Position numbers and translations under genes: made by a program. Below are positions 1-64,000 of a DNA stretch of 64,000 nucleotides, piece by piece. The notes beneath the pieces were generated by a model, which was not told the origin of the DNA, did no database searches, and was given only the letters and a program-made list of their open reading frames with translations. How positions within the stretch are numbered: the stretch's first letter is position 1; each line of letters opens with the position of its first letter. Source of the stretch: Gilliamella sp. ESL0405 (GTDB lineage Bacteria; Pseudomonadota; Gammaproteobacteria; Enterobacterales; Orbaceae); the NCBI RefSeq assembly GCF_019469205.1, contig NZ_CP048265.1:2108001-2172000 (forward strand), given 5' to 3'.

Positions 1-796
1 GTGCGGGTTGAGTTTCCCATTCAGCTTCAATTGCAGCGAGTTTTGCTGGCTGAACGGTCGTCATTTCGTGACCGGCTTCATCGCCCATAACAGCAACAAC
101 AATTGAGGTGATAAAACCAAATGTGGCGGCCACAGCAAACGAACGCTTAGCAAATCCAACATCCCGTTTTTTCAATAAATAATAGGCGCTAATACTTAAT
201 ACAAAAATAGCCCCTGTTAAGTAACCGGCGGCCACAGTATGAACGAATTTATATTGCGCAACTGAATTGGTAATGAGCTCATAAAAGTTCGCCATTTCCA
301 TACGAGAGTTGATCGGGTTGAAATCTGAACCGATTGGAAATTGCATCCAACCATTTGCAACCAAAATCCAAAGTGCAGATAAATTTGAGCCAAATGCCAC
401 ACACCAAGTGACCATAAGATGTTTACCACGGCTTAATCTGTCCCAACCAAAAAAGAACAAACCAACCATAGTTGACTCTAGGAAAAATGCCATTAAACCT
501 TCGATAGCTAATGGTGCGCCAAAAATATCCCCAACGTAGTGTGAATAATAAGACCAATTGGTACCAAACTGAAACTCCATGGTTAAACCGGTTGCCACAC
601 CAACAGCAAAGTTGATAGCAAAAAGTTTACCCCAGAATTTAGTCATATCTTTCCAGACTTGCTTACCACTAACAACGTAGACGGTTTCCATAATTGCAAG
701 CATAAACGCTAGACCTAGCGTCAATGGTACAAAAATAAAATGATACATTGCTGTGAGTGCAAACTGAAGGCGTGATAGTTCTACGATATCTAACAT
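1..796 (-). CDS. cydA: cytochrome bd ubiquinol oxidase subunit I (partial)
   Basis: Subunit I of the high-affinity quinol oxidase of the inner membrane, which reduces oxygen to water and carries hemes b558, b595 and d. The first 265 codons are present and the gene runs off the left edge. The N-terminus [20 protein letters not shown] matches CydA and includes the conserved region with His at about residue 19; further hydrophobic helices follow. The ATG at 796 is preceded by GGGAGC, a good ribosome binding site. It lies just downstream of sucCD on the same strand, as in E. coli apart from inserted genes. An FNR-type promoter sits upstream (851-893). Identification is firm; the C-terminal part and cydB are not visible. 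Confidence 0.95.
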
Positions 797-850
797 AGGT
801 GCTCCCTAATCCTTTAAATGCCCACAAAATTTATAACGTTATTTACGCTT

Positions 851-893
851 ATTGTACAACAATATTTAGAGAATAAAAATTGATAAATATCAA
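851..893 (-). promoter_or_regulatory. FNR-activated cydA promoter
   Basis: A perfect FNR box TTGAT-N4-ATCAA lies at 880-893. On the minus strand a -10 hexamer TACAAT (complement of 851-856) has its centre 33 bp from the box centre. That spacing puts the FNR site near -41.5, the class II activating position. The start site would be near 845, about 50 bases before the cydA ATG. The sequence match is direct; activation under low oxygen is inferred from the spacing. Confidence 0.7.
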
Positions 894-900
894 AAATTGA

Positions 901-1770
901 TCATTTAATACGTTTTTTTACTGCTTCACCAATATCTGCTAGACTACTAACAACCGTGATACCTGCTGCTTGTAATGCTTTCGTTTTTTCTTCTGCCGTG
1001 CCTTTGTTACCCGATATAATAGCGCCTGCATGTCCCATACGTTTACCGGCAGGTGCCGATACGCCAGCAATGTATGCAACAACAGGTTTAGTAACATTGT
1101 GTTTGATATATTGCGCCGCTTCTTCTTCAGCGCTACCACCAATCTCGCCAATCATGACAATTGCTTGAGTTTTAGGGTCTTGTTCAAGTAATTTTAAAAT
1201 AGAAATAAAATCACTTCCCGGGATTGGGTCTCCACCGATGCCAACGCAAACCGATTGCCCTAATCCAATATCTGTTGTTTGTTTAACTGCTTCATACGTT
1301 AACGTTCCGGAGCGAGAAACAATGCCAACTTTACCGGCTAAATGAATATGTCCCGGCATGATGCCAATTTTACACTCATCCGGAACAATAATGCCCGGGC
1401 AGTTTGGACCAATCATTGTGACATTTTTTTGAATGAGTTTTTCTTTTACCACTAGCATATCTAAAGTAGGAATGCCTTCGGTAATACAGACTATCAACTC
1501 AATACCGGCATCAATTGCTTCTAAAATAGAATCTTTACCAAATGCCGCAGGAACATAAATAACACTAGCAGTTGCGCCGGTCGCTAAAACGGCTTCTTTA
1601 ACAGTATTAAACACTGGCAAACCTAAATGCGTCGTTCCACCTTTACCCGGTGTAACACCACCAACTAATTTTGTTCCATAAGCTAACGCTTGCTCTGAAT
1701 GAAAAGTGCCTTGACTGCCGGTAAAACCCTGACAAATAACTTTGGTATCTTTATTGATTAAAATTGACAT
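901..1770 (-). CDS. sucD: succinyl-CoA synthetase subunit alpha
   Basis: Alpha subunit of succinyl-CoA synthetase, the TCA-cycle enzyme that couples succinyl-CoA and succinate interconversion to nucleotide triphosphate. The 289-residue protein has the usual length. It shows the CoA-binding fold at the N-terminus ([18 protein letters not shown]), the GPNCPGI segment and the phosphohistidine loop GHAGAIISG near residue 246. It starts 23 bases after the sucC stop, with GGAGAA as ribosome binding site, so the two form an operon. About 100 bases further on is cydA. Confidence 0.97.
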
Positions 1771-1793
1771 AATTATTGTTCTCCACTCTTCCT

Positions 1794-2966
1794 TTATTGT
1801 GCAACCGTCACGATTTTTTGTGCCGCATCGGTTAAGCTTTCTGCGGTAATAACATTTAATTTGCTATCAGCTAAAATCTCTCTGGCAAGCTGCGCATTAT
1901 TACCCTCAAGCCGAACAACAACAGGAACAGTCAGACCAATTTCTTTAATTGCACTGATAATACCGTCAGCAATTAAATCACAACGAACAATACCACCAAA
2001 AATATTGACTAAAATAGCCTTCACATTTTGGTCAGATAAAATCAGTTTAAAGGCTTCAGCAACACGCTCTTTAGTGGTGCCGCCACCAACATCAAGAAAA
2101 TTAGCCGGTGCACCGCCATACAGTTTGATCATGTCCATAGTCGCCATTGCCAAACCCGCACCGTTCACCATACAGCCAATATTGCCGTCAAGTGATACAT
2201 AGCTAATGCCTTGCTTTGCCGCAATCGATTCACGTTCATCTTCTTGAGTCGTATCACGTAAAATGCTTAAATCGGGGTGTCTGTACATAGCATTATCATC
2301 TAAGACCACTTTAGCATCTAAACAGATTAACTGCTCACAACCAGTAATCACCAGCGGATTAACTTCGGCCAGTGAAACATCATTTTCTAAAAACAGGTTA
2401 GCAAAATTGACAAAAAGTTTAGCAAATTGGTTAATAAGTTTACCGCTTAAGCCCAATTTAAAAGCCAACTCACGACCTTGAAAAGCATTTGCGCCCGTAA
2501 GTGGATCGAGGGAGACTTTATGAATTAAATGAGGAGATTTTTCAGCAACACTTTCAATATCAACCCCGCCTTCAGTTGATGCCATAATCACAACTCGTTT
2601 GGTACTACGATCAATAACGGCACCTAAATAGAGTTCTTTCACAATTTCAGACGCTTTTTCAATTAAGATTTTATTTACCGGTTGCCCTTTTGCGGTTGTT
2701 TGATAAGTTACCAGATGCTGACCTAACCATTTTTCAGCAAAAATTTTGATTTGGTTAAAATCTTCGGTACATATTACGCCACCGGATTTACCTCTTCCCC
2801 CAGCATGAACCTGACATTTAGCCACCCAAGCACCTTTCTGCGTTTGTGATGACAATTCAGCTAATGTATCTTGAATTTCATCAATTGAGTTACAAACGTA
2901 CCCTTCAGGTACAGGTAAATTGTATTGTTTAAAAAGATGTTTGGATTGATACTCATGCAAGTTCAT
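1794..2966 (-). CDS. sucC: succinyl-CoA synthetase subunit beta
   Basis: Beta (ATP-grasp) subunit of succinyl-CoA synthetase, 390 residues from the ATG at 2966. The N-terminus [15 protein letters not shown] matches the family. A TTG 15 bases upstream would add MRNLF but overlaps the likely ribosome binding site, so it is rejected. The glycine-rich stretch [11 protein letters not shown] and the motif [11 protein letters not shown] are conserved. Unlike E. coli, sucA and sucB (2-oxoglutarate dehydrogenase) are not upstream; the next gene is the divergent fldA. The pair may therefore serve succinyl-CoA or ATP needs in a branched TCA pathway; that is inference. Confidence 0.96.
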
Positions 2967-3072
2967 AAATAAATTCCGCAACTTAGATTGATATAAAATT
3001 GTAATAATTCTAATCCAAGATGAATAAATTGTGTAGTAAATAATAACTCTTGTTTATTGTAATTGAGAATTA

Positions 3073-3101
3073 TTGCTGATAAGAAGTGACAATGATATAC
3101 T
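3073..3101 (+). promoter_or_regulatory. putative sigma-70 promoter of fldA
   Basis: A -35-like TTGCTG (3073-3078) and -10 TATACT (3096-3101) are separated by 17 bases and lie 43 bases before the fldA start. The -10 is good and the -35 moderate. I saw no convincing Fur box here. Confidence 0.45.
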
Positions 3102-3143
3102 CAAAACATATTTTCATAGCGTAATAAAAGTAAAGGTAAAAAT

Positions 3144-3656
3144 ATGGCAAAAGTTGGTATTTTTTTTGGTAGTGATACTGGCAATACAGAAAAGGTAGCT
3201 CAGCGAATTCAAGAAATATTAGGTAGTGATAACGCAGATCTTTTCGATATTGCAAAAACCACTAAAGAACATATTGAAAAATACGATTATCTATTTTTTG
3301 GCATCCCGACTTGGTACTATGGTGAGTCACAAGCTGATTGGGATGATTTTTTTCCGAGTTTAGAACAAATTGATTTTAAGGGTAAAACTGTTGCTATCTT
3401 TGGTTGTGGTGATCAAGAAGATTACGCCGAATATTTCTGTGATGCAATGGGTACTATCCGTGATGTTATTGAACCGAAAGAAGCTAAAATTGTCGGTCAC
3501 TGGCCTACTGAAGGCTACAGTTTTGAAGCGTCTAAAAGTCTTGTTGATGATAACCACTTTATTGGGTTAGCTATCGATGAAGATCGTCAACCAGAATTAA
3601 CTCAAGACCGTATTAATAATTGGGTAAATCAAGTTAAAACTGAAATGAATATTTAA
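3144..3656 (+). CDS. fldA: flavodoxin I
   Basis: Small cytoplasmic FMN electron carrier for reductive enzymes such as radical SAM activators, ribonucleotide reductase activation and biotin synthesis. The 170-residue protein begins MAKVGIFFGSDTGNTEK, whose S-D-T-G-N-T at residues 10-15 is the FMN phosphate loop. The FMN-flanking loops PTWYYGE and GCGDQEDYAEYF are also present. Its length fits the long-chain flavodoxins. fur follows 78 bases downstream, as in E. coli where fldA and fur are adjacent. The ribosome binding site is AAAGG, close to the ATG. Confidence 0.97.
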   Translation: MAKVGIFFGSDTGNTEKVAQRIQEILGSDNADLFDIAKTTKEHIEKYDYLFFGIPTWYYGESQADWDDFFPSLEQIDFKGKTVAIFGCGDQEDYAEYFCDAMGTIRDVIEPKEAKIVGHWPTEGYSFEASKSLVDDNHFIGLAIDEDRQPELTQDRINNWVNQVKTEMNI

Positions 3657-3695
3657 TCTATTGCAATGATTTCTTTTATTTCCTGTACATATACT

Positions 3696-3701
3696 TATAA
3701 T
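3696..3701 (+). promoter_or_regulatory. -10 element upstream of fur
   Basis: A perfect TATAAT lies 33 bases before the fur start, in the 78-base gap after fldA. The -35 region (about 3673-3678) is poor, so fur may be transcribed both from here and by read-through from fldA. Confidence 0.45.
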
Positions 3702-3734
3702 GTCTCCCTTTAATTAACAAAACTGGAATGTAAT

Positions 3735-4193
3735 ATGACAAATCATGATAATGATAATAATGCTGCGTTAAAAAGCGCAGGTTTAAAGGTTACGTTACCG
3801 CGATTAAAAATTTTAGAATTATTACGTGATCCTTCATGCCAACATATCACGGTTGAAGATCTTTATAAAAAGTTACTGGATATGGGTGAAGAAATCGGGC
3901 TTGCGACCGTTTACCGTGTATTAAATCAGTTTGATGATGCTGGGATCGTAACTCGCCATAACTTCGAAGGCGGAAGAGCAGTTTTTGAGCTTGCAACACA
4001 ACAACATCATGATCATTTAATTTGTCTTGATTGTGGTGAAGTATTTGAATTTCGTGATGAGATTATCAATAAAAGACAAAAAGAGATAGCTGAACAATAT
4101 GGTGTTAAATTAACTTTCCACAGTTTATATCTTTATGGTCACTGTCAATCTGGTAATTGTAAAGCACACCCTGAACTTCATCAAAAAAAATAA
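3735..4193 (+). CDS. fur: ferric uptake regulator Fur
   Basis: Iron-responsive dimeric repressor. The 152-residue protein has the winged-helix DNA-binding half (GLKVTLPRLKILELL, LATVYRVLNQFDDAG) and the metal-binding half with HHDHLICLDCGEV, whose His residues and CxxC pair are the family's metal ligands. A second Cys pair is seen in GHCQSGNCKAH near the C-terminus. The length is normal. It follows fldA and ends in a strong terminator. Confidence 0.98.
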   Translation: MTNHDNDNNAALKSAGLKVTLPRLKILELLRDPSCQHITVEDLYKKLLDMGEEIGLATVYRVLNQFDDAGIVTRHNFEGGRAVFELATQQHHDHLICLDCGEVFEFRDEIINKRQKEIAEQYGVKLTFHSLYLYGHCQSGNCKAHPELHQKK

Positions 4194-4216
4194 GCCTATT
4201 TTAATAGGCTTTTTAT
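4192..4216 (+). terminator. Rho-independent terminator of fur
   Basis: Stem AAGCCTATT (4192-4200) pairs with AATAGGCTT (4203-4211) and is followed by a T-rich tract. It begins within the fur stop codon. Confidence 0.85.
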
Positions 4217-4258
4217 TTATATAAATATCGTGATTTCTCTGTTAGGTTAATTAACATA

Positions 4259-4801
4259 ATGAAACAACTTCTCAATTTTATACCGCTAGTTATCTTTTTT
4301 ATTTTTTTATCGATATATGATATTTTCGTCGGCGTTCAAGCTTTGATGATCGCCTCAACGGTAAGTTTTCTTACCATACTGATAATGTATAGAAAAATTG
4401 ATAAAATTGAACTTATCTCTTATTTAATGGTTATGGTTTTTGGTGGTTTTACGCTCTTTACCCGAGAGCCAAATATCATTAAGTGGAAAGTGACAATCAT
4501 CAACTTTTTATTCGCATCAGCACTACTAGTTAGCCAATATTTTTTCAAAAAAAATCTATTGCAAAAAATGTTAGGTAAAGAGTTACAACTCGATAACCAT
4601 ATTTGGAATAGACTAAATTTATTATGGATAAGCTTTTTTGTAGTTTTCGGTATCATAAGCTTAGTAGCAACTTACTATGCGACAGATTATGTCTTCTGGA
4701 TTTTTAAAGTATTTGTCTTACCCGGCGCATCATTACTCTTATCCTTAATTTCAGGTATTTACATTTATAAAAATATGAATAAAAATGCAGATAGTGAGTA
4801 A
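4259..4801 (+). CDS. yciB: inner membrane septation/intermembrane lipid-related protein YciB
   Basis: Polytopic inner-membrane protein of the YciB/IspZ family, linked to cell envelope synthesis and septation. The 180-residue protein has five or six hydrophobic segments. It starts MKQLLNFIPLVIFFIF and contains the family stretch FTREPNIIKWKVTIINFLF. It begins 43 bases after the fur terminator and is followed by yciA 25 bases later, as in E. coli. The molecular role of the family is not settled. Confidence 0.93.
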   Translation: MKQLLNFIPLVIFFIFLSIYDIFVGVQALMIASTVSFLTILIMYRKIDKIELISYLMVMVFGGFTLFTREPNIIKWKVTIINFLFASALLVSQYFFKKNLLQKMLGKELQLDNHIWNRLNLLWISFFVVFGIISLVATYYATDYVFWIFKVFVLPGASLLLSLISGIYIYKNMNKNADSE

Positions 4802-4826
4802 AAGTTATTAGCAGGAGTACGTACAA

Positions 4827-5285
4827 ATGAAACAAAACGCAACCAAACCTAATGGACAACTAGTTCTAAGAACCCTTGCAATGCCTGCTGATACAAACCC
4901 CCATGGTCATATTTTCGGGGGGTGGATAATGTCGCAAATGGATCTTGCTGGCGGTATTTTAGCCAAAGAGATAGCCAAAAGAAGAGTTGTTACAGTTAAT
5001 GCTAGTAGTATCACTTTTCATAAACCCGCTATGGTTGGGGATGTGGTTTGCTGTTATGCTCGTTGCCTTAAAACGGGTAAAACGTCAATTACCATCGCAA
5101 TTGAAGTTTGGATAAAAAAACTGACCGATTCTGATGATGCAACGCAGCGATTTTGTATTACTGATGCAACATTCACTTATGTGTCAGTAGATAAACACAA
5201 CAACCCAAAACCATTGCCTGAAATATTTCAGCATTATGACTGTAACAAAGATCCGATTAGCAAATTAAACTTGAGTCACAGTTAA
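4827..5285 (+). CDS. yciA: acyl-CoA thioesterase YciA
   Basis: Hot-dog-fold thioesterase that hydrolyses a range of acyl-CoAs. The 152-residue protein has the family signature PADTNPHGHIFGGWIMSQMD, with the catalytic Asp (MD-LAGG region) and a hot-dog core. An AGGAG ribosome binding site precedes the ATG by a good distance. It lies between yciB and clsA and is probably co-transcribed with both. Confidence 0.95.
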   Translation: MKQNATKPNGQLVLRTLAMPADTNPHGHIFGGWIMSQMDLAGGILAKEIAKRRVVTVNASSITFHKPAMVGDVVCCYARCLKTGKTSITIAIEVWIKKLTDSDDATQRFCITDATFTYVSVDKHNNPKPLPEIFQHYDCNKDPISKLNLSHS

Positions 5286-5290
5286 CAACT

Positions 5291-6754
5291 ATGCAATTTA
5301 CTTCATTTCATGCATTAATTAGCACAATGATCTTACTTGGTTATTGGTTGATAATTGTTGCGACAACATTACGTATCGTCTTTAAACGTAGACCGACGAC
5401 GTATGTCGTTGCATGGATGTTAGTTATCTATATCTTACCTATTCTGGGCGTCATTCTCTATTTTGCGCTCGGTGAAGCGCATCTAGGGCAGCAACGGGTC
5501 AAACGAGCGCAAAAAATGCGCCCAACCATTGCTAACTTTATTAATAAGATTAGTGAATTGCAAGGCATTTTCACTGGCAATGTCAGTCAAGTCAGTAAAC
5601 CAATTTTTCAACTTTGCAAACATCAAACCGGACTTGAAGGAATTAATGGCAATCATATAGAACTATTGAGCGATACCGATGCCATTTTTGATCGCCTTAT
5701 CGAAGATATTAATCAAGCCACCTCTAATATTGAAATGGTCTTTTATATCTGGAATGAAGGTGGAAGAGCCGATGATGTTGAAGCGGCATTAATTCAAGCA
5801 ACCAAACGTGGGGTAGTATGCCGTTTGATGCTCGATTCAGCCGGTAGCCGACACTTTATTAGGACGGATGCCAGCAAAAGGATGCGTGAAGCTGGCATTA
5901 TTATTGTTGAAGCTCTGAAAGTAAACCTACTAAGATTCATGTTCAGACGACTTGATTTACGTCAACACCGAAAAGTCGCCATCATTGATAATTACATCTC
6001 TTATACCGGCAGTATGAATATTGTCGATCCAAGATTTTTCAAACAAAATAAGCATGTTGGGGAATGGGTTGATGTTATGGTAAGAATGCGAGGACCTGTC
6101 ACAACCTTAATGGGCGCTATTTATGCCAGTGATTGGGAACTTGAAACCGGCGATTACCTTGCTTTACCAAAAATTACCGATTTTGCCGAACCACCGGAAG
6201 AGAAAAAACACATTATGCAGCTTATTGCTTCAGGTCCGGGTTATATGGAAAATATGATCCACCAAGTACTACTTACCGCTATCTATTCTGCACAAGAACA
6301 GATAATTTTCACAACGCCTTACTTAGTCCCGAGTGATGATATCTTGCATGCAGTATGTACTGCTGCGCAGCGTGGCGTGGAAGTGATTATTATCATTCCG
6401 AAGAAAAATGATTCACTAATGGTAAAATGGGCAAGCCGTGCTTTCTTTTCTGAATTATTAGACGGCGGTGTTAAACTTTATCAATTCAATGATAATTTGC
6501 TACACACGAAAAGCGTTTTAATCGACAACCAATTGAGTTTAGTCGGTACCGTAAACTTAGATATGCGGAGTTTATGGCTTAACTTTGAAATTACAACGGT
6601 TATTGACGATGCTGAATTTGCTAAGTCCTTATCGTTGCTATTACAGCAATATTTATCTCAATCAGAAGAAGTTAATGTTGAAGAATGGAAAAAACGCCCA
6701 TTCTGGCAACATGTGTTTGAACGGCTATTTTACTTCTTCGCCCCGTTGCTATAA
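5291..6754 (+). CDS. clsA: cardiolipin synthase A
   Basis: Membrane phospholipase-D-family enzyme that condenses two phosphatidylglycerol molecules into cardiolipin. The 487-residue protein has two N-terminal membrane helices and two HKD catalytic motifs: HRKVAIID near residue 227 and HTKSVLID near residue 405, the latter followed by GTVNLDMRS. The length matches ClsA of E. coli (486). It starts 5 bases after the yciA stop, suggesting translational coupling in a yciB-yciA-clsA operon. The gene converges on cpdA. Confidence 0.96.
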   Translation: MQFTSFHALISTMILLGYWLIIVATTLRIVFKRRPTTYVVAWMLVIYILPILGVILYFALGEAHLGQQRVKRAQKMRPTIANFINKISELQGIFTGNVSQVSKPIFQLCKHQTGLEGINGNHIELLSDTDAIFDRLIEDINQATSNIEMVFYIWNEGGRADDVEAALIQATKRGVVCRLMLDSAGSRHFIRTDASKRMREAGIIIVEALKVNLLRFMFRRLDLRQHRKVAIIDNYISYTGSMNIVDPRFFKQNKHVGEWVDVMVRMRGPVTTLMGAIYASDWELETGDYLALPKITDFAEPPEEKKHIMQLIASGPGYMENMIHQVLLTAIYSAQEQIIFTTPYLVPSDDILHAVCTAAQRGVEVIIIIPKKNDSLMVKWASRAFFSELLDGGVKLYQFNDNLLHTKSVLIDNQLSLVGTVNLDMRSLWLNFEITTVIDDAEFAKSLSLLLQQYLSQSEEVNVEEWKKRPFWQHVFERLFYFFAPLL

Positions 6755-6824
6755 AACAACGCAATCAAAATCACTTATTATCTAAAATCGGTAAAAGATG
6801 ATATGTCATCGATAACAGCTAGAG

Positions 6825-7655
6825 TTAATAGCCGTTTTGTGACAAATCGGGGGCAAATGGGTTATTGGCTAATCGATGAACTTCGGTTGTGAGACTACCG
6901 TCAAGGTGTAACGTTATTTCTCGCCAGCCAGGCGCATCGTCATTCGATAATTGAAAATCATAACAAGCCGGTTTAAATTGAAAACAGGTCGACGGCGTTG
7001 AAAACGCTAAACAATGGTGCCAACGATGATCTTGCTGTTGATGAATATGTCCCCAACCTACAGCCTTTATCTGAGTATGGCTCTGAATAATTTTCTCCAG
7101 CGCTTCACTATTTTTTAAAGTATGTTGATCGAGCCAATGACAACCGGACTGAATCGGATGATGATGCAAAAAGACTAAGGCATGTCTGTCAGCGTGCTGC
7201 AACAAAGCATGTTGTAAAAATGTCAGTTCTGACTCAGGTAAAAAACCATGAGCATGACCCACAACTTGACTATTTAATAAAACGATAAGCCACTTGTCGC
7301 CAAACAAAACAATTTTGTTATCGGCAAGCTGATAATGGGCAAACACATCTTGCATAAAAGTATAATTATCGTGATTTCCGGCTAACCAAACACATGGAGT
7401 ATTAAACTTAATTATTTGCTCAGCAAAACGAGCGTAAGCTTTTTGGGAGCCATCTTGTACAAAATCACCAGTAGCCACAATCAAATCAAACTTTTTCTTA
7501 CTTTTTTTAATTTCGTCGATGACCGATAAAAAACTTTTGTTTGAGTTTATGCCAAGTAGGCAACCTTCCTCATCCGAAAAAAGATGAGTATCGGTAATAT
7601 GCAAAATTTTTCCGTAATTTTTTCTACTTACTTGAAGCTTCAAATGTGACTCCAA
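6825..7655 (-). CDS. cpdA: 3',5'-cyclic-AMP phosphodiesterase CpdA
   Basis: Metallophosphoesterase that hydrolyses cAMP to AMP and so damps cAMP-CRP signalling. The 276-residue protein shows the metal-binding blocks in order: DTHLF, GDFVQDGS, GNHDN, HHHPIQSG and GWGHIHQQ. The N-terminus MESHLKLQ agrees with E. coli CpdA. A CRP-type palindrome lies about 115-130 bases upstream (7769-7784), which would give feedback control. In E. coli yqiB separates nudF and cpdA; here that gene is missing. Confidence 0.94.
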   Translation of the reverse strand: MESHLKLQVSRKNYGKILHITDTHLFSDEEGCLLGINSNKSFLSVIDEIKKSKKKFDLIVATGDFVQDGSQKAYARFAEQIIKFNTPCVWLAGNHDNYTFMQDVFAHYQLADNKIVLFGDKWLIVLLNSQVVGHAHGFLPESELTFLQHALLQHADRHALVFLHHHPIQSGCHWLDQHTLKNSEALEKIIQSHTQIKAVGWGHIHQQQDHRWHHCLAFSTPSTCFQFKPACYDFQLSNDDAPGWREITLHLDGSLTTEVHRLANNPFAPDLSQNGY

Positions 7656-7768
7656 AATTTACCTCAATAATTTATAAGTCTATAATTATGCTCAATAATG
7701 TTGGCAGATGAAATATCATTGTAACTATTGCTGCAATTTTTATTTTAAATCATAGCGTTATATTAAAT

Positions 7769-7784
7769 TGTAAAGTAGATCACA
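7769..7784 (-). promoter_or_regulatory. CRP site upstream of cpdA
   Basis: TGTAA-N6-TCACA matches the CRP consensus TGTGA-N6-TCACA at nine of ten positions. It sits between the nudF 3' end and the cpdA start. The position relative to a start site is uncertain because no clear cpdA promoter stands out. Confidence 0.65.
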
Positions 7785-7826
7785 TTTTTATGAAAGAAAT
7801 AAAATAGTAATGTTCGTGAAAATAAA

Positions 7827-8456
7827 CTATTTCCATTCATTCTTTAACTTTATATGATTTAATTGTAACCACTGAAGTGCAATAATCGATGCGGCATTAT
7901 TAATTATACCCTTCTCCACCCAATCATACGCTTGTTCACGGCTAACCACATGAACCTTAATATCTTCGTTCTCGTCCGCTAGTCCATGCACGCCTTTTGC
8001 GGTCGATGCATCAACTTCACCGACTAGAATATGCAGTTGCTCGGTTAATCCGCCCGGTGAAGCTAAATAACTGATAATGGGTTTACATCGACCGATACTT
8101 ATTCCGGCTTCTTCCATAGCTTCACGCCGTGCGACTTGTTCAAAAGTCTCATTTTCGTGATCCATCATACCTGCAATCAACTCAAGTATCCAAGGGCTAT
8201 CTTGCGTTTCAATGGCTGCAATTCGAATCTGTTCAATAAGTACAACTTCATCACGTTTTGCATCAAAAGCCAATAATACCACCGCATGCCCACGCTCTAG
8301 AATTTCACGGGTTACCTCTTGGCTAATTGAACCGTCAAATTTTCGATATTTAAAACGATATTCAAGTAACGAAAAAAAACCTTTATACAACACTTTTTTG
8401 GTTAAATTAAAGACATCTTTTTTACCAAACTCTACTGGCGTGTTTTTAAATTTCAT
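7827..8456 (-). CDS. nudF: ADP-ribose pyrophosphatase NudF
   Basis: Nudix hydrolase that splits ADP-ribose to AMP and ribose 5-phosphate. From the ATG at 8456, with GGGA 8 bases upstream, it has 209 residues; a TTG 12 bases further upstream is possible but less likely. The Nudix helix REAMEEAG is intact, and the C-terminal HGLADENEDIKVHVVSREQA closely matches E. coli NudF. The glycine that opens the Nudix box is six residues, not five, before the conserved Glu, a one-residue insertion in the loop. It is divergent from tolC, as in E. coli. Confidence 0.94.
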   Translation of the reverse strand: MKFKNTPVEFGKKDVFNLTKKVLYKGFFSLLEYRFKYRKFDGSISQEVTREILERGHAVVLLAFDAKRDEVVLIEQIRIAAIETQDSPWILELIAGMMDHENETFEQVARREAMEEAGISIGRCKPIISYLASPGGLTEQLHILVGEVDASTAKGVHGLADENEDIKVHVVSREQAYDWVEKGIINNAASIIALQWLQLNHIKLKNEWK

Positions 8457-8593
8457 ATCAAATCCCAATTTTAAGCTAAATTTTAATAAAAAGTGCGAAT
8501 AACAAACTTGAATACTTACTATATGCTAATTATCTGTTAAAATTATGCAATTGAAAATAATATTATATTTTAATGCTTTTAAAGAGAAGATTG

Positions 8594-9940
8594 ATGAAAA
8601 AAACTTTAACCTTTTTAATCGGCTTAGCATTAAGCCAATCTGTCTTTGCTGAAAATTTAATTCAAGTTTATGAACAAGCAAAACAAACCAATCCGGATCT
8701 ACGGAGCTCTCTTGCTGAAAGAGATAAAGCATATTCAGCAATTTCTGGCTCTCGCGCAAGTTTATTACCACAAATTGGTTTAAATGCTTCTTACGGTGTG
8801 ACCCATGGTCGCAGAGATACTAGCGGTGTAAAACAAAAAAGTGGTAACTTATACCAAGTTTCACTATCACAAAGTATTTTTAATTTCTCCAATTGGAAAG
8901 CTTTAGATATTACTAAAAAACAAGCGACTATTGCTGATATTGCTTATCAATATCAAGGTCAAACCTTAATTTTAAATACATCGGTTGCTTATTTTAATGT
9001 GCTTAAATCACTTGATGCACTAAGTTTTATTGAAGCGCAGAAAAAGGCTATTGGTCGTCAATTAGAACAAACTCGTCAACAAGTTAACGCGGGTATAAAA
9101 GCGCCTGTTGATATTGAAAATGCAAAAGCTAACTATGACTCAACTGTCGCTCAAGAAGTTAGCGCTTTAAATGATCTAAATAATGCTATCGAAAATCTTC
9201 GTCAGGTCAGTGGACGTTTTTACTCTAATTTAGCTAGCATTGATACTAAAAATTTCAAAACTGAAATGCCAGCTCAAGTAAACCTTTTAGTAAAACAATC
9301 TGAGCAATCAAATCTCAATTTGTTAACAATGAAATTAAACCAAGAAATCGCCCGTGATCAGATTAAACTATCACAAGCCGGACATTTACCAACTGCAAGT
9401 TTAGATGCTTCAACCAATCTTAATAAAACCGATAGATATGGTAATAATTATGCGGCAAACGGCGGTCATGGCAAAACTTATTCAGGTAGTAATTATGTTG
9501 GGGTAAGTGTTAACCTCCCTATCTTCTCCGGTGGTGCGACTCAATCTAAAGTCAATCAGGCACAACATAACTATGTCAGCTTTAGCGAAAAATTAGAGAG
9601 CACTAATCGCAGCGTGAATAATCAAGTTCGTTCATCGTACAATAATATTTCATCATCAATCAGCGCAATCAAAGCTTATCAACAAGCAGTTGTATCAGCT
9701 CAAACTTCGTTAGAAGCAACAACTACAGGCTATGATGTAGGTATGCGAACTGTTGTGGACGTATTAAATGCCACCACTCAGCTTTACAGCTCTAAACGCA
9801 ATTTATCGGATGCTAAATATAACTACTTAATCAGTTTATTACAGTTAAAATACGCTGTTGGTACCTTAACGGCTGATGATTTAGTTTACCTTAACAATAT
9901 GTTAGGTAAAGAAGTGAGCACATTAGCCACAATAAAATAA
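8594..9940 (+). CDS. tolC: outer membrane efflux channel TolC
   Basis: Outer-membrane trimeric exit duct for type I secretion and RND/MFS efflux pumps. From the ATG at 8594, with GAGAAG upstream, the protein is 448 residues and starts with a signal peptide MKKTLTFLIGLALSQSVFA, cleaved after ...VFA. Two repeats of the OEP family are recognisable, with the conserved NxSVAYFNVLKS and VGMRTVVDVLNAT segments. An upstream in-frame ATG (8573) would spoil the signal peptide. It is divergent from nudF and followed by a strong terminator. Confidence 0.96.
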   Translation: MKKTLTFLIGLALSQSVFAENLIQVYEQAKQTNPDLRSSLAERDKAYSAISGSRASLLPQIGLNASYGVTHGRRDTSGVKQKSGNLYQVSLSQSIFNFSNWKALDITKKQATIADIAYQYQGQTLILNTSVAYFNVLKSLDALSFIEAQKKAIGRQLEQTRQQVNAGIKAPVDIENAKANYDSTVAQEVSALNDLNNAIENLRQVSGRFYSNLASIDTKNFKTEMPAQVNLLVKQSEQSNLNLLTMKLNQEIARDQIKLSQAGHLPTASLDASTNLNKTDRYGNNYAANGGHGKTYSGSNYVGVSVNLPIFSGGATQSKVNQAQHNYVSFSEKLESTNRSVNNQVRSSYNNISSSISAIKAYQQAVVSAQTSLEATTTGYDVGMRTVVDVLNATTQLYSSKRNLSDAKYNYLISLLQLKYAVGTLTADDLVYLNNMLGKEVSTLATIK

Positions 9941-9960
9941 TAGATGATATAACGATATCC

Positions 9961-10000
9961 AAATAAATAAGGCGATTTTATTATCGCCTTATTTATTTAA
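9961..10000 (+). terminator. Terminator after tolC
   Basis: A long perfect stem, AAATAAATAAGGCGAT paired with ATCGCCTTATTTATTT around the loop TTTATT. The GC core with AT-rich base could stop transcription from both tolC and the opposite strand. Confidence 0.85.
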
Positions 10001-10067
10001 AAATAGCCCACCCTGTCATTTCTCAGTTACATCACCAATAAACTTTGATTTTCACATCGTTATCAAA

Positions 10068-10958
10068 TTAAGACATCGCATTAACCACAAATTCAATAAA
10101 CATCTTCATCTTAGGTAACCGCTGCCTATCGGCAGTATAAAGCATATGCACCGGTCTAGCCGGTGGTAAAAAGTTTTGTAATATCGGTAATAGCTTATTT
10201 TGTTTGATAGACTCCGCTAACATCGATTGCGGTAACATTGTTATCCCTACCCCTTCAACAGCCGCAACCGCTAAAGCAGCAGTATCATTGGTTTGTAAGG
10301 AGCCGGATATCGAGATATTAATAACCTTGCCATTTACCGTAAATGGCCAAACATAATCGTTTTTACTTCGATTAACATACTGATAGATCAAACACTGGTG
10401 ATGTTTTATCTCTTCCGGTACCGCAGGAATACCATTTTGCGCCAAATAAGCGGGGGAAGCGGCAAAAATAAGTTGATAGTCATTGAGTTTTCGCCCTATC
10501 AAACCAGAGTCATTTAACTGTCCAATACGAAACACCATATCAAAATCTTCTTTTACCATATCAACGTAACGATCATTTAATTGAAGATCGATATTAATTT
10601 TAGGATAGCGTTTCATAAAACGGCTAATTACCGGAATCAAATTATAGTGTCCAAAGCTAACCGGAGCACTTATCCTTAATCGCCCGTTTGGTTCGTCAAT
10701 AAACTGTTGGGCTAATATTTTAGTCTCATTTATTTCAGATAGAATTAACAAGCAGCGTTGGTAATACTGTTTGCCAAACTCAGTAAGATGTTGTGAACGT
10801 GTTGTTCGATTAAGAAGTTTTAAGCCTAAATGCTTCTCTAAAAAAGCGATATATTTGGTCACCATTTGTGGAGAGGTATTTAACGAAACCGACGTAGCCA
10901 CAAAAGATCCGGTCTTCACAGCCAAGACAAATGCTTCCATACATTTTAGCAGATCCAA
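10068..10958 (-). CDS. LysR-family transcriptional regulator
   Basis: A 296-residue LysR-type regulator. The N-terminal helix-turn-helix (MDLLKCMEAFVLAVKTGSFV, then SPQMVTKYIAFLEKHLG) is followed by a ligand-binding domain (GRLRISAPVSFG...). It resembles the subgroup that includes DsdC/YafC-like and AaeR-like regulators next to oxidoreductases. It is divergent from the NAD(P)-binding protein at 11063, so it probably controls that gene and the SDR gene after it. The inducer is unknown. Confidence 0.9.
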   Translation of the reverse strand: MDLLKCMEAFVLAVKTGSFVATSVSLNTSPQMVTKYIAFLEKHLGLKLLNRTTRSQHLTEFGKQYYQRCLLILSEINETKILAQQFIDEPNGRLRISAPVSFGHYNLIPVISRFMKRYPKINIDLQLNDRYVDMVKEDFDMVFRIGQLNDSGLIGRKLNDYQLIFAASPAYLAQNGIPAVPEEIKHHQCLIYQYVNRSKNDYVWPFTVNGKVINISISGSLQTNDTAALAVAAVEGVGITMLPQSMLAESIKQNKLLPILQNFLPPARPVHMLYTADRQRLPKMKMFIEFVVNAMS

Positions 10959-11062
10959 ATTATCAACCCTCAGTTGTTAATCAATTAATTTTTATACCAT
11001 TTATTATCCTTTATTTTATAAAGATAATAAAACGAATTTATTAAGAGTAAGGAAATAGTCAT

Positions 11063-11725
11063 ATGAAAAAGATAGGGATTATCGGCGCAGGATTTATTGG
11101 TCAAGCTTGTGCTAAATTATTTTTACAAGCTGGATATCAAGTGATGATAAGCAATTCAAGGGATAAAAAAACACTCTATAGTGTGGCAAGCCAATTAGGT
11201 TGCCAAATCGGCAATCAGCAAGAAGCTATCGCTTTTAGTGATATGATATTAGTCGCTATTCCACTGGCTAATTACCAACAGTTACCAGTAGACCTATTAG
11301 GTGGCAAAATAATTATCGACGCAATGAATTACTACCCGGATAGGGACGGAAATTTTCAGCAATTAGACAATCATCAAATCACCACCAGTGAACTTATCGC
11401 ACAGCACCTTAATCAATCTAAAATAGTAAAAGCGTTTAATGCTATTTTAGCCAAAGATATCGTAAAAGATGCCAAACCGCATGATAAAGCTAATCGACGA
11501 GCGCTTCCGGTCGCAGGTAATGACCTGGCAAGCAAACAGCAAATTTTCAACTTACTAAAGCACATTGGATATGATTATGTTGATGTTGGCAATTTAGCTC
11601 AAAGCTGGCGATTTGAGCGAGCTAAGCCCGCTTATTGCGTCTATCTGAATCGAAGCCAGTTAATTGACGCATTAACCAACACATCAATAGACCAACAATT
11701 ACCTCATAACTCATGGAAAAACTAA
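11063..11725 (+). CDS. NADPH-dependent F420 reductase-like oxidoreductase
   Basis: A 220-residue Rossmann-fold protein of the COG2085 type (F420-dependent NADP oxidoreductase-like). The dinucleotide-binding loop IGAGFIGQACAKLF is at the N-terminus, and the segments VVAIPLANY-like (LVAIPLANYQ) and KIIIDAMNYYPDRDG follow. The substrate is unknown; cofactor F420 itself is unlikely in this lineage. It is divergent from a LysR regulator, and an SDR gene follows 38 bases downstream, so the two probably form a small redox operon. Confidence 0.8.
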   Translation: MKKIGIIGAGFIGQACAKLFLQAGYQVMISNSRDKKTLYSVASQLGCQIGNQQEAIAFSDMILVAIPLANYQQLPVDLLGGKIIIDAMNYYPDRDGNFQQLDNHQITTSELIAQHLNQSKIVKAFNAILAKDIVKDAKPHDKANRRALPVAGNDLASKQQIFNLLKHIGYDYVDVGNLAQSWRFERAKPAYCVYLNRSQLIDALTNTSIDQQLPHNSWKN

Positions 11726-11763
11726 CCTAACAATCATCATGTAAAAAAATAAAAGGAGCTAAA

Positions 11764-12552
11764 ATGGATAATCATGATAAAAAATACACAGCGATAACCG
11801 GCGCCAGCTCAGGTATTGGTTATGCAACCGCAATTGAATTTGCTAAGCGCAATAAAAACCTTATCTTAATTGCCAGAAGAGAAGCGCAATTGCAATCATT
11901 AAAACAAAAAATTGCCGAATTAAATCCTAATCTTGATATTGTTATCAAAGTGTGTGATTTATCCCAAGCAGCAGGTGTATATACGCTTTTTGCCGAGCTT
12001 GAGAGCTATAATATAGAAACATGGATAAACAATGCCGGTTTTGGTCATTACGGTAGTGTACAGGATCAGGATTTAACCAAAATACAAACCATGCTCCATG
12101 TAAATATTAAAGCATTAACCATTTTATCCACGCTTTATGTTCAGAAATATCAAAACCAATCTGGCGCACAACTTATAAATATTTCTTCAAGAGGTGGATA
12201 TACCATTGTGCCTAATGCGGTAACCTATTGCGCAACTAAATTTTATGTAAGCGCTTTTACCGAAGGATTAGCACAGGAATTAAAACAAGCTAATGCAAAA
12301 TTAACCGCAAAAGTATTGGCACCCGCGGCAACGCAAACGGAGTTTGGACAAAAAGCTAATAATGTCACTGAATATGACTATGATAAAAGTTTCAACCAAT
12401 ACCATAGCGCAACTCAAATGGCCGAATTTTTAATTGCACTATATGAAAGTGACAAAATCATAGGTGAAATAAGCACTAAAGATTTTTCGTTTACACTAAA
12501 AGATAACATTTTGCCTTATTCCGGTAATCCGGCAGAAAACCAAAAGAGGTGA
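11764..12552 (+). CDS. short-chain dehydrogenase/reductase
   Basis: Classical SDR of 262 residues. It has the cofactor motif TGASSGIG near residue 13, NNAGFG, and the active-site Ser plus YCATK (Y-x3-K). AAAAGGAGCT provides a strong ribosome binding site. The substrate is not evident; DltE-like SDRs are the nearest general group. It is probably co-transcribed with the upstream oxidoreductase under the LysR regulator. Confidence 0.88.
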   Translation: MDNHDKKYTAITGASSGIGYATAIEFAKRNKNLILIARREAQLQSLKQKIAELNPNLDIVIKVCDLSQAAGVYTLFAELESYNIETWINNAGFGHYGSVQDQDLTKIQTMLHVNIKALTILSTLYVQKYQNQSGAQLINISSRGGYTIVPNAVTYCATKFYVSAFTEGLAQELKQANAKLTAKVLAPAATQTEFGQKANNVTEYDYDKSFNQYHSATQMAEFLIALYESDKIIGEISTKDFSFTLKDNILPYSGNPAENQKR

Positions 12553-12587
12553 ATGGATAACATTTTATATCACTCTATAATCGTTGA

Positions 12588-12933
12588 GGTTTTTCGCTCA
12601 AAAGCAATCCACTAAAGCACAAGTAAGCAAAGATAAAGCATTAGCAATAACGCTCAGCTTTCTTGAAACTGATGCTCCGGATTGACTAAAAAACGATAAG
12701 AATAATTGGATAGATACCCATGATGAAGAGATTATCGTTGAGGGAAAAAAGTGAGTTTAACCGGTGTGAAAGTAAAATGCCGTGATCTAAACACCGTTCT
12801 TTACTTCTGGACAATTATTGCCCCCGATGAGACGATCATGGTGTTTGAATGAGATGTTGAACGGGGCTTTATTCGTGCTGGACGTCAAACGCAAAAGTGG
12901 TTGCATGATAGCGGGTTAAGTCAACATCTCTAA
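12588..12933 (+). pseudogene. decayed gene of unknown function
   Basis: Two readable stretches with protein-like composition remain. The first (about 12588-12750) reads through a TGA at 12691-12693 after ...LETDAPD and ends at ...EEIIVEGKK. The second is in a different frame from the GTG at 12751 and reads VKVKCRDLNTVLYFWTIIAP, with a TGA at 12850 before continuing to a stop at 12931. The mixture of in-frame stops and a frame change indicates a broken gene. I cannot assign a family. The rest of the 12553-13049 gap holds only a hairpin near metG. Confidence 0.55.
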
Positions 12934-12998
12934 TGAAACTGACCAAATTAGCTAAACACGAAAGCCAGTTTTATATTCAAATATCATCTTAAATACAT

Positions 12999-13023
12999 CT
13001 TAACAAGTGTTTAACTTGTTAAG
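12999..13023 (-). terminator. hairpin downstream of metG
   Basis: CTTAACAAGT pairs with ACTTGTTAAG around a short loop, 27 bases after the metG stop. There is no long T tract, so terminator function is uncertain. Confidence 0.4.
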
Positions 13024-13049
13024 ATATCAATAATTTAGAGGAAAACCGA

Positions 13050-15077
13050 TTACGAAATTCGCATGCCCGGTTTTGCCCCGCTATCTGGCGATAATAGGTA
13101 AACACCTTCACTATCATCTTTACCGCTTGCACAAAGTACCATACCTTCTGAAATACCAAAGCGCATTTTACGAGGCGCTAAGTTAGCGATCATAATAGTT
13201 AATTTACCCACTAAAACTGCAGGATCAGGATAGAACTGTTTGATACCGGAAAATACGTTGCGAGTCTCATCACCAATATCCAGTGTTAACTGCAATAACT
13301 TGTCCGATCCTTCAACCACCGTTGCATTTTTGATTAACGCAACTCGCATATCAACTTTGGCAAAGTCATCAAAATTGATAGTGTCAGCAATTGGCTCTGC
13401 AACTTTTTCTTTGGCAGGGGTTGTTAAAGCGGCTTGTTGTTTAGTTTCTTCAATCATAGCAGTAATTTTATCCATATCAATACGGTTAAACAGGGCTTTA
13501 AATTGGTTAATCGTGTGCCCGGTTAATGGTTTATCAATCGTGTCCCAGGTTAATTGGCTGTTTAAAAACGCCTCACTGCGCTGCGCTAATGACGGCACGA
13601 CAGGTTTTAAATAGGTCATTAAAATGCGGAAAAGATGAATGCCCATAGAACAAATATCTTGTAACGCCTGATCTTGCCCCTCTTGTTTAGCCACAACCCA
13701 TGGCGCTTTTTCATCGATATAGCGATTCGCTTCATCAGCCAACGCCATAATTTCACGAATCGCTTTACCCGATTCACGTTGTTCAAAATAATCAGCAATT
13801 ATTTTTGATTTTTCAACAAATAAAGCATAAAGTTCCGGCTCTGCAAGATTGTCGGATAATTTACCGCCAAAACGTTTACTGATAAAACCAGCCGAACGGG
13901 AAGCAATATTCACTACTTTATTAACTAAATCACTATTCACCCGTTGAACAAAATCTTCTAAATTTAAATCGATATCATCGATATGTGGCGAGAGTTTTGC
14001 TGCATAATAGTAACGCAAACAATCCGGATCTAAATGTTTCAAATAGGTACTTGCTTGAATAAAGGTGCCACGTGATTTTGACATCTTCGCCCCGTCGACA
14101 GTGACATAACCATGGACAAAAATATTAGAAGGTTTACGATGTTCGCTACCGTCTAACATTGCCGGCCAAAACAGGCTATGGAAGTAGACAATATCTTTAC
14201 CAATAAAATGGTAAAGTTCAGTGGTTGAATCTTTATTCCAAAACTGATCAAAAATCGGTTTATTGTGTTTATTACAGTAATTAAGGAAAGACCCCATATA
14301 ACCGATTGGCGCATCTAACCAAACATAAAAATATTTGCCCGGTGCATCGGGAATTTCAAAACCAAAATATGGCGCATCACGGCTAATATCCCATGGTTGT
14401 AAGCCTGCTTCGAACCACTCCTGCATTTTATTGGCTACTTGATCTTGCAATGTTCCTGATCGGATCCACGCTTGTAACATATCGGAAAACGCAGGCAAGT
14501 CAAAAAAGAAGTGCTCTGAATCTTTCATGATCGGCGTTGCACCCGATACCACCGATTGCGGATTAATTAAATCAATCGGATTATAAGTTGCACCACAAAC
14601 TTCACAGTTATCGCCATATTGGTCTGGTGATTTGCAACGAGGGCAAGTCCCTTTAACAAAACGATCCGGTAAAAACATCTTTTTTTCGGGATCGAATAGC
14701 TGTGATATCACTTTGGTTTTAATATAGCCATTAGCCTTTAATCGTTTGTAGATCTTTTCAGATATTTCACGATTTTCGGGGCTATGGGTTGAGTGGTAAT
14801 TATCATAACTAATATTGAAACCGGCAAAATCACGTTGATGCTCAATTTTAACTTCATCTATCATCTGTTCCGGGGTGATGCCTAATTGCTGCGCTTTGAG
14901 CATAATTGGCGTACCATGAGCATCATCAGCGCAAATAAAATAGATCTCATTGCCACGCATACGTTGATAGCGTACCCATACATCTGCTTGAATATGTTCG
15001 AGCATATGACCTAAGTGAATTGCACCATTTGCATAAGGAAGCGCACAAGTTACCAATATTTTGCGTTGAGTTGTCAT
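13050..15077 (-). CDS. metG: methionyl-tRNA synthetase
   Basis: Class I aminoacyl-tRNA synthetase that charges tRNA-Met. At 675 residues it is close to the E. coli enzyme (677). Visible parts are HLGH near residue 21, the zinc knuckle with two CxxC pairs ([16 protein letters not shown]), the KMSKS loop, and a C-terminal OB-fold tRNA-binding domain ([11 protein letters not shown] to the end). It is divergent from the mrp/apbC gene, as in E. coli. Confidence 0.98.
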
Positions 15078-15327
15078 ATCGAATTAATACCTTTTATTAC
15101 ATAATGGCGGAAATAGTACATCAATCGTGGGATTATCGCCAGATTTATGCCATAATTTGATAAAAATTCTTTATAGACTTTGAGCGATATTGTGCACAGA
15201 ATCGTTATCATTTTATCAGAGAGAAGAATCACTCTGACCAATAACAACCTAACACAATATCGATAATCATATCTATTTGATGCACTATGAGTATAAAACT
15301 CGTTAATAAAAGTTAAGGCTAATAACC

Positions 15328-16395
15328 ATGGAAGCAAAAAAAATTCTAGAGAATTTTACTCATCCTACTTTATCCAAAAATTTGATTGAATTTGGCGCTG
15401 TAAAACGTTGTGAAATTGATAATCAGGTTTTATCGATTCATTTAACTTTACCGTTTGCCTGGCAAACGGCTTTTGATGCACTAAAACACCAAACAACGCC
15501 AATGCTCCTTAAACTTGACGGCGTTAACGAGGTTAAATGGCAAATTGACTATAATATCGCCACCTTAAAACGGGCAAATAACCAACATGCGATCAAAAAT
15601 ATTAAAAACATCATTGCCATTAGTTCCGGTAAAGGCGGCGTGGGTAAATCTTCAACCGCAATTAATCTAGCACTGGCTTTACAAACACAAGGAGCAAAAG
15701 TGGGGATTTTAGATGCTGATATTTATGGTCCTTCTATCCCGACCATGTTAGGCACTCAAAACGCACAGCCCTTGACGCCGGATAATAAGCATATGTCGCC
15801 AATTATGGCACATGGGCTTGCCAGCAACTCGATCGGCTATCTGGTTGAAGCCGACGGCGCTATGGTTTGGCGAGGACCTATGGCTAGTAAAGCGCTGTTG
15901 CAAATACTACAAGATACCCTTTGGCCGGAACTTGATTATTTAGTGATTGATATGCCACCGGGAACCGGCGATATTCAACTAACGCTGGCGCAAAGTATCC
16001 CGGTAACCGCCGCGGTGATTGTCACCACCCCACAAGATATCGCCTTAATTGATGCTAAAAAAGGGATCGCTATGTTTAATAAAGTCAATGTGCCAACACT
16101 GGGGATTGTTGAAAATATGAGTTACCACATCTGCGAGAACTGCGGGCATCACGAAGCTATTTTTGGTGAAGGGGGAGCTAATCAGTTAGCGCAGCAATAT
16201 CACACTAAATTGTTAGGGCAAATACCACTGCATAAAATGCTACGTCAGGATCTCGATACCGGTCAACCAACGGTTATCAGTCATCCCGACAGCGAATTTA
16301 GCCAGCTTTACCAACAAATAGCCGGGCAGATTGCCAGCGAACTCTATTGGCAAAGCGAGGTGATTTTACCCGATATTTCATTTAAAACGTTATAA
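15328..16395 (+). CDS. apbC: iron-sulfur cluster carrier protein ApbC (Mrp)
   Basis: P-loop ATPase that carries and delivers Fe-S clusters. The 355-residue protein has an N-terminal MIP18-like region, the deviant Walker A SSGKGGVGKSS near residue 95, DADIYGPSIP, DMPPGTGD, and the cluster-binding CENC motif. The N-terminal domain is divergent but present. It faces metG across a 250-base gap in which I see no further gene. Confidence 0.95.
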   Translation: MEAKKILENFTHPTLSKNLIEFGAVKRCEIDNQVLSIHLTLPFAWQTAFDALKHQTTPMLLKLDGVNEVKWQIDYNIATLKRANNQHAIKNIKNIIAISSGKGGVGKSSTAINLALALQTQGAKVGILDADIYGPSIPTMLGTQNAQPLTPDNKHMSPIMAHGLASNSIGYLVEADGAMVWRGPMASKALLQILQDTLWPELDYLVIDMPPGTGDIQLTLAQSIPVTAAVIVTTPQDIALIDAKKGIAMFNKVNVPTLGIVENMSYHICENCGHHEAIFGEGGANQLAQQYHTKLLGQIPLHKMLRQDLDTGQPTVISHPDSEFSQLYQQIAGQIASELYWQSEVILPDISFKTL

Positions 16396-16407
16396 TAAGC
16401 AACATCA

Positions 16408-16434
16408 ATATTGGCTGTTATAAACAGCCAATAT
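16408..16434 (+). terminator. hairpin after apbC
   Basis: ATATTGGCTGT pairs perfectly with ACAGCCAATAT around a 5-base loop, 12 bases after the apbC stop. No T run follows, so it may be a weak or bidirectional terminator. Confidence 0.5.
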
Positions 16435-16505
16435 GGTTAAATAATAATTCACGCATTTACGCTAATAACAGCAATACAAATTACATTTTTATCGGCAATA
16501 ACAAG

Positions 16506-17246
16506 CTATTTTAACTGACTAAATTCAACTTTAGCTTTGGCTAATTGCGCCGTAAATTGAGCATTAGTATGTAATTTGGCAACCACCGCAGCAGCCATGA
16601 CTTTTGCTGCATCAACATCACTTTGCCAATGATAACCACAAATTACCCGACTTTCGCCAATATCATAACCTCGTTTTAAGATCTCATTTTGTCGTTCGGG
16701 GTTGATTTCTGCCAAAACCAGTGCGATCGCAAAGCCGATTGTGGTGTGACCGGAAGGATAAGAACCATTGGTGGATAACTCTTTTTCATCTTCTGGTCGG
16801 CAAGTTGATTCATTGAAAAAAGAAAATGGTCTAACTCGATTATAGTATTTTTTAGCTGAACGGGTTGCCAGATCGCCGGCATCTTCTTTCATGGTTGTGA
16901 TAAGTTTATAAATTTCTGGTGTGCTGGTTGCTGAAATATCATGACCAAACGACGGTGAAAATTGCTTAGTGACATTATCCTTACTTGAATCAGCATCCAA
17001 ATAAGCTTGATGTCCCCGTTCGGTTGAACGCATCGATTTACCCCAATCATACATTGCTTTGTCTCGCAAAAAATCGACGCTGGTAAAGTCGGGCGGTGCC
17101 GGTAATAGTTGTAAACTATTCGGCGCTTCGCTCTCTTTAAGGTAAAAACTTGTCGGATCAGTTGTCACATCTAGCACATCACTGGCATAAGCTTGAGCAC
17201 AAAATAGACTACAAATAATAATACGCTTAATAAAATGTATAGGCAT
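16506..17246 (-). CDS. periplasmic class A acid phosphatase
   Basis: Non-specific acid phosphatase of the PhoN/PhoC type in the PAP2 superfamily. The 246-residue protein has a signal peptide (cleavage likely after AQAYA). The full three-part motif is present: K-x6-RP (KKYYNRVRP), PSGHT, and SR-x5-H-x3-D (SRVICGYHWQSD). It releases phosphate from organic esters in the periplasm. GGAGG lies just upstream of the ATG. A CRP-type palindrome lies about 200 bases upstream, shared with tpx. Confidence 0.93.
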   Translation of the reverse strand: MPIHFIKRIIICSLFCAQAYASDVLDVTTDPTSFYLKESEAPNSLQLLPAPPDFTSVDFLRDKAMYDWGKSMRSTERGHQAYLDADSSKDNVTKQFSPSFGHDISATSTPEIYKLITTMKEDAGDLATRSAKKYYNRVRPFSFFNESTCRPEDEKELSTNGSYPSGHTTIGFAIALVLAEINPERQNEILKRGYDIGESRVICGYHWQSDVDAAKVMAAAVVAKLHTNAQFTAQLAKAKVEFSQLK

Positions 17247-17442
17247 AATAACCTCCTTAAGAAAAGTAAATGAGTGAGCGCTTATTGGGTTTACGGCACT
17301 AAAACCGATAGCGTGAAAAATTTTCTAAGGAATCGTGGTGTTATTATAGGTTTATCTAGATCAATTTTTCATTTTTGCTGCAATAATACAATGATAATCA
17401 TAAAGGATATAGCGCAATAAACAAACAATATATTGATTTAGC

Positions 17443-17458
17443 TGTGACTAGCGTCACA
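17443..17458. promoter_or_regulatory. CRP site between acid phosphatase and tpx
   Basis: A perfect TGTGA-N6-TCACA in the 438-base divergent gap. It is about 200 bases from either start codon, so I cannot say which gene it serves. The rest of the gap is AT-rich; a TATAAT at 17590-17595 may be the tpx -10 element. Confidence 0.65.
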
Positions 17459-17684
17459 TTAAAATTAAAGAATAAAGATTCACAATAAGATTTAAAAATA
17501 AGGTTTATAAATATAGCTTATCACAGAAAATATTCACAATTTGATTAATCGGTAAAATCATTGACATCACGGCCCATTGTGCATTGCAGTATAATAAAAC
17601 TCAGTCTATAGTAAAAAAACCTATTAACCGTAGCACAAGATTTATTTTACCTTAACTATTGCTAGCGATATTTGGGAGGGGCAT

Positions 17685-18197
17685 ATGCAAAAAATTACCA
17701 ACCAAGTCACCATGCGAGGCGTACCGGTTACACTATTGGGCACGCATATTAAAGTGGGTGATAAGGCGCCAGATTTTACTGTTCAAGATTCAGCCATGAA
17801 GCCGGTTAAATTATCCGATTTTAAAGGTAAAGTGAGAATAGTTAATTCCGTTCCCTCAATCGATACCTCGGTCTGTAGTGCCCAAGTTCATCGATTTAAT
17901 ACCCAAGCGGCGAAATTAAAAGATGTGGTGATATTTTCAGTCAGTGTCGATCTGCCTTTTGCGCTTAATCGCTACTGTGCAGCAGAAGGTATTGATGCAG
18001 TTAAAGTAACGTCAGACCATAAAGACCTCGATTTCGGTTTAAAATATGGGGTGGTGATAGAACAGTTGCGCTTACTTACGCGCGCCGTTTTTGTGGTGGA
18101 TAAAAATGATAACATTGTTTATGTCCAATACGTTAAAGAGACATCCGAAGAGCCTGATTATGATAAAGTGTTAGCGGTGATAAACACCTTAAAATAA
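17685..18197 (+). CDS. tpx: thiol peroxidase
   Basis: Atypical 2-Cys peroxiredoxin that reduces lipid and other hydroperoxides using thioredoxin. The 170-residue protein has the peroxidatic Cys64 in PSIDTSVCSAQ and the resolving Cys98 in NRYCAAEG, the Tpx arrangement. TGGGAGGGG immediately upstream is a strong ribosome binding site. It stands alone between a divergent phosphatase and sotB, with its own terminator. Confidence 0.96.
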   Translation: MQKITNQVTMRGVPVTLLGTHIKVGDKAPDFTVQDSAMKPVKLSDFKGKVRIVNSVPSIDTSVCSAQVHRFNTQAAKLKDVVIFSVSVDLPFALNRYCAAEGIDAVKVTSDHKDLDFGLKYGVVIEQLRLLTRAVFVVDKNDNIVYVQYVKETSEEPDYDKVLAVINTLK

Positions 18198-18210
18198 ATC
18201 AGTCAAATCA

Positions 18211-18241
18211 ATGCCGACTTTGCTGTTTAAGTTGGCATTTT
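18211..18241 (+). terminator. Rho-independent terminator of tpx
   Basis: ATGCCGACTT pairs with AAGTTGGCAT (one G-U) around an 8-base loop and is followed by TTT. It lies 13 bases after the tpx stop. Confidence 0.75.
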
Positions 18242-18328
18242 AACTCTCGCTTGTAGTGGCAAACCATTTAACAACCCGAAATATTCAGTTATAATTATTC
18301 AATCATTTATCCCCACTTAATATAAATC

Positions 18329-19504
18329 ATGAATACTGCCAATAAACGTTCCCGGATCTGGTCATCGATTCTTTGTCTGGCTTTTGCCGGATTTATTTTT
18401 AATACGACCGAATTTGTGCCAGTTGGATTACTTCCCAACATTGCCGAGAGCTTTTCAATGGATGTGGCACACACCGGATTGCTATTAACTATCTACGCCT
18501 GGGCGGTTTCGTTATTGTCACTTCCATTAACGGTTTTAACATCGAAAATGGAACGGCGAAAATTACTGATTTTTCTGTTCTGTTTATTTATTTCCAGCCA
18601 TATTTTAGCTGGCTTTGCGTGGGATTTTTACAGTTTGATGACCGCCCGCATTGGTATTGCTTGTGCTCACGCCGTGTTTTGGGCCATTACCACGCCATTA
18701 GCGGTACGATTAGCCCCCAACGGTAAACGAGCGAAAGCCATGGGCTTTATTGTTGTCGGCACGTCAATGGCGACAGTCTTAGGCATTCCAATTGGCACCA
18801 TGATAGGACAATTAGTTGGCTGGCGAATCACCTTTTTATGTATTGCGGTACTGGCGTTTTGTATTATGGTTTTACTGCTCTATTTACTACCGAGCGTGCC
18901 AAGCATGAACACCATTTCCCTTAAAGATATTCCAAAGGTGTTAAAGCGCCCGGTTTTAATTAATATCTATCTGTTAACGGCGATTATTATCACGGGTCAT
19001 TTCACCGCCTACACCTATATCACCCCTTTTATGCTTAAAGTGGGCGGTTTTAGCCAACATATGGTGGTTATCTTATTGCTGGCTGTCGGCTTTTCGGGCA
19101 TGATTGGTAGTGTTATCTTTGCCAAATATGCTGAAAAACACCCGACTGCCATTTTAGTCATCCCAATGATACTTTTAATGCTGTGCTTATTATCGCTTTA
19201 TGTTTGTGCGCTAAGCTTTTATACCGCAATTATTCAAGGCATGGTGTGGGGACTGGCGATCACGATTATTGGTATGGTGATGCAAAGCAAAGTGATTGAT
19301 GTTGCGCCGGATGCGGCAGATATTGCCACATCGGTCTATTCAGGGATCTATAATATCGGTATAGGAGGCGGCGCCTTTGTGGGTAGTCAAGTTTTAGTGG
19401 TATTATCAACTCACTATATTGGCTTTATTGGCGCAATCTTTGTTGTCATCGCCCTACTGCTGTTTTTCGTTTTGACCAGAAAATCCTGGATAAAGCCATT
19501 ATAA
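18329..19504 (+). CDS. sotB: MFS sugar efflux transporter SotB
   Basis: Twelve-helix major facilitator exporter. The 391-residue protein matches the SotB (YdeA) family of arabinose/IPTG efflux pumps: FNTTEFVPVGLLP in helix 1, LTIYAWAVSLLSLPL in helix 2, the ERRKLL loop and the C-terminal YNIGIGGGAFVGSQV segment. A weak ribosome binding site precedes the ATG. It converges on uup, and the two share a terminator hairpin. The natural substrate in this organism is unknown. Confidence 0.88.
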   Translation: MNTANKRSRIWSSILCLAFAGFIFNTTEFVPVGLLPNIAESFSMDVAHTGLLLTIYAWAVSLLSLPLTVLTSKMERRKLLIFLFCLFISSHILAGFAWDFYSLMTARIGIACAHAVFWAITTPLAVRLAPNGKRAKAMGFIVVGTSMATVLGIPIGTMIGQLVGWRITFLCIAVLAFCIMVLLLYLLPSVPSMNTISLKDIPKVLKRPVLINIYLLTAIIITGHFTAYTYITPFMLKVGGFSQHMVVILLLAVGFSGMIGSVIFAKYAEKHPTAILVIPMILLMLCLLSLYVCALSFYTAIIQGMVWGLAITIIGMVMQSKVIDVAPDAADIATSVYSGIYNIGIGGGAFVGSQVLVVLSTHYIGFIGAIFVVIALLLFFVLTRKSWIKPL

Positions 19505-19528
19505 GCGCTGCTTAGCAAGCGCTTATTT
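19501..19528. terminator. shared terminator of sotB and uup
   Basis: ATAAGCGCT pairs with AGCGCTTAT (19518-19526) around an 8-base loop. It overlaps both stop codons of the convergent genes. Confidence 0.7.
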
Positions 19529-21454
19529 GCTTAACGATTCAAGTTGCTCCCAACGTTCGAATACCGCTTCTAATTCGGCTTCCTTGTCAGTTAACGCTTG
19601 TAAAATGGGTCCGGTTACTTCATGCGGTTGATTAAAAAAGTCACTTTGGCCAATTTGCGTTTGCAACTGATCAATCGCCGTTTCAAGCGCTTCGATCTTT
19701 TCCGGTAATTGCGCCAGCTCTCGTTGCTCATTATAACTAAGCTTCACTTTCTTTTTCGCAACCGATTCGCTGGCCGATGCCCCGCCGTTGGATGCCGTTT
19801 TTTTAGCAGCATCACTATTATTTGCCGGTGTTGGTGCTGGAGCATTAACCGGTTTTGCCTGTTGCTGTTGTTGCAAAGCATCGCTATAACCGCCAGCATA
19901 AATACCAATTTTGCCGTTATCTTCAAAAAACCAACATTGGGTAACGACGTTATCGACAAATTGCCGATCGTGACTAACCAGCAATACCGTACCTTGATAA
20001 TCATTAACCAGCTCTTCTAACAGTTCTAGCGTTTCAATATCAAGATCATTGGTTGGCTCATCGAGCACTAATAAATTACTTGGCTTTAAAAATAGTTTAG
20101 CTAATAAAAGACGATTTCGCTCACCACCGGAGAGCGCTCTTACCGGCGTTCTTGCCCGTTTAGGCGGAAATAGAAAGTCTTGCAAATAACCCAGTACATG
20201 CCGAGACCTGCCATTGACCATGACTTCTTGCTTACCTTCCGCCAAATTATCCATGACTGTTTTTTCCGGATCAAGCTCTAAACGGTATTGATCAAAATAG
20301 GCAACTTCCAATTTGGTACCACAGTGAACAGTGCCCGAAGTTGGCGTTAAATTGCCTAGCATCAATTTTAATAACGTGGTTTTACCAATTCCGTTCGGCC
20401 CAATTAAAGCGATTTTATCACCCCGTAACACTTGTACGGAAAATTGATTAACCAGTAATTTATCTTCAATTTGATATGTCACATTATCGAGTTCAAAGAC
20501 AATTTTTCCTGAACGTAGCGCCTCTTCAATTTGCATTTTAGCGCTTCCCATGACTTGACGACGCTGTGAATACTCTTGCCTCATCGCTTTTAGTGCTCGA
20601 ACTCGCCCTTCATTTCGTGTTCGGCGGGCTTTAATGCCTTGACGGATCCAAACTTCTTCTTGTGCTAATTTTTTATCAAATTCAGCGTTTTGTAGCTCTT
20701 CGACCCGTAATGCTTCTTCTTTACCAAGCAAATAACTATCATAATCACCACCCCACGAAGCGACTTTGCCTCGATCGAGATCGATAATCCGTGTCGCCAT
20801 TTGACGAATGAACGAACGGTCATGCGAAATAAATACAATACTTCCGTTAAAGCTTTTTAAAAACTCTTCTAACCATTTAATCGTCTGGATATCCAAATGG
20901 TTGGTCGGTTCATCAAGTAATAGCACTGTAGGTTGGCAAACGAGCGCTTTCGCTAAAGCCGCTTTACGTAACCAGCCGCCTGACAGCGATGATAATAAAT
21001 CATCGCCGTTTAAAGAAAGGGATGAAATGACATTTCGCACTCGATTATCGAGTTGCCAACCATTTTGCTGATCAAGCTGTTCTTGCATTTTAGCCAATTT
21101 GGCTAAGTTACTTTCACTCGGATCACGCTCAACTTGATGTGATAGCTCATAATAATCTTTTAATAACTGAGCTTGCTGTTGTAAACCTTCTGCAACAAAA
21201 TCAAACACAGTGCCTTTAATATCTCGAGGTGGATCTTGTTGCAGGCGAGAAACGACAACATTATTTTCATAAATAATTTGCCCTTCGTCTAAAGGCACTT
21301 CTTTATTTAAAACTTTCAATAAGGTCGATTTACCGGCACCATTACGCCCAACAAGACAGACTCGCTCATTAGCTTCAATCGACATATCGATATGGTCAAG
21401 CAGTGGGGCATCACTAAATGATAGATAAGCGTTAGTAAGATTAATTAATGACAT
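19523..21454 (-). CDS. uup: ABC-F family ATPase Uup
   Basis: Soluble twin-ATPase of the ABC-F class that acts at the ribosome and in DNA stability. From the ATG at 21454 the protein is 643 residues and begins MSLINLTNAYLSFSDAPLLD, as in E. coli Uup. An upstream TTG would add nine residues. Two complete ABC domains show GRNGAGKST, LSGGWLRKAAL, LLLDEPTNHLD and GPNGIGKTT, LSGGERNRLLL, LVLDEPTNDLD. The C-terminal coiled coil that binds DNA follows a low-complexity Gln/Ala/Pro linker. Confidence 0.95.
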   Translation of the reverse strand: MSLINLTNAYLSFSDAPLLDHIDMSIEANERVCLVGRNGAGKSTLLKVLNKEVPLDEGQIIYENNVVVSRLQQDPPRDIKGTVFDFVAEGLQQQAQLLKDYYELSHQVERDPSESNLAKLAKMQEQLDQQNGWQLDNRVRNVISSLSLNGDDLLSSLSGGWLRKAALAKALVCQPTVLLLDEPTNHLDIQTIKWLEEFLKSFNGSIVFISHDRSFIRQMATRIIDLDRGKVASWGGDYDSYLLGKEEALRVEELQNAEFDKKLAQEEVWIRQGIKARRTRNEGRVRALKAMRQEYSQRRQVMGSAKMQIEEALRSGKIVFELDNVTYQIEDKLLVNQFSVQVLRGDKIALIGPNGIGKTTLLKLMLGNLTPTSGTVHCGTKLEVAYFDQYRLELDPEKTVMDNLAEGKQEVMVNGRSRHVLGYLQDFLFPPKRARTPVRALSGGERNRLLLAKLFLKPSNLLVLDEPTNDLDIETLELLEELVNDYQGTVLLVSHDRQFVDNVVTQCWFFEDNGKIGIYAGGYSDALQQQQQAKPVNAPAPTPANNSDAAKKTASNGGASASESVAKKKVKLSYNEQRELAQLPEKIEALETAIDQLQTQIGQSDFFNQPHEVTGPILQALTDKEAELEAVFERWEQLESLSK

Positions 21455-21659
21455 ATTTGTGGTTTTTATTTGGATATTCAATCATAAGGCGTTATTCTAT
21501 CACAAAGTTGTCGTAAGCAACTAAGATCAATTATCAAAGATACACTTTAAGTCCTCACAGGAGTGAGAATCCATTTTCTCTTCTTTTTAATAAAAAACAT
21601 ATACAGCTATATTGATTAATCTTTGAAAATATTAATAATATTTGGGTATGGAGGTTATT

Positions 21660-23837
21660 ATGAGTCATATGTGGACATTTCAACGTGTCGGCGGATTAGA
21701 TCAAGTTGTATTTAAAAATGCCGACGATATTATCAATTTACCTAATTTAGATCCCAAATTATGGGTAGCATTAAGTTGCCCAACAACCGGACTGGATTTT
21801 GATGAAAGAACGTTGGCACTATTGGATAGTGATAAGGACGGTCGGATCCGAATTCCCGATATATTAGATGCGATAAGTTGGACACAACAACGCATCGTCT
21901 CATTTAAAAGTATTTTAGCATCATCGCAAACCTTACCGATATCGCAAATCGATACATCGAGCGAACAAGGTAAAAAGCTATCGGTTACCGCACACAGTAT
22001 TTTAGCCAGCTTAGGCAAAAGCCAATCTGACTATTTAACGCAAGAAGATGTGCAACAATCGATCAAGATCAATGCTGGTAAACTGTATAATGGTGATTTA
22101 ATTTTCCCCCCTTCTGCCGAGTTGTCATCAGAGATGCAAACGTTTATCCAAACAGCGATAAACACCACCGGTGCCAAAAAAGATATGAGCGGGCAAGACG
22201 GCATTGATTTGGACATCGCTAAAACGTTTGTTGAAAATTTAAAAACGTGGCAAAAGTGGCAAACCGATATTAGTCATACGCAAACGCCGTTTGGTGAAAA
22301 TCAAGCTGAAATATGGAAATTAGTCCAAACCTTAAAACCAAAAATCGATGACTATTTTCTTCGTGTAGCCTTGGCACAATACGCACCACAAGCACAAGGC
22401 GCTTTAAACGTGGATGAAAAATATATTGTCCCAACCGAAAACGGCTTATTATCTGATGAAGCCCTTGCTGAGTTACCTTTATCGAAGATTGATACCGTCA
22501 GCGCCCTCGATTTAGTGAACGGGCTTAATCCACTTTGGAAAGCAAAAATTAGCCGATTTAAAACGCTGGTTGCATCTGAGTTAGCAAATCCCGATCAGCT
22601 TACCCAACAAGAGTGGTTAAATATTCAAAACAGTCTTGAAGCTTACACCAGCTTAATTACCGCAAAACCGGAAATGGCGCAAGCAGATGTTACAACCAAA
22701 CCAACTTCAAGTTTAGAAGATATCCCAAATAAGTTAATTAACTCTTTGGCATCAAGCGATTTATTAACTGTTTTTGAGCAAATGGTTGAACAAGATAATA
22801 AAACCCCTATTTCAGCATCCGATGTGCTTGTTTTAGAAAAGTTAGTGCTTTTTCATAAACATCTTTATCGCTTACTGGTTAACGTTGCCTCTTTTGCTGA
22901 TTTCTTTTCGTTAGAAAAAAGAGCGGCTTTCCAACTAGGAAAACTTTATATCGACGGACGCTGTGCAACGCTTTGCGTAGCAGTTGATAATATTGCTAAA
23001 CATTCCAATATGGCAAATTATTCAGAACTTTGCTTACTCTATTGTGAATGTACCCGACATGATCAAAAACAGCTCATTGCAGCTGCGATGACTGCCGGTC
23101 AAGGCGATTTATTAATTGAAGGACGTAATGGCGTATTTATCGATAATAACGGCAATGACTGGGATGCCAATGTTGTGAAGATGATCACTAAACCTATTAG
23201 TATTCAACAAGCTATTTGGGCACCTTATCAGCGTATTGGTCGCTTAATTACCGAACAAATTAATAAATGGGCAACCAGTAAAGATGCGGATATCGAAAAA
23301 TCCAGTGCACAGGTTCTACAATCGCCTGAAAATAAATTTGATATTGGTAAAAGCGTGGGTATTTTTGCGGCTATCGGCTTAGCCATTGGGGCAATTGGTA
23401 CCGCCTTAGCAACACTGTTTCAAGCGATATTTTCCTTGTCATGGTGGCAATTCCCACTGGTCTTTATCGGGCTATTTCTGATTATTTCGGGGCCTTCGGT
23501 TATTTTGGCATGGTTGAAATTAAGACGAAGAACACTTGGTCCACTGCTCGAAGCTTCGGGCTGGGCAATTAACGGACAAGTTAAAATCAACTTCTTACTC
23601 GGTAAACTACTGACCAGTAAAGCTGAGCTACCGAAAAATGCCAAACGGAATTTACGTGATCCGTTAAAAACCCAGAATAAAAAATCGATGATGATACTTT
23701 TATGTGCAATCGTATTTGGGATTGGCATTACTGCCGGTTGGTTATGGTATCAAGGTGATTTTCAGCGTTACTTTGAGCAGCCACAAGCACAATCAACCCA
23801 AAATGGCCAACAGGAAGAAAATAATCAATATCGATAA
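21660..23837 (+). CDS. large membrane-anchored protein with an EF-hand-like loop
   Basis: A 725-residue protein of unknown function. The GGAGG at 21650-21654 fixes the ATG at 21660; an upstream in-frame TTG is unlikely. Residues 56-67 form a canonical calcium-binding EF-hand loop, D-S-D-K-D-G-R-I-R-I-P-D, with Asp at positions 1, 3, 5 and 12. The middle is soluble, helix-rich sequence. Near the C-terminus are three predicted membrane helices (about residues 565-590, 595-620 and 680-700), so the large N-terminal part probably faces one side of the membrane. It stands alone between uup and glyA, with a terminator hairpin. Confidence 0.75.
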   Translation: MSHMWTFQRVGGLDQVVFKNADDIINLPNLDPKLWVALSCPTTGLDFDERTLALLDSDKDGRIRIPDILDAISWTQQRIVSFKSILASSQTLPISQIDTSSEQGKKLSVTAHSILASLGKSQSDYLTQEDVQQSIKINAGKLYNGDLIFPPSAELSSEMQTFIQTAINTTGAKKDMSGQDGIDLDIAKTFVENLKTWQKWQTDISHTQTPFGENQAEIWKLVQTLKPKIDDYFLRVALAQYAPQAQGALNVDEKYIVPTENGLLSDEALAELPLSKIDTVSALDLVNGLNPLWKAKISRFKTLVASELANPDQLTQQEWLNIQNSLEAYTSLITAKPEMAQADVTTKPTSSLEDIPNKLINSLASSDLLTVFEQMVEQDNKTPISASDVLVLEKLVLFHKHLYRLLVNVASFADFFSLEKRAAFQLGKLYIDGRCATLCVAVDNIAKHSNMANYSELCLLYCECTRHDQKQLIAAAMTAGQGDLLIEGRNGVFIDNNGNDWDANVVKMITKPISIQQAIWAPYQRIGRLITEQINKWATSKDADIEKSSAQVLQSPENKFDIGKSVGIFAAIGLAIGAIGTALATLFQAIFSLSWWQFPLVFIGLFLIISGPSVILAWLKLRRRTLGPLLEASGWAINGQVKINFLLGKLLTSKAELPKNAKRNLRDPLKTQNKKSMMILLCAIVFGIGITAGWLWYQGDFQRYFEQPQAQSTQNGQQEENNQYR

Positions 23838-23848
23838 TGGCTTATACC

Positions 23849-23879
23849 TCACTTTCGCCGACCTTGCCGGCGAAAGTGA
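23849..23879. terminator. hairpin between the EF-hand protein and glyA
   Basis: TCACTTTCGCCG pairs with CGGCGAAAGTGA around a short loop, between the convergent stop codons. It is GC-rich and perfect, but has no long T tract on either strand. Confidence 0.65.
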
Positions 23880-23885
23880 TTAACA

Positions 23886-25142
23886 TCAATGTTGATAAAC
23901 CGGAAAACGATGACAAATCGCTAACACCTTTTGTTTAACAGATTGGATCGCTTGTTCATCATCAATATTATCTAATACATCACAAATCCAATTAGCCACT
24001 TCACGTGCCTGCTCTTCTTTAAATCCTCGGCGAGTGATAGCCGGTGTACCGATACGCACGCCGGATGTGACAAACGGGCTTTGTGGATCTTTAGGCACAC
24101 TATTTTTATTAACCGTAATATTGGCACTGCCTAAAGCGGCGTCGGCCTCTTTACCGGTAATTTTTTTATCCACTAAATCAATTAAAAATAGATGATTATG
24201 TGTCTCGCCGGAAACCACTTTATAACCACGTTTTAAAATCACATCAACCATAGCTTGAGCATTTTTAACCACTTGCTGTTGATAAGCTTGATAAGCCGGC
24301 TCCATTGCTTCTTTTAATGCGACCGCTTTGGCTGCAATCACATGCATTAACGGCCCACCTTGAGCGCCCGGGAAGACCGCTGAATTTAATTTCTTATAAA
24401 GCTCATCACTGCCACCTTTCGCCAAAATCAGACCACCTCGTGGACCACCAAGCGTTTTATGCGTTGTGGTTGTTACCACATGTGCATGTGGAACAGGGTT
24501 AGGATAAACGCCCGCAGCCACTAAACCGGCAACATGCGCCATATCAACAAAAAAATAGGCGCCGACACTATCGGCAATTTCACGCATTCGTTTCCAATCG
24601 ACGATGCCCGAATAAGCCGAAAATCCACCAATAATCATTTTGGGTTTTGACTCAGTCGCTATTTTCGCTAATTGGTCATAATCAATATGTCCTGTTTCAT
24701 CCACGCCATAAGCGACAATATTATAAAACTTGCCGGAAAAACTAACCGGGGCACCGTGAGTCAAATGCCCGCCTTCGGATAAATTCATTCCAAGTACGGT
24801 ATCACCAATATTTAATAATGCACTATAGACAGCAAAATTAGCCTGCGATCCGGAATGGGGTTGCACATTCGCATAATCGGCGCCAAATAGCGCTTTGGCT
24901 CGTTCAATAGCAAGTTGCTCAACAATATCAACATATTCACAACCACCGTAATAGCGCTTACCTGGATAGCCTTCAGCATATTTGTTAGTTAATTGAGTAC
25001 CCTGTGCCTGCATCACTCTTGGACTGGTATAGTTTTCGGAGGCAATTAATTCGAGATGATCTTCTTGACGTTGCTCTTCACCCTTAATGGCGTCCCATAA
25101 TTCCTTATCATAATCGGCAATAGTCATTTCTTTACTAAACAT
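23886..25142 (-). CDS. glyA: serine hydroxymethyltransferase
   Basis: PLP enzyme that converts serine and tetrahydrofolate to glycine and methylene-tetrahydrofolate. The 418-residue protein matches E. coli GlyA throughout: [32 protein letters not shown], and the PLP lysine in [14 protein letters not shown] near residue 229. The 291-base upstream gap is AT-rich and must hold its promoter; I did not recognise PurR or MetR boxes there. Confidence 0.98.
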
Positions 25143-25433
25143 ATTGACTCCTTGTTTTTGGATTACATTGACTTTTTGACTTAATTATTGTTTTCAAGTA
25201 TGGAAAACAGCATAACGAATATCCTTACTTAATCAGCCAACGATTTCAATCCTTTTTTTGAATTATAAAAAATATTTATAGTAAAGCATAAGATCGCAAT
25301 TATTGTTTTTTAGCCAGTTAATAAAAAATCAAACGACTTGTAAAAGTATCAGGACTAGACAGAAAAACGCTTTTTTTTTAATTAAATTTATTGAATAATA
25401 TTGAAAATTTGTCTTACCGAGTCTATTAACGCT

Positions 25434-25841
25434 ATGAAAACGATTTGCCGCATAATAAGTTTTATTATTTGTATTTTATTCAGTCAGATAGCTACTGCCT
25501 CTTTCCAAAATCTCTGTTTGCTAACCGGGACATTATTAGAAGATCCACAACACGGTATTTTTTCTATTGGCGAAGGCGAACAGGAACATGAAATAAGTGT
25601 ATTTGATATCAAGGTGTTAATTACCAAATCGGAAAAGAGGGGGCGCGCAGATCATGGTTGTTTTTTACCCAATGATAAACCTTACGAGTTAGAAGTAAGA
25701 TTAGAAAAAGCCTTTCAATTACGCAATTATAAAAAAGGTGATCAGGTCGAATTAATACAATATGAAAGAGATATCGAAGATTGGAAAGATGATAGTAAGG
25801 TAGAAACTGAAACATCTTATTTTCTAGCTACAGAAAAATAA
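25434..25841 (+). CDS. exported protein of unknown function
   Basis: A 135-residue protein with a clear N-terminal signal peptide (MKTICRIISFIICILFSQIA, cleavage likely after ATA or nearby). The ATG at 25434 is preferred to one 33 bases upstream, which would put polar residues before the signal. The mature part is charged, has two Cys (in NLCLLTG and HGCFLPN) that could form a disulfide, and looks like a small beta-rich periplasmic domain. I do not recognise the family. Neighbours glyA and yhcC give no clue. Confidence 0.6.
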   Translation: MKTICRIISFIICILFSQIATASFQNLCLLTGTLLEDPQHGIFSIGEGEQEHEISVFDIKVLITKSEKRGRADHGCFLPNDKPYELEVRLEKAFQLRNYKKGDQVELIQYERDIEDWKDDSKVETETSYFLATEK

Positions 25842-26074
25842 AAAGATTAGATTACTCGTATAATTTTCTCAGTATTAAGCTTTGAAAATATTGCGATTCT
25901 AAAAATCATCAATAAAACTTATTACGGCATAATATGTTACACCACAGTGTTCGTTTCAAAACATCTTAAAGAAAAGCCGACTAAAGTTACGTCAATTGTA
26001 TATAAAAATTTATCATCGGTTGAATTTAACTCATTCGCTTCGTAAAATAGGCAAAATTTTATTTTTGGCTGATT

Positions 26075-27001
26075 ATGCAACTTCATTTAGTGGTCAATAC
26101 GTTTGGTGCTGACCTGCAACGCCGTTATGGCGAAAAAATCTATAAACTCACCTTACATGGCGGTTTTAGCTGTCCTAATCGGGACGGCACTATCGGTGTA
26201 GGTGGTTGCACCTTTTGTAATGTCGCATCGATTATTGATGAGTCCATTCAAGTCAAAACCATTACACAGCAACTTGCCCAACAAGCCAACCAGATGAAAA
26301 AATCCAAACGCTATCTTGCTTATTTTCAAGCCTATACCAGCACTTATGCCGAGGTTGAAATACTTAAAAATATGTATGAAGAAGCGCTCAATAGCGCCGA
26401 TATTGTCGGGCTTTGTGTGGGTACTCGTCCGGATTGTGTGCCGGATGAAGCGTTGGATTTACTTGCCAGTTATCATGCCAAAGGCTTCGAAGTTTGGCTT
26501 GAGCTTGGCTTACAAACCGCTCACGATAAAACCTTACACGATATTAATCGTGGACATACGTTTGCTGCCTATCATCAAACTGTGCAAAAAGCGCGTAGGC
26601 TAGGCATAAAAGTTTGTACTCACTTAATTCTAGGCCTGCCTAAAGAAACCAAACAGGATAATTTAATTACGCTTGATAGCGTATTAAACAGCGGAGTAGA
26701 TGGTTTAAAACTGCACCCGTTACATATCGTAGAAGGCAGCATCATGGCGAAGGCATGGCGTGCAGGCCGACTTGATATACTCTCTTTAGAGCAGTATGTC
26801 GATATCGCTGGCGATATAATCAGACAAACACCCGCCAATATTTTATACCACCGCATCTCCGCCAATGCCCGCAAACCCACCCTACTTGCCCCTGATTGGT
26901 GCGAAAACCATTGGCAATCAATGAATGCGGTCGATCACAATTTAAGACAATTTGGTGCGCAAGGTAGTGCAATCAATGATACTTATCACTTCCAATTATA
27001 A
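26075..27001 (+). CDS. yhcC: radical SAM protein YhcC
   Basis: Radical SAM enzyme of the TIGR01212 family. The 308-residue protein starts MQLHLVVNTFGADLQRRYG and has the cluster motif in CPNRDGTIGVGGCTFCN, with Cys residues spaced as in the family (C-x9-C-x2-C). The segments LELGLQTAHDKTL and LGLPKETKQDN are typical. The substrate of YhcC is not settled. The 230-base gap before it holds no obvious gene. Confidence 0.92.
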   Translation: MQLHLVVNTFGADLQRRYGEKIYKLTLHGGFSCPNRDGTIGVGGCTFCNVASIIDESIQVKTITQQLAQQANQMKKSKRYLAYFQAYTSTYAEVEILKNMYEEALNSADIVGLCVGTRPDCVPDEALDLLASYHAKGFEVWLELGLQTAHDKTLHDINRGHTFAAYHQTVQKARRLGIKVCTHLILGLPKETKQDNLITLDSVLNSGVDGLKLHPLHIVEGSIMAKAWRAGRLDILSLEQYVDIAGDIIRQTPANILYHRISANARKPTLLAPDWCENHWQSMNAVDHNLRQFGAQGSAINDTYHFQL

Positions 27002-27206
27002 TAACGTATTCAAATAGCTAAACTTAGCTATCATTTATTAACAACTCGCTATCATCATTTAAAATAATGTAGATAATTAACAATCAAGATACCACCATTT
27101 TGTAGTGTATAAGCATTGACGTTGATAATTGATAAAACAATGCAAAGTCAATCGAGTTGCTAAATCAAAAATTCAGTTACTACTAACTTTTTGTTGAAGT
27201 AACGAT

Positions 27207-28145
27207 TTATTGATTATCTCTATTTTTGTCGCTCTTTATCCACTTTTTAAAAACATTGACAGGTAATTTTGTTATAGCAAAACCACACAACATAATGATT
27301 GTACAAACGATGAAATTAGTTGAAATGATTTTATGCTCATAAATCGATGAAATAAAAATAGCAACAACCGGGAAAATAATGAAAATAAATGACAATACTA
27401 CCGGACTCATTCGTTTTAATAAAAAGAAATAAGCAATAAAGCCAAATACGGATGCAAAAATACCGAGATAAATTAATGCTAACCAGCTATTTAACGAGAT
27501 AGTTTGAAAATTATTTTCTTCAAAAGAAAAACTCAACAAACAAAGTGCGATACCCGCAACGCCTATTGGCAGTGTGTTGAAGGTAAAGACATTTATACCT
27601 TCGCCAGCTTTTTTGGAGTAAACATATAAAAAACCATGCATCAATGCCGCTAAAAGTATTGATATTACGCCCCAAAAATCGCTATAGGAAAGAATAAAAC
27701 CTTCAGAGATTAAAATATACATCAAACACAAAAAACCCACTGTAATTCCAATCACCTGATTTAAATATATTTTATCTTTTAAGATTATCTTAGCGAAAAT
27801 AATTGAAAAAATCGGCATTGTGCTAAATAACAATGACGTTAAACCTGACGATACATATTGTTCACCAAAACTAATCAAATAATAAGGAATGGTAAAATAA
27901 AATAACGTTAAAAGTAGAAAAAAATGGAATGATTTTCGAGGAAACAATATTGGTGATTTAGCAACAATTGTAATTAAAACTAAAAAAGGAAATGCAATAA
28001 CAAAACGCAAACCAGCAGCTAAAAGTGGATTAACCGTTTCAACAGCAATTTTTATCCCAATCCATGTTGTTCCCCATGTAAAACACACAACCAGAAAGAG
28101 AAATAAAATAACATATTTGTTATTAAAAAAAATTTCCTTATTCAT
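27207..28145 (-). CDS. EamA/DMT-family transporter
   Basis: Ten-helix drug/metabolite transporter of two EamA repeats, 312 residues from the ATG at 28145 (an in-frame GTG lies 12 bases upstream). The first repeat begins CFTWGTTWIGIKIAVE and the second around LSYSDFWGVISILLAALMHG. Such proteins export amino acids, nucleobases or drugs; the substrate cannot be read from sequence. It is the last ordinary gene before the CRISPR block, and its promoter must lie in the AT-rich 28146-28280 stretch. Confidence 0.88.
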   Translation of the reverse strand: MNKEIFFNNKYVILFLFLVVCFTWGTTWIGIKIAVETVNPLLAAGLRFVIAFPFLVLITIVAKSPILFPRKSFHFFLLLTLFYFTIPYYLISFGEQYVSSGLTSLLFSTMPIFSIIFAKIILKDKIYLNQVIGITVGFLCLMYILISEGFILSYSDFWGVISILLAALMHGFLYVYSKKAGEGINVFTFNTLPIGVAGIALCLLSFSFEENNFQTISLNSWLALIYLGIFASVFGFIAYFFLLKRMSPVVLSFIFIIFPVVAIFISSIYEHKIISTNFIVCTIIMLCGFAITKLPVNVFKKWIKSDKNRDNQ

Positions 28146-28280
28146 ACTAATCTTCACTTATCCATTCGTAAACACTATGCTCGATAATATAATATAAAAT
28201 AGATGTTTATGTCAGCTTATAAAAATATTGAATAGTTGAATTCTATCTATAATGATAATCTCAGCGATGAATTAACTTTG

Positions 28281-28420
28281 TAGCAAAACGCTTTGTAAGG
28301 TACTGCGTGGGGGGGTATAGGAAGATTTCGCTCAATATACACCTATTCGGACTCTGACATCGTAATGAAAAAACCACCAAACCCACAGCGTCCGAAACCT
28401 GCGGACTAAAAACCTACAAC
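28281..28420. repeat. decayed copy of the structured inter-array module (left edge)
   Basis: This stretch aligns with the 3' half of the GC-rich module found at 29690, 30699, 31535 and 32545. It keeps recognisable pieces of the AGGGGGATTT hairpin (now mispaired) and of the inverted repeat: TTCGGACTCTG left arm with one change, and an intact CAGCGTCCGAA right arm. It has no array to its left, so it is the worn outer edge of the tandem block. Confidence 0.75.
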
Positions 28421-28436
28421 TTTCAATTAAGGTATA

Positions 28437-28545
28437 AAACCTTGTCAAGAAGTTTCAGAAAATATAGGTGTTTAAGCAAAAAAATAAAGTTTTGCCAAAA
28501 ACTTTCAGAAAACACCCATGTTTTCGTATAAAACAAAAGTTTTAG
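28437..28545. repeat. AT-rich direct-repeat pair (trailer side of array 1)
   Basis: Two related copies of about 45 bases built on TTGTCAAGAAGTTTCAGAAA. The first continues to ATATAGGTGTTTAAG, and the second (TTGCCAAAAACTTTCAGAAA) continues to ACACCCATGTTTT. GGTGTTT and AACACC can pair across the two copies. The same pair recurs beside arrays 2 and 4 and right of module 4, and single copies lie at 62830 and 63079. Confidence 0.75.
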
Positions 28546-28558
28546 ATATTTCCAAAAT

Positions 28559-29486
28559 ATCCTAAACCCCTTATGCAGCTGTAAATATGTTAGATAAAGC
28601 TTTTGGTAAAGGTTCTGATTTCTTAACGGCCTATGCGGCTGCAAAGAGAGTTTTGAGGCGGTTGGAAAGCCTCCAAAATTTCTAAACAGCCTATGCGGCT
28701 GCAAAGAATGAGATAAATCAAGTGCCCTTTTATTTATATTTCTAAACAGCCTATGCGGCTGCAAAGGATCAGACCCTTATCTTCTTCCGAAGCAAAGCTT
28801 TCTAAACAGCCTATGCGGCTGCAAAGCATCTTTAAATGCAACATGGGATGCGGTGGAATTTCTAAACAGCCTATGCGGCTGCAAAGAATTCCATATTTTC
28901 GCATTGTTGATTTGGATATTTCTAAACAGCCTATGCGGCTGCAAAGGATGGTTTTTTAAACCGAAAGCAAACGGTATGTTTCTAAACAGCCTATGCGGCT
29001 GCAAAGACAGCGCTAAACCGGGCGGTTTTACTGGTCATTTTCTAAACAGCCTATGCGGCTGCAAAGGCACCAAACTGTGTTTTAGCTGATTCCGTGTTTT
29101 TCTAAACAGCCTATGCGGCTGCAAAGTTTATAATTATTAGATAGACGATTTAAAGCCTTTTCTAAACAGCCTATGCGGCTGCAAAGTTTAATGGGTTAAG
29201 GCAATAAAAAACCGCACATTTCTAAACAGCCTATGCGGCTGCAAAGGGTACAGATATCACTTTCGAGCCGACAAAATTTTTCTAAACAGCCTATGCGGCT
29301 GCAAAGGGGCGGACGATCGCACATTAGACGTTGAAGGCTTTCTAAACAGCCTATGCGGCTGCAAAGGAGGAAAGCTCGGCTCTTCTCTGGGGTCGAAATT
29401 TCTAAACAGCCTATGCGGCTGCAAAGCGTGAACTAGAAAATCAATCACTAGAACGTCATTTCTAAACAGCCTATGCGGCTGCAAAG
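28559..29486 (-). CRISPR. CRISPR array 1, type I-F-like, 15 repeats plus a degenerate end repeat
   Basis: Repeats of 28 bases recur every 60 bases, leaving 32-base spacers. The plus-strand repeat begins TTTCTAAACAGCC and ends GGCTGCAAAG; read on the minus strand it ends TTTAGAAA, the type I-F 5' handle form. Repeats start at 28619 and every 60 bases to 29459; the fourteen from 28679 on are identical. The 28619 repeat has a few changes, and a strongly degenerate repeat at 28559 marks the trailer. Fifteen spacers are bounded. The degenerate end is on the left, so the leader is on the right and transcription is leftward. The repeat's CAGCC/GGCTG arms form a 5-bp stem. No cas genes are nearby. 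Confidence 0.97.
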
Positions 29487-29670
29487 TAGAATCTTACATA
29501 CTATAAACATCGTTTATAAAAACACAAAGGGCAATTTTAGGTTTAAAAACCCTTTTTTTTAACGCTTTTGCAATATATTGATTTTTAATGGTTTTATTTT
29601 TAGCTTAAAAAAAGGGTTAAAAAGTTTGTATTTTAAACTCCATTGCTATTTCTAAACGACTTACCATTAA
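29487..29670 (-). promoter_or_regulatory. CRISPR leader 1
   Basis: AT-rich leader nearly identical in all four arrays. Fifteen bases from the last repeat lies the perfect palindrome TATAAAC-ATC-GTTTATA (29502-29518). On the minus strand, AATCAATATATTG (complement of 29571-29583) matches the IHF consensus WATCAA-N4-TTR exactly, starting 85 bases from the array. A GGTTT-AAA-AACC hairpin followed by eight Ts lies on the plus strand and could stop transcription coming the other way. Near 29649 is a half-repeat, TTTCTAAACGACTTA. Confidence 0.85.
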
Positions 29671-29689
29671 CTTTCTCAAAAACAAACAA

Positions 29690-29968
29690 GTGCACCAGAT
29701 TGCGCCTTCACAAAGCGCCGACAACTGAGAGAGGTCAGCACGCCAAACAGGGATGTTTGGCGAGGCGCTGCTTTGTCCGGAACAAATCAGCGCCGGTGCG
29801 TTAAGACCGAACGAAGGCGGAGGGCAGTCGAAGACCGCTTTGGGTGGTGCTGCGAGGGGGTTATTAGGGGGATTTCGCATAAAATCCCCCTATTCGGACG
29901 CTGACATCGTAATGAAAATATCGACCAATTAACAGCGTCCGAAACCTGCGGATTAAAAACCCGCACCT
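29690..29968. repeat. GC-rich structured module 1
   Basis: One of four near-identical copies upstream of the leaders. It can fold as a three-way junction (29710-29776). The outer stem is ACAA plus AGCGCC against GGCGCT plus TTGT with a bulge. The inner hairpins are CTGA/TCAG and CGCCAAACA-GGGA-TGTTTGGCG (29741-29762). Then come the perfect hairpin AGGGGGATTT-cgcata-AAATCCCCCT (29866-29891) and the inverted repeat TTCGGACGCTG (29893-29903) with CAGCGTCCGAA (29933-29943). An 87-codon frame also crosses it on the minus strand (29617-29880), starting MRNPPNNPLAAPP. Whether it acts as RNA, DNA or a short gene cannot be decided from sequence. GC content is far above the neighbours. Confidence 0.85.
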
Positions 29969-29982
29969 TACAAAGAAAGTAA

Positions 29983-30080
29983 AAACCTTGTCAAAAACTT
30001 TCAGAAAATATAGGTGTTTAAGCAAAAAACACAAACCTTTGTCAAAAAGTTTCAGAAAACGCCCATGTTTTAGTATAAAA
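29983..30080. repeat. AT-rich direct-repeat pair (trailer side of array 2)
   Basis: Two copies of the CTTGTCAAAAACTTTCAGAAA-type repeat, ending in ATATAGGTGTTTAAG and ACGCCCATGTTTT respectively. The arrangement is as beside array 1. Confidence 0.75.
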
Positions 30081-30106
30081 ACAAAAGTTTTAGATATTTC
30101 AAAAAT

Positions 30107-30494
30107 ATCCTAACCCCTTTATGCAGCTGTAAAGCTATATCATGACCTAGACAGTGAACAGCTTCATTTCTAAACAGCTTATACAGCCGTGAAGTAAGGG
30201 AGATGGCAATCGCTCTATATCAAGAATTTCTAAACAGCTTATGCAGCTTTAAAGGGTATAAATGGATTTGGCAAAAAACAAGGCGATTTCTAAACAGCTT
30301 ATGCAGCTTTAAAGTTTTCGTAGTAAAAAACTATCCCAGTCACAATTTTCTAAACAGCTTATGCAGCTTTAAAGGGTTATCCGATTCGTGAAGCTGGGGC
30401 GCTAATTTTCTAAACAGCTTATGCAGCTTTAAAGAAAAGCGGAAAAGTCAGCACTCAGTTGGTTATTTTCTAAACAGCTTATGCAGCTTTAAAG
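30107..30494 (-). CRISPR. CRISPR array 2, seven repeats including a degenerate end
   Basis: 28-base repeats at 30107 (degenerate), 30167, 30227, 30287, 30347, 30407 and 30467 bound six 32-base spacers. The five leader-side repeats share the core CAGCTTATGCAGCTTTAAAG (type A). The oldest full repeat, at 30167, instead has the form ending ATACAGCCGTGAAG (type B), the form that dominates the young end of array 4. Its first (trailer) spacer is not the one shared by arrays 1, 3 and 4. Transcription is leftward from leader 2. Confidence 0.96.
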
Positions 30495-30678
30495 TAGAAA
30501 CCTACATACTATAAACATCGTTTATAAAAACATAAAGGGCAATTTTAGGTTTAAAAACCCTTTTTTTTAACGCTTTTGCAATATATTGATTTTTAATAGT
30601 TTTATTTTTAGCCAAAAAAAAGGGTTCATAAAGTTTGTATTTTAAACTCCACGACTATTTCTAAACGACTTACCATTA
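30495..30678 (-). promoter_or_regulatory. CRISPR leader 2
   Basis: Near-identical to leader 1. The TATAAAC-ATC-GTTTATA palindrome sits at the same distance from the array, and the IHF match AATCAATATATTG is the complement of 30579-30591, again 85 bases from the last repeat. Confidence 0.85.
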
Positions 30679-30698
30679 ATTTTCTCAAAAACAAACAA

Positions 30699-30977
30699 GT
30701 GCACCAGATTGCGCCTTCACAAAGCGCCGACAACTGAGAGAGGTCAGCACGCCAAACAGGGATGTTTGGCGAGGCGCTGCTTTGTCCGGAACAAATCAGC
30801 GCCGGTGCGTTAAGACCGAACGAAGGCGGAGGGCAGTCGAAGACCGCTTTGGGTGGTGCTGCGAGGGGGTTATTAGGGGGATTTCGCACAAAATCCCCCT
30901 ATTCGGACGCTGACACCGTATTGAAAATATCGACTAATTAACAGCGTCCGAAACCTGCGGATTAAAAACCCGCAACT
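30699..30977. repeat. GC-rich structured module 2
   Basis: Offset by 1009 bases from module 1 and almost identical. All stems are intact. The visible changes are in loops: the AGGGGGATTT hairpin loop reads CGCACA rather than CGCATA, and the spacer of the TTCGGACGCTG inverted repeat has changes at two or three positions. The minus-strand 87-codon frame is kept (30626-30889) with only C-terminal substitutions. Confidence 0.85.
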
Positions 30978-30991
30978 TACAAAGAAAGTAA

Positions 30992-31050
30992 AAACCTTGT
31001 CAAGAACTTTCAGAAAACACCCATGTTTTCGTATAAAACAAAAGTTTTAG
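30992..31050. repeat. single AT-rich direct repeat (trailer side of array 3)
   Basis: Only one copy is present here: it starts like the first copy of the other pairs (AAAACCTTGTCAAGAACTTT) and ends like the second (ACACCCATGTTTTCG). This is the product expected from recombination between the two copies, with loss of the roughly 50 bases between them. Confidence 0.7.
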
Positions 31051-31063
31051 ATATTTCCAAAAT

Positions 31064-31331
31064 ATCCTAAACCCCTTATGCAGCTGTAAAGATGATAGAT
31101 AAAGCTTTTGGTAAGGGTTCTGATTTTTAAACGGCTTATACAGCTTTCAAGATAAATAGATATTTAGCTATTAAAAAAGCGATTTTCTAAGCAGCTTATG
31201 CAGCTTTAAAGCGTGGGCATATTCTCAATCTACGTTCATTAAATTTCTAAACAGCTTATGCAGCTTTAAAGAACGCCCACTGTTCTCGGAGTGTCTAAAA
31301 TATTTTCTAAACAGCTTATGCAGCTTTAAAG
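31064..31331 (-). CRISPR. CRISPR array 3, five repeats including a degenerate end
   Basis: 28-base repeats at 31064 (degenerate), 31124 (several changes), 31184, 31244 and 31304 bound four 32-base spacers. The leader-side repeats are type A (CAGCTTATGCAGCTTTAAAG). The trailer spacer at 31092-31123 is nearly the same as the trailer spacers of arrays 1 and 4, so these arrays share an ancestor. This is the shortest array. Confidence 0.95.
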
Positions 31332-31515
31332 TAGAAACCTACATACTATAAACATCGTTTATAAAAACACAAAGGGCAATTTTAGGTTTAAAAACCCTTT
31401 TTTCTAACGATTTTGCAATATATTGATTTTTAATGGTTTTATTTTTAGCTAAAAAAAAGGGTTTAAAAAGTTTGTATTTTGAACTTCATTATTAATTCTA
31501 AACGATTAACCATTA
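31332..31515 (-). promoter_or_regulatory. CRISPR leader 3
   Basis: Same layout as leader 1. The palindrome TATAAAC-ATC-GTTTATA is followed by the IHF match (complement of 31416-31428), again 85 bases from the array. A few substitutions occur in the distal part. Confidence 0.85.
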
Positions 31516-31534
31516 CCTCCCCACAAAAACAAAC

Positions 31535-31815
31535 AAGTGTACCAGACCGCACCTTCACAAAGCGCCGACAACTGAGAGAGGTCAGCACGCCAAACAAGGA
31601 TGTTTGGCGAGGCGCTGCTTTGTCCGGAACAAATCAGCGCCGGTGCGTCAAGACCGAACGAAGGCGGAGGGCAGTCGAAGACCGCTTTGGGTGGTGCTGC
31701 GAGGGGGTTATTAGGGGGATTTCGCACCAAATCCCCCTAATTCGGACGCTAACACCGTATTGAAAATATCAACCAATTAACAGCGTCCGAAACCTGCGGA
31801 TTAAAAACCCGCAAC
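31535..31815. repeat. GC-rich structured module 3
   Basis: Third copy. Compared with module 1 the tip of the CGCCAAACA/TGTTTGGCG hairpin reads AGGA instead of GGGA, and the AGGGGGATTT hairpin loop is CGCACC. The inverted repeat has lost its innermost pair (TTCGGACGCTA). Minus-strand frame 31506-31730 starts MVRNPPNN and ends differently from copies 1 and 2, in ...FLWGGNG. Confidence 0.85.
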
Positions 31816-31829
31816 TTACAAAGAAAGTA

Positions 31830-31940
31830 AAAACCTTGTCAAAAACTTTCAGAAAATATAGGTGTTTAAGCAAAAAACACAAACTATTGTCAAAAAGTTT
31901 CAGAAAACACCCATGTTTCAGTATGAAAACAAAAATTTAA
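31830..31940. repeat. AT-rich direct-repeat pair (trailer side of array 4)
   Basis: Two copies of the TTGTCAAAAACTTTCAGAAA-type repeat, with ATATAGGTGTTTAAG after the first and ACACCCATGTTTC after the second. Confidence 0.75.
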
Positions 31941-31953
31941 GATATTTTTAAAA

Positions 31954-32341
31954 TATCCAAATCCGTTATGCAGCCGCAAAGATGCCAGATAAAGCTTTTG
32001 GTAAAGGTTCTGATTTCTAAACAGCTTATGCAGCTTTCAAGAGTTTGTTGCTAATGTATGCCGAAAACGGTGCTTTCTAAACAGCTTATGCAGCTTTAAA
32101 GATATACAATATTCGGTGCTATTTCATTTTGCTTTTCTAAACAGCTTATACAGCCGTGAAGGATTTGTTGTACCAACGAAAACTAAACGCCGTTTTCTAA
32201 ACAGCTTATACAACCGTGAAGCCAGTCCGCCGTGTGAAAACACTCTTTCAATCTTTCTAAACAGCTTATACAGCCGTGAAGGAACATGCATTTAGTGAAG
32301 TACTTTTTTTACCTTTCTAAACAGCTTATACAGCCGTGAAG
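31954..32341 (-). CRISPR. CRISPR array 4, seven repeats including a degenerate end
   Basis: 28-base repeats at 31954 (degenerate), 32014, 32074, 32134, 32194, 32254 and 32314 bound six 32-base spacers. The older repeats at 32014 and 32074 are of type A (ending ATGCAGCTTTAAAG or TTCAAG). The four leader-side repeats are type B (ending ATACAGCCGTGAAG; one has ATACAACC). The trailer spacer (31982-32013) is shared with arrays 1 and 3. In RNA form, type B gives CGGCT/AGCTG pairing. Confidence 0.96.
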
Positions 32342-32525
32342 TAGAATCTTACATACTATAAACATCGTTTATAAAAACACAAAGGGCAATTTTAGGTTTA
32401 AAAACCCTTTTTTCTAACGCTTCCACAATATATTGATTTTTAATGGTTTTATTTTTAGCTAAAAAAAAGGGTTTAAAAAGTTTGTATTTTGAACTTCATT
32501 ACTAATTCTAAACGATTAACCATTA
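32342..32525 (-). promoter_or_regulatory. CRISPR leader 4
   Basis: Same layout as the other leaders, with the palindrome and the IHF match (complement of 32426-32438) at the same distances. The bases just beside the IHF site differ (TTCCACAATA rather than TTTTGCAATA), while the site itself is unchanged. Confidence 0.85.
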
Positions 32526-32544
32526 CCTCCCCACAAAAACAAAC

Positions 32545-32824
32545 AAATGCACCAGACCGCACCTTCACAAAGCGCCGACAACTGAGAGAGGTCAGCACGC
32601 CAAACAGGGATGTTTGGCGAGGCGCTGCTTTGTCCGGAACAAATCAGCGCCGGTGCGTTAAGACCGAACGAAGGCGGAGGGCAGTCGAAGACCGCTTTGG
32701 GTGGTGCTGCGAGGGGGTTATTAGGGGGATTTCGCATAAAATCCCCCTATTCGGACGCTGACATCGTAATGAAAATATCGACCAATTAACAGCGTCCGAA
32801 ACCTGCGGATTAAAAACCCGCACC
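32545..32824. repeat. GC-rich structured module 4
   Basis: Fourth intact copy. The hairpin tip GGGA and the 11-bp arms TTCGGACGCTG/CAGCGTCCGAA are as in module 1. The minus-strand frame 32516-32737 is open (MRNPPNN to FLWGGNG), and so is a plus-strand frame (32489-32761). Both strands being open is expected of biased GC-rich sequence and does not itself prove a gene. Confidence 0.85.
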
Positions 32825-32839
32825 TTACAAAGAAAGTAA

Positions 32840-32950
32840 AAACCTTGTCAAAAACTTTCAGAAAATATAGGTGTTTAAGCAAAAAACACAAACCCTTGTC
32901 AAAAAGTTTAAGAAAACACCCATGTTTCAGTATAAAAACAAAAATTTAAG
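32840..32950. repeat. AT-rich direct-repeat pair right of module 4
   Basis: Two copies in the usual order (AACCTTGTCAAAAACTTTCA..., then CCCTTGTCAAAAAGTTTAAG...ACACCCATG). In the other units an array follows at this point; here none does. Confidence 0.75.
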
Positions 32951-32954
32951 ATAT

Positions 32955-33058
32955 TTTTAAAATATCTAAATCCGCCTAATTCAGACGTAGACACCAAAAT
33001 GAAAATATCAACCAACTAACAGCGTCCGAAACCTACAAACCAAAAAGCGACAACTTCC
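32955..33058. repeat. ghost of a fifth array/module
   Basis: AAAATATCTAAATCCG (about 32958-32973) equals the sequence that opens the degenerate trailer repeat of array 4. It then jumps directly to a worn copy of the module end: AATTCAGACG for the left arm, an intact CAGCGTCCGAA, and the CCTACAAACC tail. An array, its leader and most of a module appear to have been deleted between these two points. Confidence 0.6.
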
Positions 33059-33080
33059 AATAAAAGATCAAATCTATTTT

Positions 33081-33110
33081 TTGTACCTTGCGCAGCAACA
33101 AGTATATAAT
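33081..33110 (+). promoter_or_regulatory. putative promoter of waaG
   Basis: TTGTAC (33081-33086) and a perfect TATAAT (33105-33110) with an 18-base spacer, about 28 bases before the waaG start. It lies just outside the CRISPR block. Confidence 0.55.
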
Positions 33111-33137
33111 ACTCCTTTCACACTTGAGGCAATGTGC

Positions 33138-34262
33138 ATGCAACTAGCTTTTTGTATCTATAAATATTTTCCTTACGGCGGTTTGCAACGTGATTTCTTG
33201 CAAATTGCCCGAGCTTGTCACGCTAAAGGGCATAAAGTTCGTGTTTATGTTATGCAGTGGCAAGGCGATAAACCGACTGAGTTTGACATTATTTTAGTCC
33301 CGAAAAAGGGGCTATCAAATCATAGCCGGAATCTAGCTTATTACCATTGGGTCGAAGATCATTTACAGACACATCCGGTTGATTGTGTCGTTGGCTTTAA
33401 TAAAATGCCGGGGTTAGATGTCTATTTTGCCGGCGATACGTGTTTTGCTGAGAAAGTCTCCCACAAAGGCTTTTTTTATAGATTGTCTAAACGCTGTAAA
33501 CACTATCTGGCATTTGAAGATGCGGTATTTAATCCGCAGCATGACACCAAAATTATGGTGCTAACAAAGCAACAAATTAGCGATTTTGAAAAATATTACC
33601 ATACTCAAGCATCAAGATTTGTTTTACTGCCACCCGGTATAGCAAAAGATCGGCAATATCATATTGATTCACCCATTAAACGCCAGCAATTTAGGCAAGC
33701 CAATCACATTGCGCAAGATGCTTTTGTGATTGTACAAATTGGTTCTGACTTTAAACGAAAAGGCGTTGATCGCACATTAATTGCGATTGCCGCTTTGCCC
33801 GAAGCGTTAAAAAAACAGGTGTGCTATTTGGTTGTCGGGCAAGATAAACCCGATAATTACCAAAAAATGGCGAAACAGCTGGGTATTTTTAATCAAGTCC
33901 GTTTTTTCTCTGGGCGAAATGATATCCCCGATTTTCTCTTTAGCGCAGATCTACTACTGCACCCAGCTCGACAAGAAGCCGCTGGTATGGTTTTAATCGA
34001 GGCTCTAGCTGCTGGTGTGTCGGTGATTGTAACCGGGATAGCCGGTTATGCTTATCATATTACAGATGCAAATGCAGGTGTGGTACTTAGTGAGCCTTTT
34101 GATCAATCAGAATTAAATAGCACACTGGAAAATGCTATCACTAATCAAGCACAGCGAGCTGCATGGCATCATAATGCGATTGAATATGGGCAAAACGCCG
34201 ATTTATATCACCTTGCTGAGCGTGCTGCCGATATTATATTAGGTTGTCATCATTATGAATGA
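33138..34262 (+). CDS. waaG: lipopolysaccharide core glucosyltransferase WaaG
   Basis: GT-B glycosyltransferase that adds glucose to heptose II of the LPS inner core from UDP-glucose. From the ATG at 33138 (TGAGG 8 bases upstream) it has 374 residues, the family length, starting MQLAFCIYKYFPYGGLQRDF. Diagnostic segments are VVGFNKMPGLDVYFAGD, QIGSDFKRKGVDR and HPARQEAAGMVLIEALAAG. It overlaps waaP by 8 bases, so the two are coupled. Longer in-frame starts reach back into the promoter. Confidence 0.96.
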   Translation: MQLAFCIYKYFPYGGLQRDFLQIARACHAKGHKVRVYVMQWQGDKPTEFDIILVPKKGLSNHSRNLAYYHWVEDHLQTHPVDCVVGFNKMPGLDVYFAGDTCFAEKVSHKGFFYRLSKRCKHYLAFEDAVFNPQHDTKIMVLTKQQISDFEKYYHTQASRFVLLPPGIAKDRQYHIDSPIKRQQFRQANHIAQDAFVIVQIGSDFKRKGVDRTLIAIAALPEALKKQVCYLVVGQDKPDNYQKMAKQLGIFNQVRFFSGRNDIPDFLFSADLLLHPARQEAAGMVLIEALAAGVSVIVTGIAGYAYHITDANAGVVLSEPFDQSELNSTLENAITNQAQRAAWHHNAIEYGQNADLYHLAERAADIILGCHHYE

Positions 34263-35058
34263 AATTATACTCAAATCGCCTTTTGAGAATTTATGGAAAG
34301 GCAGAGATCCGTTTAGCGAAGTTGAGCAGATTTCCGGTGAAGTTTATCGGGCGGTTAAACAGCGCAAAACGTTAAATTTTAAACTTGATGATGAATCTTA
34401 CTTTATTAAAATTCACCGTGGCATAACGGTAAAAGAGATCGTCAAAAATTTATTGTCCTTGAGATTACCGGTGTTAGACGCCAAACAAGAATGGACAGCC
34501 ATTCACCGTTTAGCACAAGCAGGGGTAAATACCATGGACGGGCGAGCTTTTGGTCGTAAGGGGTTAAACCCACTAACACGGCACTCGTTTATTATTACCA
34601 AAGATCTTAACCCGACAGTAAGTTTAGAGGATTTTACTCGCTCTTGGTTAACCACGCCACCTAGCTATCATCTGAAACGTTCTTTAATCATCTATCTGGC
34701 AAAAATGACCGCCAAAATGCATGCCGCTGGGGTCAATCACCGTGATTGTTATTTATGCCATTTTTTATTGGATTTACCGTTATTTGAACATCATCAGCAA
34801 ATTAAATTATCCGTCATTGATCTGCATCGGGCGCAAACCCGAAAACGAGTGCCAACCCGTTGGCGTGATAAAGATTTGATTGGGCTGTATTTTTCATCGA
34901 CCAAAATCGGGTTAACTCAACGTGATATTTGGCTATTTTTAAAAACTTATTTCAATAAACCATTAAAAACGATTTTGCATGATGAACATAAACTGTTAAC
35001 AACTGCGGAAAAAAAATCAGCGCGGATTGCAAAACGAACTGAAAAATATCAGCTTTAA
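34255..35058 (+). CDS. waaP: LPS core heptose I kinase WaaP
   Basis: Kinase that phosphorylates heptose I of the LPS inner core, important for outer-membrane stability. The 267-residue protein has the kinase-like catalytic segments NHRDCYLCHFLLD and VIDLHRAQTRKRVPTRWRDK, and the signature RDKDLIGLYFSS. The N-terminal SPFENLWKGRDPFSEVE matches E. coli RfaP. The start overlaps the end of waaG (ATGA arrangement). waaQ is not present. Confidence 0.96.
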   Translation: MNEIILKSPFENLWKGRDPFSEVEQISGEVYRAVKQRKTLNFKLDDESYFIKIHRGITVKEIVKNLLSLRLPVLDAKQEWTAIHRLAQAGVNTMDGRAFGRKGLNPLTRHSFIITKDLNPTVSLEDFTRSWLTTPPSYHLKRSLIIYLAKMTAKMHAAGVNHRDCYLCHFLLDLPLFEHHQQIKLSVIDLHRAQTRKRVPTRWRDKDLIGLYFSSTKIGLTQRDIWLFLKTYFNKPLKTILHDEHKLLTTAEKKSARIAKRTEKYQL

Positions 35059-35073
35059 TAATAAGGAAATCCT

Positions 35074-36708
35074 ATGTTTATTGAACAAATTGAGATTACC
35101 GGATTTAGAGGGATTAGTCAGTTATCTTTAACATTTAATCCGGAATCAAGTGTGCTTATTGGTGAAAACCGTTGGGGAAGATCGAGCTTAATTAGCGCTT
35201 TAAAGTTGTTATCACTCGATAACAAATTTTATCAATTTGTCGATAGCGATTTTTATCATGATAGAGATGAAAACTATGGCGATAAGATCAGTATTGTCGT
35301 CACTTATTGCGAATCATATTCAACTGAGCTCGACAGTGAAGTGTATGCCCGCTTACGCCCAATGGCTTCGCCAAACGAATCGGATCATTTGTACCGTCTT
35401 TGTTACCAAATTAGCGCTGATAAACAAGATAATGGTATTTTCACTCAGCATCGATTAATCGACCCACACGGCAAGGCATTATCAACTGAACAATCGCAAC
35501 CATTAATTGCGATTTTAATTAGCCTTAATCCGGTCATGGCGCTGAAAAACTCGATAAATACGGATAATTTGCCGATCACCAATCAACCTTTGTCACAATA
35601 CTATATCGAGCAACTATCCAATCAGTTAAAAACCCATAGTGCGCAATTGAGTCAAGATGAATTAAGTCGTGGGCTTAATGCTGCTCGTGCGTTATTAGAG
35701 TACTATTTTGCCGATTATCAGCATCGTTATCATTACAAACAAGCCAATAAACAAGCCAGTCCACGTATTGAGGACTGGAACTCGCTTGAGCGGATCAACA
35801 ATATTTTAGATGATCTTGATAACAGCTATTTGCGTAGTGCGTTGTTAGGCATATTTGGCTCGATTATTGATGCCAAAGGCAATAATCCTTTGTCACAAAG
35901 TGCCGTGCCGATTTTGATACTGGAAGAGCCGGAAAGCCAACTTCATCCGATTATTTTAGCGGTTGGGTTTCGTTTACTTAAAAACTTACCGACGCAAAAG
36001 ATTATTACCTCTAATTCAAGTGATTTAGTCGCATTATTCCCACTGGAAAATATTTATCGATTGATTCGCATGCCCGATCAAATCGTGACAAAATATATTC
36101 CACCTAAATCATTGAGTGTTGATGATAGCCGGCGAATTATGTTCCATATTTTTTACCGTCGAGCCAGTGCGATATTTGCCCGTAGTTGGTTATTAGTTGA
36201 AGGCGAAACCGAAGTTTGGTTGTTGCGAGAATTAGCCGAGCAAAGTGGCTATCACTTAAGCTCTGAAGGGGTACAATTTATTGAGTTTGCTCAGTGTGGC
36301 TTAAAACCGCTGATTAAATATGCCAATAAAATGGGCATCCATTGGTATGTCATCACCGACGGCGATATGGCGGGTAAAAAGTATGCCGATATTGTTAAAT
36401 CACTGGCACCGCCTGATAAAGATCCGAGTGAGTACCTCACGGTCTTACCGGCGCGAGATATTGAGAATTTTTTATTTAAACATGGCTTTAGTCATGTTTA
36501 TAAACTCGCCGCTTACAATACAGTGCAACATATTGATATGTCAGTACCAAAAATCATTCAAAAAGCAATTCATCGACGTTCAAAACCCGATTTAGCCATA
36601 GCGGTTTGTGATGATGCTAAGTCACGGGGAGTGGGTGCCATTCCTCGTTTATTGATTGATACTTTTGCTAAAATTGTAAAATCTTCAATGCAATTAGTGT
36701 CAAAATAA
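35074..36708 (+). CDS. ybjD: OLD-family ATP-dependent nuclease, YbjD-like
   Basis: Overcoming-lysogenisation-defect family protein: an ABC-type ATPase fused to a TOPRIM nuclease. The 544-residue protein starts MFIEQIEITGFRGISQLSLT. Walker A-like GENRWGRSS lies near residue 32 and carries Arg where the family and E. coli YbjD have Lys (GENAWGKSS). The Walker B region ILILEEPESQLHPI and the TOPRIM motifs LLVEGETEVWLL and ITDGDMAGKKY are present. It follows waaP after 15 bases and has a terminator. OLD proteins can act in phage defence or DNA repair; the role here is inferred only from family. Confidence 0.88.
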   Translation: MFIEQIEITGFRGISQLSLTFNPESSVLIGENRWGRSSLISALKLLSLDNKFYQFVDSDFYHDRDENYGDKISIVVTYCESYSTELDSEVYARLRPMASPNESDHLYRLCYQISADKQDNGIFTQHRLIDPHGKALSTEQSQPLIAILISLNPVMALKNSINTDNLPITNQPLSQYYIEQLSNQLKTHSAQLSQDELSRGLNAARALLEYYFADYQHRYHYKQANKQASPRIEDWNSLERINNILDDLDNSYLRSALLGIFGSIIDAKGNNPLSQSAVPILILEEPESQLHPIILAVGFRLLKNLPTQKIITSNSSDLVALFPLENIYRLIRMPDQIVTKYIPPKSLSVDDSRRIMFHIFYRRASAIFARSWLLVEGETEVWLLRELAEQSGYHLSSEGVQFIEFAQCGLKPLIKYANKMGIHWYVITDGDMAGKKYADIVKSLAPPDKDPSEYLTVLPARDIENFLFKHGFSHVYKLAAYNTVQHIDMSVPKIIQKAIHRRSKPDLAIAVCDDAKSRGVGAIPRLLIDTFAKIVKSSMQLVSK

Positions 36709-36805
36709 GGCAGGATTAATCGGAAATTTAACCTTAATCGGTTAGGTTTGAATTGAGTTTATAAGTTATCTTAACTCAATGTAAAATAGCTTGAACATGC
36801 AGGAG

Positions 36806-36840
36806 ATCCCGCCGTCTGTCGCAGCGGGATTTATTATTAT
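36806..36840 (+). terminator. Rho-independent terminator after ybjD
   Basis: ATCCCGC (36806-36812) pairs with GCGGGAT (36824-36830), followed by TTATTATTAT. It lies between the convergent ybjD and ettA. Confidence 0.75.
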
Positions 36841-36845
36841 CAGTG

Positions 36846-38513
36846 CTATTTTGTGATTCTTTTGTATTTGGCACGCTTCGGCTCTACTGCTTCTGCGCCT
36901 AAAGTGCGTTTTTTCCACTCTTCATATTCGGTAAAATTACCTTCAAAGAACTCAACATGCCCTTCGTCTTGGTAATCGAGAATATGGGTCGCAATGCGGT
37001 CTAAGAACCAACGGTCATGCGAAATAACTAATGCACAGCCCGGGAACTCTAATAACGCATTTTCCAGCGCACGTAAAGTTTCGACATCAAGGTCATTGGT
37101 CGGTTCATCGAGTAATAGTACATTACCACCAACTTGAAGTAATTTAGCTAAATGCACCCGACCACGTTCACCACCGGATAGCTCACCAACACGTTTTTGC
37201 TGATCGACGCCTTTAAAATTAAAGCGACCAACATAGGCACGGCTTGGGATTTCAAAATTACCAATACGCATAATATCTTGTCCGTTGGATATTTCGTCCC
37301 ACACGGTCTTTTTATCATCCATACTGTCACGGAACTGATCGACCGATGCCAATTGCACGGTATCTCCTAACGTAATTGTACCGCTATCGGGTTGTTCTTT
37401 GCCGGATAACATTCTAAATAGTGTTGATTTACCGGCACCATTTGGACCAATAATCCCGACAATTGCGCCTTTAGGAATACTAAAAGAAAGATTATCGATT
37501 AATACTCGATCGCCATATGATTTAGTTAAATTAGCGACTTCGATGACTTTATCCCCTAAACGTTGCCCAGGCGGAATAAAGAGTTCGTTAGTTTCATTAC
37601 GTTTTTGGTAATCATTGTTATTTAATTCTTCAAAACGTGCTAAACGAGCTTTGCTTTTTGCTTGACGCCCTTTCGGATTTTGACGCACCCATTCAAGCTC
37701 TTTTTCAATCGACTTACGGCGAGCCGATTCGGTTGCCGCTTCTTGCGCTAATCGCTGATCTTTCTGTTCAAGCCAAGAAGAGTAATTACCTTCCCATGGA
37801 ATACCTTCACCACGGTCTAGCTCTAAAATCCAACCAGCAACATTGTCTAAGAAGTAACGGTCATGGGTTACAGCGACCACCGTGCCTTCATAGTCATGTA
37901 AAAAGCGTTCTAACCATGCGACAGATTCAGCATCTAAATGGTTAGTTGGTTCGTCAATTAATAACATGTCCGGTTTTTCCAGCAATAACTGACAAATAGC
38001 AACACGACGGCGTTCACCACCGGATAAATTTTCGATTTTTGCATCCCAATCCGGTAGACGCAAGGCGTCAGCTGCTCGCTCTAGTTGGTTATCTAAATTA
38101 TGCGCATCTTGCGATTGTATGATTGCTTCAAGTTCAGCTTGTTCTTTGGCTAATTTGTCAAAATCAGCATCTGGATCAGCATAAGCCGCATACACTTCAT
38201 CTAAACGAGCCAAAGCTTTTTTGGCATCACCAACGGCTTGCTCAATAGCTTCACGTACAGTTTGCTTAGGATCAAGTTTAGGTTCTTGCGGTAAATAACC
38301 TATTTTAATGTCCGGCTGTGGACGAGCTTCACCTTCAATTTCGGTATCCACTCCAGCCATAATTCGTAGTAATGTCGATTTACCTGCCCCATTTAAGCCA
38401 AGAACACCAATTTTGGCACCGGGGAAAAAACTTAATGAGATATCTTTTAAAATATAACGTTTAGGAGGAACAATCTTCCCAACACGATTCATGGTATAAA
38501 CATATTGCGCCAT
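36846..38513 (-). CDS. ettA: energy-dependent translational throttle protein EttA
   Basis: ABC-F ATPase that binds the ribosomal E site and gates entry into elongation according to the ATP/ADP ratio. The 555-residue protein matches E. coli EttA almost end to end. It has two ABC domains (GLNGAGKST and [20 protein letters not shown] and LSGGERGRVHL; IDEPTNHLD and LDEPTNDLD), the arm region after the first ABC core and the P-site linker. It converges on ybjD. Confidence 0.97.
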   Translation of the reverse strand: MAQYVYTMNRVGKIVPPKRYILKDISLSFFPGAKIGVLGLNGAGKSTLLRIMAGVDTEIEGEARPQPDIKIGYLPQEPKLDPKQTVREAIEQAVGDAKKALARLDEVYAAYADPDADFDKLAKEQAELEAIIQSQDAHNLDNQLERAADALRLPDWDAKIENLSGGERRRVAICQLLLEKPDMLLIDEPTNHLDAESVAWLERFLHDYEGTVVAVTHDRYFLDNVAGWILELDRGEGIPWEGNYSSWLEQKDQRLAQEAATESARRKSIEKELEWVRQNPKGRQAKSKARLARFEELNNNDYQKRNETNELFIPPGQRLGDKVIEVANLTKSYGDRVLIDNLSFSIPKGAIVGIIGPNGAGKSTLFRMLSGKEQPDSGTITLGDTVQLASVDQFRDSMDDKKTVWDEISNGQDIMRIGNFEIPSRAYVGRFNFKGVDQQKRVGELSGGERGRVHLAKLLQVGGNVLLLDEPTNDLDVETLRALENALLEFPGCALVISHDRWFLDRIATHILDYQDEGHVEFFEGNFTEYEEWKKRTLGAEAVEPKRAKYKRITK

Positions 38514-38745
38514 AAAACATCATCCGTTTGTTAAATTAATCATAGCTAAGTTAATTTTACTTGCTATAAAAGTCATGCCGTATATTGTAACGTTTCTGTC
38601 AATGGGGTCTAGGGTTATTTGTCGAATTGATTAGATTTATTCACTGTCGGTTTTGTTTTTTACATGTAATTTAATCGGTTTCATATATAATCAATAACCT
38701 ATTAAATTGACAGTATGAGTGATAAAGACCATTTTAGGAGCAAGT

Positions 38746-39597
38746 ATGAGTAACATCACCGTTCATTGCCATATTGATCGACAATATTTAGTCGATACTT
38801 ATTACGCGCTGCAAGGTTGTTTGGATGATAATTTTACACAAAAATTAGATGATTCAATTGCTGATAATATGCGTAATTTTACCTTCACCTTCGATAATGA
38901 AAAAATAGTGCAGCTAAATAACGATAAGAACGAAGTCAGTACTTTCTATTACTCAGATCTGTATCAAATACATGAAGCTAAAACTGGGTTATTTTTTTTT
39001 AGTAATAAGATTATTTTTGAATTTGTTCGTTATGATCTGTTTCAACCGGATGAGTTAGAGCGCCTAAAAGATTATCTGGCGCCTTATTTGAGCAAAAACC
39101 AAGAATCCAAAATAGCAATGATTAATTATCAATTTGACTGTCAACGTGTATATGCGTTTATTTGTCATCAATTTCGAAATTCAAGAAAAAGGATGTTTAT
39201 TTTATCTACTATCCTTTTATTTTTGAGTTTGTTGCTATTTCCAAAAAATCCTACTTTATCAGTACTCATTTTCATACTGCCTATTTTATTACTTACCTTA
39301 TTTTTGGCTAATTTTAAAAAACAATCAAAAAAGCAGGTTTTAACATTGAATGAACGCTTTGGCAGTATGACCTGTATTTTTTATAATGATCATCTAACCT
39401 TCAGTTACATAAAAAAAGTGGGAGTTTCTAATATCAACTATGCTGAATTTTATAAAATAGAGAAAACATCAAAAGGTTATGTGTTTTTCATACAAGAGAG
39501 TTCGGGGTATTACTTTTTTTATAACGAGTTTAGTTTAGAACAACAACAAGCGCTGGAAGAGAAACTGAAACACTATAGCAATTATTCACAGAAGTAA
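38746..39597 (+). CDS. YcxB-like membrane protein
   Basis: A 283-residue protein from the ATG at 38746, preceded by AGGAG. It has two membrane helices in the middle (about residues 148-168 and 173-193). The soluble halves look like two YcxB-type domains: NFTFTFDNEKIVQLNNDK...STFYYSDLYQIHEAKTG and, near the C-terminus, YAEFYKIEKTSKGYVFFI. Both contain the pattern of a Tyr-rich strand followed by an Ile-rich turn and FFF stretch. Function is unknown for the family. Confidence 0.65.
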   Translation: MSNITVHCHIDRQYLVDTYYALQGCLDDNFTQKLDDSIADNMRNFTFTFDNEKIVQLNNDKNEVSTFYYSDLYQIHEAKTGLFFFSNKIIFEFVRYDLFQPDELERLKDYLAPYLSKNQESKIAMINYQFDCQRVYAFICHQFRNSRKRMFILSTILLFLSLLLFPKNPTLSVLIFILPILLLTLFLANFKKQSKKQVLTLNERFGSMTCIFYNDHLTFSYIKKVGVSNINYAEFYKIEKTSKGYVFFIQESSGYYFFYNEFSLEQQQALEEKLKHYSNYSQK

Positions 39598-39650
39598 TAC
39601 CATACCCTTATTACTCATCCCACCTAATACGAGGTGGGATGTTAATCAGA

Positions 39651-40295
39651 TTATAAAAAGGTGAAGATTTGATCTTTCGGCAGACGTGATTTTGGACGAT
39701 GCGCATTACCATCATCTTGAGCACGGTAACCTAATGTTGCAACCACAATGCTTTTCAATCCTTTGCTTTTAAGATCTAAGATTTCATCCATTTTAGCAGA
39801 ATCGTAACCCTCTATTGCGGTAGAATCAACACCAATTGCCGCAGCGGCAAAAAGCAATTGCCCCAATGCAATATAGGCTTGTTTACCTTCCCAGCACTGT
39901 TGTGATTCAGGTGTTTTGCTATTTAGATTTACAAAATAACGTCGTCCCTGATCTTGAGACGCCTTTAATTCCGCCGAAGGCAAACGGCCGTCTTTCTCTT
40001 CTTGATTAAGGAGATTAACTAAATGGGCTTCGTCCAACGGGGTTTTAATACAAAAAACAATAGTATGTGATGAGCCGGTGACACGTGGTTGATTAAAATC
40101 AGCTATTGCCGGCAAAATTTTATTTTTGGCTGCTTCATTATCAATGACATAAAAATGCCACGGTTGAGAGTTAACCGATGACGGACTGTTTCTTAGTACG
40201 GTTAACAGTTGTTCTATCACATCTGCCGGGATTTTTTTAGTTGGATCATAATGTTTAGTTGTATAGCGTTTTTGCGAAATATCAACAATATTCAT
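39651..40295 (-). CDS. nfsB: oxygen-insensitive NAD(P)H nitroreductase
   Basis: FMN-dependent nitroreductase of the NfsB family that reduces nitroaromatics and quinones. The 214-residue protein has the FMN-binding PSSVNSQPWHFYV and GVDSTAIEGYD segments, and the C-terminal RPKSRLPKDQ. The length is close to E. coli NfsB (217). It lies between a YcxB-like gene and the leucine operon, divergent from the latter. Confidence 0.92.
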   Translation of the reverse strand: MNIVDISQKRYTTKHYDPTKKIPADVIEQLLTVLRNSPSSVNSQPWHFYVIDNEAAKNKILPAIADFNQPRVTGSSHTIVFCIKTPLDEAHLVNLLNQEEKDGRLPSAELKASQDQGRRYFVNLNSKTPESQQCWEGKQAYIALGQLLFAAAAIGVDSTAIEGYDSAKMDEILDLKSKGLKSIVVATLGYRAQDDGNAHRPKSRLPKDQIFTFL

Positions 40296-40486
40296 CGTTA
40301 TGCCCTCGTTAGCATTGATAAGTTATCGATTAATTATAGTAAGAATATACCTTAGCTCAACTTATTAATCTAATAGATTTACTATTAGTCATAATAGTCA
40401 ATTGAAAAAGCAGTTTTACACTAATGGCATCTCTTTTTTATTATTCATGATTTTAACAAAATAGCGACAACATGAGTAAATAATCG

Positions 40487-40515
40487 TTGACATAACAAAC
40501 ATCATTTGGTAAAAA
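40487..40515 (+). promoter_or_regulatory. promoter of the leucine operon
   Basis: A perfect -35 TTGACA (40487-40492) is followed after 17 bases by TAAAAA (40510-40515). It lies about 45 bases before the leader peptide. Confidence 0.6.
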
Positions 40516-40559
40516 TATCAACAATTAAATCTGTAGTGTTAACTGGAATTAGAGTTTTT

Positions 40560-40637
40560 ATGTTTACTAAATTTTTATCTCTCGACCTCAGCCTCCTCCT
40601 CGCATCAATTTGCGCGGATAGCTTGTGTGTGGAGTAA
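40560..40637 (+). CDS. leuL: leu operon leader peptide
   Basis: A 25-codon frame with a cluster of leucines: one TTA, then five CTC codons within residues 8-14, including three in a row. The peptide reads MFTKFLSLDLSLLLASICAD then SLCVE. CTC is a rare Leu codon in AT-rich genomes, which makes it a sensitive stalling signal. It precedes a terminator and leuA, the classic attenuation layout. The poor ribosome binding site fits a leader peptide. Confidence 0.85.
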   Translation: MFTKFLSLDLSLLLASICADSLCVE

Positions 40638-40706
40638 ATAAGTAATTTAGTAAACAACTCGACAAAATAAACAAGAACCCGCGCAAAAGTGCGGGTTTTT
40701 TGTTTT
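40609..40706 (+). terminator. leucine operon attenuator
   Basis: Terminator: AACCCGC (40676-40682) pairs with GCGGGTT (40691-40697), then TTTTTG and TTTT. Antiterminator: TTTGCGCGG (40609-40617), just after the leucine codons, pairs perfectly with CCGCGCAAA (40679-40687), which is the left arm and loop of the terminator. Ribosome stalling at the CTC codons would leave 40609-40617 free and disrupt termination. Confidence 0.85.
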
Positions 40707-40756
40707 CATAACTTGAAATACCGAGATAGCGCCAAAATATTAATAAGGAATAAACA

Positions 40757-42304
40757 ATGAGCGATCAAGTCATTATTTTTGATACCACATTACGTGATGG
40801 TGAACAAGCTTTACAAGCAAGTTTAAGTGTCAAAGAAAAACTACAAATAGCGCTAGCTTTAGAAAGAATGCGTGTGGATGTAATGGAAGTTGGTTTTCCA
40901 ATCTCATCACCGGGTGATTTCGAATCAGTCCAAACGATTGCTAAAACGATTAAAGATAGCCGTGTTTGTGCGTTATCTCGCTGTATAGATAAAGATATTG
41001 ATGTTGCAGCTGAAGCGTTAAAGGTTGCTGACCAATTTCGTATTCATACTTTTATGGCAACATCAACCTTACATGTACAAGATAAATTAAAAATGACATT
41101 TGATGATGTCGTTGATAGGGCTGTGCACTGTATTAAACGTGCACGTAATTATACTAATGATGTGGAGTTTTCTTGTGAAGATGCAGGCCGTACCCCAATT
41201 GATAACCTATGTCGAATTGTTGAAGCAGCGATTAAAGCCGGGGCAAGTACGATCAATATCCCGGATACTGTCGGTTATACTGTTCCTTATCAATTTGGTG
41301 GCATTATTCATACCTTATTTGAACGTGTCCCGAACATTGATAAAGCGATTATCTCTGTTCATTGTCATGATGACTTGGGCATGTCGGTGGCTAACTCGAT
41401 TAGCGCGATTCAAGAAGGTGCTCGTCAAATTGAAGGGGCGATGAATGGATTAGGTGAACGTGCAGGAAATACCGCTTTAGAAGAAGTGATTATGGCGATC
41501 AAAGTGCGCCAAAATATCTTAAATGTTCACACCAATATCAATCATCAGGAAATTTATCGTACCAGTCAAATTGTCAGCCAAATTACCAATATGCCAATAC
41601 CGGCGAATAAAGCCGTTATTGGCAGTAACGCATTTGCCCACTCCTCTGGGATCCATCAAGATGGCATCTTAAAAAATCGTGAAACTTATGAAATTATGAC
41701 GCCCGAGTCGATCGGTTTAAATCAGATCCAATTAAACCTAACTTCCCGCTCCGGTCGAGCAGCGGTAAAACATCGCTTAGAAGAGTTAGGTTATCAGGAT
41801 AATGATTATAACTTAGATCAAGTCTATGAGGCGTTTTTAGCGCTGGCAGACAAAAAAGGACAAGTGTTTGATTACGATCTAGAAGCCTTAATTTTTATTA
41901 ATCAAATAAAAGATGAAAAAGAGCATTATGTTTTAGACTATTTTAATGTTCAATCCGGCTCGACGGTCGTTTCAACCGCATCGGTCAGTTTAATCATCGG
42001 CGATCAAAAATTTTCAGATGCAGCTACCGGTAATGGTCCGGTTGATGCAGTGTATCAAGCCATTAACCGTATCACTGGCGAGCCAATTTCAATTATTAAA
42101 TATCAATTAGCCTCAAAAGGTCAAGGCGAGAACGCTTTAGGTCAAGTTGATATTGTGGCTGATTATAAAGGCCGTAAATTTCATGGTGTGGGGCTGGCAA
42201 CCGATATTGTTCATTCATCAGCTTTAGCATTAATCAATGTTCTAAATAATGTCTATAGAGCAAATCAAGTTGCGCAAGAAAAACAAAAATTACATCATGA
42301 TTAA
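40757..42304 (+). CDS. leuA: 2-isopropylmalate synthase
   Basis: First committed enzyme of leucine synthesis, condensing 2-oxoisovalerate with acetyl-CoA. The 515-residue protein has the [13 protein letters not shown] signature, the [12 protein letters not shown] metal-binding loop and [13 protein letters not shown]. The C-terminal regulatory domain is present ([20 protein letters not shown]), so leucine feedback is likely. An AAGGAA ribosome binding site precedes the ATG. First gene of leuABCD. Confidence 0.98.
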
Positions 42305-42350
42305 AAACCGAATATTGTTTTGTTCATCGGGAACAAAATAGCAGAATTAA

Positions 42351-43457
<1,107 letters not shown>

Positions 43458-43467
43458 ACCGTTTTAT

Positions 43468-43528
43468 GTGACCAAGTTGTGTAATTTTGCTAGTTGGCAA
43501 TCGGCCTTAAATACGCAATGTTGGTCAC
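43468..43528. repeat. inverted repeat in the leuB-leuC gap
   Basis: GTGACCAA (43468-43475) pairs with TTGGTCAC (43521-43528), enclosing the smaller hairpin TTGC-N6-GCAA (43487-43500). It fills much of the 143-base gap between leuB and leuC and could adjust downstream expression. Confidence 0.4.
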
Positions 43529-43600
43529 CTTAATCTAAGTAAATTAATACGATAAAACTATGTTTTAAGTACCGGTAGTGACAATAACAAGGAATATGCA

Positions 43601-45001
43601 ATGTCGAAAACACTGTATCAAAAAATATATGATGCACACGTCGTTTATCAAGCGCCGAACGAAACACCGATTTTATATATCGATCGTCATTTAGTGCATG
43701 AAGTGACGTCCCCACAAGCTTTTGACGGTTTACGTGCCATGAATCGTAAAGTACGTCAGCCTCACAAAACGTTTGCCACCATGGATCATAATACTTCAAC
43801 CAAAAGTAATGATTTAAATGCCTGTAGTGAAATGGCTCGCATTCAGTTAACCGAATTGGCAAAAAATGCCGAAGAGTTTGGCGTCTCCTTATATGGATTA
43901 CAAAGCCCATTACGTGGTATTGTGCACGTGGTAGGACCAGAACAAGGTATGACTCTACCCGGTATGACAATTGTTTGTGGCGATTCACATACTGCAACTC
44001 ATGGCGCATTTGGCGCACTTGCTTTTGGTATCGGCACATCGGAAGTGGAACATGTATTAGCTACCCAAACGTTAAAACAGGGGCGAGCTAAAACCATGAA
44101 AATTGAAGTTAAAGGTCAGGTTGCCGACGGCATTACCGCTAAAGATATCATTTTAGCGATTATTGGTAAAACAACCAGTGCTGGTGGTACCGGACATGTG
44201 GTTGAGTTTTGCGGTGAAGCTATTAAATCTTTATCAATGGAAGGCCGTATGACATTATGTAATATGGCAATTGAAATGGGCGCTAAGGCCGGTCTGGTAG
44301 CACCCGATGAAGTCACATTTGAATACCTAAAAGGTCGCCAATTCTCACCAAAAGGGGAGGATTTTGATAAAGCGGTGGCTTATTGGAAAACCTTAAAAAC
44401 TGATGAAGGGGCGCATTTTGACAGTGTTGTTACCCTTGAAGGCAAAGACATTGCCCCACAAGTGACATGGGGAACGAATCCCGGTCAAGTTACATCGATT
44501 GATGCAACGGTACCAAATCCTGATGATTTTGCTGATCCAATTGAAAAACATTCGGCGCAGCGTGCTTTAACCTATATGGGATTATCTGCCGGTACTAAGA
44601 TGAGTGATATTAAGATCAATAAAGTCTTTATTGGATCATGTACTAATTCACGTATAGAAGATTTGCGTGCAGCAGCCAAAATTGCTAAGGGGCGTAAAGT
44701 CGCCGAAGGCGTACAAGCACTGGTCGTTCCGGGTTCCGGCCCAGTAAAACAACAAGCGGAAGCGGAAGGGTTAGATAAAATTTTTATTGATGCCGGTTTT
44801 GAATGGCGATTACCGGGCTGCTCAATGTGTCTGGCGATGAATGATGACAAATTAGCACCGGGCGATCGCTGTGCCTCTACCAGTAATCGTAATTTTGAAG
44901 GACGACAAGGTCGTGATGCTCGCACCCATTTAGTCAGTCCGGCCATGGCTGCCGCTGCTGCCATTACCGGGCATTTTACTGATATTCGCAAACCATTTTA
45001 A
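43601..45001 (+). CDS. leuC: 3-isopropylmalate dehydratase large subunit
   Basis: Large subunit of the [4Fe-4S] isomerase that interconverts 2- and 3-isopropylmalate. The 466-residue protein has [13 protein letters not shown], the cluster cysteine in [10 protein letters not shown], and the Cys pair in [12 protein letters not shown]. It pairs with leuD, which starts 11 bases downstream. Confidence 0.98.
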
Positions 45002-45012
45002 GGAGACTGGTC

Positions 45013-45615
45013 ATGGCTAAATTTACAAAACATACAGGACTGGTCGTTCCTTTAGATGCGGCTAATGTTGATACCGATGCCATTATCCCAAAACAATTTT
45101 TACAAAAAGTGACTCGCACCGGCTTTGGTAAACACGCTTTTCATGAATGGCGTTTTTTAGATGACCTAGGCGAACAACCTAATCCCGATTTCGTTTTAAA
45201 TAAGCCCCGTTATAAAGGCGCCAGTATTTTATTAGCACGTGAAAATTTTGGTTGCGGTTCATCTCGTGAGCATGCACCATGGGCGTTAGCAGATTATGGG
45301 TTTAAAACGATTATAGGATCGAGTTTTGCCGATATTTTTTATAACAACTCGTTTAACAATCAATTATTGTTAGTCAATCTTTCAGAGGAAGACATTGATG
45401 AACTTTTTAAAATTGTTGAAGCCAATGAGGGGATCGAATTTACAATCGATCTGGTTAACGAAGTTGTGATTGCAGGCGATAAACAATATCCATTTAAAAT
45501 TGATGCGTTTAAACGCCATTGTTTGTTAAATGGATTAGATAATATTGGTTTAACGCTACAACATGAAGATGCCATTAGTGCATTTGAACATAACATCCCC
45601 TCTTTTTTAGCATAA
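45013..45615 (+). CDS. leuD: 3-isopropylmalate dehydratase small subunit
   Basis: Small subunit of isopropylmalate isomerase, forming the active site with LeuC. The 200-residue protein has [13 protein letters not shown], the substrate loop [16 protein letters not shown] and [21 protein letters not shown] precedes the ATG. Last gene of the leu operon, followed by a hairpin terminator. Confidence 0.98.
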
Positions 45616-45626
45616 GTGCTTAATTA

Positions 45627-45675
45627 AGATATCATCGCTTACTATTATTTAAGTGATGATATCTCACCTTTTTTC
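45627..45675 (+). terminator. terminator after leuD
   Basis: AGATATCATC-GCTTA pairs with TAAGTGATGATATCT (one mismatch or wobble), followed by CACCTTTTTT. Confidence 0.7.
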
Positions 45676-45789
45676 CACATCAGTTCTTCAGTTTAACTTC
45701 TATCTGATAACCACTTCAAGATATACTACCACCACTGGCATTTAGATCAGAAAAATACCAATATTAACTGTTTATAAGGAATAAGGAAC

Positions 45790-46905
45790 ATGCAACAAAC
45801 TTTACAATTTCTATGGAATGATATCCAATACCTATCAATTCCTATTGTTCTTCTGTTTCTCATTATTTTCATTATCTATTTGATACAGCGAAAAGGAAAA
45901 GTGGAATACAAAACGCAACTTGTTGAAATTCCGTCGTTAAACCAAAAAGTCATTATTGCCCAATCAAAATTCTTTCAGAAACAAACGAATAAACAAGATT
46001 CAATTTTTAAAAAACAATTTTATATCGGTAAAACGCTTAATATTGAAGGCGAAATGCTGACAATCAGTAGAGTAAACAAGATTGCTCAGTTGCAAGAAAA
46101 CAAGATAGTGTATAAATACATTGTCTACTTTAAAAGATATGAGAATATTGAGTGTGAAAATACAATTCACATTCAACGTCATCCAATCATTAGTAAAGTT
46201 GTTATTGACAATCAAACAATTCAACTAATGAAGCATGATCAGAGCATTGAAAATCTTAATTTGTGTAATATTGAATATAATCATACCCATAACAGCATTT
46301 GCTTAATACAAAAAACAATCAATCAAGAATCAGATCGCTATAAATTAACCAAAGAGTGTTTTGATCATTTAGCTGATTATCAATATATTGAAGCAATGTT
46401 AGATAAGTATGCCAGACGGAATGAATCTGTTGATTTAGAACCAAAGAAAAAAGGGTGCGCAGATTTAGATGACAATGGCGGTCTTTATTTTATGAGGAAT
46501 TGGCCAGCCTGGATAAGGTGGTTATGTGTTTTACCTGGTTTTATAATTGGCTGTGTAATCGGTTTTTTGAGCGTTTCAATATTCTTTTATATCTTTGCTA
46601 ACCTAACACATACGCAAAGTAACCCAATAACAATATCTTTAAAAGCCATTTTAGGCTTAATGTTATCCTGTGGATTAGCTGTTTCAGTAGCGTCTTGTGT
46701 CGCTCCTGGTTATCGTTATTTAACCAGTATCCTATTCTCTTATTTGATAATGATATTACTGCTAATCTCAATCTATATACTTATTAATTTATTTGAAGCG
46801 GAATATGATATAGGTTTGATAATAGTTGGGGTTATATCGGCGATATTTGCTCTACTAATAGTAATAAATAATTACAAAAAATATAACAATAAAATATCAC
46901 GATGA
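45790..46905 (+). CDS. membrane protein of unknown function
   Basis: A 371-residue protein with a strong AAGGAATAAGGAAC ribosome binding region. One membrane helix lies near the N-terminus (about residues 14-36). A charged soluble domain of about 190 residues follows (it includes QNKIVYKYIVYFKRY-like beta strands), then four hydrophobic helices at about 237-267, 279-301, 308-330 and 338-358. I do not recognise the family. It stands alone between leuD and rpoN, and its AT-rich codon use resembles other orphan genes here (for example 25434). Confidence 0.65.
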   Translation: MQQTLQFLWNDIQYLSIPIVLLFLIIFIIYLIQRKGKVEYKTQLVEIPSLNQKVIIAQSKFFQKQTNKQDSIFKKQFYIGKTLNIEGEMLTISRVNKIAQLQENKIVYKYIVYFKRYENIECENTIHIQRHPIISKVVIDNQTIQLMKHDQSIENLNLCNIEYNHTHNSICLIQKTINQESDRYKLTKECFDHLADYQYIEAMLDKYARRNESVDLEPKKKGCADLDDNGGLYFMRNWPAWIRWLCVLPGFIIGCVIGFLSVSIFFYIFANLTHTQSNPITISLKAILGLMLSCGLAVSVASCVAPGYRYLTSILFSYLIMILLLISIYILINLFEAEYDIGLIIVGVISAIFALLIVINNYKKYNNKISR

Positions 46906-46974
46906 CTGAATTTGATTAAACAATCTAGCGATCATTTTAAATGGTTTATAGGTTGTACTTATCACTTGCAAGTA

Positions 46975-47001
46975 TAGCTATCACTCATAAAGTGATAGCT
47001 A
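46975..47001. terminator. hairpin between the unknown membrane gene and rpoN
   Basis: TAGCTATCACT pairs perfectly with AGTGATAGCTA around CATAA, between convergent genes. T tracts are weak on both strands, so its efficiency is uncertain. Confidence 0.5.
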
Positions 47002-47017
47002 AAAATAAATGATATCA

Positions 47018-48436
47018 TTAAAGTTGTTTACGTTGACTGGACGGTGGAATGGATAATGCTTCACGATATTTGGCAACAGTTCGGCGTGCAATAATAATAC
47101 CCTGCTCTTGAAGAATCGAGACCAGTTTACTATCGCTCAATGGTTTTTTACTATCTTCTGCCGAAATGTATTTTTTTATTAACGCCCGAATTGCCGTTGA
47201 TGATGCTTCCCCACCTGATTGGGTATTAACATGGCTGGAAAAAAAGAATTTAAGTTCAAATATTCCGCTTGGACATTGCAAATATTTTTGCGTAGTAACA
47301 CGGGAAATTGTCGATTCATGCATATCAATTGCCAACGCCACATCCGATAAAATCATCGGTTTCATATATTCCTGTCCATATTCAAAAAAAGCTTGTTGAT
47401 GCTCAACAATAAATTGGCTGACTTTTAATAAAGTTTCATTACGATTTTCAATACTTTTTATAAACCAATTAGCATCTTGCAAATGTGACCGTATATATTG
47501 ACTATCACTTTCACTGCTTACTTTTTCCATTGCGGCATATTGCTGGTTTATGCGTAAAGACGGTATGGTTTCGTTGTTTAAATCAACAACCCATTTACCT
47601 TCACTTTTTTTCACTATCACATCCGGTATAACATAATCAGGCGGCGTCGTGTTGATCGAATCACCAGGATAAGGGTGTAAGTGTTGAATAAAATTCACCG
47701 CTTCTTTTAATTGCTCATCACTGGCATTTAACACCTTTTTAAGGGTTCGATAATCCCGTGTGGCCAACAAGTCCAAATAGTTATCAATGATTTGTTTTAC
47801 TAATGGTGGGGTCGCTAAATGCTGAATTTGAATGGCTAAGCATTCTTGTAAAGTTCTGGCGCCCACGCCAATAGGATCGAAATTCCAAATCCGCTTTAGC
47901 ACAGCCTCAACTTCATCAAGTTCAATCTCGTCGTTGCCTTGCTCTTCTAAAATTTCTTCAGCGGAAACCGTTAAATATCCTCGGTCATCAATCGCTTCAA
48001 TAATCGAGGTTGCAATAGCTCTATCTGTGTCACTAAATGGGGTTAAATCAAGTTGCCAATTTAAATAGTCATGTAATGTTTCGTGAGTTTCACCTTGGTA
48101 TATCGGTAATTCATCGCTACGATAATCCGAGTTAGTGCCGGAGGGCGTTCCGGCAGTATAAATATCCTCGTAGGAAGCATCAAGCGGAATATCTTCCGGG
48201 ATCTGTTCACTATCTAAAGCTTCTCTGGTATCGATATTTTCATTTAACTCTGCTGACTCTACGTTAATTTCATCATATTGATCATCAACTTCAAGTAATG
48301 GATTATTTTCAAGTGCAGTTTGAATCTCTTGCCTTAATTCTAAAGTTGACAACTGTAACATCCGAATTGCTAATTGCAACTGTGGGGTCATCGATAATTG
48401 TTGAGAGACTTTCAGTTGTAAACCAGTTTTCATCAT
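47018..48436 (-). CDS. rpoN: RNA polymerase sigma-54 factor
   Basis: Alternative sigma factor that needs AAA+ activators. The 472-residue protein has region I ([20 protein letters not shown]), the acidic region II, and the C-terminal RpoN box [10 protein letters not shown]. The start overlaps the lptB stop (ATGA); a second Met codon follows immediately. The usual downstream genes hpf, ptsN, rapZ and npr are absent, and a hairpin follows instead. Confidence 0.97.
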
Positions 48437-49158
48437 AATCTAAATTCATGCCCTAAGTATACGCGTTTGACATACTCGTTACTTAAAATACTATCTGGCG
48501 TACCTTCAGCAATCAAATGTCCTTTATTGACAATATAAGCTCGTTCACAAACATCAAGTGTTTCACGTACGTTATGATCAGTAATTAACACTCCTAAGCC
48601 GCGATCACGCAAATGCTTAATAATATTTTTAATATCGATAACTGAAATCGGATCAACGCCGGCAAAAGGCTCGTCAAGCAAGATAAATTTTGGGTTAGCT
48701 GCTAACGCTCGAGCAATTTCAACCCGGCGACGTTCACCACCGGATAAGGATTGTCCGATACTGTCTCGAATGTGGGTGATATGAAACTCTTCAAGTAACT
48801 CTTCTGCCCGATCGATTTTTTCATTTTTATCGATATCATTGCGGGTTTCCAAAATGGCCATGATATTGTCTATAACTGAGAGTTTTCTAAATATGGAGGC
48901 TTCTTGAGGCAAGTAGCCAATTCCTTTTTTAGCTCGTTCATGCAACGGTAAAATACTAATATCATGGTCATCAAGATAAATTTTACCTGCATTTAACGTC
49001 ACGATCCCCACTACCATGTAAAAAGTGGTGGTTTTACCGGCACCATTTGGCCCTAATAAGCCAACAATTTCACCTGAATTAACTGTCAGACTCACATCTT
49101 CGACAACACGTCGTTTTTTATAAACTTTTGCTAGATTAACCGCTCTTAATATTGACAT
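48433..49158 (-). CDS. lptB: LPS export ABC transporter ATP-binding protein LptB
   Basis: Cytoplasmic ATPase that powers LPS extraction by LptFG. The 241-residue protein has Walker [10 protein letters not shown], the Q-loop YLPQEASIF, signature [15 protein letters not shown] and Walker [13 protein letters not shown]. It starts one base after the lptA stop and overlaps rpoN, so lptC-lptA-lptB-rpoN form one operon, as in E. coli. Confidence 0.98.
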
Positions 49159-49159
49159 A

Positions 49160-49714
49160 TTATTTATTCATCCCTTTTACTTGGCTTGGGATTATAGTAG
49201 TTTTTACTCTATTATTTTTACCGGGCTCAGCTACTATCACTTGTTTGTTAACATCATAGGAAATAATAGAACTTTTTATATGATTGTCTTGCTGAATAAT
49301 TTCGGCATCACCTTGTAAAACAACACTATTTTCTTTTACATTATAGATAATTTGATTAGAATGCCCGGTAACAATTCGGTCATTTTTCGGTAATATTTGC
49401 TTAAAGTTAACCGGATTACCGTAACCGGTAATTTTTTGTTTTGATGTATCTTGCATATCAGTAATGGTAACTCTGTCGGCGTTTATGGTTAAACCGTCTT
49501 GAACAATGCGCACATTACCACTAAATGTCAGAATATTTTTTTCAATATCAATTTGCTGATTATCAGCATCAATCGTAATAGGCTTGTTGGCAACAAATAC
49601 TTTTTGATCATCTTTATTAACAGACGTTTTATTAGCGGATTCAACAGCCATAGATCCAAAAGAAACAAATAAAATTAAAAATAGTGAAGAAATAATCTGT
49701 TTTTGCGATCTCAT
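49160..49714 (-). CDS. lptA: periplasmic LPS-bridge protein LptA
   Basis: Soluble beta-jellyroll protein that carries LPS across the periplasm. The 184-residue protein has a signal peptide ending near SMAVES and OstA-like strands ([47 protein letters not shown]). It starts 3 bases after lptC and just before lptB. Confidence 0.95.
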
Positions 49715-49717
49715 GTT

Positions 49718-50284
49718 TTATTCGGCCTCAGTATGGTAATAGGTTTTGACATTCTCAAGTATTTTAGCTGTTTTTGCCTGCAAATCACCAGCCAACCCTA
49801 GCCCGGTTGAATAATATCCAACCCCTTTGATCGTTATTGGGTCTTTTGAGGTGACAAGTTGAGTTGTTAAATCAATAACAGCATTATCAGTTAGTACTTT
49901 CTGTAATTGCGCATCAGGTGTTAAGTTAGTTAATTGAACATCGCGATACAGATAGATTTTTTTATCATTAGTTAATGCTGCTCTTTGAGCAGTAATATGC
50001 CATGTAGCAGAATTTTCTTGATCATAAAGCGTAACATTGGGCAAATCAAATTCTGTCACTTCAGATGAGTCAAAGTGTTTAACCTTACCCGATTCTATTT
50101 TATAGACAATTTCACCCTCTAAATTGTAAACATTGGTTACCATGTTATCACTCTGATAAATTGGCGTGTCAGATAAATTTGCAGTAGATTGCAAAACTTT
50201 AGTTTCATCACCTTTCTGGTAATTATAATAAACTCCGATAACCACAATCAGAAGCAATAAACAGATTATATTTTTTTTATTCAT
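49718..50284 (-). CDS. lptC: LPS export protein LptC
   Basis: Single-pass inner-membrane component of the LPS bridge. The 188-residue protein has one N-terminal membrane helix (IICLLLLIVVIGVYYNYQ) and a jellyroll periplasmic domain (YNLEGEIVYKIESGKVKHFD). kdsD and kdsC, which precede it in E. coli, are not present; acylphosphatase lies upstream instead. First gene of the lptCAB-rpoN operon. Confidence 0.93.
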   Translation of the reverse strand: MNKKNIICLLLLIVVIGVYYNYQKGDETKVLQSTANLSDTPIYQSDNMVTNVYNLEGEIVYKIESGKVKHFDSSEVTEFDLPNVTLYDQENSATWHITAQRAALTNDKKIYLYRDVQLTNLTPDAQLQKVLTDNAVIDLTTQLVTSKDPITIKGVGYYSTGLGLAGDLQAKTAKILENVKTYYHTEAE

Positions 50285-50367
50285 GGCATAAGTTAATCAC
50301 ACAAAGAAGATAAATCAGTTTTTCGAAACATCTACAATTGGCTTATTTTACTTTATTTTTCACTAAA

Positions 50368-50646
50368 TTAATATCGGACATTAAAAGAAGTTAAATCATT
50401 GAGTGATATTAATTCATCTATATTTATATTCCCTATCCGTGCAGAACGTGGTCCGCCACAGTTAAGCCATTGTATTAACTTTGCTATCTGGGTGGTATCC
50501 CCTTGCGCAATAATTTCGACATCACCATTATCTAGATTTTTAACATAACCGACTAAACCAAGTTTTTTGGCTTGTTGATAGGTACAGAATCGAAATCCGA
50601 CGCCTTGAACTCTACCGCTTACTTGTAATTTAATTTGTTTTATCAT
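50368..50646 (-). CDS. yccX: acylphosphatase
   Basis: Small enzyme that hydrolyses carboxyl-phosphate bonds. The 92-residue protein has the phosphate cradle GRVQGVGFRFC with its catalytic Arg and the catalytic Asn in GYVKNLDNGDVE. The length is typical. It stands alone between lptC and the two-partner adhesin. Confidence 0.93.
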   Translation of the reverse strand: MIKQIKLQVSGRVQGVGFRFCTYQQAKKLGLVGYVKNLDNGDVEIIAQGDTTQIAKLIQWLNCGGPRSARIGNINIDELISLNDLTSFNVRY

Positions 50647-50784
50647 GATATCGCCACTGCATCTACGTTTAATAAAAAGTTAACCACTGTTAGGTAGATT
50701 GTAAAACTAAAATCAATTTCAATCTAATAAAATAGTGCTAGTGTTTGAAGGTGAGATTATTGAAAAGTTAGTTTCGCTAAATGG

Positions 50785-50839
50785 ATAAAAAAGATCCTAG
50801 TTTATTGCATTATGGTTCATGCAAACAGACTAGGATCTT
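50785..50839 (-). terminator. terminator of the TpsA gene
   Basis: AAGATCCTAGT and ACTAGGATCTT (50791-50839) form a long stem with an inner TTGCAT/ATGCAA helix. On the minus strand it is followed by TTTTTTATCC. Confidence 0.8.
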
Positions 50840-50881
50840 ACGATTATTTAATTAAAATTACTAAATAAAAATTTATTAAAA

Positions 50882-53800
50882 TTAATTAGTTGGTTTAGAT
50901 AAATAAACGATATTACCATTTATTTCACCTTTATTTTTTAACTTAGCATTTTTGAGTGTAACAGTCTCAGTGTCAACTTTACCTAGATCTCGGTTGAAAA
51001 AACTGCCGTCAGATACCCTTAAATGTTTTACAGATTTTAACAAGCCATCATTAATAATATCATGAGCTTTCATATTGATTGCATGACCGGTTTGAATTAA
51101 ACCAGCATTCTCTATCAAACCACCTGAAAAATCAGCTTGCCAACCAGCCGTAATTATACCTTTTGAAGCATTTTTGAATTCTACCGACGACTTAACAATT
51201 ACATTGTCTTTAGCATTAAGTTTACCAATATTTACTGCCTCTACTTCGTCAATTAGTATCTCATGTGTAGCATCAACCGAGCCAAAATTCATGAATTTAT
51301 TACCGGTAAGTTTGATATCATAACCTTTCAGGGTACCAAACCAGTTATTGATAAAATAATTGCCCTTCACTACAATTCTATCAGTACCAGTCATTTGACC
51401 GTCATTACTTGCGTTTTCAGCATCAATATCAATCACTTTACTCTCCATAACACCATCAACCATACCTTCTCGACCTCTGTTATAGAATTCTTTGCTAGCT
51501 TTGATTTTAATCGAATTAGGCGCTTCCATTATTCCGTAATTATCGACAAGTTCTGCATCAATATTAATCTCATTATCGCTTTCAATCTTAGAATCATATG
51601 CATTATTAAAGGTGATGCCTTTTAGATTGAATGAGCCATTACTAGAGACCAGAGACTTCCAATTGGTAACATGATCAGTATTAATTGTCAGATTATCTTT
51701 AGTATGTATTACGCCTTCATTATGAAATTTTTCTCCGGTTAAAGTGGCATGTTTATTTGCCAATATTCTTCCATCTTTACCATTTTCAACTTCCAATACT
51801 TCAGATTCGAAATACCCCTTAGATTTAATCAAACCGTAATTTATAAATTCTTTCCCTTTAACTTTTATACCTTCTAACGCGTTAAATATACCAACATTTT
51901 TTACCTTTAAGACATTAATGTTATTAAGATTACCAAGCAAACTACCGTTAGTATCATTATTAAAAATCTTACCTTCAAGATTCATTTTCCCATCGGTATA
52001 TAAAGTTGCATAATTTGACAGTCTATCAAATTTCATATTTATACTGTCTGTTGCATAAATATACAAATGATTTTCAATCGTATCTGCTTGAATGTCTATA
52101 TCTTTAGCTGTTATTTGCCCATTTTCCCAACGATTGACAAATTTTTCTGAAGTGATTGACATCTTATTGCCACTTGTTAGCCCGCTAAGATTTAACACAT
52201 CCGAAATATTGATGTTTAAATTATTTTTCGCTATAACCTGACCTTGGTTATTAAACTCGCGACCTTTTAAGTCAACATTCTCACCGTCTATAATACCATG
52301 AGAGATAACAGCTAAATGATCAGAAAAAATATTTACTTTATCGGTTGCTTTAACATTAAAATAGTTTTTAAATATATTGGCCTTAATATCGATATCTTTT
52401 GCAAGTATATTACCGTTTTCCCAACGATTGATTAAACGATTTGCAACTATGGATACCTTATTGCCGGCAAATAATTGTCTATAATTTTCTGCATTATCGA
52501 CCTTAATAGTTATTTGGTTTTTAGCATTAATATTGCCTTCATTTCGGAAAATTACACCTTGTAAAAGAACATTTTCACTTTCGATTAAACCAGGTTCGAA
52601 ACTATTAAAAAACTCATTGGCTAAAATAGAGACTTGTTTGACGGCAATCATTTTACCTTGGCTTGATAATGTTTGAGTAACTTCAAACTTAATCTCATCT
52701 TCAGCATACATTTCACCGGTATTTCTTGAAGTTCTTGTTTTAACTTCAATATTTTTGCCCTTAGTAGTGCCACCTTCACCGTTAGTAAAATTGTTACCTT
52801 GTGATGAAACTGTTTGCCCCGCTTGAATTAAACCATCGTTACCTGTCCAGTCACCTGAGTTAAAATTAATATTCTCTCTTGTTTTAATTATTCCATGCAC
52901 ATTATTTTTAATCTCTTTGTTACTAGCAAAAGAAGCACTGCCATTTCGGCTACTGATATAATTTTGGTTTTCAACACCTCTACTTACACTTTTTATAACT
53001 ATATCGTCAGCTACATCAATTGAGCCTCGATTAAGTATTTGTCCGTCAGCAGAAATATTGAGTTCACCAGCATTAGTCCAAATTTTTCCATCATTACGCA
53101 CACCAACACCAAGCTCAGTACCGACCATTTTGATTTTATTGGCATACATTCCACCTAGCGCTGAGACATCAACGCCGAATTCTGGCTTACCGGAAGCCGA
53201 ATCAGCACCTTGTTTTTCGATTTTGCTTAAATCAGCACTGACTTTATTTTTACCAGTGACAACATTTAACTGATTATCAGTCCATAACTCAGCATTAATC
53301 GATACACTACGAGAGATAAGATCGGTATAATCTTGACCAGATGCTCGGTAACCATTACCATTGATTTCAATTTTACCACCTTGAACGTCATAACCTTTCA
53401 GACTGCCATTTTCGATTATTGGTTTACCAGTAGTTAACGTAGCACGGTCAGCGTTGATAAAACCACAACCATTACAGGTGATACCTGCTGTATTTGCGAT
53501 AACAACTTGTGCTTTTTGACCGGCAACTTCAACATAACCTTGTAATTGAGACGGATTTTTAGAGTTAACTTCATTAAGAATAATTTTTGCACTATTGGTT
53601 AATGATTGGTTACCATTTATTGCTCCGCCTAATTGAGTATTTGAACCATTACGAGAGTTATTAAGGATTACCCCTTCTTTTGAAACATCAAATTGGTTAA
53701 ATTTGTTATGCGATACACCACCACTAGTTGGTGAGGCAATATCAATTTGTGTAGCACCATTACCTAATTGATGAACGTTTGGACGTTGATTTTGGCTTGC

Positions 53801-54055
53801 ATTTTTATCCACCACAATATTTGACGCATAGCTTGTTCCGGCTACACTCACCAGACCTAAAGCAACATACGATAAGAATACTAATGGCTTTAATGCACTT
53901 GTTTTACTCTTACCAGCTAAGTCATTTTGTGAACTGATTGATTTTGTTTTTTTAGCACTTCCCGAAACCGCTTGGTGTGATTTGACAATTTCAGACACAA
54001 CCACAAACAAGCCACGAGCTTGATTAAAAACAATTCGATATAAATTTTTATTCAT
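50882..54055 (-). CDS. two-partner secretion exoprotein (FHA-like)
   Basis: Large beta-helical exoprotein exported by the adjacent TpsB. From the ATG at 54055 (AAAGGTGA upstream) it has 1057 residues. The extended signal peptide region MNKNLYRIVFNQARGLFVVV is typical of TpsA. The secretion domain follows (NVHQLGNGATQIDIASPTSG, NSRNGSNTQLGGAINGN, GITCNGCGFINADRATLTTG). The rest is degenerate filamentous-haemagglutinin repeats. It ends at GEINGNIVYLSKPTN with no VENN motif or recognisable C-terminal toxin, and there is no immunity gene, so an adhesin (or a truncated contact-dependent inhibitor) is likely. A TpsA of this length is short. Confidence 0.88.
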   Translation of the reverse strand: MNKNLYRIVFNQARGLFVVVSEIVKSHQAVSGSAKKTKSISSQNDLAGKSKTSALKPLVFLSYVALGLVSVAGTSYASNIVVDKNASQNQRPNVHQLGNGATQIDIASPTSGGVSHNKFNQFDVSKEGVILNNSRNGSNTQLGGAINGNQSLTNSAKIILNEVNSKNPSQLQGYVEVAGQKAQVVIANTAGITCNGCGFINADRATLTTGKPIIENGSLKGYDVQGGKIEINGNGYRASGQDYTDLISRSVSINAELWTDNQLNVVTGKNKVSADLSKIEKQGADSASGKPEFGVDVSALGGMYANKIKMVGTELGVGVRNDGKIWTNAGELNISADGQILNRGSIDVADDIVIKSVSRGVENQNYISSRNGSASFASNKEIKNNVHGIIKTRENINFNSGDWTGNDGLIQAGQTVSSQGNNFTNGEGGTTKGKNIEVKTRTSRNTGEMYAEDEIKFEVTQTLSSQGKMIAVKQVSILANEFFNSFEPGLIESENVLLQGVIFRNEGNINAKNQITIKVDNAENYRQLFAGNKVSIVANRLINRWENGNILAKDIDIKANIFKNYFNVKATDKVNIFSDHLAVISHGIIDGENVDLKGREFNNQGQVIAKNNLNINISDVLNLSGLTSGNKMSITSEKFVNRWENGQITAKDIDIQADTIENHLYIYATDSINMKFDRLSNYATLYTDGKMNLEGKIFNNDTNGSLLGNLNNINVLKVKNVGIFNALEGIKVKGKEFINYGLIKSKGYFESEVLEVENGKDGRILANKHATLTGEKFHNEGVIHTKDNLTINTDHVTNWKSLVSSNGSFNLKGITFNNAYDSKIESDNEINIDAELVDNYGIMEAPNSIKIKASKEFYNRGREGMVDGVMESKVIDIDAENASNDGQMTGTDRIVVKGNYFINNWFGTLKGYDIKLTGNKFMNFGSVDATHEILIDEVEAVNIGKLNAKDNVIVKSSVEFKNASKGIITAGWQADFSGGLIENAGLIQTGHAINMKAHDIINDGLLKSVKHLRVSDGSFFNRDLGKVDTETVTLKNAKLKNKGEINGNIVYLSKPTN

Positions 54056-54073
54056 AGTATTTTCACCTTTCAT

Positions 54074-54795
54074 CTATTTTATATTGCTCAAATTATGAAT
54101 TTAAAGAGCAATTTGTTTTAGTAAAACCATTTCCAAACACAAATGACTTAACTGAGTAACTAAAATCAGTTACATCATTTATTCAACGCAATAAAAAACA
54201 CTATAACTAATTGATATAACAACTAATTATCGTATAAGTACAATTAATCAAATGAATTTTATTCTATTAACTGCCAACTCAATAACTGAATAAGTATCAA
54301 TGCATTATTGTTGCCATTTAATCCAAATTTATTAGTGAAGTTAACAACGTTAACTATGAAGTAAATTAGAGTATAATTAATTGTTAACTATTCTCTTCAA
54401 TTCGCTGCTCAAAAAAGGTATTAAAGCCCTACGGACTTATCATTAAAAACTGATTTGTTACTAATTTATGATGTTATAAATTGATATAACACATATTCAC
54501 TTTTTAATACTGTTTTACCAAAATCAAACTACTTGTATTTATTCTTATATTTTTAACCATACTGCACTAATAAATCATCAAACCTTTTACATCAATTTGA
54601 TAGCCATTATCATATAATAATCTTTATATGAATAACGGGTCAAAAGGTTTTATGTAAAGTTTCTTTTGCATGTTTCGCATGCTAATATCTATTGATTAAA
54701 AATAACAATCTTTGTCAAAAAAATGATAACTCATTATTTTCTAAAGTGTTATTTTTAAGTTTAATTATTTCCTTTTAAAAACACTTACTAACTAA
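54074..54795. other. long AT-rich gap between tpsB and tpsA
   Basis: About 720 bases with no credible gene. It holds the likely tpsA promoter and the tandem GTTAAC-AAC-GTTAAC palindrome near 54340. Such a long gap is unusual for a tpsB-tpsA pair, where the genes are normally close. Confidence 0.6.
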
Positions 54796-56502
54796 TTAAT
54801 AAGTCCAATTCAAGTAAAACCCTAAAGTTAAATGGTTGGTTTTGAATTTATTCGGTTTGTAAAGTGGTACACCAACAAACAGATCATAATAGATATCAAA
54901 CTGACGTCCTCTTACACCAACCACTGAGCCAACCAATCGTTTTCCAACCAAATCTTCAGAATTCGCTCCAGACACCTGGCCAGCGTCGAGTCCAAAATAG
55001 AGTTGCTGATTGGTTGGCATTTGCCAATTTAACTCATTACGGATATATATCCCATTATCCGCTGTTAACATACGCTCGCCGTCAAACCCACGAACAGTCC
55101 AACGACTACCAATTGAAAAACGGTCTGGCGGCGTGAGTTTATTGCGCCTAGTCATTTGCCCACGAGTTTCAAAAATATAAGCAAAATTTTGATTACCTAA
55201 GCTAAAGGGCTTATATAAAGACAAATCGAATTTAAAAATATCGGTCAAAGCACTGGCAATACCCACTTCTTCTTCATGCGCTTTTTGCGCACCAAACCAG
55301 CGTACCCCTTTTTGGTACCAAAGCCCTAAATCCAACGTCATATTATCGATATAATGACGATGTTGTAGCCCGATTTTCCAATTGGTTGTTTTTCGGCGTT
55401 GAATCTCTAGCTCCAAATCTTCCATATAGTTATGTGACTCTCGTAAATTGATGCCATAACTTAATGTTGTTTTTTGGGTTGAGTTACGATGAATGATCCG
55501 GCTAATTTGGAAGTTATAGTTTTTACTTCTTCCTTTATATTGATAATCGACAATCCCGGGAATATTTTGATGATAGGTGTTGCCATATATAGTGGCATCA
55601 AACATCCAATAACCATATGGAACAGAATAAGAAAATAGATAATCACGTGTTCCATATTTGTGTTTATTTTCCAGATCATGATCACCAGACACATAAAAAG
55701 TGTCACTGAGTCCTAACGGATTATCCAGATAAAGAGTTAAACCACCCAAATAACGCCCGGTATCTTTAGTGCCGGAGTTATCTAAAGAAACACCTAATCG
55801 CCAATACTTATCTTGGGTACGTTTAATAACAATGTCGGTTTGCCCCTGCTCTTTACTAGGTATTAATTCAATATTGGCAATCGATGTAGGGACGCGTTGT
55901 AAATTTTCTAATCCTTGCTCTAATGCACGCAAATTGAGCAAATCCCCGGTTTTTAAAGGAATACTGGTATATAAGCTTGAATGGCTATCACTATCTGAAG
56001 TGTAGCTAATATTGCCAACCGTACCTTTTAAGATTAATAGGGTGAATGTACCACTGGTGATATCTTGTTGAGGCGCCACCACGCGAGTTGTTATATAACC
56101 ATAACTTATAAGCTGATTTTGCAGTTCAGTCATCAATAAATTAAGTCCATTGCTACCTAAACAACGTCCTTCGGCTTGCTGAGCTAAACGATTAAGAGGA
56201 ATATAAAAAGGTAAGGCATCACGTTCTAATAACTTAACATGATCAATACGAAAACACACCTTTTCTTCTGGAAAGTCAATGCTTTGAACTTTCTTCATGG
56301 GAGATTGTAAATTGATATCCGGTGTTTTGGTGGATAAAGCTTCTTCCGTTGCTTTTTGCCTCTCTTGTTGGTAAATGAGTTGTTGATCGCTGACTTTTTG
56401 ATTTTGTGCCGTTGGTTGAGATACAGCTACCGCATTAAATGACGCAAAAAAACCTGCTAAAATAAGTGATAACTTCCTGATATCTACCATTTTATTTACC
56501 AT
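54796..56502 (-). CDS. two-partner secretion pore TpsB (ShlB/FhaC/HecB family)
   Basis: Outer-membrane 16-strand barrel that exports the TpsA partner. The 568-residue protein has a signal peptide (MVDIRKLSLILAGFFASFNAVA), two POTRA-like repeats (CFRIDHVKLLERDALPFYIP; SYGYITTRVVAPQQDITSG) and the C-terminal barrel with the conserved VRGF in GSRWTVRGFDGERML. It ends with the usual aromatic residue (NWTY). It lies upstream of tpsA on the same strand. Confidence 0.93.
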   Translation of the reverse strand: MVNKMVDIRKLSLILAGFFASFNAVAVSQPTAQNQKVSDQQLIYQQERQKATEEALSTKTPDINLQSPMKKVQSIDFPEEKVCFRIDHVKLLERDALPFYIPLNRLAQQAEGRCLGSNGLNLLMTELQNQLISYGYITTRVVAPQQDITSGTFTLLILKGTVGNISYTSDSDSHSSLYTSIPLKTGDLLNLRALEQGLENLQRVPTSIANIELIPSKEQGQTDIVIKRTQDKYWRLGVSLDNSGTKDTGRYLGGLTLYLDNPLGLSDTFYVSGDHDLENKHKYGTRDYLFSYSVPYGYWMFDATIYGNTYHQNIPGIVDYQYKGRSKNYNFQISRIIHRNSTQKTTLSYGINLRESHNYMEDLELEIQRRKTTNWKIGLQHRHYIDNMTLDLGLWYQKGVRWFGAQKAHEEEVGIASALTDIFKFDLSLYKPFSLGNQNFAYIFETRGQMTRRNKLTPPDRFSIGSRWTVRGFDGERMLTADNGIYIRNELNWQMPTNQQLYFGLDAGQVSGANSEDLVGKRLVGSVVGVRGRQFDIYYDLFVGVPLYKPNKFKTNHLTLGFYLNWTY

Positions 56503-56689
56503 TATTAATATATTGTACTTTTGAGCGTGCCTATGTTAATTCGATTAAATCATTTAGTCTATAAAAAAAAAGTAAAGAATCGAAATCCTTATTAATAGTA
56601 CGAAAAAGTATAACGTTAATATATGTATTAATAAAAATATGTTATATCGATAAGTTAAATACTTATATTTATGATTTTATTTATATCAA

Positions 56690-57373
56690 CTAATCGACAA
56701 ACCATTCATTTTTTTGCTGTGAGATAATTTTAATTGTTTGTAATATTGCCGATAAATGTTCATGTTGGGCTTGCGCTGCAAGCTCCGGATCATGATTTTT
56801 TAACGCAACTAAAATTTTCTCATGCTGTTTAACCAGATCTTCCGGCTGGGAAATATCACCTAAAGTTAAAAATCTTGCTCTATCCATCATCGCTTTGATA
56901 TTTTCAACCGTTTCCCATGCCATTTGGCAATCAATGACATTCATTAAAATTTGATGAAATTCATCATCTTTTTGCAAGAAAAAACGAATATCCTTACGTG
57001 CATTCGCCTCTTTTTGCTCATCAAGATTTTTCTGTAACAAAGCGATATCTAAATCGCTAATTTCCTGTGCCACTCGTTTAATAATGGCACATTCCACCGC
57101 TTCACGAATAAATTGCCCGTCAACCACTTTTTTAATCGATATCTTTGTTACATACGTGCCTCTTTGAGGCAAGATCTGCACTAAACCCGCTTCAGCCAAT
57201 TTTATAAAAGCTTCACGAACTGGTTGCCGTGAAACATTAAATTGCCCCGAAATCTCTTTTTCTGACAATAAAACGCCCGGTAATACCTGACAAGTGATAA
57301 TAGCTCTTCTTAACGTGCGATAAATTTGTTGATTAACAGGTTCAGAAATATTTAAGTCAATAGATTTAAACAT
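56690..57373 (-). CDS. rspR: GntR-family regulator RspR
   Basis: FCD-type GntR regulator, 227 residues, closest to E. coli RspR (YdfH). The winged helix reads PVNQQIYRTLRRAIITC, then LSEKEISGQFNVSRQPVREAF, and is followed by the helical ligand-binding domain with metal-binding His residues (FHQILMNV...). It lies after rspABydfJI, as in E. coli, but behind a terminator, so it has its own transcription. A perfect palindrome upstream of rspA (62779-62798) is its likely operator. Confidence 0.85.
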   Translation of the reverse strand: MFKSIDLNISEPVNQQIYRTLRRAIITCQVLPGVLLSEKEISGQFNVSRQPVREAFIKLAEAGLVQILPQRGTYVTKISIKKVVDGQFIREAVECAIIKRVAQEISDLDIALLQKNLDEQKEANARKDIRFFLQKDDEFHQILMNVIDCQMAWETVENIKAMMDRARFLTLGDISQPEDLVKQHEKILVALKNHDPELAAQAQHEHLSAILQTIKIISQQKNEWFVD

Positions 57374-57494
57374 ATACCATTCTTATATAAGCGATTAGAT
57401 AACCGAGAATAGTAGGGGATTTTTAAATATAAGAAAAGTTTTTTTAAACAATAGCGTTAAATATTGGAAGATAAATCATGATCCATTTACATCG

Positions 57495-57529
57495 AAATAA
57501 AAAGTGTAATGTCTTGCGAGCATTACACT
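57495..57529 (-). terminator. terminator of the rsp operon
   Basis: AGTGTAATG pairs with CATTACACT around a 9-base loop. On the minus strand it is followed by TTTTATTT. It lies between ydfI and rspR. Confidence 0.75.
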
Positions 57530-57555
57530 GTCATTATTTGAAATGAAATTAGGCG

Positions 57556-59040
57556 CTAGGAGAAATTTTGTGCCAATTTTTCAACCGTTTGTTTAGCGCC
57601 AATATTACGTAAAGAAATGTAAGCGTCTGTCACGTGATCAATGAATTTTGAGTTATTAGTTAAATCCTCACCAAACACATGAGTTAATGAAAGCAGTGCC
57701 TTAACCCGTTCATGATTATCTGCGCTATTGGCAACTAATGCTTTTATTTTATCAACTGAAGGGTCGCATACTTCAATTAAATGACCCGCATCGTCTATGC
57801 CACTGACGTAACGCATCCAAGCTGCCACACCCAAAGCTAAGCAATCAAAAGCGGTATTATGCGCCAGATGATAGCGGATCGAATCAAGCATACGTTGAGG
57901 TAACTTCAATGTACCATCCATTGCAATTTGCCAAGTACGATGTTTCAATCCGGTATTGCGATAACGGTCAAGCAAGGAATCAGCATATGCCTGTAAATCG
58001 ACACCTTTAACTTTTAATGTCGGTGCTTGCTCTTGCAACATAAGATGACGAGCAGCTTTGACATAATTTGCATCTTGCATACATTCATCGATATGCCGAT
58101 ATCCACCCAAATAGCCAAGGTAAGCCAAAAAGGAGTGGCTACCATTTAACATACGTAGTTTCATCTCTTCATAAGGTAAAACGTCATTGACCAGCTCAGC
58201 CCCTGCTTTTTGCCATTGAGGACGACCGGCGACAAAATTATCTTCAATAACCCATTGTTTAAATGGTTCGCCCGCAATACCGGCAGGATCGTCAATGCCG
58301 CCAAGTTGCTGTTGGATTTTTTCCATAGTTTGATTGGTCGCAGCCGGCACAATGCGATCAACCATAGTGGATGGGAAACTGGCATTTTCTTCAATCCATT
58401 GTGCCAATTTTGCATCACGCATTTTGGCTAATGCTAACACCACATTTCGTGTGACATGCCCGTTTTCAGGCATATTGTCACAAGACATGACCGTAAAAGC
58501 AGGTAAGCCTTTTTCTTGACGTAAACGTAGCGCCTCGACAATTACGCCCGGCACGGTTTTCGGTTTGGTAGGATTGGCTATGTCATACTTGATAAGTTCG
58601 TTATGCGTATCGATTGATGCAGTAGTCGGTAAGTAACAGTAGCCTTTCTCAGTAACGGTTATGGAGACAATGGCGATCTCTGGGCGCGTCATCACCTCTA
58701 AAACTTTACTGATACCGTCGACATCGGCATGTAGCGCTTGTTTAACCACGCCAACCACCCGTGTTGACCAATCATCATAGGACATCTCGCACACGCTAAA
58801 TAGATAATCTTGCTGTTTTAGATCTTCAATCTGCTTTTCACCACCAATCAGATTGACTTCACAATAGCCCCAGTCACTACCCTGCTCACTTGCAAGGATA
58901 TCAGCGTAAACAGCTTGATGAGCCCGATGAAAAGCGCCAAAGCCGAGATGAACAATTTTTGTTTTCAGCTTGTTTCTGTCATAGTTAGGTACCACAACTT
59001 GTTGTGGCAGTTGTGATAATGTTTGATTTGATAATCTCAT
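57556..59040 (-). CDS. ydfI: mannitol/fructuronate dehydrogenase-family oxidoreductase YdfI
   Basis: Polyol/sugar-acid dehydrogenase of the mannitol dehydrogenase family, 494 residues. The N-terminal NAD-binding region reads [19 protein letters not shown], and the catalytic-Lys motif is [16 protein letters not shown]. It corresponds to E. coli YdfI, a D-mannonate/fructuronate-type oxidoreductase. It lies 27 bases after the MFS transporter in the rsp operon. The in vivo substrate is not certain. Confidence 0.88.
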
Positions 59041-59067
59041 TGTTCTTTTCCACCAAAATTGACTTTA

Positions 59068-60414
59068 TTACGCTGCATCATTTAAGTCAGCTAGATTACG
59101 ATCTTTTACTTCCGGCATACAGATAGCCGAGATAAGACCAATACACGAGTAAACAATAATCATGACAACAATTGGCCACCAGTCTTGAACTATATTGCAA
59201 AAAATACCGGCTAAAATTGGACCAAATCCCACCGCAATAAGACCACCGGCTTCTTTGGAAATCGCCATTTGCGTAAATCGATTTCTGGCGCCAAAAATTT
59301 CAGCCATGGTAATGTTTTCTAGAGCAAATAACCCTAATACTGCAATATTATGAATAAGAATCAAACATAACGTAATAGTATTAACTGAATTATCTTTATC
59401 AACAATTATCGATAACATCGGATAAGCAAGCAATATCGCTGACAGCGTCATAATAATATAGGGAATACGGCGACCAATTTTATCGGATAACCAACCTAAT
59501 AAAGGAATGGTAAAAAAGCCAACAATCGAGCTTATCATCAACGCATCTGTTGGGATGCTTTTATTAAATAATAGTGCTTGCACTAAATAACCGGCTAAAA
59601 AAGTTTGAATCAATCCGGAATTGCCGGCTTGACCAAAACGCAGTCCGGTGGCCAACCAGAACGATTTGCTTTTAAACATTTCAAGCAAAGAAATAGGTTT
59701 AACTGGTTGCTTATCGACTTGTTGATGGCTCTGTTTATCATTTACTTCATCAAATACCGGGCTTTCTTTTAAATTCAAGCGTAACCAAATGGCAAAAATC
59801 ATCACCACAACACTGGCAATAAACGGCACTCGCCAGCCCCAAGCCACTAACTGATCTTTGTCTAATAAAAAGAACATCAACGCCCATATTGCGGTTGCAC
59901 TTAATGTACCGCAGTTAGTTCCCATTGCCACCAATGAAGAGACGATTCCTCTTTTCCCCTTTGGTGCATATTCAGCTAACATGGTGCCGGCGCCAGAAAT
60001 TTCAGCCCCTGCCCCTAAGCCCTGAACAATACGTAAAATAACCAGCATCAACGGGGCAAAAATACCGACTTGCGCATAGGTTGGTAAAACCCCAATTAAC
60101 GTTGTGCATACGCCCATCATGGTAATAGTAATAAACAGAACTTTTTTTCGACCAATGGCATCCCCCATTCGACCAAACACAAAAGCCCCAATAATTCTAG
60201 CCACATAACCAGCACCATAAGTGCCCATTGCCAAAATCAACGCCATGATTGCTGAATGTTCAGGGAAGAATATTTCATGAAAAACCAGTGCTGCCCCTAA
60301 AGAGTACAACTGAAAGTCCATAAACTCTAATGCCGTACCAAGCCAACCAGAAACCGCTGCTTTAACCAGATCCGAAGTGTTTCTTTCACTTTTATTATTT
60401 CCTATATTACTCAT
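59068..60414 (-). CDS. ydfJ: MFS transporter YdfJ
   Basis: Twelve-helix transporter of the metabolite:proton symporter type, 448 residues. The signature between helices 2 and 3, GRMGDAIGRKKVLF, and IVQGLGAGAEISGAG in helix 4 are typical. In E. coli ydfJ is annotated as a pseudogene; here the gene is full length and open. It presumably imports the sugar acid handled by RspA and YdfI. Confidence 0.88.
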   Translation of the reverse strand: MSNIGNNKSERNTSDLVKAAVSGWLGTALEFMDFQLYSLGAALVFHEIFFPEHSAIMALILAMGTYGAGYVARIIGAFVFGRMGDAIGRKKVLFITITMMGVCTTLIGVLPTYAQVGIFAPLMLVILRIVQGLGAGAEISGAGTMLAEYAPKGKRGIVSSLVAMGTNCGTLSATAIWALMFFLLDKDQLVAWGWRVPFIASVVVMIFAIWLRLNLKESPVFDEVNDKQSHQQVDKQPVKPISLLEMFKSKSFWLATGLRFGQAGNSGLIQTFLAGYLVQALLFNKSIPTDALMISSIVGFFTIPLLGWLSDKIGRRIPYIIMTLSAILLAYPMLSIIVDKDNSVNTITLCLILIHNIAVLGLFALENITMAEIFGARNRFTQMAISKEAGGLIAVGFGPILAGIFCNIVQDWWPIVVMIIVYSCIGLISAICMPEVKDRNLADLNDAA

Positions 60415-60477
60415 ATTCTACTCACTTATAATTTATCTATATAACAAAGTCACGCTTTAGGCTTTGTTTAAAATCAC

Positions 60478-61491
60478 TCAAAAGGTTAATAACACCTTGC
60501 AACACGATTTTTGATCTTTCTCGAAAGTCTCTATAGCTTCTGCCACGTTGGTATAATCAAATTGATGCGTGATTAATTTTTGCGGATCGATCAATTTCTT
60601 CTTCAACCAATCAATCACAATCGGGAATTTATTGGCATTTAAGCGAGAAGAAAAAACAGATAGCTCTTTACTGGTGATCCCTTGTTGAGTGATTTGGCAA
60701 GGATCACTTGAAAAGCCCATAATTAAAATTCTTGCTGCTGGCGAAGCAATGGTGATAGCTTCTTGTAAAATTGATGGATGACAAGCGGCATCAATAATCA
60801 GTGTTGGTTTGATATTGCATTTATCGAGTTCATCTTTTAATGCTAAATTGCTGTTATTGATTATGCGATCAGCGCCAGATAATTGCGCCATGTTTAAACG
60901 CTCATCGATGCGATCAACAACAATCACTTGTTTAACCTTGTATACGCCTTTAAGTGCTTGCAATGAAGTTAACCCCATTGGACCTGCACCATAAATTAAT
61001 GCCACATCGTGTTCGGTGGGATACAACTGTCCGGTTGCATTAGCCGCAATAGTAAACGGTTCAATCATAACCGCAAATTCATCACTTATTTCATCAGGAA
61101 TTGTGTAGGCGTTAGCACTGGGTACCGTTGCATACTGACTAAATCCTCCGTCACGATGAACACCCAGTACTGTTAAGCTTGTGCAAACATTAGGACGACC
61201 GACCGAGCACGGATAACAATGTCCACAACTGATAACCGGATCGACCGAAACTCGCTCACCAATTCGGCTACTATCTACATCTTCACCGACCGCATCGATC
61301 ACACCAAAAAATTCATGCCCAATCACTCTTGGATATTTAGCAAAAGGGTTATGACCACGATAGATATGGCTATCAGAACCGCATATCCCGGCTAATTTGA
61401 TTTTTACTCTCACCTCACCTTTCGCCGGTTTTGGCAGCTCTCGCTCTTCAATCACCAACTCGTTAGGTTGTTTAATCACTACGCTTTTCAT
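60478..61491 (-). CDS. rspB: zinc-type alcohol dehydrogenase RspB
   Basis: Medium-chain zinc dehydrogenase, 337 residues. The catalytic zinc residues CGSDSH and GHEFFG, and the structural-zinc loop CGHCYPCSVGRPNVC with four Cys, are intact. The NAD-binding segment is ALIYGAGPMGLTSLQALKG. It lies 16 bases after rspA. It belongs to the sugar-acid operon, and its exact reaction is not established. Confidence 0.92.
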   Translation of the reverse strand: MKSVVIKQPNELVIEERELPKPAKGEVRVKIKLAGICGSDSHIYRGHNPFAKYPRVIGHEFFGVIDAVGEDVDSSRIGERVSVDPVISCGHCYPCSVGRPNVCTSLTVLGVHRDGGFSQYATVPSANAYTIPDEISDEFAVMIEPFTIAANATGQLYPTEHDVALIYGAGPMGLTSLQALKGVYKVKQVIVVDRIDERLNMAQLSGADRIINNSNLALKDELDKCNIKPTLIIDAACHPSILQEAITIASPAARILIMGFSSDPCQITQQGITSKELSVFSSRLNANKFPIVIDWLKKKLIDPQKLITHQFDYTNVAEAIETFEKDQKSCCKVLLTF

Positions 61492-61507
61492 ATTTGCTCC
61501 TGTTAAA

Positions 61508-62722
61508 TTACCAATTCCATAAAGTGCCGTCTTCTAAACGAGCAATCGGTAAATAAGCGGGGTTATACGGATATTTAGCAGCAAGTTTTTCATCGAAATC
61601 GATACCCAATCCCGGTTTGTCACTTGGATGCATATAACCGTCGTTAAACGTCCAATTTGGCGAGAACACCTCGAGCATCTGCTCGGAATATCCCATAAAT
61701 TCTTGTACGCCAAAGTTCGGTACCCACATATCAAAATGTAGCGCCGCAGCATGACAAATAGGCGATAAATCTGACGGTCCATGTGAGCCAGTTCTGACTT
61801 GATAAAGTGCAGCAAAATCAGCAATGCGTCGCATATGTGTGATACCGCCGGCATGAGTTATGGTGGTTCGGATATAGTCAATCAATTGCTCTTCAATCAA
61901 CTGTTTGCAGTCCCAAATACTGTTGAATACTTCACCCACTGCAATTGGCGTGACAGTATGTTGACGAATCAAGCGAAAACATTCTTGATTTTCTGCCGGT
62001 GTGGGATCTTCCATCCAAAATAGTCGGTAATCTTCAACACTTTTACCGAAACGAGCGGCTTCAATCGGCGTTAAGCGGTGGTGCATGTCATGTAATAAAT
62101 GCTCGTTAAAGCCAAATTTATTGCGAACGGCTTCAAACAATTTAGGGGTAAAATCAAGATATTTATCGGTTGCCCAGAACTGCTCTTCCGGATAATTGCC
62201 ACGTGTTGCCGGTTCATAGGCCAAATTTTTACCTTTACTTTGACCATATGTTGTTTTCATACCCGGTATACCGCACTGCACCCGAATAGCTTTAAAGCCC
62301 ATTTCTTTGTGTTTGGCATAATCGTCGAGCGCTTCATCAATACTGGCGCCAGTTGTGTGGCAATAAACCATAACGCCCGTGCGTGAAGCACCGCCCAATA
62401 ATTGATAGAGTGGCATATTGGCAAGTTTGCCCTTAATATCCCACAGCGCCATATCAATGGCAGATATTGCCGACATCGTAACCGGTCCACGGCGCCAGTA
62501 AGCCCCTTTATAAAAGTACTGAAAAATATCCTCAATTTGCTGCGGGTCACGCCCTATGAGTTGCGGACATAGGTGGTCTTTAAGATAAGATGCAACCGAT
62601 AGCTCACGCCCGTTAAGCGTAGCATCACCAACACCATACACACCTTCATCGGTGGTGATTTTTAGGGTGACAAAGTTCCTTCCCGGACTACATACAAAAA
62701 CTTCTGCTTTAACTATTTTCAT
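61508..62722 (-). CDS. rspA: mannonate dehydratase-family protein RspA
   Basis: Enolase-superfamily enzyme of the D-mannonate dehydratase subgroup, 404 residues, the length of E. coli RspA. The ATG at 62722 has AGAGGTTTGAA upstream; a longer frame reaches back over the CRP site and is rejected. Motifs include the N-terminal [20 protein letters not shown], metal ligands in the [13 protein letters not shown] and GEVFNSIWD segments, and [18 protein letters not shown]. First gene of the rsp operon; CRP and a palindromic operator lie upstream. Confidence 0.94.
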
Positions 62723-62778
62723 TTCAAACCTCTTTTTTTTGGATTTCTGTGCGATAAAAATAAACACATAAATACTAC

Positions 62779-62798
62779 CATACAAGTAGAGTTGTATG
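62779..62798 (-). promoter_or_regulatory. perfect 20-bp palindrome, likely RspR operator
   Basis: CATACAA-N6-TTGTATG, perfectly symmetric in its arms, lies 4 bases from the CRP site and about 60 bases before rspA. A -10-like TAGTAT (complement of 62772-62777) lies just beyond, so a bound repressor would block RNA polymerase. The same motif is not seen elsewhere in the window. Confidence 0.65.
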
Positions 62799-62802
62799 TT
62801 TT

Positions 62803-62818
62803 TGTGAGAGGCATCACA
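62803..62818 (-). promoter_or_regulatory. CRP site of the rsp operon
   Basis: A perfect TGTGA-N6-TCACA, just upstream of the palindrome. Placed as an activator site of the rspA promoter. Confidence 0.75.
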
Positions 62819-62821
62819 AAA

Positions 62822-62981
62822 AACAAGCAAACCTTGTCAAGAAGTTTCAGAAAATATATACGTTTAAGTAAAAAACAGAGGAATGTGCTGATAATAGATC
62901 TTTCTAATAAAAAATTTCATCAATAAGTTAATTAAATTGTTCGATAGTTTAGGTTTCCAGTAAATAGCGTATCGGTATAGC
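62822..62981. repeat. 160-bp direct duplication, copy A
   Basis: Aligns without gaps to 63071-63230, offset 249 bases, with about six mismatches. It opens with the TTGTCAAGAAGTTTCAGAAA repeat also found beside the CRISPR arrays. The palindrome at its end has decayed here. Confidence 0.85.
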
Positions 62982-63070
62982 ACGTACGCTTAAGCAAGAT
63001 ATGTCGCAATTAATAGGTTGGGCGCTAGAGCAAGCTTGATTGTTTTGATTGCGTAAAACACATTTCAAAC

Positions 63071-63230
63071 AACAAGCAAATCTTGTCAAGAAGTTTCAGA
63101 AAATATAGACGTTTAAGTAAAAAACAGAGGAATGTGCTGATAATGGATCTTTTTAATAAAAAATTTTATCAATAAGTTAATTAAATTGTTCGATAGTTTA
63201 GGTTTTCAGTAAATAGCGTATCGGTATAGC
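63071..63230. repeat. 160-bp direct duplication, copy B
   Basis: Second copy. Here the terminal palindrome AGCGTATC-N8-GATACGCT (63215-63238) is intact. Similarity continues for about 15 bases beyond the copy. The stretch between the copies (62982-63070) shows no gene. Confidence 0.85.
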
Positions 63231-63238
63231 GATACGCT
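63215..63238 (-). terminator. hairpin downstream of the GPH transporter
   Basis: AGCGTATC pairs perfectly with GATACGCT around an 8-base loop, 41 bases after the transporter stop. There is no strong T tract. Confidence 0.4.
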
Positions 63239-63278
63239 AAAGCAAGTTTAATAAGTTAATGGTTAAAACTTTCTTGCA

Positions 63279-64000
63279 CTATTTAACAGCTCGCCAAACA
63301 TTTTCATATTCGTGACCGGTCAGATCTTCAACCACTTTTCGGGTTTCTTCAGTCACTTCCTGCTTTGCACCACCGTTTTTTAGTCTGTCGATCTCATGCA
63401 CTAATATGGTATGAGTCTGTTTATTGAGTCTGAAGGTAAGGGCAAAGATTAGGGCGATCAATAATAATCCGCCTGTTCCACCTAAAAACAGTAAACCAAT
63501 GGTGGTGATAGCTTGATCACTTTGTACAGCACTACCTTGAACAAATCCGCCATGCTGTAAAATCAGCCCGACAATAAAGGTTGCAATCGCCACGGTGGTT
63601 TTTCGGCCGAATGTCATTACAGCGGCATATAATCCTTCCCGTCGTTGTCGGGTTAATATTTCATCGACATCCGGAATAAATGGAAACACGTTCCAAGGGG
63701 TAAACTCAAGAACGGCTCGACCTGCTTGATAACAAACCGCAAACACATAAAGCAGTAATATTTTTGAGTCCGGGTTAAAGATATAAACCCCATAAAAACC
63801 GATGAGACAAATAATCATTGTCGAGTAAGAGAATGTATATAATTTACCCGGACCATATTTTACCATGGCAAAACCGGCAATTAAGGTAATGGGTAAGCCG
63901 ATAATACTGAGCGAAAGCAGACTGGCGGCTAAAGATGAAGGGACTGCTAAACAATATACGCAAAAAAATACAAAGACAGTATTAAACACATCTTTTGCGG
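63279..64000 (-). CDS. GPH-family sugar transporter (5' truncated by window)
   Basis: The last 239 codons of a glycoside-pentoside-hexuronide:cation symporter. The frame runs open to the window edge, so the start lies outside. About six membrane helices remain. The motif RREGLYAAVMTFGRKTTVAI with RQRREG before a membrane helix is characteristic of GPH proteins such as UidB and YicJ. The last residues read GHEYENVWRAVK. Its placement beside the rsp operon suggests import of a sugar acid or glycoside for that pathway, but this is inference. Confidence 0.85.
   Translation of the reverse strand, partial: AKDVFNTVFVFFCVYCLAVPSSLAASLLSLSIIGLPITLIAGFAMVKYGPGKLYTFSYSTMIICLIGFYGVYIFNPDSKILLLYVFAVCYQAGRAVLEFTPWNVFPFIPDVDEILTRQRREGLYAAVMTFGRKTTVAIATFIVGLILQHGGFVQGSAVQSDQAITTIGLLFLGGTGGLLLIALIFALTFRLNKQTHTILVHEIDRLKNGGAKQEVTEETRKVVEDLTGHEYENVWRAVK

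Follow-up and report, generated by a model that had tools for sequence, protein, structure and literature searches.

A tandem block of type I-F arrays and a distant Cas operon

A block of four arrays in the chromosome of a member of the bee-gut genus Gilliamella bears on how CRISPR arrays multiply and remain usable far from cas genes. The block spans positions 28318-33032 of the window (the 64,000-nucleotide stretch analyzed as a whole) and contains type I-F arrays with 15, 6, 4 and 6 spacers. With the degenerate terminal repeats included, these are array 1 (28559-29486; 16 repeats, the degenerate terminal one at 28559-28586, and 15 spacers), array 2 (30107-30494; 7 repeats with the terminal one, 6 spacers), array 3 (31064-31331; 5 repeats with the terminal one, 4 spacers) and array 4 (31954-32341; 7 repeats with the terminal one, 6 spacers), all on the minus strand. 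The minus strand is the crRNA and leader sense of the block, with the GTTTAGAAA end read on this strand, and the leader is therefore located at the high-coordinate side of each array (29487-29640, 30495-30649, 31332-31485 and 32342-32495 for arrays 1 to 4, minus strand). Leaders 2, 3 and 4 are each approximately 95% identical to leader 1. The repeats are 28 nt long and the spacers 32 nt in 31 of 31 cases. The repeat sequence varies by array: array 1 has GCAGCCGCATAGGCTG, most of arrays 2 and 3 have AAAGCTGCATAAGCTG, and array 4 has ACGGCTGTATAAGCTG at its leader end. Structured modules of approximately 440 bp lie between the arrays, and successive module starts are 1009, 838 and 1010 nt apart. 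These coordinates, terminal repeats counted, bear out the preliminary description of four arrays with this geometry, alternating with near-identical leaders and GC-rich modules in units of roughly 0.8-1.0 kb.

The genome is a single contig of 2.81 Mb in which at least eight cassette loci, 21 arrays, 20 leaders and 133 spacers were found; the block, previously described by itself, is one of these loci. One complete type I-F cas operon was found, 79-88 kb from the block on the same chromosome, whose cas1f, cas2/3f, csy1, csy2, csy3 and cas6f all (6/6) exceed NCBIfam cut-offs, in agreement with the type I-F identity proposed earlier. The genome has one match each for cas1 (2056707) and csy4 (2048488), both outside the window; for the remaining cas genes the search covered that operon only. 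Type I-F is expected to have repeats of 28 nt that form a 5-bp stem, spacers of 32 nt and a 5'-CC PAM. The six cas genes, the repeat and spacer geometry and the PAM are shared with known type I-F (I-F1) systems, from which this genome differs in having about 20 leader-array units at at least eight loci, tandem cassettes and a structured repeat attached to 19 of its leaders. A type I-F3 CAST was also considered and, on cas gene content, rejected: these Tn7-like systems are not known to carry cas1 and cas2/3, and full-length cas1f and cas2/3f are present here.

Long near-identical repeats are prone to misassembly, and the block could in principle be an assembly artefact. We find this hardly credible, as the genome is a single contig, each array has its own spacers besides the shared distal ones, and leader-array units and modules also occur, dispersed, in the assemblies of relatives.

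Spacer targets and the repeat stem

Spacers were compared with 35 loci of relatives, which are other species and not strains of this species. A 5'-CC PAM was present at 28 of the 39 protospacer matches, compared to a background of 3.3%, and absent from the other 11. Any match was obtained for 25 distinct spacers, the best match carrying CC for 17 of them; reversed spacers gave 0 matches to the same 35 loci. Three window spacers match 32/32, each with CC, and their targets fall within genes for an integrase, a CI-like repressor and a product whose best PHROG carries no function. For the newest spacer in array 1, three loci match at 2-3 mismatches, each with CC. No protospacer of array 3 was detected in the loci of relatives, thirty window spacers gave zero matches to 50,697 phage records, and four spacer seeds (22-26 nt) gave zero matches to IMG/VR by exact matching.

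The repeat has a 5-bp stem and a TTTAGAAA-type 3' end; the crRNA 5' handle expected of type I-F is UUUAGAAA-type. Among 22 repeats, 88.2% of stem cells are paired and 26 cells are changed on both sides, values of which neither was reached by any of 500 shuffles, and structures slid along the repeat gave at most 63.6% paired and 6 cells. Two of five measures fail to beat shuffles: 232/500 shuffles had at least the 3 pairs changed on both sides that were observed, and 405/500 had at least the 7 further pair types. The outermost pair is broken in 12 of the 22 repeats. The arrays look usable in trans because the CC PAM is enriched and the repeat stems are paired despite sequence drift, and from these features we infer that the distant Cas proteins may serve the window arrays.

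The arrays might instead be relics, old duplicates in which transcription and updating ceased while the cas-adjacent arrays do the work. This would fit the 7 of 26 leader-bearing genomes of the genus in which no Csy4 match was found (two of the seven being 67 and 81% complete), including L193, where a leader is accompanied by a lone repeat. We consider it improbable for the block, where leader-end repeats are uniform with paired stems, spacers match DNA of relatives with the correct PAM, and array 1 with its 15 spacers exceeds both cas-adjacent arrays (3 and 5 spacers).

The structured module and its junctions with the arrays

A module is found directly upstream of 19 of the 20 leaders of this genome. 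Over 300 nt, window copies 2-4 are 98, 79 and 99% identical to copy 1 in ungapped comparison, and the stretch 29660-29960 is much more stably folded than shuffled versions of itself (z -5.75 and -6.66 for the two strands). The core of the module is a TwoAYGGAY-like two-hairpin element located on the plus strand at 29699-29836, 30708-30845, 31549-31683 and 32559-32693. It is accompanied by a palindromic part, HP3 (29863-29945, with copies at 30872-30954, 31710-31793 and 32720-32802), and by a dispersed repeat of about 40 nt, R46 (29987-30022, minus strand; others at 30996-31035, 31835-31870 and 32844-32879). Partial modules are present at the left end of the block (28318-28530; HP3 and two repeats of about 40 nt) and at its right end (32968-33032; an HP3 fragment).

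TwoAYGGAY RNA (RF01731) has been described from Gammaproteobacteria as two adjacent hairpins with GGA-bearing loops (PMC2864571, PMC4333381 and PMC11701678, as far as the consulted parts go), and the module has the same two features; for TwoAYGGAY, binding to CsrA has been proposed (PMC4333381). With relaxed filters, three of the four window modules scored 43.6-45.9 bits against a gathering cut-off of 43 bits (29736-29806 and 30745-30815, 43.6 bits each; 31583-31653, 45.9 bits), and core 4 had none among the Rfam matches listed. A search of the whole window with default filters at the gathering threshold gave zero Rfam matches, to RF01731 or otherwise, and at other loci one of the nine matches listed was at or above the cut-off. 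The module differs from the family in that its matches score at the cut-off and mostly cover just the core (model positions 43-120 of 168), and in being tandem, dispersed and tied to CRISPR leaders. In a chosen set of 31 modules, 95.7% of cells in the two adjacent hairpins are paired and 46 are changed on both sides (0/500 shuffles equal this). The new element here is this module, a covarying two-hairpin repeat with a borderline match to TwoAYGGAY. As an observation beyond the preliminary description, the module recurs across the genus, also without arrays in tandems of approximately 457 nt, and seemingly splits a CRISPR repeat. No matches were obtained when plasmid sequences were searched with the module.

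Between module and leader 1 lies a 14-nt CRISPR half-repeat relic (29649-29662, minus strand, 0 mismatches). Relics on the same strand precede leader 2 (30658-30671, 0 mismatches) and leaders 3 and 4 (31495-31508 and 32505-32518, 3 mismatches each). The relic has a fixed place (±1 nt) at 19 module-leader junctions, which are copies of one another and not independent. It is free of mismatches at 7 of the 19 (reached by 0 of 4000 shuffled flanks), clear at 14 and weak at 5 (3-4 mismatches; 15% of shuffles reach 4 or fewer). The cas-adjacent leader has no relic. At the other end, 18 of 21 terminal repeats continue into a module at its left end. The half-repeat before the leaders and the terminal repeats entering the module together suggest that the module interrupts a CRISPR repeat.

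Origin of the cassettes

The repeating unit is ordered as module, half-repeat relic, leader and array, with units in tandem. These are probably (at roughly 70%, judged from sequence) duplicated, still usable type I-F arrays whose module-leader-array cassettes multiplied by module-module recombination and serve one Cas operon. The junctions are sharp enough to suggest an order of events. A leader-array pair would first have been duplicated at the cas locus, after which a module came to sit inside the terminal repeat between both copies. Module-module recombination may then have produced tandem copies of the cassette and carried it to further sites, which would need a module already at the new locus. 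A single Cas1-Cas2/3 set would add spacers at many leaders, Cas6f would cut all array transcripts, the hairpin having stayed paired while repeats diverged between arrays, and the Csy complex would use guides from all arrays. The module may be a passenger or a recombination substrate, and possibly also an insulator between arrays. That the cassette multiplied by recombination had been suggested before; leader-distal spacers shared by arrays, the partial duplication of a unit in another cluster and a tree in which modules mostly group with others of their locus support it.

Alternatively, dispersal could be by transposition, the module being a mobile, MITE-like element that takes leader-array units along when it inserts next to leaders or into the terminal repeats of CRISPR arrays. 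Module edges are alike in module-module tandems and module-array joins, with T..G tetramers (read by eye) at the joins; modules stand in two opposite orientations beside leaders in different species; and many genomes of the order have multiple copies of TwoAYGGAY. We nevertheless regard transposition as unlikely, since modules contain no open frame of at least 100 aa and no target duplication was seen at an empty chromosomal site. A RAYT/REP or IS200-type repeat moved by a Y1 transposase was rejected, as the genome has no match to PF01797 (Y1_Tnp), for which 5 of 14 control genomes were positive. It is quite unlikely, in our estimate, that a structured repeat inserting at CRISPR terminal repeats made leader-array units mobile cassettes and scattered memory banks across a bacterial genus.

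The order of events proposed for recombination between modules does not extend to the whole genus, because 12 units of relatives have the module upstream of the leader in opposite orientation and no relic in two relatives (G005 and G030) is better than 3 mismatches. Arrays within these two genomes also share leader-distal spacers, exactly in G005 and with 5 mismatches in G030. In the Gilliamella relatives L059 and L060 the flanking genes are present and leader, module and repeat are all absent between them.

That a genome can have several arrays for each Cas locus is already known; what is new is the module-leader-array cassette architecture. In the part of PMC12814883 consulted, arrays of multi-array genomes arise via duplication, often share a leader-distal spacer, and are updated also when distant if they have the same repeat. 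Array duplication and a shared leader-distal spacer are likewise seen here, whereas no cassette carrying a distinct structured repeat appears in that part, and the repeats here also differ between arrays. The consulted parts of PMC12586679 and PMC9040601 contain no account of these cassettes, and a literature search that missed most subscription journals found no description of Gilliamella type I-F arrays or of such cassette duplication. Outside the genus, a small sample of six TwoAYGGAY loci of at most 3.2 kb had no regular repeats that would tie the element to CRISPR. This Rfam family without assigned function is seen anew here as a multi-copy repeat, in one genus apparently tied to CRISPR leaders.

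The leader-distal spacer of array 3 is a homologue of those in arrays 1 and 4, and leader-distal spacers are also common to arrays at distant loci. The arrays at 1708 and 1709 kb have four distal spacers in common and different newest ones; counting against the main explanation, their units as delimited here show 88.9% identity over the full length. Such arrays, with common old spacers and different newest ones, constitute a natural test of independent acquisition by copies.

Arrays and cas genes of the genome

The window contains four CRISPR arrays (28559-32341) with 15, 6, 4 and 6 spacers, degenerate terminal repeats included; these counts and the common direction of the arrays, given in a preliminary description, were borne out by an array scan of the window. 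The repeats are type I-F-like on the minus strand (array 1 repeat, CTTTGCAGCCGCATAGGCTGTTTAGAAA), so that the leaders are located at the high-coordinate ends of the arrays. On this strand the order module, half-repeat relic (a 14-nt remnant of the CRISPR repeat), leader and array occurs four times, and partial modules bound the block (28318-33032) on both sides. The window belongs to a single-contig genome of 2.81 Mb which contains one I-F operon (about 2048.5-2057.5 kb) with cas1f, cas2/3f, csy1, csy2, csy3 and cas6f, all above the NCBIfam cut-offs. The genome search gave one match each for Cas1 and Csy4, and 79-88 kb separate the operon from the block, in agreement with the earlier statement that the block has no cas genes nearby and that Cas proteins are encoded elsewhere. 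The type I-F assignment made in that description is well supported by the repeat type on the minus strand and by the complete operon on the same chromosome. The cas6f gene is followed by a pair of leader-array units (locus L026). About 0.8 kb with no listed open frame of at least 150 aa separates csy1 from cas2/3 (L105:5887-6701).

A leader-plus-module query gave 96 matches in the genome, many of which are short pieces. The stretches fetched from the genome hold at least 21 arrays (the array scan gave 22 groups, two of which belong to a single array interrupted by an insert) with at least 133 spacers, 129 of them distinct; Methanocaldococcus jannaschii has about 20 arrays. The arrays are located at about 59, 370-373, 1642-1645, 1652-1653, 1668, 1707-1709, 2047-2048 and 2136-2140 kb; the last of these is the window block. 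A leader is present for at least 20 arrays, 19 full and one internally deleted. The one array without a leader (L021:7197-7463; genome positions 1645196-1645462), in which all five repeats differ, is probably a decaying copy. At L024:4137-4619 (genome positions 59136-59618), 483 nt of phage-like DNA lies exactly between two repeats, where a 32-nt spacer would be expected, and a 79-residue piece of it matches a tail completion/neck protein family, which raises the question whether it is a giant spacer or a product of array-phage recombination.

The structured module and its junctions

The module consists of one or two R46 repeats of about 40 nt, the palindromic HP3 and a two-hairpin core. The fetched stretches contain 37 full cores, of which 19 are found directly upstream of a leader and 18 elsewhere, the latter in tandem with a period mostly near 457 nt; conversely, 19 of the 20 leaders have an upstream module, and the cas-adjacent one does not. 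Rfam family RF01731 (TwoAYGGAY) matches the core on the strand opposite to the crRNAs, with 43.6-45.9 bits in three of the four window modules under relaxed filters (cut-off 43) and no match in the window under default filters. The core structure covaries in a chosen set of 31 modules, 12 of this genome and 19 of relatives: 46 cells changed on both sides, a number reached by 0 of 500 shuffles, and pair and type counts also exceed nearly all shuffles. The test structure was drawn from a window copy and is thereby favoured over slid versions. Across the order, 55 of 197 genomes matched RF01731 at E up to 0.001, including 40 that exceeded the cut-off, and several have many copies; among the nine genus genomes drawn, only two matched in this stricter search. 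TwoAYGGAY, for which CsrA binding has been proposed (PMC4333381), is filed in Rfam as cis-regulatory and looks multi-copy and dispersed in several genomes of the order (e.g., L194-L199). R46 also occurs alone, in tandem with a spacing of about 110 or 176 nt (L036:2811-3296, L031:3163-3902, window 62833-62870 and 63082-63119), and is weakly matched in Frischella japonica (L063).

All 19 module-leader junctions carry, at the same position within 1 nt, a sequence resembling the last 14 nt of the CRISPR repeat, with no mismatch in seven, one in one, two in six, three in three and four in two. Shuffled flanks gave 0 mismatches in 0 of 4000 cases and mostly 5-6; as the junctions were copied from each other, they stand for a small number of events. 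At the opposite end, 18 of the 21 terminal repeats run into the left end of the module after about ...GCATAAG. The exceptions are 1642740, 1707751, where the module is entered one spacer later, and the cas-adjacent array 2047330, where the last repeat is near-full and unrelated DNA comes after it. The simplest reading of these junctions is that the module came to lie within a terminal repeat between two tandem leader-array units, and that the resulting cassette would then have been copied on.

Genomes with several arrays and array duplication have already been described (PMC12814883). This genome resembles them in both respects and differs in that its leaders are joined to a structured module. 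No description of CRISPR cassettes joined to a structured repeat was found in the literature searched, which covered few subscription journals, and this tie is probably the new part.

Copying of units and signs of array function

Three families of common leader-distal spacers connect arrays of this genome: one links window arrays 1, 3 and 4 to those at 1708 and 1709 kb, a second joins 59-60 kb to 1644, 1645 and 1653 kb, and the third is common to the three 370-373 kb arrays. The 1708 and 1709 kb arrays have four spacers in common (0, 0, 0 and 1 mismatch), and their newest spacers are different. As cut, the whole units are 88.9% identical because leader and module past the newest spacer differ. 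In a tree of 37 modules the four window modules cluster, adjoining one 1642 kb module, and many but not all clusters group by place, several supports being below 0.5. Separate-locus arrays with common leader-distal spacers were also found in relatives G005 and G030 (0 and 5 mismatches, respectively). A direct duplication of about 2.6 kb with leader, array, module and neighbouring sequence was seen by eye in G030 (L172:1-3300).

For spacer targets, 30 of the 31 spacers of the window and 79 of the 98 remaining ones were queried against 35 genus genomes, and the 35 returned loci of relatives were rescanned with every distinct spacer of 30 nt or longer, allowing up to 6 mismatches. This gave 39 protospacer matches, 28 with CC immediately 5' against a CC background of 3.3%; reversed spacers gave none in the same loci. 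Since the loci were chosen for matching spacers, the PAM and not the match itself is the test. Of 25 spacers with a match, 17 have CC at the best one, and this PAM may be taken as a sign of array function. Matches exist for window arrays 1, 2 and 4 and none for array 3 in these loci at up to 6 mismatches. The three exact window-spacer matches lie within genes for an integrase, a CI-like repressor and a protein whose best PHROG is without function.

The repeat hairpin was analyzed in 22 distinct repeats chosen by hand, 10 of them from this genome and 12 from relatives. In the 5-bp stem 88.2% of cells are paired and 26 are changed on both sides, these cell counts being inflated by relatedness, and the covariation score is 0.622; each of these values was reached by 0 of 500 shuffles, and slid structures score much worse. 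On the other hand, pairs changed on both sides (3) and further pair types (7) were not above shuffles in this set, and in 12 of the 22 repeats the outermost pair is not formed. From this comparison, the hairpin appears to be kept.

Relatives and the insertion site

Leaders occur in at least 26 and cas6f in 21 of 35 genus genomes: 19 have both, seven have leaders without cas6f and two have cas6f with no leader found. Leader counts are lower bounds, and two of the seven leader-only genomes are 67 and 81% complete. In G025, which has no Csy4 match, a leader is followed by just one repeat, of terminal type, and there is no spacer (L193:6591-6752).

Orientation was surveyed in 32 leader units of five relatives chosen for holding leaders or modules. 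A module lies at most 260 nt upstream of the leader in 12 (G005 4/10, G030 7/10, G025 1/4, G032 0/7, G013 0/1), in all 12 oriented opposite to this genome. Three G022 leaders fall outside the survey; one (L174) has an upstream module oriented as in this genome and two have an array-side module. In G005 and G030 the best relic has at least three mismatches. Opposite orientations and these poor relics indicate that the module-leader link originated on more than one occasion or was remodelled.

The block is flanked by a transporter gene and a glycosyltransferase gene. In L059 (Gilliamella sp. wkB171) and L060 (a Gilliamella MAG) the gap between these genes is about 0.67-0.69 kb and contains no leader, module or repeat match. 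Relative to these two loci the block is an insertion. A relative of one window protein is encoded at 22 loci (20 Gilliamella, two Frischella), most of which, L059 and L060 apart, have no transporter gene in this position. One of them, L049, carries leader-like and module-like matches of its own, which lie upstream of the glycosyltransferase gene by about 1.3-2.2 kb. The right flank and the next two genes (window 33062-35250) are 97-99% identical to Frischella japonica L063; the match stops after 59 residues of the third gene, for which the full-length relative in F. japonica shows 58% identity, raising the question of a recent transfer of a lipopolysaccharide-type segment.
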